Below, piece after piece: positions 1-64,000 of a stretch of DNA of 64,000 nt; position 1 is the first letter of the stretch; each line of letters starts with the position of its first letter. The translations under genes were made by a program, and so were the position numbers. The stretch is from Roseovarius sp. MMSF_3281. Lineage in GTDB: Bacteria > Pseudomonadota > Alphaproteobacteria > Rhodobacterales > Rhodobacteraceae. Under the pieces are notes generated by a model that was not told the DNA's origin, made no database searches, and worked only from the letters and a program-made list of their open reading frames with translations. The DNA is taken from assembly GCF_030733685.1 (NCBI RefSeq), contig NZ_JASHIM010000013.1:1-64000 (forward strand), written 5' to 3'.

Positions 1-864
1 GGCGGACGGGGGCAATCGGGGCGTCATGGTGGGCAGCTGTGCGGTCTGTGCCGTGCCGGTGGGCGTCGGGGATGGCGGGGCCGGCGTTTGGGACAGGGGC
101 AAAGGCGGGTCGCCGCGACCCCGGGCCGGCGCCTCGCGCGCTTGGCGTGGCGAGGCGCCGTTTTCCGACGCCGCCACATGCCACGCCATACCGCCGGATG
201 CAGGCGCCGCATCCTTGGCGGCAAGACGTCCCGTGGCCGCGCGCGGGGGTGTTTGCCCCTCTTGACCGGCCGTTTCCGACACGGGCGGGCGCACCATCGC
301 GTGCCCCGCCCGATCCGGCATCGCAAGCCGTGGCGGCACAGGCGCATGGGCCTCAGCGGCCTGCCCATTGCCCGGAATCAGCGGTGCCCTTGGTGCTTTC
401 GAGGAGATTTCAAGCTGCTTTTGGGCGGTATCAGAGCCTGTTTCCGTGGTTGTTGCCGGGCCGGGCCCGAACACCGGGTGGGGCCGCCCCCGCGTGACCG
501 ATGCCTGAGCCCCCGATATCAAGCTGTCGGACGCCCCACCTTGCCCCGGTCGCGCGGGGTCTGCGCCGGGCAAGGTGGGTTGCGCCATCTCCACCGCCTC
601 GGGGTCTGCCGTGTCCGGTTTGGGAGGCGATGCATCAACCTGCGGCACCTCACCGTCCAAAGGCGGCGAGGTGCCGGGGCCCTCGCCCCCCTCGGCCTTG
701 GGCAAATCGGTTTCCGGCTCCGCTTGCGGCGCAGGCGATTGCAGATGCGCCGCCCCGAAAACGGCAAGAAAAGGCGGATGCGCCGCCTTGGGGGCGGGAT
801 GCGCGGGCGATCGCGGTTTCGACGTCTGATCCTGTGCGACAGGCGTTGTATGAACTGGCAGCAT
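1..864 (-). CDS. fliK: Flagellar hook-length control protein FliK, N-terminal part (runs off the window)
   Basis: This frame stays open from an ATG at 864 to the window edge, 288 codons with no stop. A GGAG motif lies about seven bases before the ATG. The visible protein is rich in Pro, Ala and Gln with few hydrophobic stretches, as in the variable N-terminal part of FliK proteins, which act as an exported ruler for hook length. It is divergent from flgJ at 980. The conserved C-terminal FliK domain would lie outside the window, so the name rests on composition and position at the head of a flagellar locus. The opposite-strand frames here are Arg-rich shadows. Confidence 0.6.
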   Translation of the reverse strand, partial: MLPVHTTPVAQDQTSKPRSPAHPAPKAAHPPFLAVFGAAHLQSPAPQAEPETDLPKAEGGEGPGTSPPLDGEVPQVDASPPKPDTADPEAVEMAQPTLPGADPARPGQGGASDSLISGAQASVTRGRPHPVFGPGPATTTETGSDTAQKQLEISSKAPRAPLIPGNGQAAEAHAPVPPRLAMPDRAGHAMVRPPVSETAGQEGQTPPRAATGRLAAKDAAPASGGMAWHVAASENGASPRQAREAPARGRGDPPLPLSQTPAPPSPTPTGTAQTAQLPTMTPRLPPSA

Positions 865-979
865 GCTGCTCTCCGGGATTTCTTCCTCAGTTGGGGAAAG
901 CATGGCAGATGCCGGTTACCGGTTCTTTACCGAATTGCGGTCAAATGGCGGGGTCTTGTCCACAATTCGAGGTAAAACA

Positions 980-1270
980 GTGACTGATTTTTTACCGATT
1001 CCCCCCAAGGGCGCGGCGCCAAGGGCGGCTTTCTCCGACCTGTCGCCGGCGCGCGAAGCAGCACGGAAATTGGAAGCGACCTTCCTGGCCGAGATGTTGA
1101 AAGGCGCCGGATTCGGCACGCAGGAAAATTCGTTTTCCGGTGGGCCGGGCGGGGATCAATTCGCCTCGTTCCACCGGCAGGCCGTGGCCGAGGAGATCGC
1201 CAAAACCGGCGGAATCGGCCTGGCCGAACATTTCCTGAACGCAATGATGGAGACCCGAGATGAACCATGA
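980..1270 (+). CDS. flgJ: Rod-binding protein (FlgJ N-terminal domain type, CheL-like)
   Basis: A 96-residue protein matching the rod-binding domain of FlgJ, without the peptidoglycan hydrolase half found in enterobacterial FlgJ. The motif around ARKLEATFLAEMLKGAG is typical of this family. The short form is usual in alphaproteobacteria, where it is thought to cap or scaffold rod assembly. I chose the GTG at 980 because a GAGGT ribosome site lies seven bases upstream and the domain begins right after it; longer in-frame starts at 863 and 902 are possible. Its stop overlaps the flgN start by 11 bases, so the two genes are likely co-translated. Confidence 0.8.
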   Translation: MTDFLPIPPKGAAPRAAFSDLSPAREAARKLEATFLAEMLKGAGFGTQENSFSGGPGGDQFASFHRQAVAEEIAKTGGIGLAEHFLNAMMETRDEP

Positions 1271-1619
1271 AGACGCGCAAACCCTGATAAACCGTCTGGA
1301 TGACCTGCTTGAACAAGAGCGCGCGGCGCTTTTGGCAGGCGACCTGGAGGCCATCGCAACGCTTTTGGAAAACAAGGAGCGGCTGATTGATGCGCTGAAT
1401 GCCCTGACCGAGGCCGAGCGCCCGGAAATGGGCGCCGTGGAGGCCAAGGTATTGCGCAATCAGGCGCTTTTGGATGGCGCGTTGCAAGGGATACGGCACG
1501 TGGCCGCGCGCATGGCCGCCCTGCGCCGGGTCAGGCGCGGGCTTGAAACCTATGACGCCAAGGGCACCAAGACCACCATCGAAGGAGAGGCCGATTTCAG
1601 CGTGGAAAAGCGGGCCTGA
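1260..1619 (+). CDS. flgN: FlgN-like flagellar export chaperone
   Basis: A 119-residue, Leu/Glu/Ala-rich helical protein. The first half (LINRLDDLLEQERAALLAGD) has the pattern of FlgN-family chaperones, which keep the hook-filament junction proteins FlgK and FlgL export-competent in the cytoplasm. It overlaps the end of the rod-binding gene and precedes the flagellin leader. No membrane segment or signal is visible. FlgN proteins are weakly conserved, so the call depends on length, coiled-coil character and context. Confidence 0.6.
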   Translation: MNHEDAQTLINRLDDLLEQERAALLAGDLEAIATLLENKERLIDALNALTEAERPEMGAVEAKVLRNQALLDGALQGIRHVAARMAALRRVRRGLETYDAKGTKTTIEGEADFSVEKRA

Positions 1620-1721
1620 GGGATTTGTGTCAAATGCCCATGATAACGGGGGCGCGTTTTAGGGTTCCGTTAGCATCTCAAGGCCCATGCTGTGCCTGCA
1701 TCCGGAACGGGTGGCGCGGCA

Positions 1722-1814
1722 GGGGCACAAGCCCCATCGGCTGCAGATGTCAGAACGACTGTTTGGCCCGGCCTCTGGCGGAGGCGGGTGTATGAAACAT
1801 GGCGCAAAAGCGCC
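1722..1814 (+). promoter_or_regulatory. Flagellin leader region with short hairpins
   Basis: The 215-base gap between flgN and fliC (1620-1834) holds no gene. It contains two clear hairpins: GGGGC/GCCCC with an ACAA loop (1722-1735), and GGCGC/GCGCC with an AAAA loop (1801-1814). The second ends 20 bases before the flagellin start and just before its AAAGGA ribosome site (1822-1827). In Caulobacter, FlbT binds the flagellin mRNA leader, and flbT lies two genes downstream here. A role for these hairpins in FlbT control is inference. Confidence 0.4.
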
Positions 1815-1834
1815 AAGCGTTAAAGGAACATGCT

Positions 1835-2698
1835 ATGTCGAGCATTCTGACGAACAACAGCGCGATGGTGGCGCTGCAAACCCTGAAATCGGTCAATTCG
1901 AACCTTGCCAAGACACAGGACATGGTGTCGACCGGCAAAAAGATTTCCTCTGCCAAGGACAATTCGGCCATCTGGGCGATTTCCAAGGTGATGGAATCGG
2001 ATGTCAACGGCTTCAAGGCGGTCTCGGACTCGCTTGCCGTGGGTGAATCGACGGTGGCTGTCGCCTCGGCGGGGGCCGAACAGATCGTCGACATCCTGGG
2101 CGAAATGCGCGAACTTGCCGCCGCGGGAACCAGCGAAACAGCCGATTTCGGCAAGATCGAAGCCGATATGACCGAGAAGGCGAACCAGATCACCGCCATC
2201 ACGGGGGCCGCGCAATTCAACGGTGTGAACCTTCTGGCGACGGATGTGGACGGCAACGGCGGCACGCAGCTAACCGTTCTGTCCTCGCTTGACCGGTCAG
2301 GGGCCAACGACGACAGCAATTCAAACCCACCGACGATTTCCACCATCGACGTGGCCGGGGTTGATTTCGAAGCCAACCTTGACATGACGTCGCGCACCTC
2401 GATCGCGTCGGCCGCCGATGCGCAGACGGCCCTGGACGAAATCGAAGGCTTTTTGCAAATCGCGGTTCAGGGGGCGGCGGATCTTGGGGCCTCGGCCAAG
2501 CGGGTCAGCGACCAGAACGATTTCGTTGGCAAGCTGACCGATGCGATGAAATCCGGCATCGGTGCCTTGGTGGATGCGGATATGGAAGAGACCTCGGCGC
2601 GGCTGCAGGCCCTTCAGGTGCAACAGCAGCTTGCGACGCAATCGTTGTCCATCGCCAACCAGGCACCGCAGGCCATCCTGTCCTTGTTCAGGGGCTAA
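1835..2698 (+). CDS. fliC: Flagellin, filament subunit
   Basis: A 287-residue flagellin. The N-terminal D0/D1 helix (SSILTNNSAMVALQTLKSVN) and the C-terminal helix ending QAPQAILSLFRG are both present, with a small variable centre around residues 145-200, as in short alphaproteobacterial flagellins. The start at 1835 has an AAAGGA site eight bases upstream; an in-frame extension to 1799 would add residues no flagellin has. It is exported through the flagellar type III system and polymerises into the filament. A strong hairpin follows the stop codon. Confidence 0.95.
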   Translation: MSSILTNNSAMVALQTLKSVNSNLAKTQDMVSTGKKISSAKDNSAIWAISKVMESDVNGFKAVSDSLAVGESTVAVASAGAEQIVDILGEMRELAAAGTSETADFGKIEADMTEKANQITAITGAAQFNGVNLLATDVDGNGGTQLTVLSSLDRSGANDDSNSNPPTISTIDVAGVDFEANLDMTSRTSIASAADAQTALDEIEGFLQIAVQGAADLGASAKRVSDQNDFVGKLTDAMKSGIGALVDADMEETSARLQALQVQQQLATQSLSIANQAPQAILSLFRG

Positions 2699-2705
2699 CA
2701 CTGAT

Positions 2706-2731
2706 CGGGGCGCCCCGCACCGGGCGCCCCG
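2706..2731 (+). terminator. Strong hairpin after the flagellin gene
   Basis: A perfect 10-bp GC-rich stem (2706-2715 with 2722-2731) and six-base loop lie eight bases after the fliC stop. There is no T-run, so it may be an attenuator or a 3' mRNA-stabilising hairpin that raises flagellin yield over flaF and flbT, rather than a full terminator. Confidence 0.55.
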
Positions 2732-2772
2732 ACGCATCCTGACACGACAGACCCAAACCGGAAGGATTTGAT

Positions 2773-3150
2773 GTGAACGCGATCCAAATGGCACAGAATG
2801 CCTATCGGCAAGATGCGCAGGCCACCCGCACCCATCGCGGCGTTGAATATGACGCCATCGCGCGCATTACCCATGCGCTGAAAACGGCATCGGAGCGCGG
2901 GACGACAGGGTTTCGCGATATGGCCGCCGCCATTCATGACAATCGCAGGCTGTGGACCCTCCTGGCCGCCGACGTGGCGGATGCGGGAAATCCGCTTCCC
3001 CAGGCGCTGCGCGCGCGGATTGTCTATCTTGCGGAATTCACCCGGCTGCACAGCAGCAAGGTTTTGACCCAAGGGGCAAGTGCCGCGCCCCTGATCGAAG
3101 TGAATACCGCGATCCTCAGGGGGTTGCGCGATGGGGGGGCATCGGCATGA
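2773..3150 (+). CDS. flaF: Flagellar biosynthesis regulator FlaF
   Basis: A 125-residue protein with the FlaF pattern: an N-terminal AQNAYRQ segment, a central helix ending in DNRRLWTLLAADVAD, and the NPLPQALRARIVYLAEF motif. FlaF acts with FlbT in alphaproteobacteria to control flagellin synthesis and secretion. Translation starts at a GTG at 2773 with a GGAAGG site upstream. Its stop overlaps the flbT start (ATGA), which indicates translational coupling of the antagonistic FlaF/FlbT pair. Confidence 0.93.
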   Translation: MNAIQMAQNAYRQDAQATRTHRGVEYDAIARITHALKTASERGTTGFRDMAAAIHDNRRLWTLLAADVADAGNPLPQALRARIVYLAEFTRLHSSKVLTQGASAAPLIEVNTAILRGLRDGGASA

Positions 3151-3551
3151 GCGGTCTTGTCCTGAAACTGAGCCCGAAAGAACGGGTTTTGATCAATGGC
3201 GCCGTGATCGAAAACGGCGAGCGGCGATCGCGCCTTTCCATCGTGACGCCCGAGGCGAATATCCTGCGGCTGCGCGATGCCATTCACCCCGATGAAGCCA
3301 ATACCCCGGTGCGGCGCGTCTGCTATGCGACGCAATTGGTGTTGTCGGGCGATGCCGAACCGGACGAGGCGCGCCTGCGTCTGTTGCGCCGGATCGAGGA
3401 ATTGAGCCGGGTTTTCACCGACCCTGACAGCCATGCGCATCTGTCCCGCGCGACCGAGGCGGTGTTGAACGCCCAGTATTATCAATGTCTCAAGGCGCTT
3501 CGTGGATTGCTGCCCCGGGAAGACCGGCTTTTGGCGCAGGGTGTGCAATGA
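3147..3551 (+). CDS. flbT: Flagellin mRNA regulator FlbT
   Basis: A 134-residue protein with the FlbT start (LVLKLSPKERVLINGAVIEN). FlbT is a post-transcriptional regulator that binds the flagellin mRNA leader in Caulobacter and adjusts flagellin output to hook completion. The ATG at 3147 overlaps the flaF stop; the longer open frame from 2952 lies inside flaF and is not used. The next gene again begins in an ATGA overlap at 3548, so flaF, flbT and the DUF1217 gene form one translational unit. Confidence 0.92.
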   Translation: MSGLVLKLSPKERVLINGAVIENGERRSRLSIVTPEANILRLRDAIHPDEANTPVRRVCYATQLVLSGDAEPDEARLRLLRRIEELSRVFTDPDSHAHLSRATEAVLNAQYYQCLKALRGLLPREDRLLAQGVQ

Positions 3552-4354
3552 GTTTTCAACCCGTCATACCGATGTCGGGCCTGAGCGGTTGGGCCTTTTT
3601 GAATGCCACGCGGGACAGCCAGGCCGAGGCCTTTGAGAAATCCCCCGTCATCAGCCGCGATACTACCTATTTCGAGACCAGGATCGGCGAGATCACCAGC
3701 GCCGAGGACCTGGTGGCGGACCGCCGGCTTTTGCGCGTCGCCCTGGGGGCCTTCGGGTTGCAGGATGACCTGGATAACCGCTTCTTGATCCGGCGTATCC
3801 TGGAAGGCGGGGTCGAGTCGCAGGATGCGCTTGCCAACAAGCTTGCCGATGACCGCTACAAGGCGCTGTCAGAGACTTTTGGCTTTGGCGATGGGGGCAC
3901 TCCGGCGACGCAAAGCGAGGGGTTCGGCGCCGAGATCACGGCCCGTTTTCGCGCGATCTCTTTCGAGGTGGCGGTGGGCGATCAGGACGAAAGCCTGCGC
4001 CTGGCCATGAATGCCGAGCGTGAACTGGCCGAGATCGCGCAGGAACGCCCGGACAGTGACGAGTCCCTTTGGTTTCGGATCATGGGCACGCCCCCCCTGC
4101 GCAAGGTGTTCGAGGTGGCGCTTGGGTTGCCGGACAGTTTTGCACAGTTGGGCCTGGATCAGCAGCTTGAGGTTTTTACGGACCGCAGTGAAAGCCAACT
4201 GGGCATCGCCCGCCTTTCGGATTTGGAAGATGCCGAGGTTCTGGATGGGCTGATTGAGCGATACCTGCTGCGCGATCAGGTGGCCGGGATGCAGGCGCAA
4301 AGCGCCAATGCCATCGCCCTGACCCTGTTGCAGCAGGCGCCGCGGCAGTTCTGA
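3548..4354 (+). CDS. DUF1217 family protein of the flagellar locus
   Basis: A 268-residue protein of the DUF1217 type, which sits in flagellar operons of Rhodobacteraceae and rhizobia. It begins SFQPVIPMSGLSGWAFLNAT and contains repeated short helices of the form DDRYKALSETFGFG and LREVFEVALGLP-like segments. No signal peptide or membrane segment is seen. It starts in an ATGA overlap with flbT, so it is made together with the flagellin regulators. Biochemical role is not known to me. It ends convergently with fliI (52-base gap). Confidence 0.75.
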   Translation: MSFQPVIPMSGLSGWAFLNATRDSQAEAFEKSPVISRDTTYFETRIGEITSAEDLVADRRLLRVALGAFGLQDDLDNRFLIRRILEGGVESQDALANKLADDRYKALSETFGFGDGGTPATQSEGFGAEITARFRAISFEVAVGDQDESLRLAMNAERELAEIAQERPDSDESLWFRIMGTPPLRKVFEVALGLPDSFAQLGLDQQLEVFTDRSESQLGIARLSDLEDAEVLDGLIERYLLRDQVAGMQAQSANAIALTLLQQAPRQF

Positions 4355-4406
4355 TGCCCTTGTGCGGCGGGTCTTGATGTTGGTGGCGCCGGGGGATGCG
4401 ACCCGC

Positions 4407-5825
4407 CTAGGGATCTGACCGTTTGGGTGCATGATGCGGGGTGGCCCGCGCCGTGGTCTGGCGGGGGGCGGGCAGGCCGTGTTCGGACCTGCGCGCGCGG
4501 CCTGTGGCTGCCCCACGCCGCAGGATCAGGCCAAGGCGCGCAAAACTGTCGGTGATCGTATTCGGCTCGGATTCCGCCAGGAATGCATCCAGGTCCGGCC
4601 AGATGCGCACCGCCTGATCCAGCTCCGGATCACTGCCTTCGCTGTAAAGCCCGGCCCTGATCATCGTTTCGGAGGCGGCATAGGCCCCCAGACGGGCACG
4701 CGCCTGCGCAATGAGGGCATTCTCGTCATCACTGGCGGCGGCGGGCAAACTGCGAGAGACCGAGCGTAGCAAGTCAATCGCCGGATAGCGGCCGCGCTCG
4801 GCAATCGTACGATCCAAAACCACATGGCCGTCCAGCACCCCGCGCAAGATATCGGCGACCGGCTCATCCATATCCGAGCCGGCCACCAGGACACTGAACA
4901 GCGCGGTGATGTCCCCCGCCGCCCCCGCACCTGGCCCCGCGCGTTCGCACAGCGACATGATCATATGCGACGTCGAGGCCGGGTAACCCCGCAGGGCGGG
5001 CATTTCACCCGAGGCGGTGGCCACCTCGCGGTGCGCCTCGGCAAACCGGGTGACGGAATCGGCCAGCAACAAGACGTGCCGCCCCTGATCACGAAAATAC
5101 TCGGCCACGGCCATCGCGGCCCAGGCACAGCGCCGCCGGATAAGCGGCGACATGTCGGAGGTGGCCGCAACGATCACCGCCCGCCGCATGCCATCGGGGC
5201 CAAGCACCTTTTCGACGAATTCGCGCAATTCGCGCCCGCGTTCGCCAATCAGCGCGAAAACCACCAGATCGGCCTGCATATTCTTGCCCAGATGGCCCAG
5301 AAGGCTGGATTTCCCCACACCGGACCCGGCGAAAAGGCCAAGCCGCTGCCCGCGCACGATGGGTAGCAGGGTGTTGAAGGCGGCCATCCCGGTCTCAAGA
5401 CGCGCGCCCAGCGCGCGGCGCTCGGCCGGTGCAGGGGGATGCGCCCGCAAGGGATATGGCGTATGGTCGGCTGCCAGTGGCATTCCATCCAGTGGGTTTC
5501 CGAAGGGATCAATCACCCGCCCGACCCAGCCCGTCGTCGGCGAGATCGTCGCGGCATCCAGCAAAAGCGCCGAATCGCCCAGCGCCACGCCCACGGGCAC
5601 CTCATCGGGCAAAACGACGGTGCGCCCTTCCTCAAGCTGCACGACCTCGCCGAAAAGCGGGCCTGCGCCCCGGTCGATGCGCACCCGATCCCCCAAACGC
5701 GCCTCGCCCGAAAGGCCAGACAAACAAAGGCTATGCCCCTGCACGGCGCTGACCCGGCCAAGGGGGCGCACGGCCTTGAGCCGCGCGATATGAGGGGTCG
5801 GGGGTGTCAGGGTGTTTTCCGTCAT
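4407..5825 (-). CDS. fliI: Flagellum-specific ATPase FliI
   Basis: A 472-residue ATPase of the F1-beta/FliI family that energises the flagellar type III export gate. The Walker A motif GSGVGKSS is at residues 167-174, and the Walker B/arginine region LLLADSVTRFAEAHREV follows. The ATG at 5825 has a GGAG site six bases upstream; a TTG at 5837 would add four residues over that site and is less likely. The C-terminal tail after residue 435 is Arg/Pro-rich and unusually long. It is divergent from flgB, sharing an 86-base promoter gap. Confidence 0.96.
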   Translation of the reverse strand: MTENTLTPPTPHIARLKAVRPLGRVSAVQGHSLCLSGLSGEARLGDRVRIDRGAGPLFGEVVQLEEGRTVVLPDEVPVGVALGDSALLLDAATISPTTGWVGRVIDPFGNPLDGMPLAADHTPYPLRAHPPAPAERRALGARLETGMAAFNTLLPIVRGQRLGLFAGSGVGKSSLLGHLGKNMQADLVVFALIGERGRELREFVEKVLGPDGMRRAVIVAATSDMSPLIRRRCAWAAMAVAEYFRDQGRHVLLLADSVTRFAEAHREVATASGEMPALRGYPASTSHMIMSLCERAGPGAGAAGDITALFSVLVAGSDMDEPVADILRGVLDGHVVLDRTIAERGRYPAIDLLRSVSRSLPAAASDDENALIAQARARLGAYAASETMIRAGLYSEGSDPELDQAVRIWPDLDAFLAESEPNTITDSFARLGLILRRGAATGRARRSEHGLPAPRQTTARATPHHAPKRSDP

Positions 5826-5873
5826 CGGGAACTCCAAAAGTTTTTCCGCAAACCCTTTCTAAAGGAATCACGG

Positions 5874-5888
5874 TTAAGCCTTGATTGA
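5874..5888. promoter_or_regulatory. Weak CtrA-like box between fliI and flgB
   Basis: TTAA at 5874-5877, seven bases, then TTGA at 5885-5888: one mismatch from the TTAA-N7-TTAA consensus for CtrA. It lies in the divergent fliI/flgB gap, 24 bases before the flgB start codon. Suggestive only. Confidence 0.3.
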
Positions 5889-5911
5889 AGCCAATCGAGG
5901 GAGAAGCCCCG

Positions 5912-6301
5912 ATGTTTGAAAACCTAGACATCTTTCGCATGTCGCATGCCATGGCCCGCCACGCGGGAGCGCGACAGGCCTTGATCGCGCAGAACATGGC
6001 CAATGCCGACACCCCCGGCTATGCCGCGCGGGATTTAGCGCCGTTTCAGGCCTATTTAGAGACTGATACCGGTGATTTTCGCCCAAGGGCCACACGGGCC
6101 GCACATCTGCATGGAGCGGGTGCCAACCGCGCTTATGACCCGTCCATTCGCCATGACGCAGAGTCCGATCCGAACGGCAATTCGGTGTCGATCGAGACCG
6201 AGATGGTCAAGGCCGTTGAGGTCAAGCGACAGCATGATCGCGCCCTGGCCATCTACAAGCATTCCCTGACGGTTCTGCGCAACGCAGTGAGCGCAAGATA
6301 G
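5912..6301 (+). CDS. flgB: Flagellar proximal rod protein FlgB
   Basis: A 129-residue rod subunit. It has the rod/hook signature QNMANADTPGYAARD at residues 29-43 and a C-terminal amphipathic helix (AVEVKRQHDRALAIYKHSL). FlgB forms the proximal rod with FlgC and FlgF and contacts FliE. The ATG at 5912 follows a GAGGGAGAAG site; an in-frame ATG nine codons upstream lacks one. It opens the plus-strand basal-body operon that runs through position 10479. Confidence 0.94.
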   Translation: MFENLDIFRMSHAMARHAGARQALIAQNMANADTPGYAARDLAPFQAYLETDTGDFRPRATRAAHLHGAGANRAYDPSIRHDAESDPNGNSVSIETEMVKAVEVKRQHDRALAIYKHSLTVLRNAVSAR

Positions 6302-6312
6302 TAGGGCCAGGG

Positions 6313-6705
6313 ATGAGTGAATTTGCCAAATCCCTTGATGTCACCGCCAGCGGGCTGAAGGCGCAGGCACAGCGCCTGCGCCACCTGTCGGAAAACATCG
6401 CCAATGCCGATACGCCGGGATACCGGCGCAAGACGATTTCGTTCCGCACCGAGTTCACGGCGGGCGAGGGTACGGGCCGGGTGGAAACCGGGCCTGTGCA
6501 ACTGGATCGCGGGGACCTGAAACAGGTGTACGACCCGACGCATCCCATGGCCGACGAAAGCGGCCATTACGGCGGGTCCAACGTGGATCTGGTGATTGAA
6601 ATCGCTGACGCGCGCGAAGCGCAGCGCAGCTATGAGGCGAACCTCAAGATGTTCGAGCAGGCGCGGCAAATGTCCTCGGGTCTGATGGACCTGCTTCGCA
6701 AATAA
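6313..6705 (+). CDS. flgC: Flagellar proximal rod protein FlgC
   Basis: A 130-residue rod protein with the rod signature SENIANADTPGYRRKTI near residues 28-44 and the C-terminal QRSYEANLKMFEQARQM helix shared by FlgC and FlgG proteins. It polymerises with FlgB and FlgF in the periplasmic rod. It lies 11 bases after flgB and 12 bases before fliE, inside the same operon. Confidence 0.95.
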   Translation: MSEFAKSLDVTASGLKAQAQRLRHLSENIANADTPGYRRKTISFRTEFTAGEGTGRVETGPVQLDRGDLKQVYDPTHPMADESGHYGGSNVDLVIEIADAREAQRSYEANLKMFEQARQMSSGLMDLLRK

Positions 6706-6717
6706 AGGAGATCCAGA

Positions 6718-7008
6718 ATGGATATAAAACCTCTTTCCGCTGTTCAGAAATATGCAGCCGCCCGCCCCGCGACCGAGGCAAAGCCCGGCGCGGGCGGCCC
6801 CGGGGAGGCGCTTGGCAATGTGGCGCGCGATTTCGCCGCCACCCTGCGCGAAAGCGAAGCCACCGCAAAGGCCACGATGACCGGCGAGGCCGATCCGCAT
6901 GCCCTCGTGCAGGCCTTGGCGCAAACCGAACTGGCCGTGGAAACGGCGGTAACGGTGCGCAACAAGGTGGTCGAGGCCTATCAGGAAATCCTGAGAATGC
7001 CGGTCTGA
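6718..7008 (+). CDS. fliE: Hook-basal body protein FliE
   Basis: A 96-residue protein whose C-terminal half (DPHALVQALAQTELAVETAVTVRNKVVEAYQEILRMPV) has the FliE pattern, joining the MS ring to the proximal rod. The N-terminal half is Ala/Gly/Pro-rich. An AGGAG site lies eight bases before the ATG. fliQ begins two bases after its stop codon. Confidence 0.93.
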   Translation: MDIKPLSAVQKYAAARPATEAKPGAGGPGEALGNVARDFAATLRESEATAKATMTGEADPHALVQALAQTELAVETAVTVRNKVVEAYQEILRMPV

Positions 7009-7010
7009 TC

Positions 7011-7280
7011 ATGCTGGACCAGGTGATTTTCTTCGATTCCATGCGCCAGGGGCTTTGGGTGGCGGTGATCATTTCATTCCCGATCCTGACGGTGGCCTTG
7101 CTGGCCGGTGTCACGGTGGGCCTGTTCCAGGCACTGACCTCGATCCAGGAATTGACCCTGACCTTCGTGCCGAAACTGGCCGCCATCGTCGCGGTTTTCT
7201 GGCTGACCATGGGGTTCATGACGCAAACACTGGTCGGATTTTTCCAAGACCGGCTGATCCCGCTGATCATCGGAGGATAA
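7011..7280 (+). CDS. fliQ: Flagellar export gate protein FliQ
   Basis: An 89-residue inner-membrane protein with two long hydrophobic helices (about residues 15-40 and 50-75), the length and topology of FliQ. With FliP and FliR it forms the core of the export gate; those partners are elsewhere in this window (22566 and 12784). It sits in the rod gene operon between fliE and flgF, a placement common in Rhodobacteraceae. Confidence 0.95.
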   Translation: MLDQVIFFDSMRQGLWVAVIISFPILTVALLAGVTVGLFQALTSIQELTLTFVPKLAAIVAVFWLTMGFMTQTLVGFFQDRLIPLIIGG

Positions 7281-7281
7281 G

Positions 7282-7995
7282 ATGGAAAACGCAGGTTACA
7301 CGACCCTGACACGGCAATCGGGCCTGTTGCGCGAATTGCAGGTGGTGGCCAACAACATCGCCAATGCCGCCACCACCGGGTACCGGCAGGAGGGGCTGAT
7401 CTTTGCCGAGCATGTAACGCGCACCGACGGCGGCCCCTCGCTTTCGATGGCCACGGCCAATGTGCGCAATACCTCGATGCTGCAAGGGGCGCTGACCTCC
7501 ACCGGCGGCACGCTTGATCTTGCGATCGAAGGCCCGGGGTTCTTCCTGATCGAGACGCCGCAGGGGGAGCGCCTGACAAGGGCGGGGAATTTCACCCTCT
7601 CGGCGGCGGGCGAGATGGTGACCAACGATGGCTTTCGCGTGCTGGATGCGGGGGGCGCGCCGGTCTTCGTGCCACCCGATGCCGCCGATGTCGCCATATC
7701 GCGCGATGGCACGCTAAGCGCGGATGGCCGCCCGCTTGGGCAATTGGGGCTTGTCCGGCCCGTGGAAGCCCATGACCTCATTCGCGAGGATGGCGTGATG
7801 TTTCGCACGACAGGCGGAACAGAGCCTGTTTTCGACGGGCGGATCGTTCAGGGTTTCCTTGAAAGCGCCAATGTCGACCCCATCGGACAGATCGCGCGCA
7901 TGGTGGAAATCCAACGCGCCTACGAGATGGGGCAAAGCTTCCTGGATGCCGAGAACGAGCGCATCCGCACGGCCCTCAAGGCCTTTACACGCTAA
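7282..7995 (+). CDS. flgF: Flagellar rod protein FlgF
   Basis: A 237-residue rod protein. It has the N-terminal signature LQVVANNIANAATTGYRQEG and the C-terminal helix ARMVEIQRAYEMGQSFLDAEN. At 237 residues it fits FlgF, and the next gene is the closely related FlgG, as usual. A GGAGG site overlaps the fliQ stop just before this ATG. Confidence 0.93.
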   Translation: MENAGYTTLTRQSGLLRELQVVANNIANAATTGYRQEGLIFAEHVTRTDGGPSLSMATANVRNTSMLQGALTSTGGTLDLAIEGPGFFLIETPQGERLTRAGNFTLSAAGEMVTNDGFRVLDAGGAPVFVPPDAADVAISRDGTLSADGRPLGQLGLVRPVEAHDLIREDGVMFRTTGGTEPVFDGRIVQGFLESANVDPIGQIARMVEIQRAYEMGQSFLDAENERIRTALKAFTR

Positions 7996-8010
7996 CCGCA
8001 GGAGAACGAT

Positions 8011-8796
8011 ATGCGCGCCCTCAAGATTGCCGCCACGGGCATGGCCGCCCAGCAGATGCGGGTTGAAACGATTTCCAACAACCTCGCCAATATGTCGACC
8101 ACAGGCTACAACACCCGGCGGGCGGAATTTGCCGATCTGCATTACCAGCAGATGGCCCGCCCCGGCACCGTGAACGCCAATGACGGCACGGTTTTGCCCA
8201 CCGGCGTGCAGCTTGGCCTTGGGGTGCGGCCCGCCGCCGTTTCGGTGAACCTTGCGCAGGGGGCGCTTTCGCCCACGGGCGGCGATCTGGACGTGGCGAT
8301 CGAGGGCAATGGATACTTGGAGGTCACGCTGCCGTCGGGCCAATCGGCCTATACCCGCGACGGGGCGCTGAAGCGTTCGGCCGATGGGCTGATCGTGACT
8401 TCGGATGGCTACCCGGTGCAGCCCGAGATCACCATCCCCGACGATGCGCGCAGCCTGTCGATCAACCCGGCGGGGGAGGTTTATGCTTACTTCCGCGATG
8501 CCGCCGAGGCGCAGTTGATCGGGCAATTGAACCTGGCCGGGTTCACCAACGCCAAGGGGTTGGAGGCCATGGGTAGCAACCTTTTCCTTGAAACAGAAGC
8601 CTCGGGCGCTGGGCTGATCTCGACGCCCGGGCAGGACGGGCTTGGCACCCTGCGACAGGGATACCTTGAGGACAGTTCGGTTGACCCGGTGCGCGAAGTG
8701 ACCGAACTAATCGAGGCGCAGCGCGGCTATGAACTGAATTCCAAGGTCATTTCCGCCGCCGACCAGATGCTTGGCGCGACGACGCAGGTGCGCTGA
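8011..8796 (+). CDS. flgG: Flagellar distal rod protein FlgG
   Basis: A 261-residue protein of typical FlgG length. It starts MRALKIAATGMAAQQMRV, has the signature ISNNLANMSTTGYNTRRAEF, and ends with TELIEAQRGYELNSKVISAADQMLGATTQVR, the classic FlgG terminus. It forms the distal rod that passes through the P and L rings. Its stop codon shares one base with the flgA start (TGATG). Confidence 0.97.
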   Translation: MRALKIAATGMAAQQMRVETISNNLANMSTTGYNTRRAEFADLHYQQMARPGTVNANDGTVLPTGVQLGLGVRPAAVSVNLAQGALSPTGGDLDVAIEGNGYLEVTLPSGQSAYTRDGALKRSADGLIVTSDGYPVQPEITIPDDARSLSINPAGEVYAYFRDAAEAQLIGQLNLAGFTNAKGLEAMGSNLFLETEASGAGLISTPGQDGLGTLRQGYLEDSSVDPVREVTELIEAQRGYELNSKVISAADQMLGATTQVR

Positions 8797-9212
8797 TGAT
8801 CCGCCTTGCCGCCTTCCTGCTGGCCCTTGGGGCGCCCGCCATGGCCGATACGGTCTTGGCCGCGCGCACCATCCGGGCACAAAGCATCATCGGCCCCGGC
8901 GATGTGATGGTCAAACCCGTCGAGATCCCCGGCGCGGCCACGACCCCCGAGGCGGTCATCGGACTGGAGGCGCGGGTCTCGCTTTATGCCGGGCGTCCCA
9001 TTCGGATGGGCGATCTGGGCAAACCCGCCTTGGTGGATCGCAACCAGATCGTGCCACTGATCTTTGAGCGCAACGGGCTGCGGATCACCACCGAAGGCCG
9101 CTCGCTTGGCCGGGCGGGGGCGGGTGAAGTGGTGCGGGTGATGAACATGTCCTCGCGCAATACCGTCTCGGGCCGGGTTTTACCGGATGGCCGTATCATG
9201 GTCTCACGTTAA
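8796..9212 (+). CDS. flgA: Flagellar P-ring assembly chaperone FlgA
   Basis: A 138-residue exported protein. A signal peptide covers about residues 1-17 (LAAFLLALGAPAMA), followed by an SAF-like domain (ARTIRAQSIIGPGDVMVKPVEIPG) and the conserved end SGRVLPDGRIMV. FlgA chaperones the P-ring protein FlgI, encoded at 23812-24942. It is a short FlgA, as is usual for alphaproteobacteria. It starts in a TGATG overlap with flgG. Confidence 0.92.
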   Translation: MIRLAAFLLALGAPAMADTVLAARTIRAQSIIGPGDVMVKPVEIPGAATTPEAVIGLEARVSLYAGRPIRMGDLGKPALVDRNQIVPLIFERNGLRITTEGRSLGRAGAGEVVRVMNMSSRNTVSGRVLPDGRIMVSR

Positions 9213-9221
9213 GGAAAAATT

Positions 9222-9956
9222 ATGCTTTTGCGCCTAAACAGTTTCTGGTTTTTTATCTTGCTCGGCTTGGCGGGCTGTGGCCGCTTGGACCATTTCGGCA
9301 AGCCGCCCAGCCTCAGCCCGACCGAAACGACCCCGGAACATGTGGCGATGCTGCAACCCGGTTTGCCGCTGCGCGCCGAGGTTCAGCGCCCTGTCGACGA
9401 GGCCTCGCTCTGGTCGGGGAGCCGGCAATCGCTGTTCGGCGACAGGCGGGCGGTGCAGCGGGGGGACATCCTGACCGTCGTGATCGAGATCGACGAGGAA
9501 GCCGCGATTGAAAACTCGACCTCGCGCTCGCGCAATGCCTCGCAGAACATGGGGGTGCCGCAGCTTCTGGGCCTGCCACAGCGGATCGACAAGCGCCTGC
9601 CCGAAGGGGCCAGCATGGCGGATGCGGTTTCGCTTGACTCTTCGGGGTCGTCGGGCGGCGACGGGTCCGTCAGCCGCCGCGAAGAACTGACCCTGCGGGT
9701 GGCGGCGACGGTGACGCAGGTTCTGCCCAATGGCGTCATGGCAATCCAGGGAACGCAGGAGGTTCGGGTGAATTTCGAACTGCGCGAGCTTTTGGTGACG
9801 GGCTACGTCCGGCCCGGCGATATCTCGCGCCAGAACGAGATCACCTATGACAAGATCGCCTCGGCGCGGATTTCCTATGGCGGGCGCGGCCAGATCACCG
9901 ATGTGCAACAGCCCCGCTATGGGCAGCAGGCGCTGGACATGATCCTGCCATTCTGA
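9222..9956 (+). CDS. flgH: Flagellar L-ring lipoprotein FlgH
   Basis: A 244-residue lipoprotein. The N-terminus has a hydrophobic stretch ending in the lipobox LAGC, so Cys19 is the likely lipidated residue. The central segment SLFGDRRAVQRGDILTVVIEIDEEA and the end GRGQITDVQQPRYGQQALDMILPF are FlgH hallmarks. It forms the outer-membrane bushing of the rod. Confidence 0.96.
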   Translation: MLLRLNSFWFFILLGLAGCGRLDHFGKPPSLSPTETTPEHVAMLQPGLPLRAEVQRPVDEASLWSGSRQSLFGDRRAVQRGDILTVVIEIDEEAAIENSTSRSRNASQNMGVPQLLGLPQRIDKRLPEGASMADAVSLDSSGSSGGDGSVSRREELTLRVAATVTQVLPNGVMAIQGTQEVRVNFELRELLVTGYVRPGDISRQNEITYDKIASARISYGGRGQITDVQQPRYGQQALDMILPF

Positions 9957-9966
9957 GGGAAACGAC

Positions 9967-10479
9967 ATGATCAAGAAACTTCTGCCTGTTCTTATGCTTT
10001 CGGTCGGCCTGGGCGGTGGCGTTGGCGCCGGCCTAGCCCTGCGCCCCGACCCCGTGAAAAACGAGACTGTTCCGGCAGAAAAAAGCGAAACACCGGGGTA
10101 TCAAGACCCGGCGAAAGGGGACCATGCGGCAGGCAATGCGGGTCACGCGGATGACGACATGGCCTATGTCAAGCTGAACAACCAGTTCGTGGTGCCCGTG
10201 GTGCACGATGAGCTGGTTGAATCGCTTGTGGTCATGTCCCTGGGCATCGAGGTGGATGCGGGCCTGAATGCCGGGGTTTACGAACGCGAACCGAAGCTGC
10301 GCGATGGCTTCCTTCAGGTGCTGTTCGATCACGCGAACATGGGCGGGTTCGAAGGTGAGTTCACCAATTCCAACAATATGGACGTCCTGCGCGGCGCCTT
10401 GAAAGAGGTTGCGCAAGGCATCCTTGGCAAGGGTGTCCGCAGTATACTCATCACCGATCTGGCACGACAGGATATCTGA
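9967..10479 (+). CDS. FliL-like basal-body associated protein (first of two)
   Basis: A 170-residue protein with an N-terminal membrane anchor or signal (residues 1-25), a polar linker, and a FliL-like domain (YVKLNNQFVVPVVHDELVESLVV). FliL proteins surround the stator in the periplasm. A second, more standard FliL lies next to fliF at 19435. This copy ends the flgB operon and converges on the coiled-coil gene at 10509. The short conserved end RSILITDLARQDI is typical of this roseobacter paralogue. Confidence 0.8.
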   Translation: MIKKLLPVLMLSVGLGGGVGAGLALRPDPVKNETVPAEKSETPGYQDPAKGDHAAGNAGHADDDMAYVKLNNQFVVPVVHDELVESLVVMSLGIEVDAGLNAGVYEREPKLRDGFLQVLFDHANMGGFEGEFTNSNNMDVLRGALKEVAQGILGKGVRSILITDLARQDI

Positions 10480-10497
10480 GGCCCCCATCGCGGGGCC
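10480..10497. terminator. GC-rich hairpin between convergent operons
   Basis: GGCCCC (10480-10485) pairs with GGGGCC (10492-10497) around a six-base loop, exactly in the 29-base gap between the convergent fliL-like gene and the gene at 10509. No T-run follows on either side, so terminator function is likely but not certain. Confidence 0.5.
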
Positions 10498-10508
10498 CGC
10501 CCGCGACG

Positions 10509-10928
10509 TCAAAGTGACATTTTCAGCCTGATCAGATCCTGAACCGCCTCAAGCTGTGCCTTGTCCCGGGCACCTGTGCGATCTGTGGCCTCTTGGTGTT
10601 TCATCGCGGCCACGGCCTCGGCCCGGCCGAAGGCCTGCTTGAGGCCCGCCATTTTCGCGGCTTTTTGCGCCAGCACCCGGGCCAGCTTTGTTTGCAGGTC
10701 GCTACGGCTTTGAGCGGCCCAGCGCCGCCATGCCATATCCCCGCCCACGCGCTGCAAGTCCATGGTATCGGCGAGCGGCAGCGCGGCACTGCCGCTGACA
10801 TTGTCTTCCAGATCGGCCAAGGCCCGGCGCAACCGGCGCTCTTCGGTCAAAACAGGCTCTAATTCAGCCTGTTTTGCCCGGTACTGCGCCTCGGTCAGCG
10901 CCGCAAGGTCCGTCAAGCCGCGGCTCAT
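10509..10928 (-). CDS. Small coiled-coil protein downstream of flhB, possible FliJ equivalent
   Basis: A 139-residue charged protein that reads as continuous helix or coiled coil (AQYRAKQAELEPVLTEERRL and AEAVAAMKHQEATDRTGARD). No signal or membrane segment is seen. Its ATG at 10928 overlaps the flhB stop (ATGA), so it is translated with the export apparatus. No gene recognisable as fliJ is present elsewhere in the window; a FliJ-like role as export chaperone or ATPase stalk fits length and context but is not shown by sequence identity. Confidence 0.6.
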   Translation of the reverse strand: MSRGLTDLAALTEAQYRAKQAELEPVLTEERRLRRALADLEDNVSGSAALPLADTMDLQRVGGDMAWRRWAAQSRSDLQTKLARVLAQKAAKMAGLKQAFGRAEAVAAMKHQEATDRTGARDKAQLEAVQDLIRLKMSL

Positions 10929-12010
10929 CCGAAGGCCTTTGCCTTGCGGCGCATGGCATCGGCAAAGCGGATCGCGGCGGCCACGGCGCGGTATTGCGAG
11001 GTGTCGATTTCCTGTCCGATCTCCGTCATGGAATGGATGGCGCGCGCGGTTGGCGGATCGCGCCGCACGGGCACACCATTCTCGACCGCAAGGTCGCGGA
11101 TGGCCAGCGCCAAGTGCCCGGTGGCTTTCGCCACGCAGACCGGGGCCGACCCGGATGCGCGGCTCCATTGCAGGGCAACCGCGTAATGGGTGGGGTTCAT
11201 GATCACCACATCGGCCTTTGGCACCTCCGCCATCATCTTGTTCGAGGCAATCTCGGTCGCGCGTTGGCGGCGTTCCTGTTTCATATGGGGGTCGCCCTCG
11301 TGCTGTTTATGCTCTTCCTTCAGGTCGCGGTGTGACATGCGGTTTCGGCGGCGATGGTCATGATGTTGGAACACAAGGTCGATGCCGCCGATCACCAAAG
11401 CGATCACCAGAACGACCGACATGAACTCAACCATCATCCGGCTGAGCAATGCGCCAACAACTTGCGGTTCGGCATGCAAGGCACCGGTCATTTCGGGCAA
11501 CCGGTAGGTCAGGTAAACCCCGAGAACCACCGAGTAGCACAGGAGTTTGACAAAGCTTTTCGCAAACTCGAACAGGCCGGAGGGGCCATATTTCTGCTTG
11601 GCGTTCTGGATCGGGTTGAGGCGCGAGGCCTTCGGTTTCACCTTGCTTGCGGCCACGACAAAGCTGCGCTGTGCGAGGATCGACAACAGCGCCATGCCCG
11701 CCGGCACAAGAAACCATGCCAGCAAGGCCATGGCCATCGTGGCCATCAGCCCCCCCATAAGCGGGGTGGCCGGGCCATCGAAAACCACCGGGGCAAGGCC
11801 CGAGGCCTGCCCGATCAACACCATGAAACCTTCGCTGACGGTCCGGATCGCGCTTGCCCCGGCGACAAGACCCGCCAAAAGGAACCCGGCATAGGCCGCG
11901 GCCGTTGTCATATCCGCCGAGCGGGCCACCTCGCCTTTCTTGCGCGCCTCGTCCAGCTTGTGCTGTGTCGGCTCGTGGGATTTATCGGTGTCGTCGTCCT
12001 GTCCGGCCAT
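10925..12010 (-). CDS. flhB: Flagellar export switch protein FlhB
   Basis: A 361-residue protein with an N-terminal cytoplasmic segment, four membrane helices and a cytoplasmic autocleavage domain. The NPTH cleavage motif is at residues 272-275. The opening (DKSHEPTQHKLDEARKKGEVARS) is the standard FlhB start. FlhB switches export specificity from hook to filament substrates together with FliK. It begins directly after the fliR stop and its stop overlaps the next gene. Confidence 0.97.
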   Translation of the reverse strand: MAGQDDDTDKSHEPTQHKLDEARKKGEVARSADMTTAAAYAGFLLAGLVAGASAIRTVSEGFMVLIGQASGLAPVVFDGPATPLMGGLMATMAMALLAWFLVPAGMALLSILAQRSFVVAASKVKPKASRLNPIQNAKQKYGPSGLFEFAKSFVKLLCYSVVLGVYLTYRLPEMTGALHAEPQVVGALLSRMMVEFMSVVLVIALVIGGIDLVFQHHDHRRRNRMSHRDLKEEHKQHEGDPHMKQERRQRATEIASNKMMAEVPKADVVIMNPTHYAVALQWSRASGSAPVCVAKATGHLALAIRDLAVENGVPVRRDPPTARAIHSMTEIGQEIDTSQYRAVAAAIRFADAMRRKAKAFG

Positions 12011-12784
12011 TCACCCGCCCCCCAGGGGATTGGCCAGGAACCTGTCGAGCGCATTGGCCCAGATCGTGAGGATCGTGGGCGCAAGCAGGAACAAGAATAG
12101 CAACCCAAGGCCGGTGATGACCGGCGCGCCGACAAACACCACCATAAGCTGTGGCATGGCGCGGTTTATGATGCCCAGCGTCAGGTTATAAAGCACCGAA
12201 ACGATGACAAAGGGCGCGGCGAGGGTGAAGGCCAGTGCAAAGGCCCCGGCCACCTGCCGCATACCCCATTGCCCGACCGAGGCCGCCTCGGGGAAAACCC
12301 CGACCGGGAAAATCCCGTAGGTCAGCACAAGCATCTGTATCGCCCGGACGTGCAGGCCAAGGATCATCACCAAGGCGATGCCGCCGATCACCAGGAAATG
12401 GCCGATGGCCGGAAGGGGTGTCACCCCCACGCTGCCAAGGATATGCGACAGCGACGTGGATTGCCCGGCGATGGACCCGGCGGTTTGCAGGGCCATGACG
12501 AACAGGCGAATACCCAGCCCAATAAGCAGGCCAACGGCGCTTTCACTCAGGGCAAGCCACACGACGTTGCCCGGCGCGACCTGCGACGACGGCACGAAAG
12601 GCGCCACCGCCGGGGCCATGACGACCGTAACCATCAAGGCGATCACAAGTTTGATCCGCACCGGAAGGGCCTGTTCACCAAAGCCGGGAAACAGCGCAAT
12701 CGCGGGGCCGACCCGCAACAAGACCGCAAGGTGTAGCCAAAGAAGGCCGCGCGACAGGTCAATCGCCTCGGCCATCTGGGTCAC
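12011..12784 (-). CDS. fliR: Flagellar export gate protein FliR
   Basis: A 257-residue polytopic membrane protein with six hydrophobic segments and the FliR motif LRVGPAIALFPGFGEQALPVRIK near the N-terminus. It starts at a GTG at 12784 that overlaps the flhA stop (GTGA). Gene order flhA-fliR-flhB on one strand fits co-assembly of the export gate. Confidence 0.95.
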   Translation of the reverse strand: MTQMAEAIDLSRGLLWLHLAVLLRVGPAIALFPGFGEQALPVRIKLVIALMVTVVMAPAVAPFVPSSQVAPGNVVWLALSESAVGLLIGLGIRLFVMALQTAGSIAGQSTSLSHILGSVGVTPLPAIGHFLVIGGIALVMILGLHVRAIQMLVLTYGIFPVGVFPEAASVGQWGMRQVAGAFALAFTLAAPFVIVSVLYNLTLGIINRAMPQLMVVFVGAPVITGLGLLFLFLLAPTILTIWANALDRFLANPLGGG

Positions 12785-14868
12785 GCGGCCACCATGCCGA
12801 CAAGGCTTGGCCGGGCCTCGAGGCCGATTTCTTCGAAGGACAGGACAGGCGTGTTGATCCGTTTGGCCGAAAGCGCCGTCTTGAGGAACCGGCGGCGCGC
12901 GGTCGAGGTGACGATAGCCGGCGAAATTCCCTTTTGCCCGGCCCTGTTGACCTCCTCGGCGATGCCGCTTGTGAGGGTATTGAACAGCTCCGGCGGAAGC
13001 GCCACGTCAAGCCGCCCGCGCTCTCCATCCACTTGGTAGGTGGAAAATGTCTCTTCCCATTCCGGGGCCAGCTGGATCAGTGGCAAGCTGCCATCGGGTT
13101 GTTGCAGCCCGGCCACCAATTGAAACCCCAGACGCTGACGGACATGTTCGCAGATCGCCTCGGGGGTTGCATGGCCCTGCCGGGCCTCGGCCGTGGCCTC
13201 GAGGATCAGGGGCAAGTTCCGGATCGAGACCTGCTCGGCCAACAAAAGGCGCAGCACCGCATGAAGCAGGTCCGAGGGGACACGATCGGGGATGATCTCG
13301 TCCAGTAGCTTACGGTTTGCCTCGGCCCGCGCGGGATCGGACAGATTGACCATTTCATCCAGCAGGCGGCGCATGGATTTCATCGTCAGCAACCGGCTCA
13401 AATTGCCGCGGATCACCTCAAGAAGATGCGTGGCAAGCACCTCGGCGGGGGCCACGATGGTGGCCCCGGACAGGGCCAGGTCCTCCTGCGCCGAGGCGTC
13501 GATCCAACGGGCCGGCGCGCCGTAAACAGGCTCTGATACCGCCTCGCCCGGGGGCAAGCCGGCAAGGCTGTCCGGATCAAGCACCAAAACCTGGTCGGGG
13601 CGCAGGGTGTCGCGCGCCTGCTCAACCCCTTGTACGCGGATCACATAGGTGCCGGGCCGTAACCCCGGCTCATCCGTCAGGCGCACTTCGGGCAGGATCA
13701 CACCGAAATGGGTGGCCACATGTTTGCGGATATTCTCGATCCGGGTGTCCAGCCCGGTGCCCGGATCCAGAACCATGTTCACCAGGTCGGGCGCGAATTC
13801 GACGTGGATATCGTCAAGCTCAAGGATATCGCCAAGCGAGCGTTTGGCCGGAAGGGGCGTTTCGGCCATGGCCTGAGCGGTGTTGTCGGTCTCGCCGGGC
13901 CTGTTGCGATGCAGCCAGAACGCGACCCCGCCAAGCCCCAGCCCGCCAAGCATGAAGGGAACGAAGGGCAGGCCCGGCACCAATGCGAAAAGCACCATCA
14001 AAAGGGCGACCGTCGCGATGGCGACGGGATGCTTGCCAAGCTGCGCCCCCAAGGCAAGGTCGGTTGCCCCCTTGGCGCCGCCCCGGGCCAGCAAAAGCGC
14101 CGAGGCAATGGAAATCACCACGGCCGGGATCTGGGTGACCAAGCCATCCCCGACCGTCAGGATCGCATAGGTTTCAAAGGCCGTCCCGATCGCCATGCCA
14201 TGCACAACCGTTCCCATGATCAGGCCCATCACGAGATTGAGCAAGGTGATCAGCAACCCGGCCACCGCATCGCCCTTGACGAACTTCGAGGCCCCGTCAA
14301 GCGAGCCGAAAAAGGTGGTTTCCTGCTGTTCTTTTTCGCGCCGCTCCCGCGCTTCGGCGTGGTTGATCGCACCGGCGGAAATATCGCTGTCGATGGCCAA
14401 TTGCTTGCCCGGCATGCCATCAAGGGCAAATCGGGCGCCAACTTCGGCCATCCGCGCGGCGCCCTTGGTGATCACCATGAAGTTGACGATCAACAGAACA
14501 CCAAAAACAACCAGCCCCAGGAACACGCTGCCGCCCATGACGAAATTGGCAAAGCCCTGGATCACATCGCCCGCCGCCCCGGTGCCGGTGTGCCCTTGCC
14601 CGATGATAAGCTTGGTCGATGACACGTTGAGCGACAGCCGCAGCATGAGCGAGGCCAGAAGGATCGTCGGGAACGAGGAGAAATCCAGCGGTTTCTCGAT
14701 AAACAGCGTGACGGTGAAAATCAGGATCGCCAAGGCGAAAGAGGCCGCCAACCCCACGTCCAGAACCGCCGCAGGCATCGGCAGGATCATCATGACGATC
14801 ACCGCCATCAATGCCAGTGCCAAAAGGACCGTGGGCTGAAACAGGGCCCGGATTGAAAACCCCGCCAT
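12781..14868 (-). CDS. flhA: Flagellar export gate protein FlhA
   Basis: A 695-residue protein: eight membrane helices in the first 320 residues, then a large cytoplasmic domain that docks chaperone-substrate complexes. The conserved FHIPEP-type region is represented by ARFALDGMPGKQLAIDSDIS with the family's conserved charged residues. I prefer the ATG at 14868, which has a run of G eight bases upstream; an in-frame TTG lies two codons earlier. A structured intergenic element begins about 70 bases upstream. Confidence 0.96.
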   Translation of the reverse strand: MAGFSIRALFQPTVLLALALMAVIVMMILPMPAAVLDVGLAASFALAILIFTVTLFIEKPLDFSSFPTILLASLMLRLSLNVSSTKLIIGQGHTGTGAAGDVIQGFANFVMGGSVFLGLVVFGVLLIVNFMVITKGAARMAEVGARFALDGMPGKQLAIDSDISAGAINHAEARERREKEQQETTFFGSLDGASKFVKGDAVAGLLITLLNLVMGLIMGTVVHGMAIGTAFETYAILTVGDGLVTQIPAVVISIASALLLARGGAKGATDLALGAQLGKHPVAIATVALLMVLFALVPGLPFVPFMLGGLGLGGVAFWLHRNRPGETDNTAQAMAETPLPAKRSLGDILELDDIHVEFAPDLVNMVLDPGTGLDTRIENIRKHVATHFGVILPEVRLTDEPGLRPGTYVIRVQGVEQARDTLRPDQVLVLDPDSLAGLPPGEAVSEPVYGAPARWIDASAQEDLALSGATIVAPAEVLATHLLEVIRGNLSRLLTMKSMRRLLDEMVNLSDPARAEANRKLLDEIIPDRVPSDLLHAVLRLLLAEQVSIRNLPLILEATAEARQGHATPEAICEHVRQRLGFQLVAGLQQPDGSLPLIQLAPEWEETFSTYQVDGERGRLDVALPPELFNTLTSGIAEEVNRAGQKGISPAIVTSTARRRFLKTALSAKRINTPVLSFEEIGLEARPSLVGMVAA

Positions 14869-14938
14869 GATCAACGCCCCCCTTTCGATCCTGGGCCATT
14901 CACCCGATACCGGCGCCTGGCAGGGGGTGCGGTGCGAT

Positions 14939-15078
14939 CACGCATAACGGCCGGGGCCGACGTCCTGCGGCCCGGCCCCCCGGCGCAAAGCGCGACACCC
15001 CCACGCCACCAAGGGTTTGCCGGGTCTTGCCCGGAACAAGCGCGCCGTGCTTTTGCGCGGCCATGGCCGTTATGCGTG
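14939..15078. repeat. Multi-hairpin element in the 377-base gap before flhA
   Basis: The gap 14869-15245 holds no convincing gene. Within it, 14939-14952 is an exact inverted repeat of 15065-15078 (14 bp). Nested inside are a near-perfect pair 14980-14990 with 15050-15060, a 10-bp hairpin with one bulge (14949-14959 with 14968-14977), and a CCGGG/CCCGG hairpin (15020-15034). The outer stem and the first hairpin share a few bases, so they would be alternative or partly exclusive folds. It could be a flhA leader structure, a REP/MITE-like element or a small RNA. Confidence 0.5.
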
Positions 15079-15245
15079 GTGGGATCGGCGATTCCGCGAC
15101 CCGTAGGGCAACCGTCGGACACTTTGTGACCTTTCCTTGATGGGCGTTCTGCACATGCTCCACAGCTATCGAAAGAGAGTTGATTTTAAGTAACCAAGAA
15201 CCAGGGAATTTCGGCAATCTACCGGGATGCGATGCGGCACGGGCC

Positions 15246-17558
15246 CTACCCGCCCGGCCCCTCCAGGCCGCGCGTATCCAGCAGGTTGCGCAACATGTCG
15301 CGGATATCCCCGCTCTGCCCCAGAAGGTCACGGCCCCTTCGCAGCTGCCCCGCGGTGCGCCCTGTGCCGGGTGCCTCGGGCTGGCCGGTCATGTAGTCCG
15401 CGACTTGCGCCAAGTCCGTCTCGGGGTTGGCTGCAAGGCGTTTCCAATCCTCGGCCAGCCATGCCTGCAACTCGGCCGCCTCATCCTCGCCGACACTTGC
15501 AAAAAGTTCGGATGCCGCGCGATGTTGGCCAAGGCGGCTTCGGGCCTCGGCGCGCAGGCGATTCACATCGCGCCCGTCCAGGCCCAATAGCTCGGCTTCG
15601 GCCTGCCTGGGGCGATCTGTTTGCAGGGCCTTGCGGGCACGCAGGATTTGACGCTGTCGATGATTCGGCGCCTTTACGCCCCCCTCAAGGTACAGGCCAG
15701 CGGCCTGCGCGAAACCAAGGTCCAACAGCCGTGCCGCGGTGGCATTGGCCACCGCCGGCGAAAGCCGGGTCATGGGCCGATCCTCGGGCGGAAGCGCATA
15801 TTGCAAAAAGTCGAAGTCTTCGGCCCGTGCCGCAAGCCGCCCCATGACATCGTCGACAAGCGCATCATGCGTCATGCTACCCTTTTCCTTGATGCGGTCG
15901 ATTTCGTCGAAAGCCTGATGAAAGGCCCCGGACGCGGCCAATGCGACCACCTGCGCCCAGGTCAGATCGGCATGAAGGTCCGTGCCCCGGGTCTCGCGGG
16001 CATAGGCCCCGGCCAGTTGCGCCATGTCAAAGGATATCTCCTTGTCCTCGCGCCACAGGGTTTCAATGCGGCGCACCAGCGCGCGCGCCGATGGCTCGGC
16101 CCCGTGTTCGACGACGCCGTCAAGCGTATCGGCCGCCTCCTCAAGCGCCCCCTCGGCCAGTTCGGCCTCGGCCTTTGCCAATCCGATTTCCGGCGTGTCC
16201 GGCCCCGGCCCGCGCTCAAGGATGCGAAGGATGCGATTGGCCACATCGGGCCGGTTCGCCTTCAGGAACCGATCCGAAAGCCAAGGCCCGACATAGCGGC
16301 GCAAATGCCGGGGCAAGGCGGAAAACCCCCTGAGGATGGCATCGGTATCCACGGGCGTATTGGCAGGCAGATCGGCGTGGGCCAGTGCGGCCCAAAGCGC
16401 AACAGAGGATGTGCAATCCAGTTGCCCGGCAAAGAGCGAGGCATCGGGCGCTTTGCCATGCTGCAGGATGTCGGCCATGGCCATGGTCATCGCGCGCCCC
16501 TGTGATGGCGTCGCAACCAGGCGCAGGGTGCGCCGCGCTTCGGCACCAAAGCCGAAATAGACATAAAGCCGCGCCAAACGCAGGGCTGTCTCTTCGTCGG
16601 GTTTGTCGAATTCGCCGAAAAGCCGCGCGTTGAGCGGACCGATTTGCGCCCCGAAAGGAGCGTCGTTTCCCCAATCCGAGACACGCACCACGGCTTCGGG
16701 CAGGCATGCGCGCCCGTCGCTCGTGATCCCGGTCATGGTGTCGGTATGGCGCAAGAAATCCCGGTCGATACTCGATTGCGCGCGGATGTTGTCAAGGAGG
16801 TTATGTTTGCCGGCCGGTGGCCCGTCATTGGCTTGCGGCGCGGACCCGCCGCCCGGTGCAGGCGATTTCGGTTTGGCCTGCGCCCCTGCCCCTGCCTTGC
16901 CTGACAAACCCGCCTTGGGCGATAACAACCCCTGCGAGGCGGCGCGGCCAAGTTGCTCCATGATCTGCTGGCGCTTACGGCTTAGCGCCTCGGCCTGCCG
17001 CATGGGGGGGTGAAGCCTTGGGGGCTTGGGCCGAACGCTTTCGGCGGGCGGGGTCAGTTGGCGCTGCAGCAAGGCCGCCGAAGGGCGGGTTCGAGGCCAC
17101 TGGTTCCGGGCGATCATCCGGCGCGTGTCCGGGACGGCCTGCCGTTTTTGGCGCATTGTATCGCGCGGTGGGCGCAACCGCGGCGTGACAAGATCGCGAC
17201 GCGCCGGCGGGTCCGCAATATCGATGACCAGCATGGTTTCGGCATGCCAGAACATCGTCACATCACAGGCACAGGCCAGATCGAGTTGCAGACGCCCCGG
17301 CGAAAGTTCCCGCAAACCCGTCAACCGGTCGCGCGGGATACGGTCGAACACCTCTGCAACGTCAAATCGAAAGGGCCGCTGAAAGCTCAGAACCGGGCTT
17401 TTGCTGTCATTGGACATGGTCCAATCCGCCCGCGGCGGAACCGTTAGGACAAGCCGCGTAAAACTGTCGTGCTCTCCTGACCGGATGGGCACGCTTTGTG
17501 CAAAGGTGGGTGCCGCGAGCACTGCCCAGACCATCAATATGCCAAGCAACCGCATCAT
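15246..17558 (-). CDS. Large exported helical-repeat protein downstream of motA (possible MotC-like)
   Basis: A 770-residue protein with a clear signal peptide (LLGILMVWAVLAAPTFAQS, cleavage near residue 21). Residues 25-120 resemble a beta-rich domain (SFTRLVLTVPPRADWTM); residues 120-280 are Pro/Lys/Arg-rich linker; the rest is a string of short Ala/Leu helices of TPR or alpha-solenoid type. Its ATG overlaps the motA stop. In Sinorhizobium the periplasmic protein MotC works with the MotE chaperone and the MotB stator; a motE-like gene lies in this operon, so a MotC-like role is plausible but I do not see clear sequence identity. Confidence 0.7.
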   Translation of the reverse strand: MMRLLGILMVWAVLAAPTFAQSVPIRSGEHDSFTRLVLTVPPRADWTMSNDSKSPVLSFQRPFRFDVAEVFDRIPRDRLTGLRELSPGRLQLDLACACDVTMFWHAETMLVIDIADPPARRDLVTPRLRPPRDTMRQKRQAVPDTRRMIARNQWPRTRPSAALLQRQLTPPAESVRPKPPRLHPPMRQAEALSRKRQQIMEQLGRAASQGLLSPKAGLSGKAGAGAQAKPKSPAPGGGSAPQANDGPPAGKHNLLDNIRAQSSIDRDFLRHTDTMTGITSDGRACLPEAVVRVSDWGNDAPFGAQIGPLNARLFGEFDKPDEETALRLARLYVYFGFGAEARRTLRLVATPSQGRAMTMAMADILQHGKAPDASLFAGQLDCTSSVALWAALAHADLPANTPVDTDAILRGFSALPRHLRRYVGPWLSDRFLKANRPDVANRILRILERGPGPDTPEIGLAKAEAELAEGALEEAADTLDGVVEHGAEPSARALVRRIETLWREDKEISFDMAQLAGAYARETRGTDLHADLTWAQVVALAASGAFHQAFDEIDRIKEKGSMTHDALVDDVMGRLAARAEDFDFLQYALPPEDRPMTRLSPAVANATAARLLDLGFAQAAGLYLEGGVKAPNHRQRQILRARKALQTDRPRQAEAELLGLDGRDVNRLRAEARSRLGQHRAASELFASVGEDEAAELQAWLAEDWKRLAANPETDLAQVADYMTGQPEAPGTGRTAGQLRRGRDLLGQSGDIRDMLRNLLDTRGLEGPGG

Positions 17559-18424
17559 GCTGCATCCTGCTTGACGCCCTTCAGGGCCGCTTCCAGATCC
17601 GAGAAACTGGGCCGGATATGCGAGGGGGTGTTCTGCCGCCCGACCTCGATACAGATATTGGTCGCGTGGTTGTGCAAATTGGCAACCAGAACCTCGCGGA
17701 TCAGGTGGTAAAAGTGACTGTCCTCCTCGACCACGGCCTTGACCTTGCCCGCGAACGGGCCAACGAAACCATAGGCCAGGAACACCCCCAGAAAGGTGCC
17801 GACAAGCGCGCCGCCGATCATCTTGCCCAGGATTTCCGGCGGCTGGTCGATCGAGGCCATGGTCTTGATCACACCAAGCACGGCGGCCACGATACCCAGC
17901 GCCGGAAGACCATCGGCCACCGTTTGAAGCGCATGACTGGAATGCATGGAGTGATGCAGTGTCGCCTCCATCCGCTTGTCCAGAACCTCTTCCACCTGGT
18001 GCGGATCGTCATAGTTCATCGAGGCCGAGCGCATGGTGTCGCTGATCAGGGCCACCGCTTCCTTGTCGCCAAGGATTTTCGGGTACTTCGAGAAAATCGG
18101 CGAGTCCCCGGGTGTCTCGATATGTTCCTCGATGGCGACCGGATTTTGCCGGGCCAGCCGGATCAATTCGAACAGCAGGCACAAGAGATCACGATAATCC
18201 TCGGGCTTCCACTTTGGCCCCTTGAACACCTTTCCCACATCCTTGCCGGCCTGCTTGACCGCCGACATGTCATTGCTGATCAAGAAGGCCCCGACAGCCG
18301 CGCCGCCGATTATCATCATCTCGAACGGCAGGGCCTTGAAGATAATACCCAGTTTGCCCCCGGCGGCCAGATAGCCACCAAAGACCATGGCAAAGATGAC
18401 CAGGATACCGATTAAACCAAGCAT
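17555..18424 (-). CDS. motA: Flagellar motor stator protein MotA
   Basis: A 289-residue stator subunit with four membrane segments and a large cytoplasmic loop containing the charged region RLARQNPVAIEEHIE. The PALGIVAAVLGVI segment carries the conserved proline of the proton channel. It pairs with MotB (28830-29705). It is the fourth gene of the minus-strand operon starting at fliL, after a 48-base gap, and overlaps the 770-residue gene at its end. Confidence 0.97.
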   Translation of the reverse strand: MLGLIGILVIFAMVFGGYLAAGGKLGIIFKALPFEMMIIGGAAVGAFLISNDMSAVKQAGKDVGKVFKGPKWKPEDYRDLLCLLFELIRLARQNPVAIEEHIETPGDSPIFSKYPKILGDKEAVALISDTMRSASMNYDDPHQVEEVLDKRMEATLHHSMHSSHALQTVADGLPALGIVAAVLGVIKTMASIDQPPEILGKMIGGALVGTFLGVFLAYGFVGPFAGKVKAVVEEDSHFYHLIREVLVANLHNHATNICIEVGRQNTPSHIRPSFSDLEAALKGVKQDAA

Positions 18425-18472
18425 ATGCTTCTCCAGCCTTTCGTGGGGGTGTGGGGCGTGCGCGCCTTTGCG

Positions 18473-19069
18473 TCATTCCTTGGGGACATTGGCGTTGCGC
18501 CCGGCAAGGACCACGCTGAAGGTATGCGCCGCTTGCGGTGTCAGGCCCGCCATGATCTCGGCCGCGGCCTCGGGACGCATCCGGCCAAGGAAACCGGCCG
18601 CGAAATTCGGGTCCATTTCCTCGAACAAGGCGGCGGCCTGTTTGGGCTTCATGCTTTCATAAACCTTAGTAAGGCGCGCCAGGTCCGAGTCCGAGGCGCT
18701 TTCGGCCATGGCGATCGTGGCCCGCAAATCCGCTTCCGCCTCGATCAGTTCCTGCAGTTTTCGTTCGGTTTCCCGCTTGGCCACCGACAGGGCCTGCATC
18801 CGGTCACGCAATGCAGTTTCACGCCGGGTCAGGCCCTGTTCACGGGTCTTGATCGCCGCAAGCACGCGCCTAAGGTCGTCTGGCGTGTCACAGGCCTGCG
18901 GCGCGGGTTTGGCAAGGGGGCTGGCGTCAACCCCGTCTTGCGCCAGGGCAAGGGCCTGCCCCGCCCCGCCGCCAACCCGGAACCCGGCCGACAGCAACAG
19001 GATACTGGCGATCAGAACAAGGGCCCCACGGCCCGGCTGTCGGCGGCGGTGTTTGCCTTTGCGCGTCAT
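18473..19069 (-). CDS. motE: MotE-like periplasmic chaperone
   Basis: A 198-residue protein with an N-terminal membrane segment (residues 15-33), a coiled coil (about 65-115) and a C-terminal MgtE-N-like domain (YESMKPKQAAALFEEMDPN and FLGRMRPEAAAEIMAGL). This architecture matches MotE, which in Sinorhizobium stabilises MotC. It starts in an ATGA overlap with the preceding gene and lies just upstream of motA. Confidence 0.8.
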   Translation of the reverse strand: MTRKGKHRRRQPGRGALVLIASILLLSAGFRVGGGAGQALALAQDGVDASPLAKPAPQACDTPDDLRRVLAAIKTREQGLTRRETALRDRMQALSVAKRETERKLQELIEAEADLRATIAMAESASDSDLARLTKVYESMKPKQAAALFEEMDPNFAAGFLGRMRPEAAAEIMAGLTPQAAHTFSVVLAGRNANVPKE

Positions 19070-19425
19070 TGCGCCACCTCGCTGTCAATCGCTTGATGAC
19101 GTTTGAACACCGCGCCTTGCGGGGCTTTGGGCGGGGGGGCCGCCGGCAGATCGTGCATCGAGGCGACCATCAGTTCCAGACGTCTGGCCACCGCTTCGGC
19201 GCGCTCCGTCAACCCTTCAAGCGAGTCGGTCGAACTGCTGGCCGTGCTTTGCGCGGCCTCCAGCGTCTTGGCCAGGTCATCGACCTGCGCGGACAGAACG
19301 GCCACCGCCCCGCCAACCCCGTTTTCAAGATCATTGAAGCGGCGTAGCCGCCGGGCCAGAACGAAACAGTAAAACCCCGCACCCAAAGCACCTGCCACAA
19401 GCAGTATATCGGCAATCAATTCCAT
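19066..19425 (-). CDS. Small membrane-anchored coiled-coil protein of the stator operon
   Basis: A 119-residue protein with one N-terminal membrane helix (about residues 4-23) followed by RRLRRFNDLENGVGGAVAVL and a coiled coil through residue 90, then a short polar tail. The pattern is that of uncharacterised proteins found beside fliL/motA in alphaproteobacterial flagellar operons. It sits nine bases after fliL and overlaps motE by four bases. I do not assign a function; membrane anchoring and location suggest the motor. Confidence 0.6.
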   Translation of the reverse strand: MELIADILLVAGALGAGFYCFVLARRLRRFNDLENGVGGAVAVLSAQVDDLAKTLEAAQSTASSSTDSLEGLTERAEAVARRLELMVASMHDLPAAPPPKAPQGAVFKRHQAIDSEVAQ

Positions 19426-19434
19426 TCCGTCACC

Positions 19435-19926
19435 TCAGTTCAGTACAAATTCCATGATCAACAGGTCCCTTACCCGGTCGCCGCCGGTGACGATCTGCAC
19501 CCGGCGCAGCATCTGCGCCCGCAGGCGAATCAGGGCCGATCCCGCCGCAATATCCTCGGGCTCCAGCGCGCGCAGGTAACTGTTGAGAACATCGACAACC
19601 CGCGGCATCAGTTTCGCCACCTCGGATTCGTGGGCGGTGCCAACCTCAAGCTGTGCCTGGAATCGCAGGTGGCTTGCCCCGCCCGACCCAAGCGAGATGA
19701 CCATGGGATCAACCGGCACGAAGGCCACATCGGACATGTCTTTCACTTCGCCCGATGCCGCCTTTTGGGCCGCGTGTTCGGTCACCTCCGGGGCAAGAAT
19801 CAGGCCCGAATACACCGCATAGAACCCACCGCCGCCGCCCAGGATGGCCAATACCAACCCAAGGACAAGCGGCAGTTTCGATGCCTTTTTCGGGCTGTCT
19901 TCTTCCGTGTTTTCCGTCTCGGCCAT
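19435..19926 (-). CDS. fliL: Flagellar basal body protein FliL
   Basis: A 163-residue single-pass membrane protein: cytoplasmic Lys-rich start, a membrane helix near residues 20-42, then the FliL periplasmic domain (FVPVDPMVISLGSG, LRFQAQLEVG) with the conserved end VRDLLIMEFVLN. FliL rings the stator and increases its stability. The ATG at 19926 is preferred, with an AGGTGAG site; a GTG nine bases upstream is the alternative. It opens the minus-strand stator operon, divergent from fliF. Confidence 0.93.
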   Translation of the reverse strand: MAETENTEEDSPKKASKLPLVLGLVLAILGGGGGFYAVYSGLILAPEVTEHAAQKAASGEVKDMSDVAFVPVDPMVISLGSGGASHLRFQAQLEVGTAHESEVAKLMPRVVDVLNSYLRALEPEDIAAGSALIRLRAQMLRRVQIVTGGDRVRDLLIMEFVLN

Positions 19927-19973
19927 CTTTCTCACCTGCGAGTCGCCTTTGACGCACTATAGGCACGCAGGAA

Positions 19974-19988
19974 CTAACCGATTGTTAA
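19974..19988. promoter_or_regulatory. CtrA-type box between fliL and fliF
   Basis: CTAA (19974-19977), seven bases, TTAA (19985-19988): one mismatch from TTAA-N7-TTAA. It lies in the 78-base divergent gap of the fliL and fliF operons, 16 bases before the fliF start. CtrA is a known flagellar activator in roseobacters; binding here is inference. Confidence 0.5.
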
Positions 19989-20004
19989 GCCGGATCAGCC
20001 AAAG

Positions 20005-21669
20005 ATGACCTCAGCGAACGGCAGAAGCCGGGGATCAGGAGGCAAAGAATTGCAGCAAGTTTTTGACGTCTGGAACAAACTGGATGCACGCCGGCGCGTG
20101 ATCGTCGTTTTGGCCACGGGGGCCGTCTTTGCCGCCGTTCTGGGCCTTGCCCGCATGGCCTCGTCACCCAGCCTGACCTTGCTTTACGCGGGTCTTGAGA
20201 ACGGGGCGGCGGGCGATGTCGTGGCCGCCTTGGAACAACGCGGCGTGGCCTACGATGTGCGCGGCGGTGCGATCTTTGTCGAATCGGCGCGCCGCGATGA
20301 ATTGCGCATGACCTTGGCCAGCGAAGGCCTGCCCGCCACCTCGACCAAGGGCTATGAACTGCTTGATTCGATGTCGGGCTTCGGGACCACCTCGCAGATG
20401 TTCGATGCCGCCTATTGGCGCGCGAAAGAAGGCGAACTGGCCCGCACGATCCAGGCGCACCCCGCCATTACCGGCGCGCGGGTGCATCTGGCCAGCACCG
20501 GATCGAACCCCTTCCAAAGGGATGTGACGCCCTCGGCCTCGGTGATGATCAACACCTCCTCGGGTACGCTGACCGCACAGCATGCCCGCGCCCTGCGCTA
20601 TCTTGTGGCCTCGGCGGTCACCGGTCTGGCGCCCGAGGATGTCTCGATCATCGACAGCACCGGGGGTTTGATCGGTATGTCCGAAGATACGCCCGCGAAT
20701 GCCACCGACGATCGCGCCGAAGCGATGCGCAAACGGGTCCAGCGCCTGCTTGAGGCGCGCGTCGGGCCCGGCAATGCGGTGGTCGAGCTTAGCCTCGATA
20801 CCGTCACCCGGACCGAATCGATGCGCGAACGCCGGATTGATCCGCAAAGCCGCGTCGCCATCAGCACCGATTCCGAGGAACGCACGAATACCTCTTCTGA
20901 TCAGGGCGGTGGCGATGTCACCGTGGCCTCGAACCTCCCCGATGGAGAGGCGGGCGGCACCGATAGCTCCTCCAGCCAAAGCAGCGAAACCCGCGAGCGG
21001 ATCAATTACGAGGTGTCGGAAACCGAACGGGAAATCACCGTCGCCCCCGGTGCGATCAAACGGCTGACCGTGGCGGTTCTGGTCAATGGCACCATGGGCA
21101 CTGGCACCGACGGGGCCGAGGTTTTCACCCCCCGCCCCCAAGAGGAACTGACCGCGCTGCGCGAATTGGTGGCCTCGGCCGTCGGTTTCGACGAAGCGCG
21201 CGGCGATGTCATCACCCTCAAGACCATGCAATTCGAAACCGTTTTGCCCAGCGGCACCAGTGCCGAACCCGCGTTCCTCGCGGGCCTCGGGCTTGACCTG
21301 ATGTCGATCGTTCAGGCCGCCGTTCTGGGCCTTGTTGCGCTGGTTTTGGGTCTGTTTGTCGTTCGGCCCGTGTTGATGAAGCCCCGCGCGGGCGCCTCCA
21401 CGTTGCCGCCCCCCGCGCCCGATTCCCCATCCCCGGGCGAAGCCGCCGCCCGCGTTCTGACCGGCGAGATCGACGATGGCCCGCGCGACGCCGCGGATAT
21501 GTCGCTTGTCTCCGGCCCCGAGGGGGCCGCCTCGGAAGACGAGGCCGAGGTTCCGGCGCTCACCCGCGGCGGTGACGACCCTGCGGAACGCCTGCGCAAC
21601 CTCATCGGTGAACGACAGGAGGAAACCGTCGAAATCCTGCGCAGCTGGCTGGAAGAGGAAAACGCCTGA
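20005..21669 (+). CDS. fliF: Flagellar MS-ring protein FliF
   Basis: A 554-residue ring protein. Membrane helix 1 is near residues 32-50 and helix 2 near 430-452, with ring-building motifs between them (LYAGLENGAAGDVVAALEQRG, GYELLDSMSGFGTTSQMFDA, ARVHLAS). The C-terminal segment binds FliG; the end (NLIGERQEETVEILRSWLEEE) matches that region. fliG itself is not in this window. The stop overlaps the fliH start (TGATG). Confidence 0.96.
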   Translation: MTSANGRSRGSGGKELQQVFDVWNKLDARRRVIVVLATGAVFAAVLGLARMASSPSLTLLYAGLENGAAGDVVAALEQRGVAYDVRGGAIFVESARRDELRMTLASEGLPATSTKGYELLDSMSGFGTTSQMFDAAYWRAKEGELARTIQAHPAITGARVHLASTGSNPFQRDVTPSASVMINTSSGTLTAQHARALRYLVASAVTGLAPEDVSIIDSTGGLIGMSEDTPANATDDRAEAMRKRVQRLLEARVGPGNAVVELSLDTVTRTESMRERRIDPQSRVAISTDSEERTNTSSDQGGGDVTVASNLPDGEAGGTDSSSSQSSETRERINYEVSETEREITVAPGAIKRLTVAVLVNGTMGTGTDGAEVFTPRPQEELTALRELVASAVGFDEARGDVITLKTMQFETVLPSGTSAEPAFLAGLGLDLMSIVQAAVLGLVALVLGLFVVRPVLMKPRAGASTLPPPAPDSPSPGEAAARVLTGEIDDGPRDAADMSLVSGPEGAASEDEAEVPALTRGGDDPAERLRNLIGERQEETVEILRSWLEEENA

Positions 21670-22265
21670 TGACCATTTCGCATCTTCTTGAGGATTTCAG
21701 CACCCTGGCAGATGGCGATCCGGTGGCGATCACCGATGTCGCCCTCGAAGAGGAAAAACTGGCCGCCTTTGAAAAGGGCTATCAGGCCGGGTGGGACGAT
21801 TCCACCAAGGCCTCCTCGGAAGAGGCCAGCCATGTTTCGGCCGATTTCGCGCAGAACCTGCAAGACCTGTCCTTCACCCTGCACGAGGCACAGGCCGCGG
21901 CGCTGAAATCACTCAAGCCCTTTCTTGATCAACTGGTTGAAACCGTCCTGCCTCGCCTTGCGCAGGACAGCCTTGGGGCAAGGGTTCGGGAAATCCTGCA
22001 CGGCTTTCTTGACGAACAAACCCCCGCGCCGGTGTCGCTTCTGGCGGCACCGGAAACGGTGCCGGTTCTCGAAAAGCTGCTCGAAGGGCCCGACCATCCG
22101 CCCGCCACCATTTCCGCCGATCCGGCGATGAGCGAAGGCCAAGTGCGCCTGCGGTTTGGCGATACCGAGCGCGAGATCGACACCAAGGCCGTTCTTGCCG
22201 GGATCTCGGACGCCATCGAAGCCTATTACGCCGACACCCTGAACGACATGAAGGATACCACCTGA
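21669..22265 (+). CDS. fliH: FliH-like export ATPase regulator (FlbE type)
   Basis: A 198-residue acidic protein in the position of fliH between fliF and fliN. The central helix around FEKGYQAGWDDSTKASSEE carries the G-x-x-x-A pattern of FliH stalks, and the C-terminal half (QVRLRFGDTEREIDTKAVLAG) is compatible with the FliI-binding domain. Sequence identity to enterobacterial FliH is weak, as for Caulobacter FlbE. It overlaps both neighbours by one base. Confidence 0.7.
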   Translation: MTISHLLEDFSTLADGDPVAITDVALEEEKLAAFEKGYQAGWDDSTKASSEEASHVSADFAQNLQDLSFTLHEAQAAALKSLKPFLDQLVETVLPRLAQDSLGARVREILHGFLDEQTPAPVSLLAAPETVPVLEKLLEGPDHPPATISADPAMSEGQVRLRFGDTEREIDTKAVLAGISDAIEAYYADTLNDMKDTT

Positions 22266-22558
22266 TGACCGAAACATCCCAGACCCCGCAACAGGCCGAG
22301 CTGAAAACGCCCTTTTCCTCGGTTCCCATCGAGATCACCATTTCCGTGGGCAAGGCCCGCCCCTTGATCCGCGAGTTGCTGACGCTCAAGCGCGACGCGG
22401 TGCTGCCGCTCGACAAACGTGTCGACGACGCGGTTGAGCTTTACGTGGGCGAACGCCTGATTGCGCGCGGACAACTGGAAGAAATGGAAGGCGATCAGGC
22501 CGGGCAACTGGCCGTCCGCCTGACCGAGGTGGCGGACCTTCAAGATGGGCTGGGGTAA
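22265..22558 (+). CDS. fliN: Flagellar motor switch protein FliN
   Basis: A 97-residue SpoA-domain protein: VPIEITISVGKARPLIRELLTL and the turn VELYVGERLIARGQLEE are characteristic of FliN C-ring subunits. FliN binds FliM and FliH; fliM is not in this window. fliP starts eight bases after its stop, or overlaps it by 14 bases if the earlier ATG is used. Confidence 0.93.
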   Translation: MTETSQTPQQAELKTPFSSVPIEITISVGKARPLIRELLTLKRDAVLPLDKRVDDAVELYVGERLIARGQLEEMEGDQAGQLAVRLTEVADLQDGLG

Positions 22559-22565
22559 GCGGCCA

Positions 22566-23303
22566 ATGCCGGCACGGCTTTTTCTCACGGCGCTGCCACT
22601 CTTGGCGGCCCTTCTTGCCGCCGGACCGGCCCCGGCACAAGAGATCGCCATTTCGCTTGGTCAGGATGGCTCGATCAGCGCCCGCACGATCCAATTGATC
22701 CTGCTGATCACCGTCCTCAGCCTCGCACCGGGCCTGGCGATCATGATCACCTGCTTTCCTTTCATCGTCACGGTGCTTTCGATCCTGCGGCAGGGGATCG
22801 GGCTGCAGCAATCACCGCCCAACATGCTGATCGTCAGCCTTGCACTGTTTCTCACCTATTACGTGATGGAGCCGATCTTTTCCGAGGCTTGGTCCGCAGG
22901 CATCGCGCCCCTGCTGGACGAGGTGATCGAGGTGGAAGAGGCCGCACAGCTTGCCCTCGCGCCGTTTCGCGACTTCATGGCAGGCCGGGTCGATGGCGCG
23001 ACCTTCGCCAGCATGGCCAACCTGCGGCCCGATACCACCGGAATATCGGCCAGCGCCGAGGCGCCGCTGTCGGTGCTGGTGCCCAGTTTCATGCTGTCCG
23101 AAATCGCCCGCGCCTTCCAAATCGGCTTCCTGATTTTCCTGCCCTTCCTGATCATCGACCTTGTCGTTGCCGCCATCCTGATGTCCATGGGCATGATGAT
23201 GGTCCCCCCCGCGATCGTGTCCCTGCCCTTCAAATTGGCCTTTTTCGTCATCGCCGATGGCTGGACCCTGATCGCCGAAAGCCTTGTTCGCGGGTATTTT
23301 TAG
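22566..23303 (+). CDS. fliP: Flagellar export gate protein FliP
   Basis: A 245-residue protein with a signal-like start (LLAALLAAGPAPAQE), four further membrane helices and the FliP signatures MITCFPFIVTVLSILRQGIG and FLPFLIIDLVVAAILMSMGM. The ATG at 22566 is chosen because a GGGGTAAG site lies eight bases upstream and the signal sequence starts there; the ATG at 22545 would overlap fliN. It ends the plus-strand fliF operon. Confidence 0.95.
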   Translation: MPARLFLTALPLLAALLAAGPAPAQEIAISLGQDGSISARTIQLILLITVLSLAPGLAIMITCFPFIVTVLSILRQGIGLQQSPPNMLIVSLALFLTYYVMEPIFSEAWSAGIAPLLDEVIEVEEAAQLALAPFRDFMAGRVDGATFASMANLRPDTTGISASAEAPLSVLVPSFMLSEIARAFQIGFLIFLPFLIIDLVVAAILMSMGMMMVPPAIVSLPFKLAFFVIADGWTLIAESLVRGYF

Positions 23304-23581
23304 ACCCTGTTACACCCTAAAATGCCCATTCCGCCTTTGCACCGCATGCCCTGCGGCGCTGGCTTCCAAAGGCTCAAAACTGTCAGGCTTCTACGCATGG
23401 GGCTGAGAACGGGGCGTTGCGAACCGCGCATGACGGCCCATTCATTCGACCAGGCAACTCATCGGTCCAAGCGCTATCATAACCCGCTTTGCGCCCGTTT
23501 CGCGCCCCGGGGCACCCGTCAACACCGCTTGAAAGGCAGCAGATTTGCGGCCTGACCCATCCCGCAAGCCCGAACGCAGAG

Positions 23582-23602
23582 GTCCCGGGTCAAGCCCGGG
23601 AC
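23582..23602. repeat. REP-like palindrome in the 508-base gap after fliP
   Basis: The gap 23304-23811 lies between convergent fliP and flgI and holds no gene I can support; the short frames there have poor codon use. GTCCCGGG (23582-23589) and CCCGGGAC (23595-23602) form a perfect 8-bp stem around TCAAG. From memory, palindromes of this kind are scattered between genes in many alphaproteobacterial genomes, so this may be a REP-type repeat. Only one copy is seen in the window; the hairpin at 15020-15034 is related in its core. Confidence 0.5.
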
Positions 23603-23781
23603 GGGCCGCCGGTGACGTCAGGCCATCACGTATCGGCCCAAGATGAGGGGGCCGCGATCATCAGGGGGCGGCCCATTCACCAGAACATCCGGTGATTTGG
23701 GTCGCCTCGACAGTCCTCGCCCCAACAATCACGCAGGGCTGACCATGCAAGCCACCTTTGAAAAACCGGCTCTAATAAAGG

Positions 23782-23807
23782 AAAAAAGCGCCTTCTTGGC
23801 AGAAGCC
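23782..23807 (-). terminator. Terminator of the motB-flgI operon
   Basis: On the minus strand, just after the flgI stop, a seven-bp stem with one mismatch and a four-base loop (23790-23807) is followed by a run of six T (23782-23787 read in reverse). This is the best rho-independent terminator in the window. Confidence 0.7.
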
Positions 23808-23811
23808 GGGA

Positions 23812-24942
23812 TCACCGCACCACGAATTCCGCGTGCAGCGCCCCGGCCGCCTTGATGCTTTTCAGGATGTCGATCATGTCACGCGGCGCCACGCCCAGCG
23901 CATTGAGCCCGGCAATCACCTCCGACAAGGAGGTTCCCGGCGGTACCTCGGCAAGGCCAATGCCCTCGTCCTCTTCGATATCGGCGGCGGTCCGGGGCAC
24001 CACCACGGTTTCCCCCTCGGCAAAGGGGTTGGGCTGTACCACCACCGGGGCTTCCTGCACCCGCAGGGTCAGGTTGCCCTGGCTCACCCCCACGCGGGAA
24101 ATCCGCACATCCTGCCCCATGACGATGGTGCCCGACCGCTGATCCACCACCACCCGCGCCTTGCGTTCGGGCTGGACCAGAATATTCTCGATCCGGCCCA
24201 GCATATGCGCCGGGGAGCGCGCCCCGGTCGCGGCCACGTCAAGCCGCACCGTCCCGGAATCAAGCATCAGGGCCACGCGCCGCCCGAAGGTCTGGTTGAT
24301 GGCGTTTTCAATACGTGCGGCGGTGGTGAAATCCGGCTCCCGCAGGGCAATGCGCAGGGTGTCCAGCGACGAGAGGGCAAAGTCGATCTCGCGCTCGATC
24401 CGCGCGCCCGAGGGGATCACCCCCGAGGTCGGAACGCCCTGCACCACCTCTGCCGCGGCCCCCTCGGCCGCCGCACCGCCGGCAATGATCGTCCCCTGGG
24501 CAACGGCATAGATCTGCCCATCGGCAGCATTGAGCGGCGTCATCACCAAGGTCCCGCCCAAAAGGCTACTGGAATCGCCGATGGCCGAAACGGTCACGTC
24601 GATCTTGCCGCCCGCCCGGGAAAACGGTGGCATGCTGGCCGTTACCAGAACCGCGGCCACGTTCTTGGGGCGAAACTGCTCCCCTGTCACGTTCACGCCC
24701 AGCCGCTCAAGGATGTTTGTCATGATCTCCTCGGTGAACGGCGCATTGCGCAGCCCGTCGCCGGTGCCGTTCAACCCAACCACCAGGCCATATCCCACAA
24801 GGTCATTGCCCCGGACCCCGTCGAATTCCACAAGGTCTTTCAACCGGATCGGGGCGGCATGGGCCACACCCGAGGCAAGGATAACGGCAAACAGCGTGGC
24901 AAGGCCCGCGGTCGCGATCAGAAGGCGGCGCATCAGGGTCAT
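23812..24942 (-). CDS. flgI: Flagellar P-ring protein FlgI
   Basis: A 376-residue exported protein. A signal peptide ends near residue 29 (ASGVAHA), followed by RLKDLVEFDGVRGNDLVGYGL, VVGLNGTGDG and later GTIVMGQDVRISRVGVSQGNL, all strongly conserved in FlgI. It assembles the P ring in the peptidoglycan layer, assisted by FlgA. The ATG overlaps the flgL stop by four bases, and the gene ends the minus-strand hook operon. Confidence 0.97.
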   Translation of the reverse strand: MTLMRRLLIATAGLATLFAVILASGVAHAAPIRLKDLVEFDGVRGNDLVGYGLVVGLNGTGDGLRNAPFTEEIMTNILERLGVNVTGEQFRPKNVAAVLVTASMPPFSRAGGKIDVTVSAIGDSSSLLGGTLVMTPLNAADGQIYAVAQGTIIAGGAAAEGAAAEVVQGVPTSGVIPSGARIEREIDFALSSLDTLRIALREPDFTTAARIENAINQTFGRRVALMLDSGTVRLDVAATGARSPAHMLGRIENILVQPERKARVVVDQRSGTIVMGQDVRISRVGVSQGNLTLRVQEAPVVVQPNPFAEGETVVVPRTAADIEEDEGIGLAEVPPGTSLSEVIAGLNALGVAPRDMIDILKSIKAAGALHAEFVVR

Positions 24943-25946
24943 GACAGGAAATTCACCAAGCTCAGGCGCGAGGATCGCGCGGTGATCGTGTATAGCGATT
25001 CAAGCTGAAGCTGTACCGCCTCAAGCTCGGTCGCCGATGTGAAACGGTCCACCGCCGTCAGGCTGTTACGGGCCTGCTCAAGCCCCGAAATCTCGCTGGC
25101 GATGCGGCTGCTGGACTGTTCGATGCGATATTCCGCATGGCCTAGGTCGGCGCGCAGCACGGTCATCTGCCCCTGTGCCTGCCAAAGCCCTTCTCCGGCC
25201 CCCGCCAAAAGGGCCTGCCGATCCCCATCGCCCAGGGAAAGGCCCTGGTCCCCGGCCAGAACCGCCAAAACGGTATTCTGCAAGCTCTGGCGCAGGGCCG
25301 GTGAATCGGCCCTGATGTCCAGGGTCACCGCTTCGCCCGCGCCCAGCGGGATGGCCCCCATGGGATCGGTCCCGCCTTGGTAGACCACGGTTTCGAAATC
25401 TCCGCCGGGGGCAAAGAAACCAGCCACGGCCGTTTCCACGCTGGCCGCATCGCTTGCCCCGCCCAGCGCGGCTTTCACGGCGGTCAGGATGTCATGCGAT
25501 GGCGCCAAGGCCGGGGTTGTCACCGCGGATCCGGAAAACAACGCCCGCCCCGAGGCCCGGGCCGACAAACTGCTGACAATGGTATCCAGCACGTCACGCG
25601 CCTGCCCCGCCATGACCGGCAGGGCAACGCCACCACCCGTGGTCGTGGCCAAGGCAAGGCTTTCGGCCAAGCGCCCGGTTTCGGCCTCAACACGCCCAAG
25701 GGCCGCTTGCATCGCGCTGGCAATGGCACCCGCCTCGGTCGCCGCTGTCTTGTAACTCCGGTTCAGGGTCAGGCTCTGCTCGATATCGGCCAGCCCGGAC
25801 AATTGCCCCGACAGGTGGCGCACCGGATCGGCGGCGCGCCCGGTCGTAACCTCCTGGGTCAGGCGTGTCATCTGGGTTTTCAATTCGGTGTTCTGGCGGC
25901 GCAACATGACGCTACGCGCCAGATCACCGATGGTTTGCATGCTCAT
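24939..25946 (-). CDS. flgL: Hook-filament junction protein FlgL
   Basis: A 335-residue flagellin-like protein with the N-terminal helix IGDLARSVMLRRQNTELKTQM and a C-terminal helix ending in LQLESLYTITARSSRLSLVNFL. This fits HAP3/FlgL, which joins the hook to the filament. It lies three bases after flgK and overlaps flgI. The central part is variable and Gly/Ala-rich. Confidence 0.9.
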   Translation of the reverse strand: MSMQTIGDLARSVMLRRQNTELKTQMTRLTQEVTTGRAADPVRHLSGQLSGLADIEQSLTLNRSYKTAATEAGAIASAMQAALGRVEAETGRLAESLALATTTGGGVALPVMAGQARDVLDTIVSSLSARASGRALFSGSAVTTPALAPSHDILTAVKAALGGASDAASVETAVAGFFAPGGDFETVVYQGGTDPMGAIPLGAGEAVTLDIRADSPALRQSLQNTVLAVLAGDQGLSLGDGDRQALLAGAGEGLWQAQGQMTVLRADLGHAEYRIEQSSSRIASEISGLEQARNSLTAVDRFTSATELEAVQLQLESLYTITARSSRLSLVNFLS

Positions 25947-25949
25947 GGT

Positions 25950-27398
25950 TCAAATCCTCAGAAGGCGGTCCATCATGGTATTGATCGTCTCGATCAGGCG
26001 GGCATTGGCGGCATAGGCCTGTTCGACCTGCAGCAGGCGCTGCATCTGGTCATCGCTGTCGACGGCGTTGCGCGCCGCCATATCGGACAGCTCCGAATGG
26101 CGCGCATTGGCAAAAGTCAGAGACTGATCCTGCGACAAACGCTCTTGCCCGATCCGCGAGACAAGCGCACCGATGTGGCCCGACAAATCCCGCTGTGTCG
26201 CCCCAAGCCCGCCCGAGGCCATGCTTTCGGGGTCCGCCAGGGCATTGACCATTGCCTGCAAAAGGCTGCTGTCTCCGGCCGGGCCGGGCCCCGCCGCGCC
26301 CAGGCCGTCGCGCAACCGCCATGCCGCGCCGCCTTGTCCGGGGTCGGCTTGGGCGTTGAGGGCGATGCGCCCGGCAAGGCCCACTTCCCCGGTCGCGTCA
26401 AAGGCGGCGCCCGCATCGGTGAACAACCCGGGATCGCCCGGGCTTAAACCCGGGTCCGGGCCGGGGGCCTCAAATCGCGTGATCAGGTCACGCGCCACCG
26501 CGTCCAGATCGCGTTGCGCCTCCACGGCCACCCCATCGCGCAGCTCGAACAGCGCGGACAGGCGGCCACCGCCGACAGGGCTGTTTGGCCCGCGCGGCTC
26601 TACCGCCACGCCGTTGATCGTCAACCCCGACAACAGGCCGTTATCGCCGGTCATATGGGGGGCCACGACATTCGATTCGGTGAACTCCAGCCTGGCCACC
26701 GTCCCATCCAGAAGGATCGCCCCCCCGGTGGTGAAAACAGCAATCGCGCCATTGTCGCGCGGCACACTGCGGATCGGCACCACCTCGGACAGTTGCGCCA
26801 GAAGCTGATCGCCCTGGTCCAGAAGCCCCGCCGTCACATGGCCCGATGTCGTGGCCGACACCACGGTACGATTGATGCGCTGAAGCTGCTCCAGGGCGGT
26901 ATTGACCTGCTCGACCGCCTGCGCAATCTCGCCATCCGCCCGGGCCCGCGCGGTCTGGATCGCACCCGAGGCGGCATCCAGCGCCCCAACCACTTCGCCC
27001 GCACGGGCAATTGCCGCGCTCAGCCGGTTGTCGTCCTCGGGCCTGGTGGCGGCCGTCACAAGGCTGGCCTCGAATGCGGCCATCCGCCCGGGCAGGGATT
27101 GCGCCTCGCCCGGAAGGCCGATGGCACGCTCGACCCCCTTCAGGAAATCGGCCTTTGTCCAGGCCTCTGCCCGCTCTCCCGCCGACAGCATCATATCGGC
27201 GGCAAGGGCCTGATCCACGTGCCGTTGAATACCTTCGACCCGCACACCGCCGGTGGTGTTGCGCGCCGAAAGGCTGACCTCGCGCGTGGCATACCCTTCG
27301 GTCAGGGCATTGGCGAGGTTGCCCGAGATCACCTGCGCGGTGCGCGATGTGGCCGATAGCCCGCTCAGCGCATTGTTAAGGGCGGTCGATATACCCAT
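25950..27398 (-). CDS. flgK: Hook-filament junction protein FlgK
   Basis: A 482-residue HAP1 protein. The N-terminus (GISTALNNALSGLSATSRTAQVISGNLANALTEGY) and the C-terminus (LLQVEQAYAANARLIETINTMMDRLLRI) are the FlgK hallmarks; the middle is variable. It is shorter than enterobacterial FlgK, as usual for alphaproteobacteria. It lies 37 bases after flgE in the same operon. Confidence 0.95.
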   Translation of the reverse strand: MGISTALNNALSGLSATSRTAQVISGNLANALTEGYATREVSLSARNTTGGVRVEGIQRHVDQALAADMMLSAGERAEAWTKADFLKGVERAIGLPGEAQSLPGRMAAFEASLVTAATRPEDDNRLSAAIARAGEVVGALDAASGAIQTARARADGEIAQAVEQVNTALEQLQRINRTVVSATTSGHVTAGLLDQGDQLLAQLSEVVPIRSVPRDNGAIAVFTTGGAILLDGTVARLEFTESNVVAPHMTGDNGLLSGLTINGVAVEPRGPNSPVGGGRLSALFELRDGVAVEAQRDLDAVARDLITRFEAPGPDPGLSPGDPGLFTDAGAAFDATGEVGLAGRIALNAQADPGQGGAAWRLRDGLGAAGPGPAGDSSLLQAMVNALADPESMASGGLGATQRDLSGHIGALVSRIGQERLSQDQSLTFANARHSELSDMAARNAVDSDDQMQRLLQVEQAYAANARLIETINTMMDRLLRI

Positions 27399-27435
27399 GC
27401 CTATGGTCTCCTTATCAAGGGGTCAGGCGGTGCGC

Positions 27436-28737
27436 TTACCGCTTGATGTTGGTGGTTTCCTGCAACATCTCATCGACGGTCTGGATCACCTTGGCGTTCG
27501 AGGAATAGGCCCGCTGCGTCTGGATCATATCGGTCAACTCCCCGGCGACATCGGTGGCCGACTCCTCCAGCGCGAAAGACACCACATCACCGGTCGGGCC
27601 ATCCCCGGCATCCCAAAGGAAGAAGGATCCGCTTTCAGGCGACGGCAGGTAGGTTTGCTGATCCATGGCCACCATCCCGTTGGGATTGGGCAGATCGACC
27701 AGCGGCACCTGATAGATGATCCGCGTGGTCCCGGTGTCGAATGAGGCATGAACAAAGCCGTTCTCGTCCACCTCCGCCGAGGTCATGCTGCCCACGGGTG
27801 AGCCGTTCCTGGACATCGACATCGGGGCGAAACTGTCCGATAGCTGGGTCATCCCGTCGCGGGCCCCCAACTGCCCGATGTTGATCTCCATCGGCCCGCC
27901 CGCCACGTTGACGATCAGGTTGCCCGTGGCCGCGTCATAGGCCCCGCCAGTGCTGGCGCTGACGCTTTGCAATGTGCCCCCCGAGGGGCGCGCATTGTCG
28001 AATTGCAGGGTATATTCCCCGATCACCGCCCCGCCCTGGGCCGAATCCGTCAGGGTCATGGTCCATTCGTTGGACGACCCCGAGGCCGGCACCGTTGGCG
28101 TGAATTCGATCAGGATATTCTCGGATTTTCCAAGGTTGTCATAGTACTCGACCGGCAGTTGTTGCGGCGTACCGCTCGCTCCTGCCGCGGTACCCGTCGC
28201 CGGAAGGTTCACACCAAGGTCAAGCGCCGTCGTGGGTTCCCCGGTCAACTGGTTGACGTTGATCTGCACCGGCTCCAGCCCATCGCTGGTATCACGCGGA
28301 AAGGCCGGGATCGTGCCGTCGGGGTTGGCGGGCCATCCCATAAGAACAAGGCCCGATTCCGTGCGCAAACGCCCCTCGGAATCGGTGCGGAACGATCCGG
28401 TGGTGGTCAGCATCATCTGCGCATTGCCATTGCCCACTTCCACCTCGCTGGCCGCCGCCACGGGAAGCATACCGCGCCCACGCACCGCAAGGTCGGTGGG
28501 GTTCGATGTGGGCACAAGTGACCCGCGTTCATCGATCAACCGCTGCGTCCCGGCCCGGACACCACCGGCCGAATAGCTGCCGCCATTCGACGAGATCACA
28601 AGCGATTGGAAATCGGCCTCGACCCGTTTGTAGCCATAGGTGGCCGAATTGGCGATATTGTCGGAAATCGCGGCAAGGCGCGTTGCATTCGCGCTCAAAC
28701 CCGCCACACCGGCATTCAACGAGGAAGAAATAGTCAT
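27436..28737 (-). CDS. flgE: Flagellar hook protein FlgE
   Basis: A 433-residue hook protein starting MTISSSLNAGVAGLSANATRL with the signature SDNIANSATYGYKRVEADF and ending QTQRAYSSNAKVIQTVDEML. The ATG at 28737 has an AAAGG site seven bases upstream; longer in-frame starts to 28794 would add 19 residues not found in hook proteins. The middle carries acidic, Gly/Ser-rich hook-surface sequence. A CtrA-like box lies in the 92-base gap before it. Confidence 0.96.
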   Translation of the reverse strand: MTISSSLNAGVAGLSANATRLAAISDNIANSATYGYKRVEADFQSLVISSNGGSYSAGGVRAGTQRLIDERGSLVPTSNPTDLAVRGRGMLPVAAASEVEVGNGNAQMMLTTTGSFRTDSEGRLRTESGLVLMGWPANPDGTIPAFPRDTSDGLEPVQINVNQLTGEPTTALDLGVNLPATGTAAGASGTPQQLPVEYYDNLGKSENILIEFTPTVPASGSSNEWTMTLTDSAQGGAVIGEYTLQFDNARPSGGTLQSVSASTGGAYDAATGNLIVNVAGGPMEINIGQLGARDGMTQLSDSFAPMSMSRNGSPVGSMTSAEVDENGFVHASFDTGTTRIIYQVPLVDLPNPNGMVAMDQQTYLPSPESGSFFLWDAGDGPTGDVVSFALEESATDVAGELTDMIQTQRAYSSNAKVIQTVDEMLQETTNIKR

Positions 28738-28794
28738 GGATACGCCTTTCTGCTGCATCGACAGGAGTCGGGCACCAGATGTAAGGCGTTCCAT

Positions 28795-28809
28795 TTAACA
28801 GCGGCCTAA
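28795..28809. promoter_or_regulatory. CtrA-type box before flgE
   Basis: TTAA (28795-28798), seven bases, CTAA (28806-28809), 57 bases upstream of the flgE start and between motB and flgE. One mismatch from TTAA-N7-TTAA. It suggests flgE-flgK-flgL-flgI has its own promoter. Confidence 0.4.
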
Positions 28810-28829
28810 CAGATAAAATGCCGCCTATT

Positions 28830-29705
28830 TCAATCGCTGTCCGACCGCAGAAAGATCACCTCGATCCGATTGTTGCGGATCGCCATGGGGTTGCGCACCG
28901 CCGGTTCCCTGTCGGCATGGCCCGTGACCCGCTGTATCCGGTCAGGGGCCAGCCCACGATCCTGCAAAAGCTGTCGCATCGCATTGGCACGCTCGGCGGA
29001 TAACTCCCAAACAGGGTTATACGCCAAAACGACCGGCGCGGCACGAATATGCCCTTCCACCGCCACGCCGTTTTGCACCAATGCGCCCGCCTCGTTCAGG
29101 AGACCCGCGATCTGGTACAAAAGGTCCGTGGGCTCGGCCGTGCCTGCCTTGAAAAGCTCTGCGCCCGGCAAATCGAATATCTCGATCAGCAATCCCTCGT
29201 CGGTCAAACGCGTGAGGATATGCCGCCGCGTCTTGCGCGAGATCGTGCTTTCCCCGGCCTTGCCGCTAAGCATATCGTCCAGCGTCTCAAGGTCACTGTC
29301 CGGTTTGGCCTCGGGCGTTTTCACGGCATCGCTTTTCTCGGCCCCTTTGACCGCCACGCCCATCTCGCCCCGCGCTTGTTGCGATTCGGTCGGGCGCCGG
29401 TTCGTGGCGCCGGTGCCATTCTGCGGCAGGGCCTCTTCCGAGAACACGCTTTCGCCCCCGAAATTACCATCACCGCCCCCCGATATCCGGTTGATCGGAA
29501 TCGTCGGGCTAAAGTAATCCGCAATGCCTTTTCGTTGTTTTTCCGTCGTCGCGTTCAGCAGCCACATCAAAAGAAAGAACGCCATCATGGCGGTCACGAA
29601 ATCGGCATAGGCAACCTTCCACGCCCCGCCGTGATGACCATTGCCAACCGTGACCTTCTTTCGTTTGATGATGACCGGCGCGGCGTTACCACCCGGCGCG
29701 CTCAT
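28830..29705 (-). CDS. motB: Flagellar motor stator protein MotB
   Basis: A 291-residue protein with the MotB membrane segment and channel aspartate (WKVAYADFVTAMMAFFLLMWLL), a Ser/Pro/Lys-rich linker, and a C-terminal OmpA-type peptidoglycan-binding domain (ELSAERANAMRQLLQDRGL, VTGHADREP). The proton-carrying Asp is in AYADF. The ATG at 29705 sits eight bases after AAAGG; two GTG codons just upstream are alternatives. It lies apart from motA, upstream of the hook genes. Confidence 0.95.
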   Translation of the reverse strand: MSAPGGNAAPVIIKRKKVTVGNGHHGGAWKVAYADFVTAMMAFFLLMWLLNATTEKQRKGIADYFSPTIPINRISGGGDGNFGGESVFSEEALPQNGTGATNRRPTESQQARGEMGVAVKGAEKSDAVKTPEAKPDSDLETLDDMLSGKAGESTISRKTRRHILTRLTDEGLLIEIFDLPGAELFKAGTAEPTDLLYQIAGLLNEAGALVQNGVAVEGHIRAAPVVLAYNPVWELSAERANAMRQLLQDRGLAPDRIQRVTGHADREPAVRNPMAIRNNRIEVIFLRSDSD

Positions 29706-29751
29706 CTTCACCACCTTTCTCTCACCCGGGGGCAGGGATATCAGGCGGGCA

Positions 29752-29782
29752 TTAATGGCCGCTTAACATTTACAATTGTTAA
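29752..29782. promoter_or_regulatory. Perfect CtrA box before motB
   Basis: TTAA (29752-29755), seven bases, TTAA (29763-29766): an exact match to TTAA-N7-TTAA. A third TTAA half-site follows at 29779-29782. The site is 47 bases upstream of the motB start, the expected place for CtrA activation of a minus-strand promoter. Confidence 0.6.
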
Positions 29783-29794
29783 GACTTTGGCGTT

Positions 29795-29874
29795 TCGTAC
29801 GACTCGTACGATCATCTTCCAGACCCCTGCGGTTTTCGTACGAAAACCGGCGGTCGGTCGTACGACTCGTACGA
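29795..29874. repeat. Five-copy TCGTACGA palindrome array upstream of motB
   Basis: The 8-bp palindrome TCGTACGA occurs at 29795, 29804, 29836, 29858 and 29867. The outer copies form two tandem pairs with nine-base spacing; the middle copy is the core of a perfect 18-bp palindrome (29831-29848). The array fills the space between the exonuclease-fusion stop codon (29878) and the motB CtrA box. Regular spacing and exact repetition suggest binding sites for an unknown regulator. Confidence 0.65.
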
Positions 29875-29877
29875 AAA

Positions 29878-31932
29878 TCAGTAATCCTGCGCCTTGCGGA
29901 TTTTGGTCATCCTTTGTCCGGCGGCAATGGCATCGCCAAGGGTGTGAATCCCGGCCGCCTGCATCACCCCGATCATCTGCAGGAACACCTCTGCCGTCGC
30001 CATGGCATCGCCCAGCGCGGTGTGCCGCAATTCCGGCGATATTGTCACGCCGAACCGTTCGGCCAAGGCATCCAAGGTATGCTCGCCCGTATGTTCGTAA
30101 AGTGCCGCAGACAGAAGAACGGTACATAGAACCGGGTGGTCAAACTGTTGCCCGATCACGGGTTCATCGCGCCTGAGAAAGGCCATATCGAAGGGCGCGT
30201 TATGGGCAACAAGCACGCCGCCCTCGCAATACCTATGAAACGCCTTCCCTGCCGCCACGATATCTGGGGCCTCGGTGACCATATCATCGCTGATGCCATG
30301 CACCTTGGTCGAGGTCGGCGGGATCGGGCAACCGGGGTTGACCAGCGTGTCGAACACCTCTCCCCGCAGGATACGCCCATTGACGATCCGAACGCCCGCA
30401 ATCTGCACGATCCTGTCTCCGCCGCTGGGCGCAAGGCCCGTTGTCTCGGTGTCGAAGACAACAAACGACAGATCCGAAAGCTTCCGCTCGGCGATCTCGC
30501 CAACATTCGTCGGCAAGTTGAAGTCATAGAACTCGGGCCGCACATCTCCCGCGGCCAGGGAAGGCGCGCCCGACGCGTCGAGTGGAAGCACGATGCGATG
30601 CCCGTAACCCCCTGTTTCTGACCAGATTTCCGTGCGATGCCCTTCCACGACATCGCGCCCCGAATAAGCGCCATAGCTTTCCGACAAGGGCTGTTTCAGC
30701 CATGTCTCAAGGTCGCTTTCACGGACCTCGGTGCCTTGCCATTGCACGCTTAGCCAGACCTCGGCGCCATGTCGTTCGGCCCGCAAGGCAAACTCATCGC
30801 GCCCCGCGTCCTGCGACAGGCCCTGCACGACGCGGGCCATGACCTCCATGATGGCAAAGCCATCACACCGCAGGAAATGCGCGCCACCCTCGGTTTTCAC
30901 GGGCAGGTCAACACGCGCCTTCAGCCCTTCAAGGATGTCATCCGCCGCCACTCTGGACATCGGCCAATGGCGTGTGGTGATTTGCGCATGCCGGGCATCA
31001 ACCTCACGCAGGCAATTGAAAAGGCGCGATAATTCTTCGTTCATCGCGGCATCGAAGGTGGCCCGCGTTTTGGGCGGAATATCCGCGTCCGACTGCAAGA
31101 CATCCAGAACCGCACCAATCGCCGCCGCCGGGCGACGGACTTCTTCCATCAGCGTGTTGAACAGGTGGTCCCGCTCGGCATGGGCCTGCAAATCCTCGGT
31201 CGCGTCATGGAAAATCAGGACATGACCCAAACGGTCCTCCCCCGACAAAACCGGGCTCACCCGCCCCAACAAGAAGCGTTCGCCATCCGTTGTCGGCACA
31301 AGGAAACTTTCGGCCTCCGAATGGCCCCGCGCCAGGTTTCTGTCCAAACGCTCAATCGCGTGGTTCAAGGGGTCCAATCTTATGTACGCGCGCAATGGCC
31401 GGTCCAACCCCAGATCGCCCAGCAAATCCTCGGCCGCGCGGTTGAACAGCATCAGGCGGTTGTCAGGCGTCACCACCACGACCCCTTCGGCCAAATCCCG
31501 CAGCAAGGCCTCGAACAGGGCCTTTTCGCGCGCCAGGCGGTCGGTTTCGCGCGCAACGGCGCGTTCCTGTGCCTCGCGGGCTTCGGAAAGGGCTTCGTGA
31601 ATGGCCCGCGCCGCCGGGGCCAAGGCCCCCAGATAGCGGGCCTGTTCCTCGTCTATCCCGGCCCCGACATCGGCCCGCGCCCGGGTATTCAAATCCGAGG
31701 CCAGCCCAAGGATCGGGTGTGCCACGTTCTCATCGAAAAGGTAACCGATCCAGGCGGTTAACCCCAGGATACCAAACCCCGCCGCAAGCCCGGCCAGGAC
31801 ATAACCATCGACCGGCCCGCCATTGCGACCATAGCCAAGCCACAGGGCACCGATCAGGATCGCAACGCCCCCAAGGCCAAGCGCCGCGAAGAACAATGCA
31901 AAGCGCAATCGCAATCCAAAACGCTCACGCAT
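29878..31932 (-). CDS. Membrane PAS / degenerate histidine kinase fused to a DEDDh 3'-5' exonuclease
   Basis: A 684-residue fusion. Two membrane helices lie near residues 8-33 and 43-66, followed by a coiled linker (85-135), a PAS-like domain (about 138-245), a HisKA-like helix pair (252-315), a decayed ATPase-like domain (320-452), and a DnaQ-type exonuclease (488-660). Exonuclease motifs look complete: D494 and E496 (FDTETTG), D582 (HNAPFD) and H637/D642 (HTALGD). At the kinase H-box the sequence is EEVRRPAAAI, with Glu263 where the phospho-accepting His should be, and the N and G boxes are not recognisable. So the nuclease should be active and the kinase should not. Its ATG overlaps the response-regulator end by eight bases. 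The substrate, DNA or RNA, is unknown. Confidence 0.85.
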   Translation of the reverse strand: MRERFGLRLRFALFFAALGLGGVAILIGALWLGYGRNGGPVDGYVLAGLAAGFGILGLTAWIGYLFDENVAHPILGLASDLNTRARADVGAGIDEEQARYLGALAPAARAIHEALSEAREAQERAVARETDRLAREKALFEALLRDLAEGVVVVTPDNRLMLFNRAAEDLLGDLGLDRPLRAYIRLDPLNHAIERLDRNLARGHSEAESFLVPTTDGERFLLGRVSPVLSGEDRLGHVLIFHDATEDLQAHAERDHLFNTLMEEVRRPAAAIGAVLDVLQSDADIPPKTRATFDAAMNEELSRLFNCLREVDARHAQITTRHWPMSRVAADDILEGLKARVDLPVKTEGGAHFLRCDGFAIMEVMARVVQGLSQDAGRDEFALRAERHGAEVWLSVQWQGTEVRESDLETWLKQPLSESYGAYSGRDVVEGHRTEIWSETGGYGHRIVLPLDASGAPSLAAGDVRPEFYDFNLPTNVGEIAERKLSDLSFVVFDTETTGLAPSGGDRIVQIAGVRIVNGRILRGEVFDTLVNPGCPIPPTSTKVHGISDDMVTEAPDIVAAGKAFHRYCEGGVLVAHNAPFDMAFLRRDEPVIGQQFDHPVLCTVLLSAALYEHTGEHTLDALAERFGVTISPELRHTALGDAMATAEVFLQMIGVMQAAGIHTLGDAIAAGQRMTKIRKAQDY

Positions 31933-32308
31933 TGGAGGGCTTTTCCAGCAGGGTCTTGATACGGTTGGTCAGGTCCGACGTGGCAAAGGGCTTGGTCATG
32001 AAATCATCGGCCCCAAGCGCCATGCCCTTGCGCCGCTCCACCTCGCCGCCACGGGCGGTCATCATCAGAACCTTGATATTTGCCAGCCTCGCGTCACGAC
32101 GGATGGATTGGCAAATCTCATATCCCGAACTGCCCGGAAGCATGACATCCAACACCACCAGATCGGGGTGATCCTTGACAATCGCCTCCATCGCCCGGGT
32201 GCCATCCGCAATCCGTTTCAGGGTATATCCCTGCCGCGCGATCAGGTGCTCAAGGGCAAGGGCGATATTGTCCTCGTCCTCCACCAGCAATACTTTCTTC
32301 CCCTCCAT
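31925..32308 (-). CDS. Single-domain response regulator
   Basis: A 127-residue receiver domain with no output domain. The acidic pair E10/D11, phospho-acceptor Asp54 (VVLDVMLPG), Thr84 and Lys106 (MTKPF) are all present, so phosphorylation should be possible. The ATG at 32308 follows a GGGAGG site; upstream in-frame residues lie in the preceding gene. The neighbouring kinase-like protein lacks the phospho-donor His, so its phosphate must come from another kinase or a small donor. Confidence 0.9.
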   Translation of the reverse strand: MEGKKVLLVEDEDNIALALEHLIARQGYTLKRIADGTRAMEAIVKDHPDLVVLDVMLPGSSGYEICQSIRRDARLANIKVLMMTARGGEVERRKGMALGADDFMTKPFATSDLTNRIKTLLEKPSNA

Positions 32309-32328
32309 CGCTCCGGCCTCCCTCCGGC

Positions 32329-32838
32329 TCAATCGGTGCAGACCGCACCGTAAATCGGATCCGCCCGCGTCACCGGCAACCATTTGGCCGCCTCCTCGGG
32401 ATCGGCAAGCGCCGCTTCGGTCGCAAGCGCGCGGGCCGGGTCATCACAACGGACCAGTTCCATCACCTTCCCCGGCGCCTGCCACCGTTCGAACAAATAC
32501 AGATCGACAAGCCGCGCGCCTTGAACTGAATCATTTTCGCGGATTGCCGCGACATCCGCGGCCATGATGCGTGTCGTCTGGGGCACAACATAGGTCCAGG
32601 GCTTCCAGAAACGCGATACCTCGACGGTGTCGATCACCTCGACCCCCTCGGGCAGGGCCGCCTTGGTTCGGCCTGCCCAACTGTATTCCGACCAGATGGC
32701 AAAGCCGATCATGGTCACACCCGCCGCCACCGGCATGACCCATTTCGGCAAACGGTTGCCCGTCACCATGTTGATCACCAAGACAACGCCGGCAGCCGCG
32801 AACCCGGCAACAAAACTGGCTATTAGTTCCATGAACAT
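32329..32838 (-). CDS. Small membrane protein of unknown function
   Basis: A 169-residue protein with two N-terminal membrane helices (about residues 4-25 and 33-50) and a soluble C-terminal region containing FWKPWTYVVPQTTRIMAADV and Trp-rich segments. It lies six bases after the nucleotidyltransferase-like gene and 20 bases before the response regulator, so it belongs to the same operon. I do not recognise a named family. Start could also be the ATG at 32832. Confidence 0.65.
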   Translation of the reverse strand: MFMELIASFVAGFAAAGVVLVINMVTGNRLPKWVMPVAAGVTMIGFAIWSEYSWAGRTKAALPEGVEVIDTVEVSRFWKPWTYVVPQTTRIMAADVAAIRENDSVQGARLVDLYLFERWQAPGKVMELVRCDDPARALATEAALADPEEAAKWLPVTRADPIYGAVCTD

Positions 32839-32844
32839 CGCGAT

Positions 32845-34686
32845 TTACCCCAATGCGCCTTTGCCCTGCCCGACCGCCGATTGCATGGTCTTGATCACCA
32901 TGAAGGCATCGCGCAGATGGTTGCGTTCCAACTCCGAAAGCGCCCCGGGCGCCATGAAATTATCGGGGCTTTCCCCATTCCTGATCTGCATGGCCTGATG
33001 GCGCAGGCGGGTTTCCGCGATCAGCTCGTAAGCATCCAACAGGTCATGCGCGCCCGATTGGGAAATCACGCCCCTTTCGCGGGCCTCTTCGATCCGATCA
33101 AGCGTATTCACCGCCTCGAACCCGCCCTGCAAGGCATAGATCCGGCCCAGATCCACCACCGGCACCACGCCGGAAAGCTTCAGGTCCACCATGTTCTTGT
33201 GCTCCCCCGACCGGATCAGGGCAAAACCCCGGAACAGGTTCAAAGGCGGCGTATGCTTGAGCGAGTTGGAAATCATATGCGCCACGAAGATCGAATTCTT
33301 CTGCGCCATTGCAAGGGTTGCGGCCTGCATATCCTCGAAAAGGGTTTCATCCCCGGCAATCGGGCGCAGATCGAACATGACCGAGGCCAGCATTTGCGCC
33401 TCGTTGTCGGGCTGTGCGATCCAGCCTTTGAAGTACTCCTGCCAGACCCGGCGGGGTTGGCGCCAACGCGGGTTGGTGGCCATCATGTCGCCGGGGCAAT
33501 AGATGAACCCACAGGTATTCAGCCCATCACTGACAAACTGTGCCAGCCGGGCGAAATAGGCGTCATGCTCGGGCGTCATGTCATCGTGCAGGATCAGGCA
33601 ATTGTCCTGATCCGATAGCCCGGTCTGTTCGCGCCGGCCCTGGCTTCCACAGGCCAGCCATAGATAGGGCACCGGCGCAGGGCCAAGCTTTTCCTCGCCC
33701 AGAACCAGCAAACGCCGGGTGATCGCATCGGTGATATCGGTGATCCGCCGCGTGACCGCCTGCGGCCGGGTGCCCGCGCTTACCAGTTGCGACAAAAGCT
33801 CCGGCACACGGTGCATCACCTGCGCCATGGTCTCGGCATCATCGGCCTGCACGATATCGGCGATCATGTGGCTGGCCGTGGCGGCCTGTCGGCGGAACAG
33901 GTCGGTCTTGCCGATCATCCCCACGATACGGCCCCGGGATTCCACGGGCAGGTGGTTGATCCCGTGGTCCGACATCATCATCAAGGCATCCAGCCCAAGG
34001 GCATCGGGCGCGATTGTCATCGGCTTGGGCGTCATCACCTGCGCCACGGGGATATCCCCGGTCAGGCCCTCGGCCAAGACCTTGTTGGTCATGTCATGCA
34101 CGGTGACAATGCCGGTCAGCGCCGTATCCTCCATCACCAGAACCGAGGAAATCTTCTTGTCGCGCATCACCCGCGCCACATCTGTCACGCTGTTGGTTTC
34201 CGGGCAGGTCACCGGCGTTTGTGCCATCAGGTCCGCAACCTGCAAGGCGGTCAGGCCCGTCGCGTAAGGGCCTTCATCCCGCTCCCCGTCGGCAGGGGCA
34301 GAGCGGCCGAACCAAGCCGACAGGTCTTCACTACTTTCCAAGGCGGTCAGGAACACCTTGGCCGGGATCAAGATAAGCTGACTGTCCTCGGTCACCCGCG
34401 CGGTCAGCATGGCCCGCCCGTCTCGCAACAGGCCCCGCTCCCCCATGATATCGCCCGGGCCCCGCTGCGAAATCAGGTCGGCGTTGCTCGACTCGATATC
34501 CAGCATGCCGCGCTCCACAAGGTATAACCCCTCAAGCGGCCCACCTTCCTTGAACAAAACCGTCCCGGCAGGGGCGGTGATGCGACTGGCCGCTTTGGCA
34601 AGCGATCGGCGCTTGGCCTCGGACAGCATGTCGAAAGGGGCGTTATGGGTCAGAACATGCAGAATCTCTGCGGGGCTTTCGGCCAT
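32845..34686 (-). CDS. cNMP-binding / CBS pair / DUF294 nucleotidyltransferase-like protein
   Basis: A 613-residue cytoplasmic protein with a cyclic-nucleotide-binding fold (about 18-125), two CBS motifs (about 150-270), and a DUF294 nucleotidyltransferase domain whose core GSQGRRE (347-353) and D359/D361 match the GS...GR...D-x-D pattern. The remaining third is helical. Proteins of this type are regularly encoded beside VC_2705-type symporters, and the symporter is the neighbour here. It likely senses nucleotide state and modifies a protein or nucleotide partner; the actual substrate is unknown. Confidence 0.88.
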   Translation of the reverse strand: MAESPAEILHVLTHNAPFDMLSEAKRRSLAKAASRITAPAGTVLFKEGGPLEGLYLVERGMLDIESSNADLISQRGPGDIMGERGLLRDGRAMLTARVTEDSQLILIPAKVFLTALESSEDLSAWFGRSAPADGERDEGPYATGLTALQVADLMAQTPVTCPETNSVTDVARVMRDKKISSVLVMEDTALTGIVTVHDMTNKVLAEGLTGDIPVAQVMTPKPMTIAPDALGLDALMMMSDHGINHLPVESRGRIVGMIGKTDLFRRQAATASHMIADIVQADDAETMAQVMHRVPELLSQLVSAGTRPQAVTRRITDITDAITRRLLVLGEEKLGPAPVPYLWLACGSQGRREQTGLSDQDNCLILHDDMTPEHDAYFARLAQFVSDGLNTCGFIYCPGDMMATNPRWRQPRRVWQEYFKGWIAQPDNEAQMLASVMFDLRPIAGDETLFEDMQAATLAMAQKNSIFVAHMISNSLKHTPPLNLFRGFALIRSGEHKNMVDLKLSGVVPVVDLGRIYALQGGFEAVNTLDRIEEARERGVISQSGAHDLLDAYELIAETRLRHQAMQIRNGESPDNFMAPGALSELERNHLRDAFMVIKTMQSAVGQGKGALG

Positions 34687-34768
34687 GCAAGTGGCTCCTG
34701 TCGGATGGGGATAAACTATCTGTCAAAAAGACATCGCCCGTCTATGCAAAATAGCATGGGCAAGGATG

Positions 34769-34791
34769 AAGGGGCGCCATTGGCGCCCCTT
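34769..34791 (-). terminator. Hairpin after the symporter gene
   Basis: A perfect 10-bp stem (34769-34778 with 34782-34791) with a three-base loop begins 12 bases after the symporter stop on the minus strand. No T-run follows. It separates the symporter unit from the nucleotidyltransferase operon, probably attenuating rather than blocking read-through. Confidence 0.55.
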
Positions 34792-34802
34792 GCAATACCG
34801 TT

Positions 34803-36587
34803 CTAGTGATCGGCAGCAGCCGCGCCTGCACCTTTCGGCACGCGGACACTTTCGACCAGATCGTCGATTTCCTGCGGGATCGGATCGCTCGATTTCGACA
34901 CGATGAAGGCCACGGCAAAGTTGATCATCGCACCAACCGCCCCGAAGGAGGTCGACTTGATGGTCCCAAGCAGCGGATCGGCATCGGTGAAGCTGTTCGT
35001 ATCCGGGATGAAGAACCACCCCTTATGCAGGAAGATATAAACCAGCGTCACGATCAGACCGGCCAACATGCCCGCCACGGCGCCCTTGTTGTTCACCTTG
35101 GTAAAGATGCCCATCATCAGCGCCGGGAAGATCGAAGCCGCCGCCAGACCAAAGGCAAGCGCCACGGTCTGCGCCGCGAAACCCGGCGGGTTCAAGCCCA
35201 GGTAGGAGGCCACGACAATGGCCACCGCCATCGCGATACGGGCCGACAGAAGTTCGCCCTTCTCGCTGATGTTCGGGTTGAACTGCCCCTTCACAAGGTC
35301 ATGGCTCACCGCCGACGAGATCGCCAGCAGGAGGCCCGCCGCCGTGGACAGGGCCGCCGCCAGACCACCAGCCGCAACCAGACCGATCACCCAACCCGGC
35401 AGGTTGGCGATCTCGGGGTTGGCCAGAACAAGGATATCGCGGTTGAAATTGGTCAGTTCATTGCCTTCCCAACCGGCTTCGGCGGCCTTGGCCTGCATCT
35501 CGGCATTGCCGTCGTTGTAGTACTGGATGCGGCCATCGCCGTTCTTGTCTTCCCAACCCAAAAGGCCAGTGGTCTGCCATGTCGCCATCCAGTCATAGGC
35601 CGGGTCGCTTTCGATCTGCTCAACCGAAACGGCCTGACCGCTGGTGCCTTCCGGCCACATCAACTCGGTGATGTTGAGACGCGCCATGGCGCCAACCGCC
35701 GGGGCCGTAAGGTAAAGCAAGGCAATGAAGACAAGCGCCCAACCAGCCGACCAACGGGCATCCGCCACCTTGGGCACGGTAAAGAAGCGCATGATCACGT
35801 GCGGCAGACCCGCAGTCCCGATCATCAGCGACAGGGTGAACAGCACCATGTTCAGCGTATCGGCGTGGTGCGCGGTATACTCGTTAAAGCCCAGTTCGGT
35901 CACGATCTGGTCCAGCTTGGCCAGAAGCGGCTCACCCGAAGCGGCGTGATCACCGAACAGGCCAAGCGCCGGAATCGGGTTGCCGGTCAGTTGCAGCGAG
36001 ATGAAGATCGCCGGGATGGTATAGGCAAGGATAAGCACGATGTACTGCGCCACCTGCGTATAGGTCACACCCTTCATGCCGCCGAAAACGGCATAGGCGA
36101 ACACCACACAGGCCCCGATCAAAAGGCCGGTCGTGTTGTCCACCTCAAGGAAGCGGCCAAAGGCCACGCCCACGCCGGTCATCTGGCCGATCACATAGGT
36201 GGTCGAGGCCACGATCAAACAGATCACGGCAACCAATCGCGCGGTGGGGCTGTAGAAACGGTCACCGATAAATTCCGACACGGTGAATTTGCCGAACTTC
36301 CGCAGGTACGGGGCCAGCAGCAGCGCCAGAAGCACGTAACCACCGGTCCACCCCATCAGGAAGGACGAGTTGTCATAGCCGGTAAAGGCAATCAGACCCG
36401 CCATCGAGATGAACGAGGCCGCCGACATCCAGTCGGCTGCCGTCGCCATACCGTTGGTCACCGGGTGAACGCCACGCCCGGCGGCGTAGAATTCGCTGGT
36501 CGATCCGGCACGCGCCCAGATGGCGATCCCGATATAAAGCGCGAAAGACGCGCCGACGAAAAGCAGGTTAAGTGTAAACTGATCCAT
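34803..36587 (-). CDS. Sodium:solute symporter, VC_2705 subfamily (ActP-like)
   Basis: A 594-residue polytopic membrane protein of the SSS family with about 13 helices. It has the family segments ATAADWMSAASFISMAGLI, GGMKGVTYTQVAQYIVLI and LPHVIMRFFTVP. A hydrophilic insertion (about 320-390) between helices contains an acidic, Asp/Gly-rich loop (WEDKNGDGRIQYY) that looks like a calcium-binding EF-type loop. Relatives include acetate permease ActP. The DUF4212 small subunit 11 bases upstream places it in the VC_2705 subfamily. The substrate is probably a short carboxylate. Confidence 0.9.
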   Translation of the reverse strand: MDQFTLNLLFVGASFALYIGIAIWARAGSTSEFYAAGRGVHPVTNGMATAADWMSAASFISMAGLIAFTGYDNSSFLMGWTGGYVLLALLLAPYLRKFGKFTVSEFIGDRFYSPTARLVAVICLIVASTTYVIGQMTGVGVAFGRFLEVDNTTGLLIGACVVFAYAVFGGMKGVTYTQVAQYIVLILAYTIPAIFISLQLTGNPIPALGLFGDHAASGEPLLAKLDQIVTELGFNEYTAHHADTLNMVLFTLSLMIGTAGLPHVIMRFFTVPKVADARWSAGWALVFIALLYLTAPAVGAMARLNITELMWPEGTSGQAVSVEQIESDPAYDWMATWQTTGLLGWEDKNGDGRIQYYNDGNAEMQAKAAEAGWEGNELTNFNRDILVLANPEIANLPGWVIGLVAAGGLAAALSTAAGLLLAISSAVSHDLVKGQFNPNISEKGELLSARIAMAVAIVVASYLGLNPPGFAAQTVALAFGLAAASIFPALMMGIFTKVNNKGAVAGMLAGLIVTLVYIFLHKGWFFIPDTNSFTDADPLLGTIKSTSFGAVGAMINFAVAFIVSKSSDPIPQEIDDLVESVRVPKGAGAAAADH

Positions 36588-36598
36588 CTGTCAGGCCC

Positions 36599-36859
36599 TT
36601 ACTCTTCGCCAACGCCGTGTTCGGCGTCCAGCTTGTTCATCCGCCAGGCGTAAAAGAAGATCAGGCCAAGAAAGACCAGGATCGACCCCTGCTGCGCAAA
36701 CCAAAAGCCCAGGTCGGAACCGCCTACGGCAATCCCCGACAGGGCCGGGCGCAGCAGAATACCGAACCCGAATGACACGAGCGCCCAGATGATCAGGCTC
36801 CCGATGATAAGACGCAGATTGGCTTTCCAATACGCGTTGTTTGAAGACTCTTCGGACAC
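36599..36859 (-). CDS. DUF4212 symporter small subunit
   Basis: An 86-residue protein with two membrane helices (about 16-38 and 52-73) and the conserved start NAYWKANLRLIIGSLIIWAL. This is the small partner found with VC_2705-type symporters. I chose the GTG at 36859 because a GGGAGG site lies just upstream and the family begins there; the longer frame to 36910 reads through that site. The symporter starts 11 bases downstream. Confidence 0.88.
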   Translation of the reverse strand: MSEESSNNAYWKANLRLIIGSLIIWALVSFGFGILLRPALSGIAVGGSDLGFWFAQQGSILVFLGLIFFYAWRMNKLDAEHGVGEE

Positions 36860-36921
36860 CTCTTGTCCTCCCGTTCCAGTTTCCTCTTTGCCGGTGACGC
36901 GGGCGCGCAACCGGCTCTCCC

Positions 36922-37608
36922 TTACGCGACCACCTGTTCGACGATCACGGTCAGTTCTTTTGCGATGGCGTCGATATCGCCCATCGCATCGACACGCTTC
37001 AGCGCGCCCATGTTGTCGTAGTATTCAATCAGCGGCGCGGTCTGCGCGTGATAGGCCTTGAGACGCTGCGAGACCGTCTCGGCATTGTCATCGGCCCGGC
37101 GCTTCATCTCGGTCCCGCCGCATTTGTCGCATTTGCCCTCGATCTCGGGCTGCTTGAATTCGTCGTGGTAGCCTTCGCCGCAGACGCCGCAGGTGTAGCG
37201 GCCGGCAACACGCGCCACCATGGCCGCATCGTCCACTTCAAGGCTGATCGCGGCCCCGATCTGGCTTCCGCTTTCAGCCATAAGTTGATCCAAGGCCTCG
37301 GCCTGTGCCGTCGTGCGCGGGAAACCGTCAAGGATAACACCGCGCGCGCAATCATCGTCGCCCAGTCGGTCACGCAGGATCGCGATAACGATCTCGTCGC
37401 TCACCAAATCCCCGGCTTCCATGACGGCTTTCGCCTGTTTGCCAGCCTCGGTGCCCGCGGCAACCGCCGCGCGCAAAAGGTCCCCGGTGCTCAGTTGCAC
37501 AAGGCCGAACCGCTCTTGCAGCATCCGTGCCTGTGTTCCCTTTCCCGCACCCGGCGGCCCCAGCAAAATAAGATTGGCCGCTGTTTGCGGCGCTTGCGAT
37601 CCGTCCAT
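36922..37608 (-). CDS. adk: Adenylate kinase, zinc-lid type
   Basis: A 228-residue adenylate kinase that interconverts ATP, AMP and ADP. The P-loop GPPGAGKGT is at residues 17-25, followed by the AMP-binding region (STGDLLRAAV), the DGFPRT motif and a long lid. The lid carries four zinc-ligand cysteines (C140, C143, C160, C163), so it is the metal-binding form. The ATG at 37608 has an AGGAGG site eight bases upstream. It lies 62 bases before the DUF4212 gene on the same strand. Confidence 0.97.
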   Translation of the reverse strand: MDGSQAPQTAANLILLGPPGAGKGTQARMLQERFGLVQLSTGDLLRAAVAAGTEAGKQAKAVMEAGDLVSDEIVIAILRDRLGDDDCARGVILDGFPRTTAQAEALDQLMAESGSQIGAAISLEVDDAAMVARVAGRYTCGVCGEGYHDEFKQPEIEGKCDKCGGTEMKRRADDNAETVSQRLKAYHAQTAPLIEYYDNMGALKRVDAMGDIDAIAKELTVIVEQVVA

Positions 37609-38269
37609 CGGTCGAGTCCTCCTGTCCCTATCCGGCATCACCCCCGCAACATCGGGGTGATTGCCCTTGGGTTAGCCGCCGCACTCCTCCGTTTGCGGCG
37701 TCGCAGCAATAATGTTGCGACTTGGGCAGCCCTGCTTGTCCATTCGTTCGCGAACATTACATGGAATCTGTAAATTTTGGAATATGTCCTTGTTAATCCG
37801 AGATTTTTTCGGAAATTTCTTTTCAGAAAAGCCTCTGTTTCTGTAAATTATTTCACACCGCCGGGAATTTGTTTAGTTTTCAAAGCTCTGCTGCCCTTGG
37901 GTAAACCCCCGCACATGCCGCACGACTCTGCATTGCAGCAACCGATCGCCGGCGCATCAACAGGGTGACAAACCGACGCGGCGGGCGACTCAACCATTTA
38001 GCGAATCATCCCCGGCAACGCCCGGCTCATACACCATCAATGCGATCTGCTCCGCGCCTGCCCCCGAACCGGTTTGTTATGTGAAATTTGAAACAGATGC
38101 TCAGGACTTGCCGTTTGGCAGGCAGGGCAAGCTGCGGTAATGTGCATCCAACAGGCCAGGATGGCCGGAACCTAATCCAGAGACGCGTGTGGTGTGTAGG
38201 GAGCACGTGGGGTAACGGAGGGGACTGGCATCCGCCGATTTCCCTCCGTTTTCACATCAAGACGCTGAA
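37609..38269. other. 661-base intergenic region with an AT-rich core
   Basis: No credible gene. About 37755-37900 is visibly AT-rich against the local background and includes the palindromes GTTCGCGAAC (37746-37755) and CTTTTC-A-GAAAAG (37819-37831). It should carry the adk promoter on the minus strand. The right part (38100-38135) has a possible TTGCC/GGCAA hairpin. Short frames at 37777-37968 and 38088-38534 are not supported by codon use. Confidence 0.4.
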
Positions 38270-38689
38270 TCAGGCCGAAACGCCTGCCAACTCACAAATG
38301 ATCTGCCATTCGGACTCGCTTACCGGCTGTACGGACAGCCGCGAATTCTTGACCAGAACCATATCGGCAAGGCGCTCGTCCTGCTTGATCATGTCCAGCG
38401 TCACGGGGGTTTTGACACCCTCAAGTGCCTTGATGTCCACGCATTCCCAACGTGGGTCATCCGTGGTGCTGTCCGGGTGGGCCTCGGCGATCACTTCGAC
38501 GATACCCACAACCGCCTTTTCCTTTTGGCTGTGATAGAAAAAGCCCCGGTCGCCCACCGTCATCTCGCGCATGAAATTGCGCGCCTGATAGTTGCGCACG
38601 CCGTCCCATTCCTCACCCGCATCGCCCTTGGCTTGCTGGTCGTCCCAACCCCAGGTCGACGGCTCGGATTTGAACAGCCAATATCGCAT
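38270..38689 (-). CDS. EVE domain protein
   Basis: A 139-residue EVE (PUA-like) domain protein. The start YWLFKSEPSTWGWDDQ, the motif WDGVRNYQARNFMREM and the basic HSQKEKAVVGIVEV strand are typical. EVE domains bind modified bases in DNA or RNA. It is the last gene of the tsaD-gpsA-yciI-like operon, three bases after the YciI-like gene. Confidence 0.93.
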   Translation of the reverse strand: MRYWLFKSEPSTWGWDDQQAKGDAGEEWDGVRNYQARNFMREMTVGDRGFFYHSQKEKAVVGIVEVIAEAHPDSTTDDPRWECVDIKALEGVKTPVTLDMIKQDERLADMVLVKNSRLSVQPVSESEWQIICELAGVSA

Positions 38690-38692
38690 GGC

Positions 38693-38962
38693 TCAGATCA
38701 CTTTCTTCCACGGGATCAAGTCGACCGACGCAAAAAGCCCGGCCTTGGCATAGGGGTCGTCATCGGCCCAAGCCTGTGCCGCTGACATGTCTTCGACCTC
38801 CAGAATGACCAAAGAGCCCGTCATCTCCCCTTCATCATCCAAAAGCGGTCCGGCTTGCGACACCACGCCGGTTTCCTTGACATAGGACAGATGCGCATCG
38901 CGGTTGGCTTTGCGTATGTTCAGGGCGCCGGGCTTGTCGCGGGCGATCAGGGCAATCAGCAT
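38693..38962 (-). CDS. YciI-like small protein
   Basis: An 89-residue YciI-family protein of ferredoxin-like fold, with RDKPGALNIRKANRDAHLSYV carrying the His/Asp pair seen in the family and the segment GSLVILEVEDMSAAQAWADDDPY. The exact function of this group is uncertain. It directly abuts gpsA and the EVE gene, suggesting one transcript. Confidence 0.88.
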   Translation of the reverse strand: MLIALIARDKPGALNIRKANRDAHLSYVKETGVVSQAGPLLDDEGEMTGSLVILEVEDMSAAQAWADDDPYAKAGLFASVDLIPWKKVI

Positions 38963-39922
38963 TCATTCTTCCTTCAATGGTCGTGACAACAACATATCCA
39001 TAGCCTGCTCCACCTGCAATTCCCCGGCGATCAAACCGGTGATCGCGGCGGTGATCGGCATCTCAAGGCCAAGCGCCCGCGCCTTGGCATGCACCGCTCG
39101 CGCCGTGGCGGCCCCTTCAACGGTTACCGATGGGTCAAAACCCTCGTTTCGACCCAAACTCAGCCCAAAACGATAGTTTCGAGATTGATCCGAGGTACAA
39201 GTCAGCACCAGGTCGCCAAACCCCGACAGCCCTGCCAAGGTCTCTGGTTCGGCTCCAACGGCCTCGGCCATGCGGGTCATCTCGGCAAAGCCACGGGTCA
39301 TCAGGGCCGCGCGCGCGCTATCGCCCAGGGCGGCCCCCATGACAACACCTGCGCCAATGGCCATCACGTTCTTCAACGCCCCGCCCAGCTCGGCCCCGGT
39401 GGTATCACTGGTACGATAAAGCCGTAAGTTGGGCGTTGTTAGAGACTGTTGCAGGGTTGGTCCGGCCGCATTGTCACCACAGGCCAATGTCAGGGCGGTT
39501 GGCAACCCCTTGGCAATATCCGCGGCAAAGGATGGCCCGGTCAGAATGGCCGCCGTCGCCTTGGGGCAAACCTCTTGAATAATCCCGATTGGGCCTTGGC
39601 CTGTGCTCAATTCCATCCCTTTGCAACACGCCACAAGCTGCGCCTGACCAAACGCGCCTTGATGCGCCTCCAAAACGGCGCGCAAGCGCTGCATCGGGAC
39701 AGCCAAAAGTATGATGTCTTGCTTGGAAACAGTCTCTAACTCACTGCAAAACGTCATATTCTCGCCCAAGGGCACGCCGGGCAAACGCCGCTCGTTTCGC
39801 GCCGTGCGCTGCATCTCGGCGATATGGGCCGCGTCATGCGCCCAGAGTCGGACCGGGCGAACCCGTGCCATTGAAACCGCCAAGGCGGTACCAAATGCGC
39901 CCGCGCCCATCACCGTAATCAT
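38963..39922 (-). CDS. gpsA: Glycerol-3-phosphate dehydrogenase (NAD(P)+)
   Basis: A 319-residue cytoplasmic enzyme that makes sn-glycerol 3-phosphate for phospholipid synthesis. The Rossmann loop [10 protein letters not shown] is at residues 6-15; the catalytic region [15 protein letters not shown] and [21 protein letters not shown] are clear. The ATG at 39922 overlaps the tsaD stop by four bases; the longer frame to 39982 lies inside tsaD. Confidence 0.96.
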
Positions 39923-41013
39923 GCCTTGGCCCCCTTCTTGCCACTGCCCAGCATCGCGGGGCTGTTTTGATCCAAAGGCCATCGGGGCCGCGCCGCAAGA
40001 TCCATGCCATCACGCCGGCCCAGCGCGAACAACTCGGCACCGGCATAGGCAATCATCGCGGCATTATCTGTGCACAACCTTAGTGGTGGCGCAAGGAACG
40101 CCGCGTCGTGCCTTGATGAAACAGTCTCTAATGCACCGCGGATAGCGCCATTCGCCGCAACTCCACCGGCCACTGCAATCAGCGGCTCAGGCGGGTTTTC
40201 GTCACGGTAAAGCGCCATGGCACGCCGGGTTTTCTCGGCCAGAACATCCACCACGGCGGTTTGAAACCCGGCGCATAAATCGGCCCTGTCCTTATGGGTC
40301 AACCCGCCCTTTTGCGCCACCAGGGCATCCCGCGCTCGTAAAACGGCGGTCTTCAATCCCGAGAACGACATATCGCATCCCGGCCTGTCCAACAGCGGGC
40401 GGGGCAGATTGAACCGGTTTGCATCGCCCTTGGCGGCCTCTTGCTCCACCGCCGGGCCGCCCGGTTGCGGCAGGCCCAAAAGCCGCGCAACCTTGTCAAA
40501 GGCCTCGCCCGGGGCGTCGTCGATGGTCCCGCCAAGCCGCGAGAAATCCTCGGGCCCCCGCACGATCAGGAACTGGCAATGCCCGCCCGACACCAAAAGC
40601 ATCAAGTAGGGAAAAGCCGCCCCATCCGTCAGGCGTGGGGTCAGGGCATGACCGGCCAGATGGTTCACCCCGATCAAGGGCAGCCCCGTGCCCGCGGCAA
40701 TCCCCTTGGCGCACATCACGCCCGACAGAACCCCGCCAATCAGGCCGGGACCGGCGGTGACCGCCACGGCATCGAGATCGTCAAAGCCAACCCCGGCCTC
40801 GCGCAGCGCGGCGGCAACCGAACTGTCCAGCTTCTCGGCATGCGCCCGCGCCGCGATCTCTGGTACGACACCGCCAAAATCTTCGTGCAACGCGGTCTGG
40901 CCGTGTACGACCGACGACAAAACCGCCGCCCCCTCCGGCCCAACCCGCACGACAGCCGCTGCCGTATCGTCACAGCTGCTTTCCAAGCCGAGGATCGTCA
41001 GGGTCTGGTTCAT
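39919..41013 (-). CDS. tsaD: tRNA N6-threonylcarbamoyladenosine transferase TsaD
   Basis: A 364-residue enzyme of the Kae1/TsaD family that installs t6A37 in ANN-decoding tRNAs. The start [15 protein letters not shown], the iron-ligand motif NHLAGH (H118, H122) and the [12 protein letters not shown] segment are conserved. It overlaps gpsA and is divergent from hemD. Confidence 0.97.
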
Positions 41014-41084
41014 GGGGTGCCCGTTGCATGAGTGCTGTCAGGCAGGTAACACCAAGGGGTGGCACAGACAACTGCGGACCCCTA

Positions 41085-41813
41085 ATGACGGCAACCATCC
41101 TGATCACCCGGCCCGAGCCCGCGGGTTCAGAGTTTGCCGCGGCATTACGTACAAAACTCGGCAAAAAATGTACGGTTTGTACATCGCCGCTCATGCAAAT
41201 CGAGGTCTGTGCCAATTTGCCCGACCTCTCGAACGTCGGCACCCTGATCTTCACCTCTCGCAATGGGGTTGAAGCCTTTGCAAAGCTTGCGGACCGGCGG
41301 GATATACCGGCCTATGCCGTCGGCCCGGCCACCGGTGACGCCGCCCGCGCCATCGGCCTGTCCGTAACCGAGGGAGAGGGCGACGCAGAACGCCTGATCC
41401 CCCAGGTCATCGCCGATCTGCCCCCGCGACCTTGCCTGCATATCAGGGGCGAGCACGTCGCCGCACCCCTGGCCAAAATCCTGTCTGGCGCTGGAATAGA
41501 CACTGATGAAGCCATTTTGTACCATCAGCGCCCAGTGCCCCTAACACCCGAAGCGCACCGGATTTTGGAGCGGGAGGAAAACGTTATTCTCCCCCTGTTC
41601 TCCCCGCGCAGCGCGCGGTTACTTTTTGCCCAAGCGCACCATGCAAATTGGCGTGCGCGCCTAACCATCGTCGCGATCAGCCAAGCCGCGGGCAATCAAG
41701 TGCCAGAACGCTACCTTGATGGCGTGGTCGTCGCCAAGGCCCCAAATGCCGAGGCCATGCAGCAGGCCGTCGAACAGCTTTGTATCAAAGCCAACCGACT
41801 TGAGGGTCGGTAA
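41085..41813 (+). CDS. hemD: Uroporphyrinogen-III synthase
   Basis: A 242-residue HemD with the two-domain pattern: ILITRPEPAGSEFAAAL at the start, LIFTSRNGVEAFAKL in the first domain, and FSPRSARLLFAQA then ISQAAGNQVPER in the second. It converts hydroxymethylbilane to uroporphyrinogen III in haem synthesis. Sequence conservation in this family is low, but order hemD-Mic60-hemY is typical of alphaproteobacteria. The ATG at 41085 lacks a strong ribosome site; a start at 41028 would add 19 residues with no family match. Confidence 0.88.
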   Translation: MTATILITRPEPAGSEFAAALRTKLGKKCTVCTSPLMQIEVCANLPDLSNVGTLIFTSRNGVEAFAKLADRRDIPAYAVGPATGDAARAIGLSVTEGEGDAERLIPQVIADLPPRPCLHIRGEHVAAPLAKILSGAGIDTDEAILYHQRPVPLTPEAHRILEREENVILPLFSPRSARLLFAQAHHANWRARLTIVAISQAAGNQVPERYLDGVVVAKAPNAEAMQQAVEQLCIKANRLEGR

Positions 41814-41872
41814 CCTGCACAGTAAGGTCCAGAAGGTGCGCCCCGCGCACAAGATTCGAAAGGGTTTTTATA

Positions 41873-43219
<1,347 letters not shown>

Positions 43220-43237
43220 ACCTGAAAGGGCGTTTTT

Positions 43238-44725
43238 ATGCTTTGGTCGATTATTAAAATAGTTGTTTTCGGCGCCCTGGTTGCTGCGGCCGCTTATGGC
43301 GCTTGGTTCCTTCTGGAACTTGACGGCGGGGTACAGATCGTCATGGCGGGATATGAGTTCAACCTCAGCCCGATGATGGCGGTGATCGGACTTTTGCTTT
43401 TGGTGCTGGCAATCTGGATTTTCCTGAAGCTGGCCGGGCTTTTGATCGCGGTTCTGAAATTCATCAACGGCGACGAAACAGCCCTGTCGCGCTACTTTGA
43501 TCGCAACCGTCAGGAAAAGGGGTATCGCGCTTTGTCCGAGGGCCTGCTTGCCTTGGCCTCTGGCGAGGGTGATCTGGCGATGAGCAAGGCCAACAAGGCC
43601 GAAAAATATCTGAAGAAACCCGCCCTGACCAACCTGATCACGGCACAAGCCGCCGAAATGTCGGGTGACCGCAAGAAGGCCGAGGCGGTTTATAAGCGCC
43701 TTTTGAAGAACGAGAACACCCGCTTCGTGGGCCTGCGTGGCCTGATGAGGCAGAAGCTTTCGGACGGGGATACGCAAACCGCTTTGAAGCTGGCCAAAAC
43801 CGCCTTTGCCCTCAAGCCCAAGCATGGCGAGGTTCAGGATGCACTGTTGCAACTGCAGGCCAAAAGCGAGGATTGGCAGGGTGCGCGTGAGACCCTGAAC
43901 GCCAAGCTTAAATACGGCACCTTGCCGCGCGATGTTCACAAGCGGCGCGATGCGGTCCTGGCCTTGTCCGAAGCGCGCGAGGTTCTGGACGAGGGCCAAA
44001 GCATCGAGGCACGCGAAGCCGCGATCGAGGCCAATCGCCTGTCGCCCGATCTGGTACCAGCGGCGGTGTTGGCGGCACGCGGTTATATCGAACAAGGCTC
44101 CAAACGCTATGCAACGCGGGTGATCAAGAAAGCATGGGATGCCCAGCCGCACCCCGATCTGGCCGCAGTCTTTGCCGAGATCGAACCCGATGAAACCCCG
44201 GACAAGCGTTTAAAGCGGTTCAATAAATTGCTGCGCGTTCATCCCGACAACCGTGAGACCAAACTGCTGGAAGCCGAGCTGCATATCGCCGCCGAAGATT
44301 TCCCGGCAGCGCGGCGGGCCTTGGGCGATTTGGCCGAAGGAGATCCGGATGCGCGCGCCCTGACGATCATGGCCGCGGTAGAGCGGGGCGAAGGCGCCTC
44401 GGACGCGGTGGTCAAGGGATGGCTGGCGCGGGCGCTCTCGGCACCGCGCGGGCCGCAATGGGTCTGCGACAACTGTCACCACATCCACGCCGAATGGGCG
44501 CCGGTTTGTGAACATTGCGAGTCGTTCGACACGCTGTCGTGGAAAGCGCCGCCCGCTCAGGCCGTCAGCACAGCCACAGGCGTTGAGATGCTGCCGCTGA
44601 TTGTCGGAACGATTGAAGACAAGTCAGTGGATCAGCACGAGGAAACCGAGGCTGAGGCCGACGTGTTGGATGCCGAGATCGTCGAGGACGACGGCAACAA
44701 GTCTGAGGAAAGTTCCGAAAAATAA
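43238..44725 (+). CDS. hemY: HemY-type protein with C-terminal zinc ribbon
   Basis: A 495-residue protein with two membrane helices (about 5-24 and 44-67) and a TPR-rich cytoplasmic domain (EKYLKKPALTNLITAQAAEM, AVYKRLLKNENTRFVGLRGL). Near residue 410 a CxxC...CxxC pair (CDNCHHIHAEW, CEHCESF) forms a zinc ribbon, followed by an acidic tail. HemY proteins of this kind accompany haem genes in proteobacteria; the precise function is unclear and it is not protoporphyrinogen oxidase. It starts 18 bases after the Mic60-like gene. Confidence 0.9.
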   Translation: MLWSIIKIVVFGALVAAAAYGAWFLLELDGGVQIVMAGYEFNLSPMMAVIGLLLLVLAIWIFLKLAGLLIAVLKFINGDETALSRYFDRNRQEKGYRALSEGLLALASGEGDLAMSKANKAEKYLKKPALTNLITAQAAEMSGDRKKAEAVYKRLLKNENTRFVGLRGLMRQKLSDGDTQTALKLAKTAFALKPKHGEVQDALLQLQAKSEDWQGARETLNAKLKYGTLPRDVHKRRDAVLALSEAREVLDEGQSIEAREAAIEANRLSPDLVPAAVLAARGYIEQGSKRYATRVIKKAWDAQPHPDLAAVFAEIEPDETPDKRLKRFNKLLRVHPDNRETKLLEAELHIAAEDFPAARRALGDLAEGDPDARALTIMAAVERGEGASDAVVKGWLARALSAPRGPQWVCDNCHHIHAEWAPVCEHCESFDTLSWKAPPAQAVSTATGVEMLPLIVGTIEDKSVDQHEETEAEADVLDAEIVEDDGNKSEESSEK

Positions 44726-44727
44726 CG

Positions 44728-44756
44728 CTTCCACAGGGGCGCGCACGGTGCTATAG
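44728..44756 (+). promoter_or_regulatory. Likely tRNA-Thr promoter, overlapping a hairpin
   Basis: CTTCCA (44728-44733), 17 bases, then CTATAG (44751-44756), with the tRNA starting 13 bases later. A perfect 8-bp inverted repeat, GGGGCGCG (44736-44743) with CGCGCCCC (44758-44765), overlaps it and could terminate hemY. Confidence 0.45.
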
Positions 44757-44769
44757 CCGCGCCCCGAGT

Positions 44770-44845
44770 GCCGGTGTAGCTCAGCTGGTAGAGCACGTCA
44801 TTCGTAATGATGGGGTCGTAGGTTCGAGTCCTATCACCGGCACCA
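44770..44845 (+). tRNA. tRNA-Thr (anticodon CGT)
   Basis: A 76-base tRNA with encoded CCA. The acceptor stem pairs 44770-44776 with 44835-44841; the D arm (GCTCAGCTGGTAGAGC), the anticodon stem with loop TTCGTAA, and the T arm (GTAGG TTCGAGT CCTAT) are all standard. Anticodon CGT reads ACG. Accessory DNA begins right after it. Confidence 0.97.
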
Positions 44846-45238
44846 TTACTCTTCACCAACCGTGAAAATTTTCTACTGTAATCAACACCTTCGGCATAGC
44901 CGCAAGGTGACGTTTACGCTTTCGATTTTCAGGCATCCTGATTAGGTTACGTTCAGAATTGGCAGAAAGAGCCGATCTCGGGACTTAATAACCCCACCGC
45001 AAACGGCCGGTGTCGGCCAAAATGACACCTCCTCGATCCCTATGGTCAGGGAGGTACTGGCGTATGTTCAGGGCTCCGGCCTAAAGGCCAGCGCGGTCGT
45101 CTCTTGACGGCTTACTAACTCCCCAGCCGCCAGAGCCTCCAATCCGAAAACCGCGCATGCGTCCCAGATTACCGGACAACGTACAGTTAAGGCCTGTCAG
45201 CAAAAGCGGGGCCTGGCATTTTTCATGGGGTCGACCGT
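44846..45238. other. Gene-free 393-base stretch after tRNA-Thr
   Basis: No gene or integrase remnant is recognised. A GGCC-TAAA-GGCC hairpin core lies near 45080-45095 and an ACCTCC...GGAGGT pair near 45025-45056. No second copy of the tRNA 3' end is seen here or elsewhere in the window. It marks the change from housekeeping to accessory genes. Confidence 0.4.
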
Positions 45239-46939
45239 TCAGTCCATCATCGAGAAGTAATTCGCCTGACGATCCACAAGTTCCTCGTGTGTGCCCGCCT
45301 CGACAATGCGGCCTTCGTCCAGAACGACGATACGGTCGGCGTGGCGGATAGTCTGAAGGCGGTGGGCGATGACAAGCGTCGTGCGCCCCTTTGACAAAGC
45401 TTCCAGCGCCGCCTGCACTTTGCGCTCCGTGCCCCTGTCCAACGCCGAGGTGGCCTCGTCCAGAAGCAGGATCGGCGGGTCGCGCAGGAAGACACGCGCA
45501 ATGGCAACGCGCTGTTTCTGCCCACCTGAAAGCATGACACCACGTTCCCCTACCATCGTATCGAGACCATGCGGCAGCTCGGCCACCATCTCGGACAGCT
45601 GTGCCTGGTGAACGGCGTGCAGTATCTGGTTTTCAGACGCATCGAGCCGCCCGTAGGCGATGTTGTCGCGCAGGGTGCCGCCGAATAGGAAGACATCCTG
45701 CGACACTAGACCCACCTGCCGCCGCAGGCTGTCGAGGGTCATGTCCGCGACGGACTGGCCGTCGATCCGGACCTCGCCCGACGTCGGCGCATAAAACCGC
45801 GGAAGCAAGGCCATCAGCGTGCTTTTGCCCGCGCCAGACGGACCAACCAGCGCAACCGTCTGGCTTGGTTCCACGGCAATGGACACGCCATGCAATACAC
45901 CTCGCGCGCCATCGTAGGAAAAGGCAACGTCGTCGAACTCGATCCGCCCGGTCAGGTCCGGCGCGGGCTTGGCGTCCGGCGCATCGGCAATCTCGGCCCG
46001 CTCGGCCAGAAGCGCCTGGAACCTCTGGAACCCGGCAATGCCGCGCGGATAGGTTTCCACCACCGCCGCTATCTTCTCCAGCGGGCGGAAGAACACGCCG
46101 ACCAGCAGCAGGAACGCCACGAAACTGCCCGTCGAGAGCGAGCCGGAAAAGACATATCCCGCGCCCGCCACCATCACGATCACCTGTACCGAGCGTAGCC
46201 CCATGTAGTGCAACGTCGTCAGCGCCGCCATGATGCGGTAAGCTTCCAGCTTGGTCTTTCGATAGCCCCTGTTGGCATCCGCGAAAAGCGCGCGTTCATG
46301 CGCCTCATTGGTAAAGGCCTGCACTACGCGGATGCCGCCCAGCGTTTCCTCCAGCCGCACGTTGAACTGGCCCACCCGGCCATAGATCGCCTGCCAGGCC
46401 CGGGTCATTCGCCCGCCATAGACGGCCAGCAACACGACCATTACCGGCACGATCACCGCCGTCATCAGCGCCAGCGGCACGTGCAGCCACAGCATCAGGG
46501 CAAAGGCCCCGATGAACGTCATGATGGCGATGAACAAGTCCTCGGGGCCGTGATGCGCCACCTCGCCGATCTCTTCGAGATCGCGGGTCACGCGGGCCAC
46601 CAGCTTGCCGGTCTCGGCCTTGTCGAACCAGCCCCAGTTCAACCGCGTCAGATGATCGAAGGCCCGCGCCCGCATCTCGGTCTCGATGTTGATACCCAGC
46701 TTGTGGCCCCAGTACATCACCACCGCCATCAGGCCTGCGTTGATCAGATACACCACCACCAGCCCGACGGCGGCCCACATGGTCAGCGCCCACTCTCCGC
46801 GGGGCAGCAGATGGTCGATGAACCCCGCCACGGCCAGCGGAAAGGCCAGCTCCAGTAAGCCCGAGATCACCGCGCAGCCGAAATCCAGCCAGAACAGGCC
46901 CATATGCGGGCGGTAATACTCGAAAAACTGACGCAGCAT
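45239..46939 (-). CDS. ABC exporter, fused permease and ATPase, in the iron locus
   Basis: A 566-residue half-transporter with six membrane helices in residues 1-300 and an ATPase domain containing Walker A (GPSGAGKSTL), the signature LSGGQKQRVAIARVF and Walker B (ILLLDEATSALD). It would work as a homodimer. The ATG at 46939 has a GAAGGA site six bases upstream. It is the last gene after the receptor and reductase, so siderophore export or ferric-siderophore processing is likely; similar exporters accompany siderophore-interacting proteins elsewhere. Substrate is inferred from context only. Confidence 0.85.
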   Translation of the reverse strand: MLRQFFEYYRPHMGLFWLDFGCAVISGLLELAFPLAVAGFIDHLLPRGEWALTMWAAVGLVVVYLINAGLMAVVMYWGHKLGINIETEMRARAFDHLTRLNWGWFDKAETGKLVARVTRDLEEIGEVAHHGPEDLFIAIMTFIGAFALMLWLHVPLALMTAVIVPVMVVLLAVYGGRMTRAWQAIYGRVGQFNVRLEETLGGIRVVQAFTNEAHERALFADANRGYRKTKLEAYRIMAALTTLHYMGLRSVQVIVMVAGAGYVFSGSLSTGSFVAFLLLVGVFFRPLEKIAAVVETYPRGIAGFQRFQALLAERAEIADAPDAKPAPDLTGRIEFDDVAFSYDGARGVLHGVSIAVEPSQTVALVGPSGAGKSTLMALLPRFYAPTSGEVRIDGQSVADMTLDSLRRQVGLVSQDVFLFGGTLRDNIAYGRLDASENQILHAVHQAQLSEMVAELPHGLDTMVGERGVMLSGGQKQRVAIARVFLRDPPILLLDEATSALDRGTERKVQAALEALSKGRTTLVIAHRLQTIRHADRIVVLDEGRIVEAGTHEELVDRQANYFSMMD

Positions 46940-47011
46940 GGGAAATCCTTCAGGACTGGGCCACGTCTGACCGGCGCGGCTCATGTTCTCGGTCCACTGT
47001 TTAAAAGAGCT

Positions 47012-48016
47012 TTACCTTGCCGTCCAGTAGGCGGCCGCCCGCGACTCACCTTTCTGGAATCCCCTTTCGTTCAACCACTTGCGCGCCTGCTCTGCCTCGG
47101 ACTTTTCGGCGGCGAAGAAGATGTGCCGGTCATTGTCAGGAAACGGCAGGCTGGCCAGTGCCGACAGCGGCGTTTCCCCCTTGCCCCGGATACACCAGCG
47201 CAGCATGACACCTTCGGGATGCGATATCTGCTGAATGTCTTCCGAATGCGGCACGACGATCGCAGCCGCACCGCGCGCGTCGCTCGGCAAGGCGGACAGG
47301 ATTCGCGCCATGACCGGCATCGCGGTTTCATCCCCGACCAGCCCAAGCCAGCCAACCGGCGCGGGATAGCCCCTCCCGCCCGGGCCGGTCAGGGCGATCT
47401 CGCCCCCCGGGCTCACCCGGTCGCACCAAGCCGTCACACGCCCGCCATCATGGCGAAACACGTCAAAGCTCAGGCGCGTGCCCTGCCGCGTGGGTTCAGC
47501 CTCGCGCGTGGTATAGACCGGCCGATGCCACTCACCGATCCCGCCGGGCCAGTCCGTCGCGCCCGTTTCGTCCGTCACCGGCCAAGGCGCATCCGCCGGC
47601 CCCATCAACAGACGGAAATGCAGCGGCTCGTTGGCAAACCGCCCGAGATCCTCGCCCTCGATCACCACCCTGCTGTAGGACGGTGATATCCGCGTCACCC
47701 CGGCGATCCGGGCAAGCGCTTGGTTTCCGGGCCTTTTTCCGGCCATATCTTCCTGCCACTCGGGCACAAGCCCCATACCGGCCAGCCGTTCGACAAGTGT
47801 GTCGCAGATCAGCTGCAGGCCGGTCGCATCGGCTGCATCGACGGTGATCGCCGTGTCCTTTCCCCGTGGCTCGATAACAAGACCGCCCGCCATCAGGCCG
47901 ATGCGAATCCCGTCGCCATGCGGCTCGACCGGCCGCTCGGCGGCTTCTGCAAAGGCCCGAAAGGCGGCGACGGCGCGTGTGCCGTCAACCGCCAGCATCG
48001 CTTTCGCAACCGTCAT
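47012..48016 (-). CDS. Siderophore-interacting protein (ferric-siderophore reductase) with DUF2218
   Basis: A 334-residue flavoprotein. Residues 1-85 resemble a DUF2218 domain (PHGDGIRIGLMAGGLVIEPRG); the rest is the SIP family: FAD-binding part (ARIAGVTRISPSYSRVVIEG, FRLLMGP, RPVYTTREAE) and C-terminal NAD(P)H part (LGLVGDETAMPVMARILSALP, WNERGF-like end). It would reduce Fe(III)-siderophore in the cytoplasm. The ATG at 48016 is three bases past the receptor stop codon's last base region, within eight bases of it, so the two are co-transcribed. Confidence 0.88.
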   Translation of the reverse strand: MTVAKAMLAVDGTRAVAAFRAFAEAAERPVEPHGDGIRIGLMAGGLVIEPRGKDTAITVDAADATGLQLICDTLVERLAGMGLVPEWQEDMAGKRPGNQALARIAGVTRISPSYSRVVIEGEDLGRFANEPLHFRLLMGPADAPWPVTDETGATDWPGGIGEWHRPVYTTREAEPTRQGTRLSFDVFRHDGGRVTAWCDRVSPGGEIALTGPGGRGYPAPVGWLGLVGDETAMPVMARILSALPSDARGAAAIVVPHSEDIQQISHPEGVMLRWCIRGKGETPLSALASLPFPDNDRHIFFAAEKSEAEQARKWLNERGFQKGESRAAAYWTAR

Positions 48017-48023
48017 CCTCGCC

Positions 48024-50177
48024 TCAAAACGTGTAGTCGAGCTGCAGGCCGATCTCTTGCCCGTTACCCAACCCCTGAAGGCTCGCGCTGCTGTTCTCGT
48101 AGACCAGGTAATCCTCGTCGAAGAGGTTCGTCGCATAGGCCGTGATCCTGGCCTGGTCCCATGCGTAGCCGACGTTCAGATCGAGCGTGGTGAAGGCGCT
48201 GAGCGTGTCCGGCGTCGCGTTGTCAAAGCGCGATTTCTGCCGCCCGGTATGTTTGACCACCCCGGAAGAGAACCACCCGGTCGGCGCCCCCCAGCGATAC
48301 CCGACCGCTGCCGTGAATTCCGGCGCATTCGGAAAGCCAAGCCCGGTGTAATTCACGCCGCCGGTGTTGAAATCCTTGAACTCGGTGTGAAGCAGACCGA
48401 ACGAGGCGAAGAGATCCAGCTTGCCGGTTGCCGCGTAGTCCAGCTCGAACTCGGCACCGTAGGATTCGGATTCACCCGCGTTGACGATACTGTTGTTCGG
48501 AAACAGGCCGATCTCGACCTGCTGGTCGTCCCATGTCTGCCAGAACGCCGTCGCCGAGAAACCCAGCTGGTCCTGCAGGAACCGCCCCTGGTAGCCCAGT
48601 TCGACGACCGTGGAGGTTTCCGGATCGAAGCGGTACGCGCCTGTCACGTTGTTCCCGGCGCCGCCGGGACGGTAGCCCTGCTGCACCACAAGCGATATCC
48701 TATCCTCGTTGGACAGTTCGCGCGTCAGGCCCAGCTTGCCCAGGGCGACCACGTCGTCATAGGAAAAGCTGGTCGTGACGCCGGAAACCACCTGCGTCGT
48801 TGTTTGGTCGATATGATCCAGCCGTCCGCCTGCGATCACCGACCAGCCGGGCGCGAATTCATAGGTCGCTTCGCCGAAAACCGCCGTATTGTTGGTTTCG
48901 ATGTCCGTCATCTGGTTGATGCCCATGGTCAGCGGCTGCGTCGGATCGGCAAGGATTCCGGTGTTGAAGTAGGTGCCACGGCGATACGTATCCCGCACCT
49001 CGCGGCCGGCATAGGCGCCCAGCACCCAGCGCAGACCCTCGTCTTCGTAGTTCAGGCGGAATTCCTGCGTGAAGAGGTCCTGCTGCTGCCCCGCATCGGC
49101 CGAAGTAAGCTCACCCGGGTTGCCGAAGTTCAGGGAGCGCACATCGGTTTCCGACATCGACACGCTCGTCATGGAAGTGAACTCGAGGTTGGGATTGATA
49201 TCGTGCGTGATCTCCAGCCCGAAGTTGTCCGTGGTCGTGTTGCGCACTTCTTCCAGAACCGTCAGCAGCCCAAGCTGGTTTTCCGGCGGGATGCCGAAAA
49301 ACGTGCTCAACGCCGCCGAGTTCGCCTGCAGGACCGGAAAGTTCGGGCTCAGCGTCCCATTGACATCACCGCGGTTGGTGCCACTGGCAACGATATTGGG
49401 GCTGGTGTTGTCATAGGAGTGAGAATAGCTGAGCAACACCCGCGTGCGGTCGGTTGGCGTCCACAAAAGCTTGCCGCGCAGCGTGTGATACTTGTCCTCG
49501 CTGATGTCGTCATAGCCGCTGAAGCCCTGGTAGGAGGGATAGTCGATCGAACTGTCCTTGTGGTACCACTCGCCGCTAAACCGGATCGCAACGGTGTTTG
49601 AAACCGGGCCCGTTGCCGCGATGCCCACGGTTTTGCGGTTGTCGCTGCCATAGGTCAGGCGCATCGCGCCCCCGGGTTCGAACTCCGGGTCCTTGGTTTT
49701 TACATAGACGGCACCAGCCAGCGCGGCGCGGCCGCCGAGCGTGGATTGCGGCCCGCGATAGACCTCCACCTGTTCGACATCGAAGGTCGAGCGTGCGCCA
49801 CGGCGCGTGCCCTCGACCGTTTGCTGGACACCGTCGATATAGAAAGATGCCAGCGGCGCGCCCAGCCCCGGCGTCTGACCTTCGGAATTGACGCCGCGGA
49901 TGACAAAGCCGGTCAGCGCACTGTCCCCGCCCTGCACGTTGGGGATCAGGCCGAACGTGTCCTCGATTGACGCAATGGTGGCATCGTCCAGTTGCTCACC
50001 CCGCACGACGCTCAAAGGCGCAGTACTGCCCTCGGCATCGGTCGAAGTGCGGTCGCCATAGATTTCCAGTGTACCAAGGTCGAACGGAATTTCGCCGTCC
50101 TGCGCCTGCGCGGCCGTAACGGCAAGGATCGGAATGCTGCTGGTCAGAACCAGCTTCAGGAGCGGAGAATTAAGCAA
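48024..50177 (-). CDS. TonB-dependent outer-membrane receptor, siderophore type
   Basis: A 717-residue receptor with a signal peptide (cleavage after AAQA near residue 25), a plug domain (LSVVRGEQLDDATIASIEDT, GFVIRGVNSEG, VEQVEVYRGPQSTLGGRAALAG) and a long beta-barrel ending in LQLDYTF with the terminal Phe needed for outer-membrane insertion. Translation appears to begin at a TTG at 50177 with AAGGA upstream; no in-frame ATG fits the signal peptide. It heads the receptor-SIP-exporter unit. Confidence 0.92.
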   Translation of the reverse strand: MLNSPLLKLVLTSSIPILAVTAAQAQDGEIPFDLGTLEIYGDRTSTDAEGSTAPLSVVRGEQLDDATIASIEDTFGLIPNVQGGDSALTGFVIRGVNSEGQTPGLGAPLASFYIDGVQQTVEGTRRGARSTFDVEQVEVYRGPQSTLGGRAALAGAVYVKTKDPEFEPGGAMRLTYGSDNRKTVGIAATGPVSNTVAIRFSGEWYHKDSSIDYPSYQGFSGYDDISEDKYHTLRGKLLWTPTDRTRVLLSYSHSYDNTSPNIVASGTNRGDVNGTLSPNFPVLQANSAALSTFFGIPPENQLGLLTVLEEVRNTTTDNFGLEITHDINPNLEFTSMTSVSMSETDVRSLNFGNPGELTSADAGQQQDLFTQEFRLNYEDEGLRWVLGAYAGREVRDTYRRGTYFNTGILADPTQPLTMGINQMTDIETNNTAVFGEATYEFAPGWSVIAGGRLDHIDQTTTQVVSGVTTSFSYDDVVALGKLGLTRELSNEDRISLVVQQGYRPGGAGNNVTGAYRFDPETSTVVELGYQGRFLQDQLGFSATAFWQTWDDQQVEIGLFPNNSIVNAGESESYGAEFELDYAATGKLDLFASFGLLHTEFKDFNTGGVNYTGLGFPNAPEFTAAVGYRWGAPTGWFSSGVVKHTGRQKSRFDNATPDTLSAFTTLDLNVGYAWDQARITAYATNLFDEDYLVYENSSASLQGLGNGQEIGLQLDYTF

Positions 50178-50240
50178 GGCCAGTTGTCCTTCGAAAAATC
50201 GTTTGGAAAAGAGCTGGCTGGCGCATCGCTTGCTTTGTTG

Positions 50241-50309
50241 ATCAAACTACTCAGGCAAACCGCCCAAGCAAGGGAGTATGATGTTCAACGACGTGGTTGT
50301 ATCAAACTA
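50241..50309. repeat. ATCAAACTA direct repeats before the receptor
   Basis: ATCAAACTA occurs at 50241-50249 and 50301-50309, exactly 60 bases apart, both preceded by GTTG. They lie in the 137-base gap between the ABC ATPase gene and the receptor start, so they may be regulator sites for the receptor promoter on the minus strand. Confidence 0.35.
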
Positions 50310-50314
50310 GCAAC

Positions 50315-51127
50315 TTATTCCGGCAGTATGGAGCGGGGGATGCACATCGGCCGCCCGGTCGCGGGGTCCTCCAGCACGTCGACATCCACGCCAAAGACTT
50401 CGGCCAGGCGGTCCTTGGCCAGGGCTGCGCGCACCGCGCCTTCGGCAACGATTCGGCCTGCCTTCATCATGACCACGTGATCGGCGTGCCGCGCCGCCTG
50501 GTCCAGGTCGTGCAGAACCGTAACCACGGTCAGGCCATCCTCGTCCACCAGTCGCCGCATCAGGCCCAGCACTTCCATCTGGTGGCGCAGGTCCAGCCAC
50601 GTCGTCGGCTCGTCCAGCAACAGTACAGGCGCGTCCTGTGCCAGTACCATTGCGATCCAGGCTCGCTGTCGCTGCCCGCCCGACAGTACCTCGACCGGCC
50701 GGTCACGCAGCTCCGCCAGGCCGGTCTGTTGCAAGGCCCGGTCCACCGCCTGCTGATCACGGGCCTGCCACGGACTGAACGGTCCACGATGCGGATAGCG
50801 GCCCTGCCGCGCAAGCGCCTCGACGCTCAGACCCTCGGGCGGCTCGGCCCCCTGAGCCAACAGGCCCAGCGCCCGGGCGGCCTGCTTGGCTCCGAGAGCA
50901 GCAATCGCGCGCCCGTCCAGCAGGACCTGCCCCTGAAGCGGCACCAGTTGCCGTGACAGCGCTTTCAGCAGCGTCGATTTCCCACAACCATTCGGCCCCA
51001 GGATCGCGGTGAAACGGGCCTTGGGTAGAGCGACCGACAAGTTCTTCACGATCGGTGACGCACCATAGCCAAGGGTCAGGGCTTCGGCGACGAGACCGGA
51101 CTGCGCTTCGGTGGTATCAAAGCTCAT
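50315..51127 (-). CDS. Iron-siderophore ABC importer ATPase (FecE/FhuC type)
   Basis: A 270-residue ATPase with Walker A (GPNGCGKSTL), Q-loop (LGLLAQGAEPPEGLSV), signature LSGGQRQRAWIAMVL and Walker B (VLLLDEPTTWLD), followed by the H-loop (VLHDLDQAARHADHV). The WLDLRHQ segment is typical of iron-chelate importers. The ATG at 51127 overlaps the permease end by 11 bases; the longer frame to 51166 lies in the permease. This subunit is intact although its permease is not. Confidence 0.93.
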   Translation of the reverse strand: MSFDTTEAQSGLVAEALTLGYGASPIVKNLSVALPKARFTAILGPNGCGKSTLLKALSRQLVPLQGQVLLDGRAIAALGAKQAARALGLLAQGAEPPEGLSVEALARQGRYPHRGPFSPWQARDQQAVDRALQQTGLAELRDRPVEVLSGGQRQRAWIAMVLAQDAPVLLLDEPTTWLDLRHQMEVLGLMRRLVDEDGLTVVTVLHDLDQAARHADHVVMMKAGRIVAEGAVRAALAKDRLAEVFGVDVDVLEDPATGRPMCIPRSILPE

Positions 51128-51872
51128 TGCGACGGCTCCAGAGAAGGTATCCAAAGAATGGCGCACCGATCAGCGCAGTGGCCAGACCAACTGGCACCTG
51201 CACCGGCGCAAGCAGTCGGCGGGCGGCCAGATCGGCCACCACCAGCAGGATCGCGCCGCAGACCGCGGCGACCGGGATCAGCCGTGCGTGATTCCGCCCG
51301 GTCAAAGCTCGCGCCACATGCGGCGCGGCCAGTCCGACAAAGGCGATCGGTCCCGAGGCGGCCACCGCCGCGCCCGCCAGCAACGCCACGGCGACGATCA
51401 CCAACCCCCGTACGAGATGCACCCGTTGTCCGACACCGCCCGCCACCCTGTCGCCCAGCGCGATCAGGTCCAGTTCACGGGCCGCCAGCCACAGCGCCAG
51501 CGCGCCCGGCAGGCCCCACAGCACAAGCCATTCCAGCTTGACCCAGCGCGCATCCTGCAAGGATCCCGCCGACCATGTGATGGCCCGCTGCACCTCTGCC
51601 GCCGGACCGAATGCGGCGATGAAACTCGCCCCGGCCCCGGCCAGTGTGCCTACCCCCACTCCAACAAGGATCAACCGCAGGGACGACGTTCCCGCCCGCC
51701 AGGCGAACATCTGGATCGCCAGCGCGGTAACCAGCGCACCGGCGAAACTGACGACGGGCAGAACGCTCTCGGGGAGGCTGGCAACTTCGACGATCACGAT
51801 CATCGCGGCACCGGCCAGTGCCGCAACCGGCAGGATGCGCCGGTAATCCGCCCCGACCGAAAGGCGCACCAT
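51117..51872 (-). pseudogene. Truncated FecD-like permease joined to the tail of a FecC-like permease
   Basis: The first 25 or so codons after ATG 51872 (MVRLSVGADYRRILPVAALA) match the C-terminal part of a FecC-type permease, the piece missing from the upstream frame. Near 51775-51790 the sequence jumps to the middle of a second FecCD-type permease (SFAGALVTALAIQMFAWRAG through LPVGLATALIGAPFF-like end at VPVGLATALIGAPFFGYLL). The first third of that second permease, with its RLPR and NPLADP motifs, and the end of the first are missing, about 150-160 codons in total. The longer open frame to 52118 upstream is a shadow. Likely non-functional. Confidence 0.7.
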
Positions 51873-52654
51873 AGCCCGACAAAGCTCAGCGGCCCCGCCA
51901 GCGCCGCGGCCGCTCCTGCCAGTGCAACTACCAGCGTGGCCGAGGCCAGCCGCCACAGGGTCTGCGCCTGCCCGATGCTCTGCGCCACCTCGGCCCCGAG
52001 ACTCAGCGCCGTCACCTGCCCCGACAGGACCAGCGCCAGCCCCATCGGAAAGGCCACGTAGGGTACCAGAGGCAGAACCACATCGAGCGTCCGGCCGTGC
52101 AGGCTGCCGACCGTCCACTGCCGCACCACGTCCTGTGTCTGCGTATCCAGCACGAGGATCGCGGCGGTCAGTGCGCCGATGAAACTCGCCACGATCACGC
52201 CTGCGAGGATCAGGCGCACGGGGCTCCTCGCTCCCGAACGGCCTGCCGACCCCAGCGCCAGCACCAGTGCCGCCGCCAGCGCCGCGCCGAGAAAGGCCAG
52301 CCAGACCAGCGCCGCCATCGCGTCGATACCCAGGAAGGCGATACCGCAGACAACGGCAAAGGCCGCGCCCGCGTTCACGCCAAGAAGTCCCGGATCGGCC
52401 AGCGGATTGCCCGTCATACCCTGGATGATCGCGCCGGCCACGGCCAGCGCCGCGCCGGTCAGCAGCCCGGCCAGCAGACGCGGCAGGCGCACTTCCTGCA
52501 TCACAAGGTTCGCGCGGTCGGACCCGTCGGCGATCAGGGCCTTATACGCCTCCGACCACCCCATATCCGACGCGCCCACGGTCAACGCCCAGAGCGACAA
52601 AGCCAACAACGCCAACGCGCCGGGCAGCAGTATCGACCAAAGCCGGAGCTTCAA
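51800..52654 (-). pseudogene. FecC-like iron-chelate ABC permease, frameshifted at its 3' end
   Basis: Residues 1-269 are a normal FecC/FepD-type permease: VRLPRLLAGLLTGAALAVAG, QGMTGNPLADPGLLGVNAGA and ALAGPLSFVGL. At about 51872 the frame then reads into unrelated residues (WCAFRSGR) instead of the expected VVPH-V-R, which continues in another frame. A deletion of about 10 or 13 bases between the codons for GL and MVRL explains this. The start overlaps the binding-protein stop by four bases. Confidence 0.7.
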
Positions 52655-53622
52655 GGCGTGCCGATCAGGTATCGCTCAACGTCGTCCAGAACCGCGTTTG
52701 CCGCATCCAGCCCACTGAACTCCATCCAGTGGGCATGATCCACGCGATAGGCACGCCCCTCCTCCACCGCCGGCAGCATCTGCCACAACGGGTTGCCCGT
52801 CACTTCCTCGAACCGACCATCGCTGTCGGAGTCGTTGGTGCCGCCGACAATGTAGAACAACACGTCACCATCCAGAGCAGCCAGTTCCTCGAGGTCGGGA
52901 CGCTTCATCGACAGGCTGGGGTCTTCCGTGGTCTCGTATGCACTGCGTTGCACACCGAGTTCCCGCAAAAGCGCGAAGGGCGCATAGGTCACCGGGGCAT
53001 CCATGTAGACCTGGAAATCCCAGGATGTGATCCGCACCACCGACAGGGTCCGGTCCCGGGGCACCCGCGTGCGCAGGTCCGCCATCCGTGCCTCGAAATC
53101 GGCAAGCTTGGCCTCGACGGCGGCCGCAGATGCCTTGTCCCCCAACGGCGCAAGCAGGCGATAGAAACCTCGCCAGTCAAGATTGGTATAAAGCAGGGTT
53201 GGCGCAAGCTGGCTGGCCATCGGATGAATGCCCGACGCCATGCTATCGGACCCAGCAAACCCCAGGATCAAATCCGGCTGCAAAGCCACGATCGCCTCCA
53301 TGCTGGGCTCGGTCACGGCGCCTATGCTAGTCACACCCGCCCGCTCGGCGCGCGCCTTCAATGTCTCGTCACTCATCAGGTCCAGCGGCGCGCCAACGAC
53401 CTGCAACCCGGCATCCAGCGGCGCGCCAACGACCTGCAACCCGGCATCCAGCGCCACGCCCAGTCCGAAACTCGGGTCCAGCACCACGACCCGCTCCGGT
53501 ACCGCGTCAAGGCACAGATCCCCGCCGTAGATCGCCGGGTCCTCGACCGCGACACCCTCACAGGCCACGGCGCTGCCGACCGAAAGAAACAGGGCGGCAA
53601 TAACCAAGGATGGGAAACGCAT
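52651..53622 (-). CDS. Iron-siderophore binding protein of the ABC importer
   Basis: A 323-residue periplasmic binding protein of the FecB/BtuF type. A signal peptide (SLVIAALFLSVGSAVA) precedes the mature part; RVVVLDPSFGLGVALDAG, LQPDLILGFAGSDSMASG and WQMLPAVEEGRAYRVD are family features. The ATG at 53622 has a CGGAG site; longer frames extend upstream without one. An 11-residue segment (DAGLQVVGAPL) is exactly duplicated near the N-terminal lobe. It opens the importer operon. Confidence 0.9.
   Translation of the reverse strand: MRFPSLVIAALFLSVGSAVACEGVAVEDPAIYGGDLCLDAVPERVVVLDPSFGLGVALDAGLQVVGAPLDAGLQVVGAPLDLMSDETLKARAERAGVTSIGAVTEPSMEAIVALQPDLILGFAGSDSMASGIHPMASQLAPTLLYTNLDWRGFYRLLAPLGDKASAAAVEAKLADFEARMADLRTRVPRDRTLSVVRITSWDFQVYMDAPVTYAPFALLRELGVQRSAYETTEDPSLSMKRPDLEELAALDGDVLFYIVGGTNDSDSDGRFEEVTGNPLWQMLPAVEEGRAYRVDHAHWMEFSGLDAANAVLDDVERYLIGTP
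53381..53446. repeat. 33-bp exact tandem duplication in the binding-protein gene
   Basis: 53381-53413 and 53414-53446 are identical 33-base copies, followed by the first seven bases of a third. The duplication keeps the frame and adds 11 residues between the first strand and helix of the binding protein. Perfect identity means it is recent. Confidence 0.95.
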
Positions 53623-53835
53623 GCAGACTCCGGAATGAGGTAAATGTCTGGCTTCGGGCAAGGCCTGCACGCGTGGCTGAACGCATGCTGCGAAGAATTA
53701 CACGGGATGTCAACCTGACGAACCCGGCAAGCTGAACCCGCGCGTTCGCTTGTCTAACGTAAACAGCGATGCTGTTGAATAGCTTTTTCAGAAACAGCTA
53801 GGGCACTGAAATTTTCAGTAACTCTGGCCCGCCCA

Positions 53836-53992
53836 GGCCATGTTGCACATATGATTGAGGCCCGAATAGGCGGGCGTTATCGTTTCATTTCAGGTGGCCA
53901 TGCGGTCTTCGGCATAGGTATCGCCTCACAGAGTGCGCAGGGCCCGCATAACGTCAAAACCCTTAATCGTGGCGCAGGCCGATTTACCGCGC
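53836..53992 (-). mobile_element. IS6-family end fragment, left copy
   Basis: 157 bases starting with the IS6-like end GGCCATGTTGCA and reading inward to the right. They match the reverse complement of 61565-61721 at roughly 92% by eye (about a dozen differences including single-base gaps). Within it, read on the minus strand, the peptide ATIKGFDVMRALR matches the C-terminal region of IS6 transposases. The fragment sits in the 396-base gap (53623-54018) between the binding-protein gene and the MaoC gene; the rest of that gap has only a short palindrome (53805-53819). Confidence 0.75.
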
Positions 53993-54018
53993 TCTCATAC
54001 ACCAGCGCATGTATTATT

Positions 54019-54492
54019 TTACTCCGGCCTGCCCATCATCAGGCGGAGCGGCTCATAAACCATCACGTCGCGGCCTTCCTGGTTGCGAACAGTGTTTCGT
54101 GTTCGCACCAATCCGCGGTCGCCCTTGCTTTCTTGCCTGACCTCAAGAATTTCAATCTCTACGTCCAGTGTATCACCGGCCTGAACCGGCCCCTTGATGT
54201 CGAGCGAGGACAACCCGAGAAAGGCCAGCCCCGTTTCCTGGGCCGTGGCATTGAGCGAAAGCGCCTCAGCGACAGAGAAAACCAATGCACCGGGTGACGG
54301 CTCACCTTTTATGGCGCTTTCGGTACGCCGATACTCGGCATTGGTGAACAAGATCTCAATCATCCCGGCCAGACCGACAAAGGTGCTGATATCGGCCGAA
54401 GTGATCGTCCGGCCATAGGTTAGAAATCGCTCCCCAGGGCGCAATTCCTGCCAATAGAAACCGCGCCCCAAACGTGTCGGTGTCGTTGTCAT
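54019..54492 (-). CDS. MaoC-fold protein lacking the usual hydratase residues
   Basis: A 157-residue hot-dog protein. It has the family start FYWQELRPGERFLTYGRTIT and the PGALVFSVAEAL helix, but the catalytic D-x-N-P-x-H stretch is replaced by GMIEILFTNAEYRR, with no His. So it is either a differently acting hydratase subgroup or a thioesterase or binding role. It is the last gene of the catabolic operon, its start overlapping the lyase gene's stop by four bases; the IS6 relic lies 26 bases beyond its end. Confidence 0.8.
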   Translation of the reverse strand: MTTTPTRLGRGFYWQELRPGERFLTYGRTITSADISTFVGLAGMIEILFTNAEYRRTESAIKGEPSPGALVFSVAEALSLNATAQETGLAFLGLSSLDIKGPVQAGDTLDVEIEILEVRQESKGDRGLVRTRNTVRNQEGRDVMVYEPLRLMMGRPE

Positions 54493-55337
54493 ACCTGATC
54501 CCCATACTTGTTCTGAATCTCCAGGATACGAACCGCCCTTTTCAGATGCGGCATGTCGATCATTTGGCCATCAATATTGACTGCGCCCATGTCAGGGTTC
54601 TCCTCGAAGGCATGAACGATCCGCCTGGACAGCTCGATTTCTACGCGCGTTGGCAGGAAACAGCGGTTGATAACCGGCACCTGCGCTGGATGGATGGCCA
54701 TCTTGCCCGTGAAGCCATCGCGACGGGCAGCATGGCATTCGGCCTCCAACCCCTCCAGATCACGTATCGCCGTCCAAACTGTATCAATCGGCTGGCAACC
54801 CGCGCGCGAGGCGCCAGCAAGCATCAGGTTGCGCGCGAGCTCAAAAGGCCCGGTCAACATACCTGCCTCATCACGGCTGCTCGCGCTGCCCAGATCGGCC
54901 GAAAGGTCCTCGGCCCCCCAAGCCATACCATAAAGTGTCTTTTCCAACCCGGCGTAATCGCCAAGACCAAAAATCGAACCCGCAGTTTCCGTCGCAATCG
55001 CAAGAACAGGGGGGCAATCCCCGCCGGTAAGCCGAACAAGTTCACGGACTGTACCTCCATTCTCCGATTTGGGCAGAACCAGGCCATCGGCACGCCCCAT
55101 CAGCGCCACTTTGACATCTTGCTCACAATGCTCGCTGTGAACGGGGTTCACGCGCACCCAGACCTGGGAAGTGCGATCAATGCTTGTAAGCGCCTCGGCG
55201 ACAACCTCGCGCGCCTCTACCTTGCTCTGAGGCGAGACGGAATCTTCGAGATCCAGTATCACAGCATCGGCACCGGCCTGCGCGGCCTTGGCCATCATAT
55301 CTGCACGGTTTCCAGGAACGAAAAGCCAGGACCGCAT
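54489..55337 (-). CDS. CitE/HpcH-type CoA lyase
   Basis: A 282-residue TIM-barrel lyase of the CitE family. Ligands and catalytic residues are visible: E31/D32 (LDLED), R62 (WVRVNP), E118 (AIATETAG) and E143/D144 (GAEDLSADLG). It could cleave citramalyl-CoA or malyl-CoA-type esters. The start is the ATG at 55337, in a TGATG overlap with the MaoC gene and after a GAGGAA site. Together with the neighbouring hydratase and CoA-transferase it suggests the itaconate or mesaconate route (acid to CoA ester to citramalyl-CoA to acetyl-CoA and pyruvate); the exact substrate is inferred. Confidence 0.9.
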   Translation of the reverse strand: MRSWLFVPGNRADMMAKAAQAGADAVILDLEDSVSPQSKVEAREVVAEALTSIDRTSQVWVRVNPVHSEHCEQDVKVALMGRADGLVLPKSENGGTVRELVRLTGGDCPPVLAIATETAGSIFGLGDYAGLEKTLYGMAWGAEDLSADLGSASSRDEAGMLTGPFELARNLMLAGASRAGCQPIDTVWTAIRDLEGLEAECHAARRDGFTGKMAIHPAQVPVINRCFLPTRVEIELSRRIVHAFEENPDMGAVNIDGQMIDMPHLKRAVRILEIQNKYGDQV

Positions 55338-55801
55338 CACGTTTCCTCGCATTGCACACGCGCCTGCATGAGCGCCGCCCGACGGCATGAAGCAACAAGT
55401 GTGTTATCCTGATTGTAGGCACGGTGCTCAAATTCGACGATTCCCTGGCCGGCGCGGGACTTTGATACGCGCACCGAAATCACCTCGGTCTCCACACGAA
55501 GACTGTCGCCATGAAAGACCGGGGAAGGGAAAGTTACGTTTGTCATCCCGAGATTGCCGACAGTGGTGCCCAATGTCGTTTCGTGAACCGAAATCCCGAT
55601 CATGATACCCAGCGTCAGAAGCGAGTTTACCAGCGGCTGACCCCATTCACTTCGGGATGCAAAATCCCGGTCGATATGAAGCGGTTGCGGGTTCATTGTT
55701 TGCGTGGAAAAGGCGATGTTGTCGGCTTCGGTCACGGTCCGCGTGATAGCATGCCGGATGATCTGCCCTTCCTCGAATTCTTCAAGCCAAAGTCCCGCCA
55801 T
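55337..55801 (-). CDS. MaoC-type mesaconyl-CoA/itaconyl-CoA hydratase candidate
   Basis: A 154-residue hot-dog hydratase with the motif [15 protein letters not shown]37, P38, H42 and D44 are the expected active-site residues, and [21 protein letters not shown] follows. Family members hydrate mesaconyl-CoA, itaconyl-CoA and related esters. It lies between the CoA-transferase (one base away) and the lyase, the order expected for the middle step. Confidence 0.85.
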
Positions 55802-55802
55802 G

Positions 55803-57008
55803 TCAGGCCCCTTTCACACTTTCGTGTCCGCGAACCACACCACGCGATACCATCGACTGGGCCTCTTGATCGCCATAGCCCAACTCGCCCAACAGCTGTA
55901 GGCTGTTTTCGCCCAGCAATGGGGCCCGCCGGTCGCGCGTGACCTCGGCACCATGTGTCCGCACCGGCTGAGGAACCGAACGTGCCCGGTCCAAGGTGTC
56001 GTCGGTTGCATCGAAGAATCCGACAGCCTGGAGGTGAGGATCTCTAAGCAGGTCCTCCAATGAACTGACGCGCGAATGAGGCACGTCCAAACGCTCAAAG
56101 GTAGCAACCCATTCATCCGTCGTGCGTTCCGGCATCGCCAGGGAAAGGATCTCGTACATGTCGCATGCATGACTGGAGCGCGTCGAATCGTTTTGAAACC
56201 ACTTCTGCTCCAGGATATCCTCGCGGCCAATCTCTGTGAAAGTCCGGCGCCAATGAGCCTCGGTATATGGCAGAACCGCTATCCACCCATCAGAGCTGCG
56301 AAACGGACGGCGGTGACGATTGAGAAGCCTTTGATACCCTGGCTTGGCCGTATCATTGAAGGTAGCAGCCGCCAAATGTTCGGTCATCACAAACGAGCTC
56401 ATGACCTCGAACATCGGGACCTCGATCTCCACACCAAGACCGGTCTGGGCCTTACTGTAAAGTGCGGCTGAAATTGCGTTTGCAGCATAAAGCGCCGCAA
56501 TCTTGTCGGCGATCACCCCGGGTACGTATGCCGGGTCCGCACCTGTATAGGTCGGAAGCCGCGCGATACCCGAAGCGGCCTGAATGACGTCATCATAGGC
56601 CGGCCGGTCAGCATAGGGGCCGTCACTTCCAAAACCGATTGCCGAGCAATAAATGAGGCCTGGATTGATCTTGCGCAGGGTCTCGGCGTCAAGCCCGAGA
56701 CGGGCAATCGCCTTCATTCGCATGTTGTGCAAGAAAACATCTGCCCCGGCAATCAGGCGGCGGATAATCTCGCGGCCTTCATCCGTCTTGAGATCGACCG
56801 ACAGGCTCTGTTTGTTCCGGTTGCAGTTCACGAACATCGAACTTTCGCCCGAGGCCGAACGCGGCTCGACTTGGCGGGCAAGGTCCCCATTGGGTGCCTC
56901 AATCTTTATAACCTCCGCTCCGTAGTCGGCCAGAACTTGCCCGGCCATCGGCCCGAGAACAATGGTTGAGAGTTCGACAACACGAACACCTTTCAAAAGA
57001 TTCAGCAC
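55803..57008 (-). CDS. Class III CoA-transferase (CaiB/BaiF family)
   Basis: A 401-residue CoA-transferase. The start [31 protein letters not shown]-type opening, the [12 protein letters not shown] motif and the catalytic Asp168 (VIADKIAAL, matching Asp169 of formyl-CoA transferase) are all visible. It would activate the imported acid with CoA from a donor such as succinyl-CoA. It starts after an intercistronic hairpin and runs into the MaoC gene. Confidence 0.92.
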
Positions 57009-57029
57009 ACCAGCCTCCTTGCCTTAGTG

Positions 57030-57053
57030 GACGGCGGCAAGGATGCCGCCGTC
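57030..57053 (-). terminator. Intercistronic hairpin between the TRAP binding protein and CoA-transferase genes
   Basis: A perfect 10-bp stem (57030-57039 with 57044-57053) and four-base loop start 16 bases after the binding-protein stop. With no T-run, it probably stabilises the upstream mRNA so that the binding protein is made in excess over downstream enzymes. Confidence 0.55.
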
Positions 57054-57068
57054 ATTCTCTGGTTGAGA

Positions 57069-58103
57069 TCAGTTTCCTTCTGCGCGCAACGTCTCTACCT
57101 GCTCGCGGAAGGCAGACAGTGTGTCGCTGCCCTTCTTGCCACGGCTGTCGAGAGTCTCGGCCCATTCCTGCGCGACGCTTTCAAAAGATGCGCCCAATTC
57201 GGCAGTTTCCTCGTCAGAAAGCTTGAATACAGTCGCCCCTTTCTCGGACAACTCTGCTGCCAGTTCTTTCTCGGCCTCGTCAAAGGCGGAACAGGCGCTT
57301 TCGGTCACTTCCTGGCCGACACGAGTAAGCACGTCCTGAATATCCTCGGGAAGGCTGTTCCACTTTGCCTCGGAAATCGAATAGGTAATACCCACGGTGC
57401 CGAAATTGGCGTTCTCGGTCGCTGAGCCGACAATCTGATCGAGACCATAAGAAAACGTCGACGTGAACGGCAACAACGCGCCGTCGATCGTTCCCTTGGT
57501 CATTGCGTCAAAGATTTCCGGCGGGGTCATCCTCACCGGCGCCGCACCGGCCGATTGCAAAGACAACTCCATGGCGCCGGGGTTAGAACGCATCTTCATG
57601 CCCTCGAAATCACCAAGCGATTCCACACCCGCGCGCTTGGAAAAAATGGCCTGGTAGGGAGACAGGGCAACATTATAGAGAACCCGGATTCCATTCGGCT
57701 GGAATTCAAGCTTGTCCAGCATACCACCCGGCTGCACCAGGTTGCGGAAGGCAAGCGAGCCCTCGCAAGACGAGCTGATTTCCCCCGGCAATTCGACGAC
57801 ACCCCCCAACGGCATCTTCTCGGACACATACGAGGGCACGATATAGCCGATGTCGGCAATACCGGCCTGCGTGATCGAAAGGATGTCCTTGGCCTTGGCC
57901 AACTGTTGGGCCGGGTAGTGCTCGAAAGCCACCCGGTCGCCAAGCTCTTCCTTCACACGTTCCATGAACACATCAGTCGTGTTTTGCGTGATAATGTGAT
58001 CAGCCGGCAGGCTGTCCGCAATCTTCAGCGTAACCTCCTGGGCAAGTGCCGGGCTCATCGCTGTCGCCGCGCAGAACGCGATCGTGGTCGTCTTGAGTTT
58101 CAT
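57069..58103 (-). CDS. TRAP transporter substrate-binding protein (DctP type)
   Basis: A 344-residue periplasmic protein. The signal peptide ends near residue 22 (MSPALA); VTLKIADSLPADHIITQNTT and the central FEGMKMRSNPGAMELSLQSAG, carrying the carboxylate-binding Arg, are DctP features. The ATG at 58103 has a GGAGGAG site. In this operon it precedes the CoA-transferase gene and follows the cupin gene. Substrate is expected to be an organic acid. Confidence 0.92.
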   Translation of the reverse strand: MKLKTTTIAFCAATAMSPALAQEVTLKIADSLPADHIITQNTTDVFMERVKEELGDRVAFEHYPAQQLAKAKDILSITQAGIADIGYIVPSYVSEKMPLGGVVELPGEISSSCEGSLAFRNLVQPGGMLDKLEFQPNGIRVLYNVALSPYQAIFSKRAGVESLGDFEGMKMRSNPGAMELSLQSAGAAPVRMTPPEIFDAMTKGTIDGALLPFTSTFSYGLDQIVGSATENANFGTVGITYSISEAKWNSLPEDIQDVLTRVGQEVTESACSAFDEAEKELAAELSEKGATVFKLSDEETAELGASFESVAQEWAETLDSRGKKGSDTLSAFREQVETLRAEGN

Positions 58104-58140
58104 GATCTTTCTCCTCCTTGGATCATTGTGTGCAATTCTT

Positions 58141-58539
58141 TCAACAGTCGACGCGAGCACCTTCGCCGTAGGGCGGCGCATAGCAGATCAGGACACGCAC
58201 CGGCGTCTCGCCGATAGCAGTGAACGTGTGAGGCATATCAGCCGCGAAAAAGCAGCTCTCCCCGGCCCCGATTTCCTGTTCATAATCGCCTATCGTCACG
58301 CGGGCCCGGCCTTCCAGCATCCAGCAGAACTGATCGATTCCCGGATGAAAGTGCGGCGTCGCTCCTTGCCCGGGTTCGATGCGACCGATCAAAACTTCCA
58401 TTTGCGTGGCGCCGGTCTCCGGCGAGACAAGTCGGCGGTTCACGGTCCCTGTATGCCCGCTCGGCGCATAAGGCTGCGCCTTGTCTTCGGTCATGAAGAA
58501 GACAGAGGGGTCGAGGTCTGAGGCTTTGGTCATGGTCAT
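58141..58539 (-). CDS. Cupin-domain protein
   Basis: A 132-residue single cupin. Possible metal ligands are H63 and H65 (TPHFHPGID), D69 or Q70, and H104 (DMPHTF). It may be an isomerase, a sensor or a small accessory enzyme of the pathway. The ATG at 58539 follows a GGAAGG site, 14 bases after the DctM stop codon, so it is co-transcribed with the TRAP genes. Confidence 0.85.
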   Translation of the reverse strand: MTMTKASDLDPSVFFMTEDKAQPYAPSGHTGTVNRRLVSPETGATQMEVLIGRIEPGQGATPHFHPGIDQFCWMLEGRARVTIGDYEQEIGAGESCFFAADMPHTFTAIGETPVRVLICYAPPYGEGARVDC

Positions 58540-58553
58540 AGCGTTCCTTCCGC

Positions 58554-59843
58554 TCAGTTGCTGATCGTTCCAGGCAGCCACAACACCAGTTGCGGGAAGG
58601 CCACCAGAAGCGCGATAATGATGAGATGCGTGAGCACATGCGGGGCGACCCCGCGGAAAATTTCCGCAAGCGGCCTTTCGGCATAGCGCGCCACCACGAA
58701 GATGTTCATTCCAAGCGGCGGTGTGATCATCCCCACTTCTGCGGATACGACGACAAGCACACCAAACCACACCGGATCAAAACCCAAGGTCATGATCGCA
58801 GGCACCATGACGGGGACAGTCAGGATCAGAATTGCCAGCTGATCCATGAAGCACCCCAATACGAGATAGAAAAGGATGATACCTGCCATCACGACATAAG
58901 GGGAAACCTCAAGCGTGGTGATCCAATTGACAAACTCCGGCGTGATCTGCCCAAGCGTCAAAACATACCCGAAGATATGCGCGCCAATGATGATCAGGAA
59001 TATCATGCAGGTCGCCCGAACCGCGCGGGAAAGCGCGCCCCAGGTACTCGCCCAGGTGAGGGTCCGGAACGCCGCCGCGATCACGAAGGCGCCGAATGCA
59101 CCCAGCCCCGCCGCCTCTGTGGGCGTTGCCACACCAAGGTAGATTGAGCCGGTGACACATGCCAACAGGATCAGCATTGGGCCAATTTCGCGGAAGGCAT
59201 AGATCTTGTCCCGCAAAGGCCATGGCTGGGCCGTCGGGGCAATGGAAGGGTCGCGAAGGATCAATATGTAGATTGTCGCGATAATGCCGATCGTCACCAG
59301 GACACCGGGAATGATACCACCGATCAGCAACGAGGCGATGTTCACCTCAACGATAATGCCATAGAGAACCAGGGCGATTGACGGCGGGATAAGCATCGCG
59401 AGCGTGCCGGAAACCGCAACGACACCAGCAGAGAATTTAGCCTCATAGCCGGCGCGCCCCATGGCCGGTATCGACGTCGAGGACAGCGCCGCGGCCGCCG
59501 CGGTCGAAGAGCCGGAAATCGCCCCGAAACCCGCCCCGGCAAGCGCTGTTGCCACGGCAAGGCCGCCCGGCAAACGCCCAACCCATATGGTGATGGCCTT
59601 GAACATGCGATCGGCGATTCCACTGACGATCACGAACTCGGCCATCAGTATGAACAAGGGCACCGCAATCAGTTCATACCCGTTCGTGGTAGATAGCGGC
59701 GTGGTCGACAAAACCGAAAGGGCGCTGTTGAAGCCGACAATATAGATCATGCCAAGCATCCCCGTGAAGGCCAGCGCCAACCCGACCGGAACGCCAATGA
59801 TCAACAGGAAAAGAAGTCCTAGAACGACGAGAAGGGATGTCAT
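58554..59843 (-). CDS. TRAP transporter large permease (DctM type)
   Basis: A 429-residue polytopic protein with about 12 helices. Family segments include PLFILMAEFVIVSGIADRMF, GFGAISGSSTAAAAALSSTS and the C-terminal FGVLVVVSAEVGMITPPLGMN. The ATG at 59843 overlaps the small permease stop by four bases; the longer frame to 59987 is inside that gene. It uses a sodium gradient to drive uptake with DctP and DctQ. Confidence 0.95.
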   Translation of the reverse strand: MTSLLVVLGLLFLLIIGVPVGLALAFTGMLGMIYIVGFNSALSVLSTTPLSTTNGYELIAVPLFILMAEFVIVSGIADRMFKAITIWVGRLPGGLAVATALAGAGFGAISGSSTAAAAALSSTSIPAMGRAGYEAKFSAGVVAVSGTLAMLIPPSIALVLYGIIVEVNIASLLIGGIIPGVLVTIGIIATIYILILRDPSIAPTAQPWPLRDKIYAFREIGPMLILLACVTGSIYLGVATPTEAAGLGAFGAFVIAAAFRTLTWASTWGALSRAVRATCMIFLIIIGAHIFGYVLTLGQITPEFVNWITTLEVSPYVVMAGIILFYLVLGCFMDQLAILILTVPVMVPAIMTLGFDPVWFGVLVVVSAEVGMITPPLGMNIFVVARYAERPLAEIFRGVAPHVLTHLIIIALLVAFPQLVLWLPGTISN

Positions 59844-60376
59844 ACAGCGTCCTCCTGATGCTCGGAATGTTCGGGCATGGAGGGATGAACCCCCGATTTG
59901 ACAGATTGAATGGCCAAAGCGAGACGGGCGAGACAAACGACAACCATCGCCAGCGACCCCGCCGGCACCAGCACATAGCTGAGCCATGCGGGCCAGGGCA
60001 CGATACTCGCGATCCTCTCACCGTTGGCAAAGCTCGACCACGCACGGTCCCATGAAACCCAGACCAGCAACACAAAGATGAAAAGACCGATCAGGGCACC
60101 CGCGATATCGGTCAGGGCGCGTGGCCGGGCAGGTAATTTCAAAACGAGCAGATCAACTGCCAGGTGTTCGTCATGCCAATAGGTCGGACCGACCCCGAAA
60201 AAGAACAGCGCAGGCGTCAGGTAAAGGACCACGACATCATGCGCAAAGAACAGCGGCTTTCCGATTCCATAACGAAGGGACACATCCGCCACCACCAACA
60301 GCGTCAGAGAGGCGAGCGCGACAACCGCTACCAAGCTGAACCCTGTGTCCACAGCCTGCATGAACCTGCGCATCAC
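59840..60376 (-). CDS. TRAP transporter small permease (DctQ type)
   Basis: A 178-residue protein with four membrane helices (about 15-35, 50-70, 88-108, 130-152) and the YWHDEHLAVDLLVLKLPARPR segment typical of DctQ. It overlaps the IclR gene's stop by four bases and the large permease start by four bases, so regulator and transporter are translated as one unit. Confidence 0.9.
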   Translation of the reverse strand: MMRRFMQAVDTGFSLVAVVALASLTLLVVADVSLRYGIGKPLFFAHDVVVLYLTPALFFFGVGPTYWHDEHLAVDLLVLKLPARPRALTDIAGALIGLFIFVLLVWVSWDRAWSSFANGERIASIVPWPAWLSYVLVPAGSLAMVVVCLARLALAIQSVKSGVHPSMPEHSEHQEDAV

Positions 60377-61128
60377 GACGCCCCCCCGCTGACATCGACC
60401 TGCGCACGGATTGCATCAATCGTACGACCAAGTGCCGCGGCGATTTCTTCATGACGGCCTTCCATGCGATAGTTGGGGCCAGCCACCGACAGCCCAAGCT
60501 TCCTGCCCGCCACGTCCAAAAGCATTCCAACGCCGGACACTTCCGGCGTGAACTCGGTGGCGTTCAGAAACCAACCGCGCTGGCGGCTTTCCGTGATCGT
60601 GCGGAAAAGTTCATCCGGATCGGTAATCGAGGTGCTGCTGGCCTTGGAATAGTCCATTGCCGCGAGTTCGGACTTCAACTCATCATCACGCAATGAGGAC
60701 AAGATCGCCTTTCCTGCGGAGATGGCGTAGAGCGGGCGGCGCTCACCGGCACTCGCGGAGTATCGGACCCCTTTCTCGGAAACCAATGCATCAAGGTAAA
60801 TGGCTTCGCTGCCGTCTCGCGCGGCAAGCAATACCGTCTCCCCTGTCTCAGATCGCAGATCTGCCATATGATGGCGCGCCATCTGCAGGACCGGGTCACC
60901 TTCAACGATGCGCCGGTTAACATCGAACATCCGACGCGTCGGATAAAAGCCCCCGCGACGGCGAATTTCAAACAAATAGCCGTGCTCCCTCAACGTACTG
61001 ACCAAGTTGCTGGTGCTCGACATTGGCAGCGACAGCCGTGACGACAGATGGGTCAGCGTCGCTGGCGCCTGTTCCTCTGAGAAAAACTCAAAGAAACGCA
61101 GCACATTCTCGACTTGTCTCACCGACAT
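60373..61128 (-). CDS. IclR-family regulator of the catabolic operon
   Basis: A 251-residue regulator: an N-terminal winged helix (about 1-65, with TLTHLSSRLSLPMSSTSNLVSTLREHGYL) and a C-terminal IclR effector domain (about 80-245, with SAGKAILSSLRDDEL and SVAGPNYRMEGRHEEIA). It is the first gene of the operon and is encoded on the same strand, with a strong inverted repeat 43-82 bases upstream. It probably senses the pathway acid or a CoA-free intermediate and controls its own operon. Confidence 0.92.
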   Translation of the reverse strand: MSVRQVENVLRFFEFFSEEQAPATLTHLSSRLSLPMSSTSNLVSTLREHGYLFEIRRRGGFYPTRRMFDVNRRIVEGDPVLQMARHHMADLRSETGETVLLAARDGSEAIYLDALVSEKGVRYSASAGERRPLYAISAGKAILSSLRDDELKSELAAMDYSKASSTSITDPDELFRTITESRQRGWFLNATEFTPEVSGVGMLLDVAGRKLGLSVAGPNYRMEGRHEEIAAALGRTIDAIRAQVDVSGGAS

Positions 61129-61170
61129 GTCACTCCTCCCTTATCTCTTGGCCCCCTCCGAGCCAATGTA

Positions 61171-61210
61171 TACTTCATATATCTGAAGAATCATTCTCAT
61201 ATATGAAGTA
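61171..61210. promoter_or_regulatory. 12-bp inverted-repeat operator upstream of the IclR gene
   Basis: TACTTCATATAT (61171-61182) and ATATATGAAGTA (61199-61210) are exact inverted copies separated by 16 bases. The IclR start is at 61128. IclR proteins bind such paired half-sites near their own promoters, so this is the likely operator. The gap 61211-61308 after it is AT-rich and without a gene. Confidence 0.75.
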
Positions 61211-61308
61211 AATGAGGTAGGAGGTGCTGTCAATGCTTGGGAGCACTCCATAATAAATATAATAATATCAAATATTTAATGAATATTCTCTTCAAGGCAG
61301 TCATCACC

Positions 61309-61721
61309 GGCTCTGTTGCAAAGCTTTTCTCGTGGCGTCATTTCCGTGATGAGATCGTGCTTTGGGCGGTACGCTGGTATTACCGCTATCGGGTCTGCTC
61401 TCGTGACCTCTAAGAGATGATGGCATAGCGCGGCCACCGCGCCGACCACTCGACGATTTGCCACTGGGTTCAACACCATGCCCCGAGGTCGAAAAGCGGA
61501 CGCGATGGCAGTGGCGCCGCCCGAGATCTGACAGCCGTCGGATGGATGAAAGCTATATCAAGCTGCGCGGGAAATCGGCCTGCGCCACGATCAAGGGTTT
61601 GATGTTATGCGGGCACTGCGCACTCTGTGAAGCGATACCCATGCCCGAAGACCGTATGGCCACCTGAAATGAAACGATAAAACCCGCCTATTCGGGCCTC
61701 AATCATATGTGCAACAGGGCC
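61309..61721 (+). mobile_element. Internally deleted IS6-family element, right copy
   Basis: 413 bases bounded by IS6-like ends: GGCTCTGTTGCA (61309-61320) and TGCAACAGGGCC (61710-61721). Inside, in two or more frames, are pieces of an IS6 transposase: RHFRDEIVLWAVRWYYRYRV, RADHSTICHWVQ, VEKRTRWQWRRPRSDSRRMD and ESYIKLRGK, then ATIKGFDVMRALR-type sequence. A full element is about 0.8 kb, so the middle, with most of the DDE catalytic core, is gone. There is no matching direct repeat at the two ends. Confidence 0.85.
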
Positions 61722-61897
61722 GATATTGACAGGCCCAATCTATTCCAGCGACCCGGATACGGCGGCCCCCGGCCAGGCAAGCGCACAGCGGATCCGTCCC
61801 GCGACCGTCGGGCATGAACAGTTGATAATCTTTTCCGATGCGAATAATCTGCGCGAAGCAAGGCAATGCCCAGCCAAAACCTATCAATGGCGGAGCG

Positions 61898-62776
61898 ATG
61901 TCCTTTCACCCCAGAATGTATGCTGCTGTCCGCGGCTTCGATCCGCTGGACGAGATGCGCTGCCTGCGGTTCGACGACATGGTCGTCGACTATTGGCGTG
62001 TGCAAGGACAGTCCCGGGCCACCGGGCGGTATGTCTCGATGTACCCGCGCCTTGTTCTTGTCCTCGATGACCGTGCACTGTCGCTCTCACGCGGGAAAGA
62101 CGCCGCATCCAGCGCCGCCGCCGCGTGCTACATTCCGGCCGGTGTGCAGGTCTGGGCCAGCCTCGACGAACCCGGCGAGCTCAAACACATCGACATTCAC
62201 TTTTCGATGCCGCGCTTCAAGGCGCTTGCAGAGACCGACGCGCCCATCGACCGTATGATGGTTTTCCCGTCGCTCGGGCCGCTGGCCCCGTTGGTACGCG
62301 TCCTTCAGGACGAATGCCTGTCGATCCGCCCCTCCCTGTCCCGCGTCGACAGGCTGATCAGCGCCATGATTCAAGAGATGTGCCTGATCGACCGTGCCGG
62401 CCTTGGCGATGGCGACAAGGGGGATGCCTGGCTCCATGCCATGCGCGCCTATGTCTTCGAACGAATGGAACATCGGATCGCGGTGGATGATCTGGCCGCA
62501 TTGTCCGGCCTGTCCCGAACGCATTTCAACCGCATCTTTCGCAAACGCACGGCCATGTCGCCGCACAGCTGGGTCACAGGGATCAAGATCGATTACGCCA
62601 AGCGCCTCCTGTGCTGCGGACTACCCCTTGCCGAGGTGACGAACGTGACCGGGTTTGCCGACCAGGCCCACTTTTCCCGCAGTTTCAAGCAGGGAACCGG
62701 CCAATCGCCGGGGGCGTGGGCCCGGGCGAATGCGCCCGCGCAGGATGGTCCGATTATTCAAGACAATCCTTCCTGA
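61898..62776 (+). CDS. AraC-family regulator, likely of the adjacent receptor
   Basis: A 292-residue regulator. The N-terminal part (about 1-190) is an effector domain, and the C-terminal 100 residues hold two helix-turn-helix motifs (AVDDLAALSGLSRTHFNRIF, LPLAEVTNVTGFADQAHFSRSF). AraC proteins of this type next to TonB receptors usually respond to the siderophore. The ATG at 61898 has a GGAG close upstream; starts at 61838 or 61916 are possible. It begins 177 bases after the IS6 end. Confidence 0.85.
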   Translation: MSFHPRMYAAVRGFDPLDEMRCLRFDDMVVDYWRVQGQSRATGRYVSMYPRLVLVLDDRALSLSRGKDAASSAAAACYIPAGVQVWASLDEPGELKHIDIHFSMPRFKALAETDAPIDRMMVFPSLGPLAPLVRVLQDECLSIRPSLSRVDRLISAMIQEMCLIDRAGLGDGDKGDAWLHAMRAYVFERMEHRIAVDDLAALSGLSRTHFNRIFRKRTAMSPHSWVTGIKIDYAKRLLCCGLPLAEVTNVTGFADQAHFSRSFKQGTGQSPGAWARANAPAQDGPIIQDNPS

Positions 62777-62876
62777 TAGTTTTAATCGGGTATCCTGAAA
62801 ACACTCTGTGCGCTCCATCTTCTCCGACCGGGTCGATGGGTGACTCACCGTGACATCTGTAGAGAAGGGTGCCGAT

Positions 62877-64000
62877 ATGGCCGAAACGACAAACCGCCAC
62901 CGTGGCATGGCCAGGCTCAGCAGCGCAGCGCTGATGCTGCTGGGGACCGCTGCGGTTTCCACCGCCCAGCCCGCCGATGAGACGCTTGATCTCGGGACGA
63001 TCACCCTGCGCAACCAGGAAGACGCCACCGGCCCCGTGGGCGAGGACAAGAATCCGCCCACCGTCACCGGCAGCAAGGTGCCGCTCACCGTGAACGAGAT
63101 ACCCCAGTCGGTCTCGGTTCTCGGGCGCGAAAAGATCGAGCGTTTCGGCGCAGACCGCGTCAGCGAGGCCCTGCGCTATTCCGCCGGTGTAACGGCGGAC
63201 GTGTTCGGCGACGACAACGACTATGACTGGCTGCGAATCCGAGGCTTTCAGGCCGACCAGACCGGGATCTATCTCGACAACGCACAGAACCTCTCGTTCG
63301 CCTTCGGCTCCTTCTTCATCGACCCCTACACGCTGGAACGGGTCGAGGTCCTGCGGGGCGCGTCCTCGGCTCTTTACGGCGGCTCGAACCCGGGCGGCAT
63401 CGTCAACTATGTGTCCAAGCGCCCGGGCGGTCGAATCCGCGAACTGACATTCGGCGTCAACGACGCGACCGCCGGCTGGGTCGAGTTCGACTACGGCGAC
63501 GACATCGGCGACTCAAGTTCGTATCGCCTGACCGGGCGGCTCGAAGGCGGCGACAAGTACGACGCGTTCAATGACGGTGTGCGTGGCACCTTCGCCCCGT
63601 CCTATCGGTTCAAGACCGATGGCGGCACCGAGGTGACGCTGCTGGCCAACATCCACATCGCCGACGAACACCACAACGGCAGCACGTTCCTGCCTTATCA
63701 GGGCACGGTCGTGCCGACCCCGCAATTTGGCTATATTGATCCCGACGCGAACTTCTCGGACCCCGACTGGGACAAGTACGAGCGGCGGCAAGCCTCCTTT
63801 TCTGCCATCGTGGAACGCGAACTCGACAACGGCTTTACCTTCACCGGCATAGGGCGCCTAGGGTACGCGGATGTCCACGAGCGCTACTACTATCCGTTCG
63901 GGTACAACGGCTTTGCCACCACCCCGAGCGACCCGCAGGGCACGCTCAGCCTCGTAGCTTTCGAACACGACACGCAGGTCTACACCGCCCAGACCGATCT
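62877..64000 (+). CDS. TonB-dependent siderophore receptor, N-terminal part (runs off the window)
   Basis: Open from ATG 62877 to the window end, 374 codons and no stop. A signal-like region (LSSAALMLLGTAAVSTAQ) precedes a TonB box area (ETLDLGTITL) and the FhuA-type plug: VPLTVNEIPQSVSVLGREKI, RIRGFQADQTGIYLDN and LERVEVLRGASSALYGGSNP. The barrel begins after about residue 180. This is the FhuA/FpvA class and differs from the receptor at 48024. It lies 100 bases after the AraC gene. Confidence 0.92.
   Translation, partial: MAETTNRHRGMARLSSAALMLLGTAAVSTAQPADETLDLGTITLRNQEDATGPVGEDKNPPTVTGSKVPLTVNEIPQSVSVLGREKIERFGADRVSEALRYSAGVTADVFGDDNDYDWLRIRGFQADQTGIYLDNAQNLSFAFGSFFIDPYTLERVEVLRGASSALYGGSNPGGIVNYVSKRPGGRIRELTFGVNDATAGWVEFDYGDDIGDSSSYRLTGRLEGGDKYDAFNDGVRGTFAPSYRFKTDGGTEVTLLANIHIADEHHNGSTFLPYQGTVVPTPQFGYIDPDANFSDPDWDKYERRQASFSAIVERELDNGFTFTGIGRLGYADVHERYYYPFGYNGFATTPSDPQGTLSLVAFEHDTQVYTAQTD

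Follow-up and report, generated by a model that had tools for sequence, protein, structure and literature searches.

Described systems that resemble the locus

To our knowledge, pseudokinases that read response regulators (RRs) are known in few cases. One is DivL of Caulobacter, which senses whether its RR is phosphorylated, as set out in the available sections of PMC4211667. The locus described here lies in a 64,000 nt stretch of Roseovarius DNA (hereafter the window), and encodes a membrane protein that parallels the DivL–DivK pair: its kinase-like region has a similar predicted DHp-CA fold (4q20_B, Z 13.8), its candidate partner is a single-domain RR and we infer that its core has been repurposed as an RR sensor. 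The outputs differ, in that an exonuclease is covalently attached here, whereas DivL controls another kinase. The phospho-acceptor position is mostly Glu or Asp in our family and Tyr in DivL, and the ATP-site boxes have also been lost here.

The CrbS/R and RpuS/R systems resemble the locus in combining an SLC5-type kinase with carboxylate uptake genes, as far as the accessible text of PMC5715377 and PMC9100948 describes them. A DUF294-type gene, Pflu5625, belongs to the CrbR regulon; its annotation lists cAMP-binding, CBS and nucleotidyltransferase domains, and its mutant showed no phenotype in the part of the study available (PMC5715377). CrbR and RpuR are LuxR-family regulators in the available portion of PMC9100948; in contrast, the RR of the window (127 aa) and that encoded beside the genome's SLC5-type kinase (C9; 124 aa) are single receiver domains, and the output proposed here is an enzyme. 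Of the features of CrbS/R, the genome has an SLC5-type histidine kinase, but neither of these two RRs is a LuxR-family regulator with a DNA-binding domain.

A further parallel comes from Pseudomonas putida, for which the available sections of PMC9927547 describe pp_0353 (RNase_T) and the CBS-domain gene pp_0354 as sharing an operon that is a target of MxtR/ErdR (CrbS/R). In those sections, deletion of either pp_0353 or actP-I impaired growth on pyruvate, growth on acetate or succinate was unimpaired when pp_0354 was deleted, and the Pseudomonas aeruginosa homologues of PP_0354/PP_0353 are placed next to actP and yjcH (PMC9927547). The operonic association of RNase_T and CBS-domain genes, with a functional tie to an ActP-type symporter, recalls the arrangement in the window. 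As described in the same sections, PP_0353 has an RNase_T match and no PAS domain or kinase core, and we liken it to the window protein by annotation and operon, not by descent.

The exonuclease domain shares its DEDDh type, its fold and the five catalytic residues with PolC and the DNA polymerase III epsilon subunit, but differs from them in falling below the NCBIfam equivalog cut-offs, in having no polymerase and in being attached to a membrane sensor. Among the matches listed in the openly licensed PMC literature, we found no paper on a kinase–exonuclease fusion of this kind. Nor did the listed matches in that literature include a paper on an RR-reading pseudokinase with an attached nuclease output.

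A membrane exonuclease with a degenerate kinase core

The coordinates of the gene, its domains and its neighbours are given in Table 1. In operon order, the genes encode the small and large symporter subunits, a CBS-DUF294 nucleotidyltransferase, a 169-aa protein, the single-domain RR and, last, the nuclease, the start of which is overlapped by 8 bases by the end of the RR gene. The 169-aa protein had no Pfam or NCBIfam match; it is kept in Rhodobacteraceae-type operons both with and without the pseudokinase. Directly 3′ of the nuclease gene, at 29741-29880, TCGTACGA palindromes occur repeatedly and may form a terminator or a repeat element.

Table 1. Features of the pseudokinase–exonuclease gene and its operon (positions within the window)
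Feature	Position	Strand	Basis or remark
TM-TM-PAS-pseudoDHp-pseudoCA-linker-DEDDh exonuclease, 684 aa (P0001)	29878..31932	-	single intact ORF, ATG at 31932
Two predicted TM helices, ~residues 7-35 and 44-66	31735..31914	-	hydrophobicity and AlphaFold helices; limits approximate
PAS domain, residues 139-246	31195..31518	-	Pfam PAS, PAS_4, PAS_8; AlphaFold model
Pseudo-DHp hairpin, residues 245-322	30967..31200	-	alignments, models, fold match
Glu263 codon replacing phospho-His	31144-31146	-	alignments
Pseudo-CA (ATPase-like) domain, residues 326-453, without N and G boxes	30574..30957	-	alignments, model, fold match
Near-invariant linker motif RPEFYDFNL, residues 465-473	30514..30540	-	alignments
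DEDDh (RNase_T) exonuclease domain, residues 491-650	29983..30462	-	Pfam E 4.4e-38; fold match
Single-domain RR, 127 aa, phospho-acceptor D54, T84, K106	31925..32308	-	
169-aa protein	32329..32838	-	found in Rhodobacteraceae-type operons
cNMP-binding/CBS/DUF294 nucleotidyltransferase, motif GSQGRREQTGLSDQD	32845..34686	-	
VC_2705-family sodium/solute symporter (TIGR03648)	34803..36587	-	812 bits against 320.75
Symporter small subunit (TIGR03647), 86 aa	36599..36859	-	109.1 bits against 26.05; GTG start chosen by analyst

A preliminary description of this gene, which gave no strand, had read a single frame joining two membrane helices, a PAS-like domain, a HisKA-like region with Glu at position 263, an ATPase-like domain without its boxes and a DEDDh exonuclease with all five catalytic residues, and each of these elements was borne out on the minus strand. 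Windows of 19 hydrophobic residues begin at residues 7-17 and 44-45, and the scan of the 684-aa protein placed the Pfam PAS match at residues 139-243 (E 1.3e-5). An AlphaFold model of the whole protein, built on a 24-row alignment (mean pLDDT 80.2, pTM 0.46), contained long helices at residues 245-280 and 287-322, followed by a CA-like domain and then the nuclease.

The wider family was sampled in two ways. A scan of a genome collection yielded 43 loci, in Roseovarius and other Rhodobacteraceae, Terasakiella, Beggiatoa, Glaciimonas, Rubrivivax and Desulfobacula among others, so that homologues extend over the Alpha-, Beta- and Gammaproteobacteria and also to Desulfobacula-type genomes. In profile searches, matches were obtained for 84 of 398 genomes at the level of the phylum (E<=1e-40; many of the weakest matches being plain exonucleases), 39 of 385 at that of the class (1e-50) and 137 of 295 at that of the family (1e-45). 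We classified 192 loci from the scan and the profile searches, picked as matches and not at random; those beyond the scan were all 29 listed from the phylum search (the window excepted), 20 further chosen loci, 60 chosen from the matches of the family search and another 40, of which 35 came from the class search and 5 from the family search. Reading frames ran from stop to stop with no choice of start, and X was changed to A during classification. The alignment of 168 rows comprised these loci minus 25, plus the window; left out were seven EXO-DUF294 fusions, three partial or unrelated loci (L027, L046 and L047) and 15 with an exonuclease (EXO) score <180. All counts are of sequences and do not represent independent events; L015 and L098, for example, have identical sequences in one tree.

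The possibility of a frameshift in the Roseovarius copy, named in the preliminary description as grounds for refutation, was not borne out, because homologues from several classes have their domains arranged likewise within one frame. A chimera or assembly artefact was likewise rejected, given the full-length, one-frame homologues in many genomes.

In the kinase-like core, the H-box reads NTLMEEVRRPAAAI, with Glu263 aligned to the phospho-His, and none of the N, G1 and G2 boxes of the CA domain could be recognized in the alignments. Neither HisKA nor HATPase_c was matched at E<=0.1 in the Pfam scan of the 684-aa protein. A full DHp (60 residues or more) was present in 122 rows, none of which has His at position 263; the residue there was Glu in 74 and Asp in 29, and Gln, Pro, Ala, Ser, Lys, Met, Gly, Leu or Thr in the remainder. 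The CA columns were filled in 137 rows, and the N, G1 and G2 patterns appeared in 0, 3 and 2 of them, respectively, whereas the H, N, G1 and G2 patterns were all kept in 15/15 SLC5 kinases chosen as controls. The 137 rows include three EamA fusions (L174, L175 and L177, which fill those columns or carry the pseudoHK-EXO label in our counts). An active kinase was ruled out on these residues.

The predicted fold of this region is nevertheless that of a kinase DHp-CA core. Folded alone, the DHp-CA region gave a mean pLDDT of 87.5, and the model matched CusS (Z 15.4, rmsd 11.5 Å over 185 residues), the CA domain of PrrB (Z 14.6, 2.3 Å over 122), HK853–RR468 (Z 13.8, 16.2 Å over 197) and DivL (14.6 Å over 198). 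Matches to the CA domain alone lay at ~2.3-3.1 Å, and most of those spanning both domains had an rmsd near or above 8 Å, from which the model suggests that the angle between DHp and CA differs from that in the matched kinases. In comparison with L005, which encodes a protein 93% identical, dN/dS was 0.047 for DHp, 0.146 for CA and 0.049 for the exonuclease; these low values, from one genome pair, indicate that the dead kinase is maintained, and on that pair a decaying passenger was ruled out.

The exonuclease domain itself is intact. The RNase_T match (PF00929) scored 131.8 bits against a cut-off of 24, all five catalytic residues are present (D494, E496, D582, H637 and D642), and the set was complete in 167 of the 168 rows, the exception, L193, being a match that ends early near a contig end. 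Its fold matched PolC (Z 24.4) and the DNA polymerase III epsilon subunit (Z 21.4), and the exonucleases of these proteins were the nearest in sequence as well as in fold; the sequence searches placed the domain with them and not with oligoribonuclease. The domain missed the cut-off of the epsilon equivalog TIGR01406 (114.4 against 222.7 bits) and passed that of the broader subfamily domain TIGR00573 (112.3 against 71.5 bits).

The sequence comparisons thus support across the family what the preliminary description had proposed for one protein, an intact, membrane-tethered nuclease below a kinase core that is no longer catalytic. The homologues that it named as contrary evidence, with an intact H-box and ATP lid, were not found, and the structure prediction that it suggested for the kinase-like region returned the fold of histidine kinases. 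In the alignment of homologues that it suggested, the boxes were almost always missing and DEDDh was kept, and position 263 varied but was never His. The arrangement is real and conserved, and is probably functional.

The response regulator and the DUF294 nucleotidyltransferase

The presence of the RR gene followed that of the DHp hairpin. An RR was encoded directly upstream in 114 of the 122 full-DHp rows, and in one of the 46 in which the DHp was shortened or missing; in a smaller set the corresponding counts were 100/106 and 1/36. The hairpin is missing from some relatives, many of them in the window's own family. Either the whole core has gone, which leaves TM-PAS-EXO proteins of ~470 aa, or the CA domain is kept. 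In 12 rows the pseudo-CA domain was kept and the hairpin shortened, and 11 of these lacked the RR. Counter-cases were eight full-DHp rows without an upstream RR, and L080, which has an RR and a shortened hairpin. In two loci without the pseudokinase (L169 and L170), an RR of the same type lies ~1.6 kb downstream, near an SLC5-kinase ORF. The phospho-acceptor Asp and the Lys were kept in 37/37 neighbouring RRs examined, with Thr or Ser at the Thr site.

On one tree, built with the columns of the trait excluded, a model of dependent DHp and RR change was preferred to one of independent change (LR 39.8, 4 df, p 5e-8), and on the same tree none of 5000 simulated RR histories reached the observed correlation. 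On supported branches there were six independent pairs; on average, the RR changed along with the DHp in 3.2 of them, in the opposite direction in 0 and not at all in 2.8; a sign test of co-change on these branches was not significant (median p 0.25), and repeats were similar. The co-occurrence counts suggest that the dead DHp-CA core is probably the docking site of the adjacent RR, as in DivL–DivK. The preliminary description had read the protein as a sensory pseudokinase. The architecture of the core stands, but that reading missed the operon partners and the likely RR input, and the pseudokinase is probably more than a relay for a PAS ligand.

We also considered where the phosphate might come from. 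ORFs resembling SLC5-type (CrbS-like) histidine kinases were found in 41 loci, in 23 of them >850 aa, and a genuine SLC5-type kinase is present at the locus in some other lineages; among full-DHp rows other than the window, such an ORF was seen in 35 of 121 fetched loci, many of which have short flanks. The Roseovarius genome contains one SLC5-type kinase (G000:C9), with 44% identity over residues 18-906 of the 933-aa L087 kinase. This kinase is accompanied by a single-domain RR of its own, and no other paralogue in the genome is closer to the window RR (E 5.9e-29; the next, 9.4e-22). The C9 locus (L206:7399-10732) has a 91-aa ORF between the kinase and the RR, and adjoins genes that, named by eye, encode an XRE-like regulator and ABC-uptake-like proteins. 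Within the window's family, an SLC5 kinase did not discriminate between genomes with the RR form (38/39) and those without it (31/36). As the presence of the kinase is not a marker of the RR form, we can only infer that the two are linked; the C9 kinase perhaps phosphorylates the window RR.

By gene neighbourhood and fusion, the regular partner of the nuclease is the DUF294 nucleotidyltransferase. Of the 90 loci that extend for 3.5 kb or more to either side of the nuclease, 78 contain DUF294 as a neighbour or as a fusion; the remaining 12 genomes all carry DUF294 elsewhere, compared with 4/14 control genomes. The gene in the operon is the only DUF294 match in the Roseovarius genome. The seven EXO-DUF294 fusions (L090-L094, L156 and L192) are single ORFs, two of which (L091 and L094) were checked by Pfam, and the catalytic motif of the nucleotidyltransferase was seen in the fusions displayed. 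The available text of PMC3710099 groups DUF294_C with the C-terminal domains of GlnD and GlnE.

The nuclease also occurs on other anchors or on none. In three loci (L174:4746-6263, L175:3774-5279 and L177:4903-6411), an EamA transporter-like domain precedes RNase_T of the same clade, with DUF294 nearby, so the nuclease is tethered to the membrane here as well, by a different anchor. The L178 protein (215 aa) is the nuclease domain alone. The linker motif RPEFYDFNL is near-invariant in the alignments, yet model confidence was <50 over residues 457-470, and the motif is missing from all seven EXO-DUF294 fusions. Docking of this motif towards DUF294 is left as a lead, because some fusions have little sequence ahead of the exonuclease.

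A model of regulated nuclease output and its alternatives

We consider it fairly probable, from sequence comparison, that the protein is an RR-gated, PAS-bearing membrane exonuclease that partners the DUF294 nucleotidyltransferase in the control of solute uptake. A kinase, perhaps the SLC5-type kinase encoded elsewhere in the genome, would phosphorylate the single-domain RR, which would dock on the catalytically dead DHp-CA core. The docked RR and the PAS signal together would switch the exonuclease at the membrane. The exonuclease and the operon's nucleotidyltransferase would act on a shared nucleotide-bearing substrate, and this chemistry would adjust uptake by the neighbouring symporter. 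A more specific version, which we regard as unlikely, is that the symporter or a partner, perhaps the 169-aa protein, receives a nucleotide or short oligonucleotide from the DUF294 protein, and that the RR-gated exonuclease trims this off, so that reversible nucleotidylation sets uptake.

The exonuclease could instead be a membrane-localized RNase that responds to a signal by breaking down specific mRNAs or small RNAs of carbon metabolism, with the nucleotidyltransferase as a separate metabolite sensor. This is possible, if rather doubtful: PolC and the epsilon subunit, its nearest relatives, act on polynucleotides, and mRNA decay was a speculation of Henriquez et al. for PP_0353 in the available part of their paper (PMC9927547), but the seven single-ORF EXO-DUF294 fusions fit a shared substrate better, and Pfam scans of the proteins examined revealed no RNA-binding domain. 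A different substrate is suggested by membership of the DEDDh family and by the nucleotide-sensing domains of the neighbouring protein. Orn-type DEDDh enzymes hydrolyse signalling di- and oligonucleotides, and the nuclease might do likewise, with the CBS and cNMP domains of the DUF294 protein reading the outcome; we find this improbable, as sequence searches group the domain away from oligoribonuclease and no cyclase or synthase was noted within the operon.

The role assigned to the core is also open to other readings. It could be a mere structural spacer that relays the PAS signal, with an RR that has an unrelated target and only shares the operon. The TM-PAS-EXO forms imply that the kinase core is dispensable, and this reading also accords with the non-significant sign test, but it sits poorly with the RR counts (114/122 against 1/46), with the support for dependent change on the one tree and with the loss of the hairpin together with the RR while CA stays, and we think it quite unlikely. 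It seems scarcely credible that the core still acts as a kinase by way of an atypical phospho-acceptor or ATP site: the retained fold and purifying selection would suit it, but not the range of residues at position 263 or the near-absence of N, G1 and G2 patterns that every control kinase kept.

Homologues of the protein occur widely, which makes the idea of an RR-gated exonuclease testable by comparison, including among natural forms that have lost the putative docking hairpin. The gene fusions tie DUF294 nucleotidyltransferases, a domain without an assigned function, to a nuclease partner. By analogy, the model may also offer a testable reason for the role of the exonuclease gene in the growth of P. 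putida on pyruvate.
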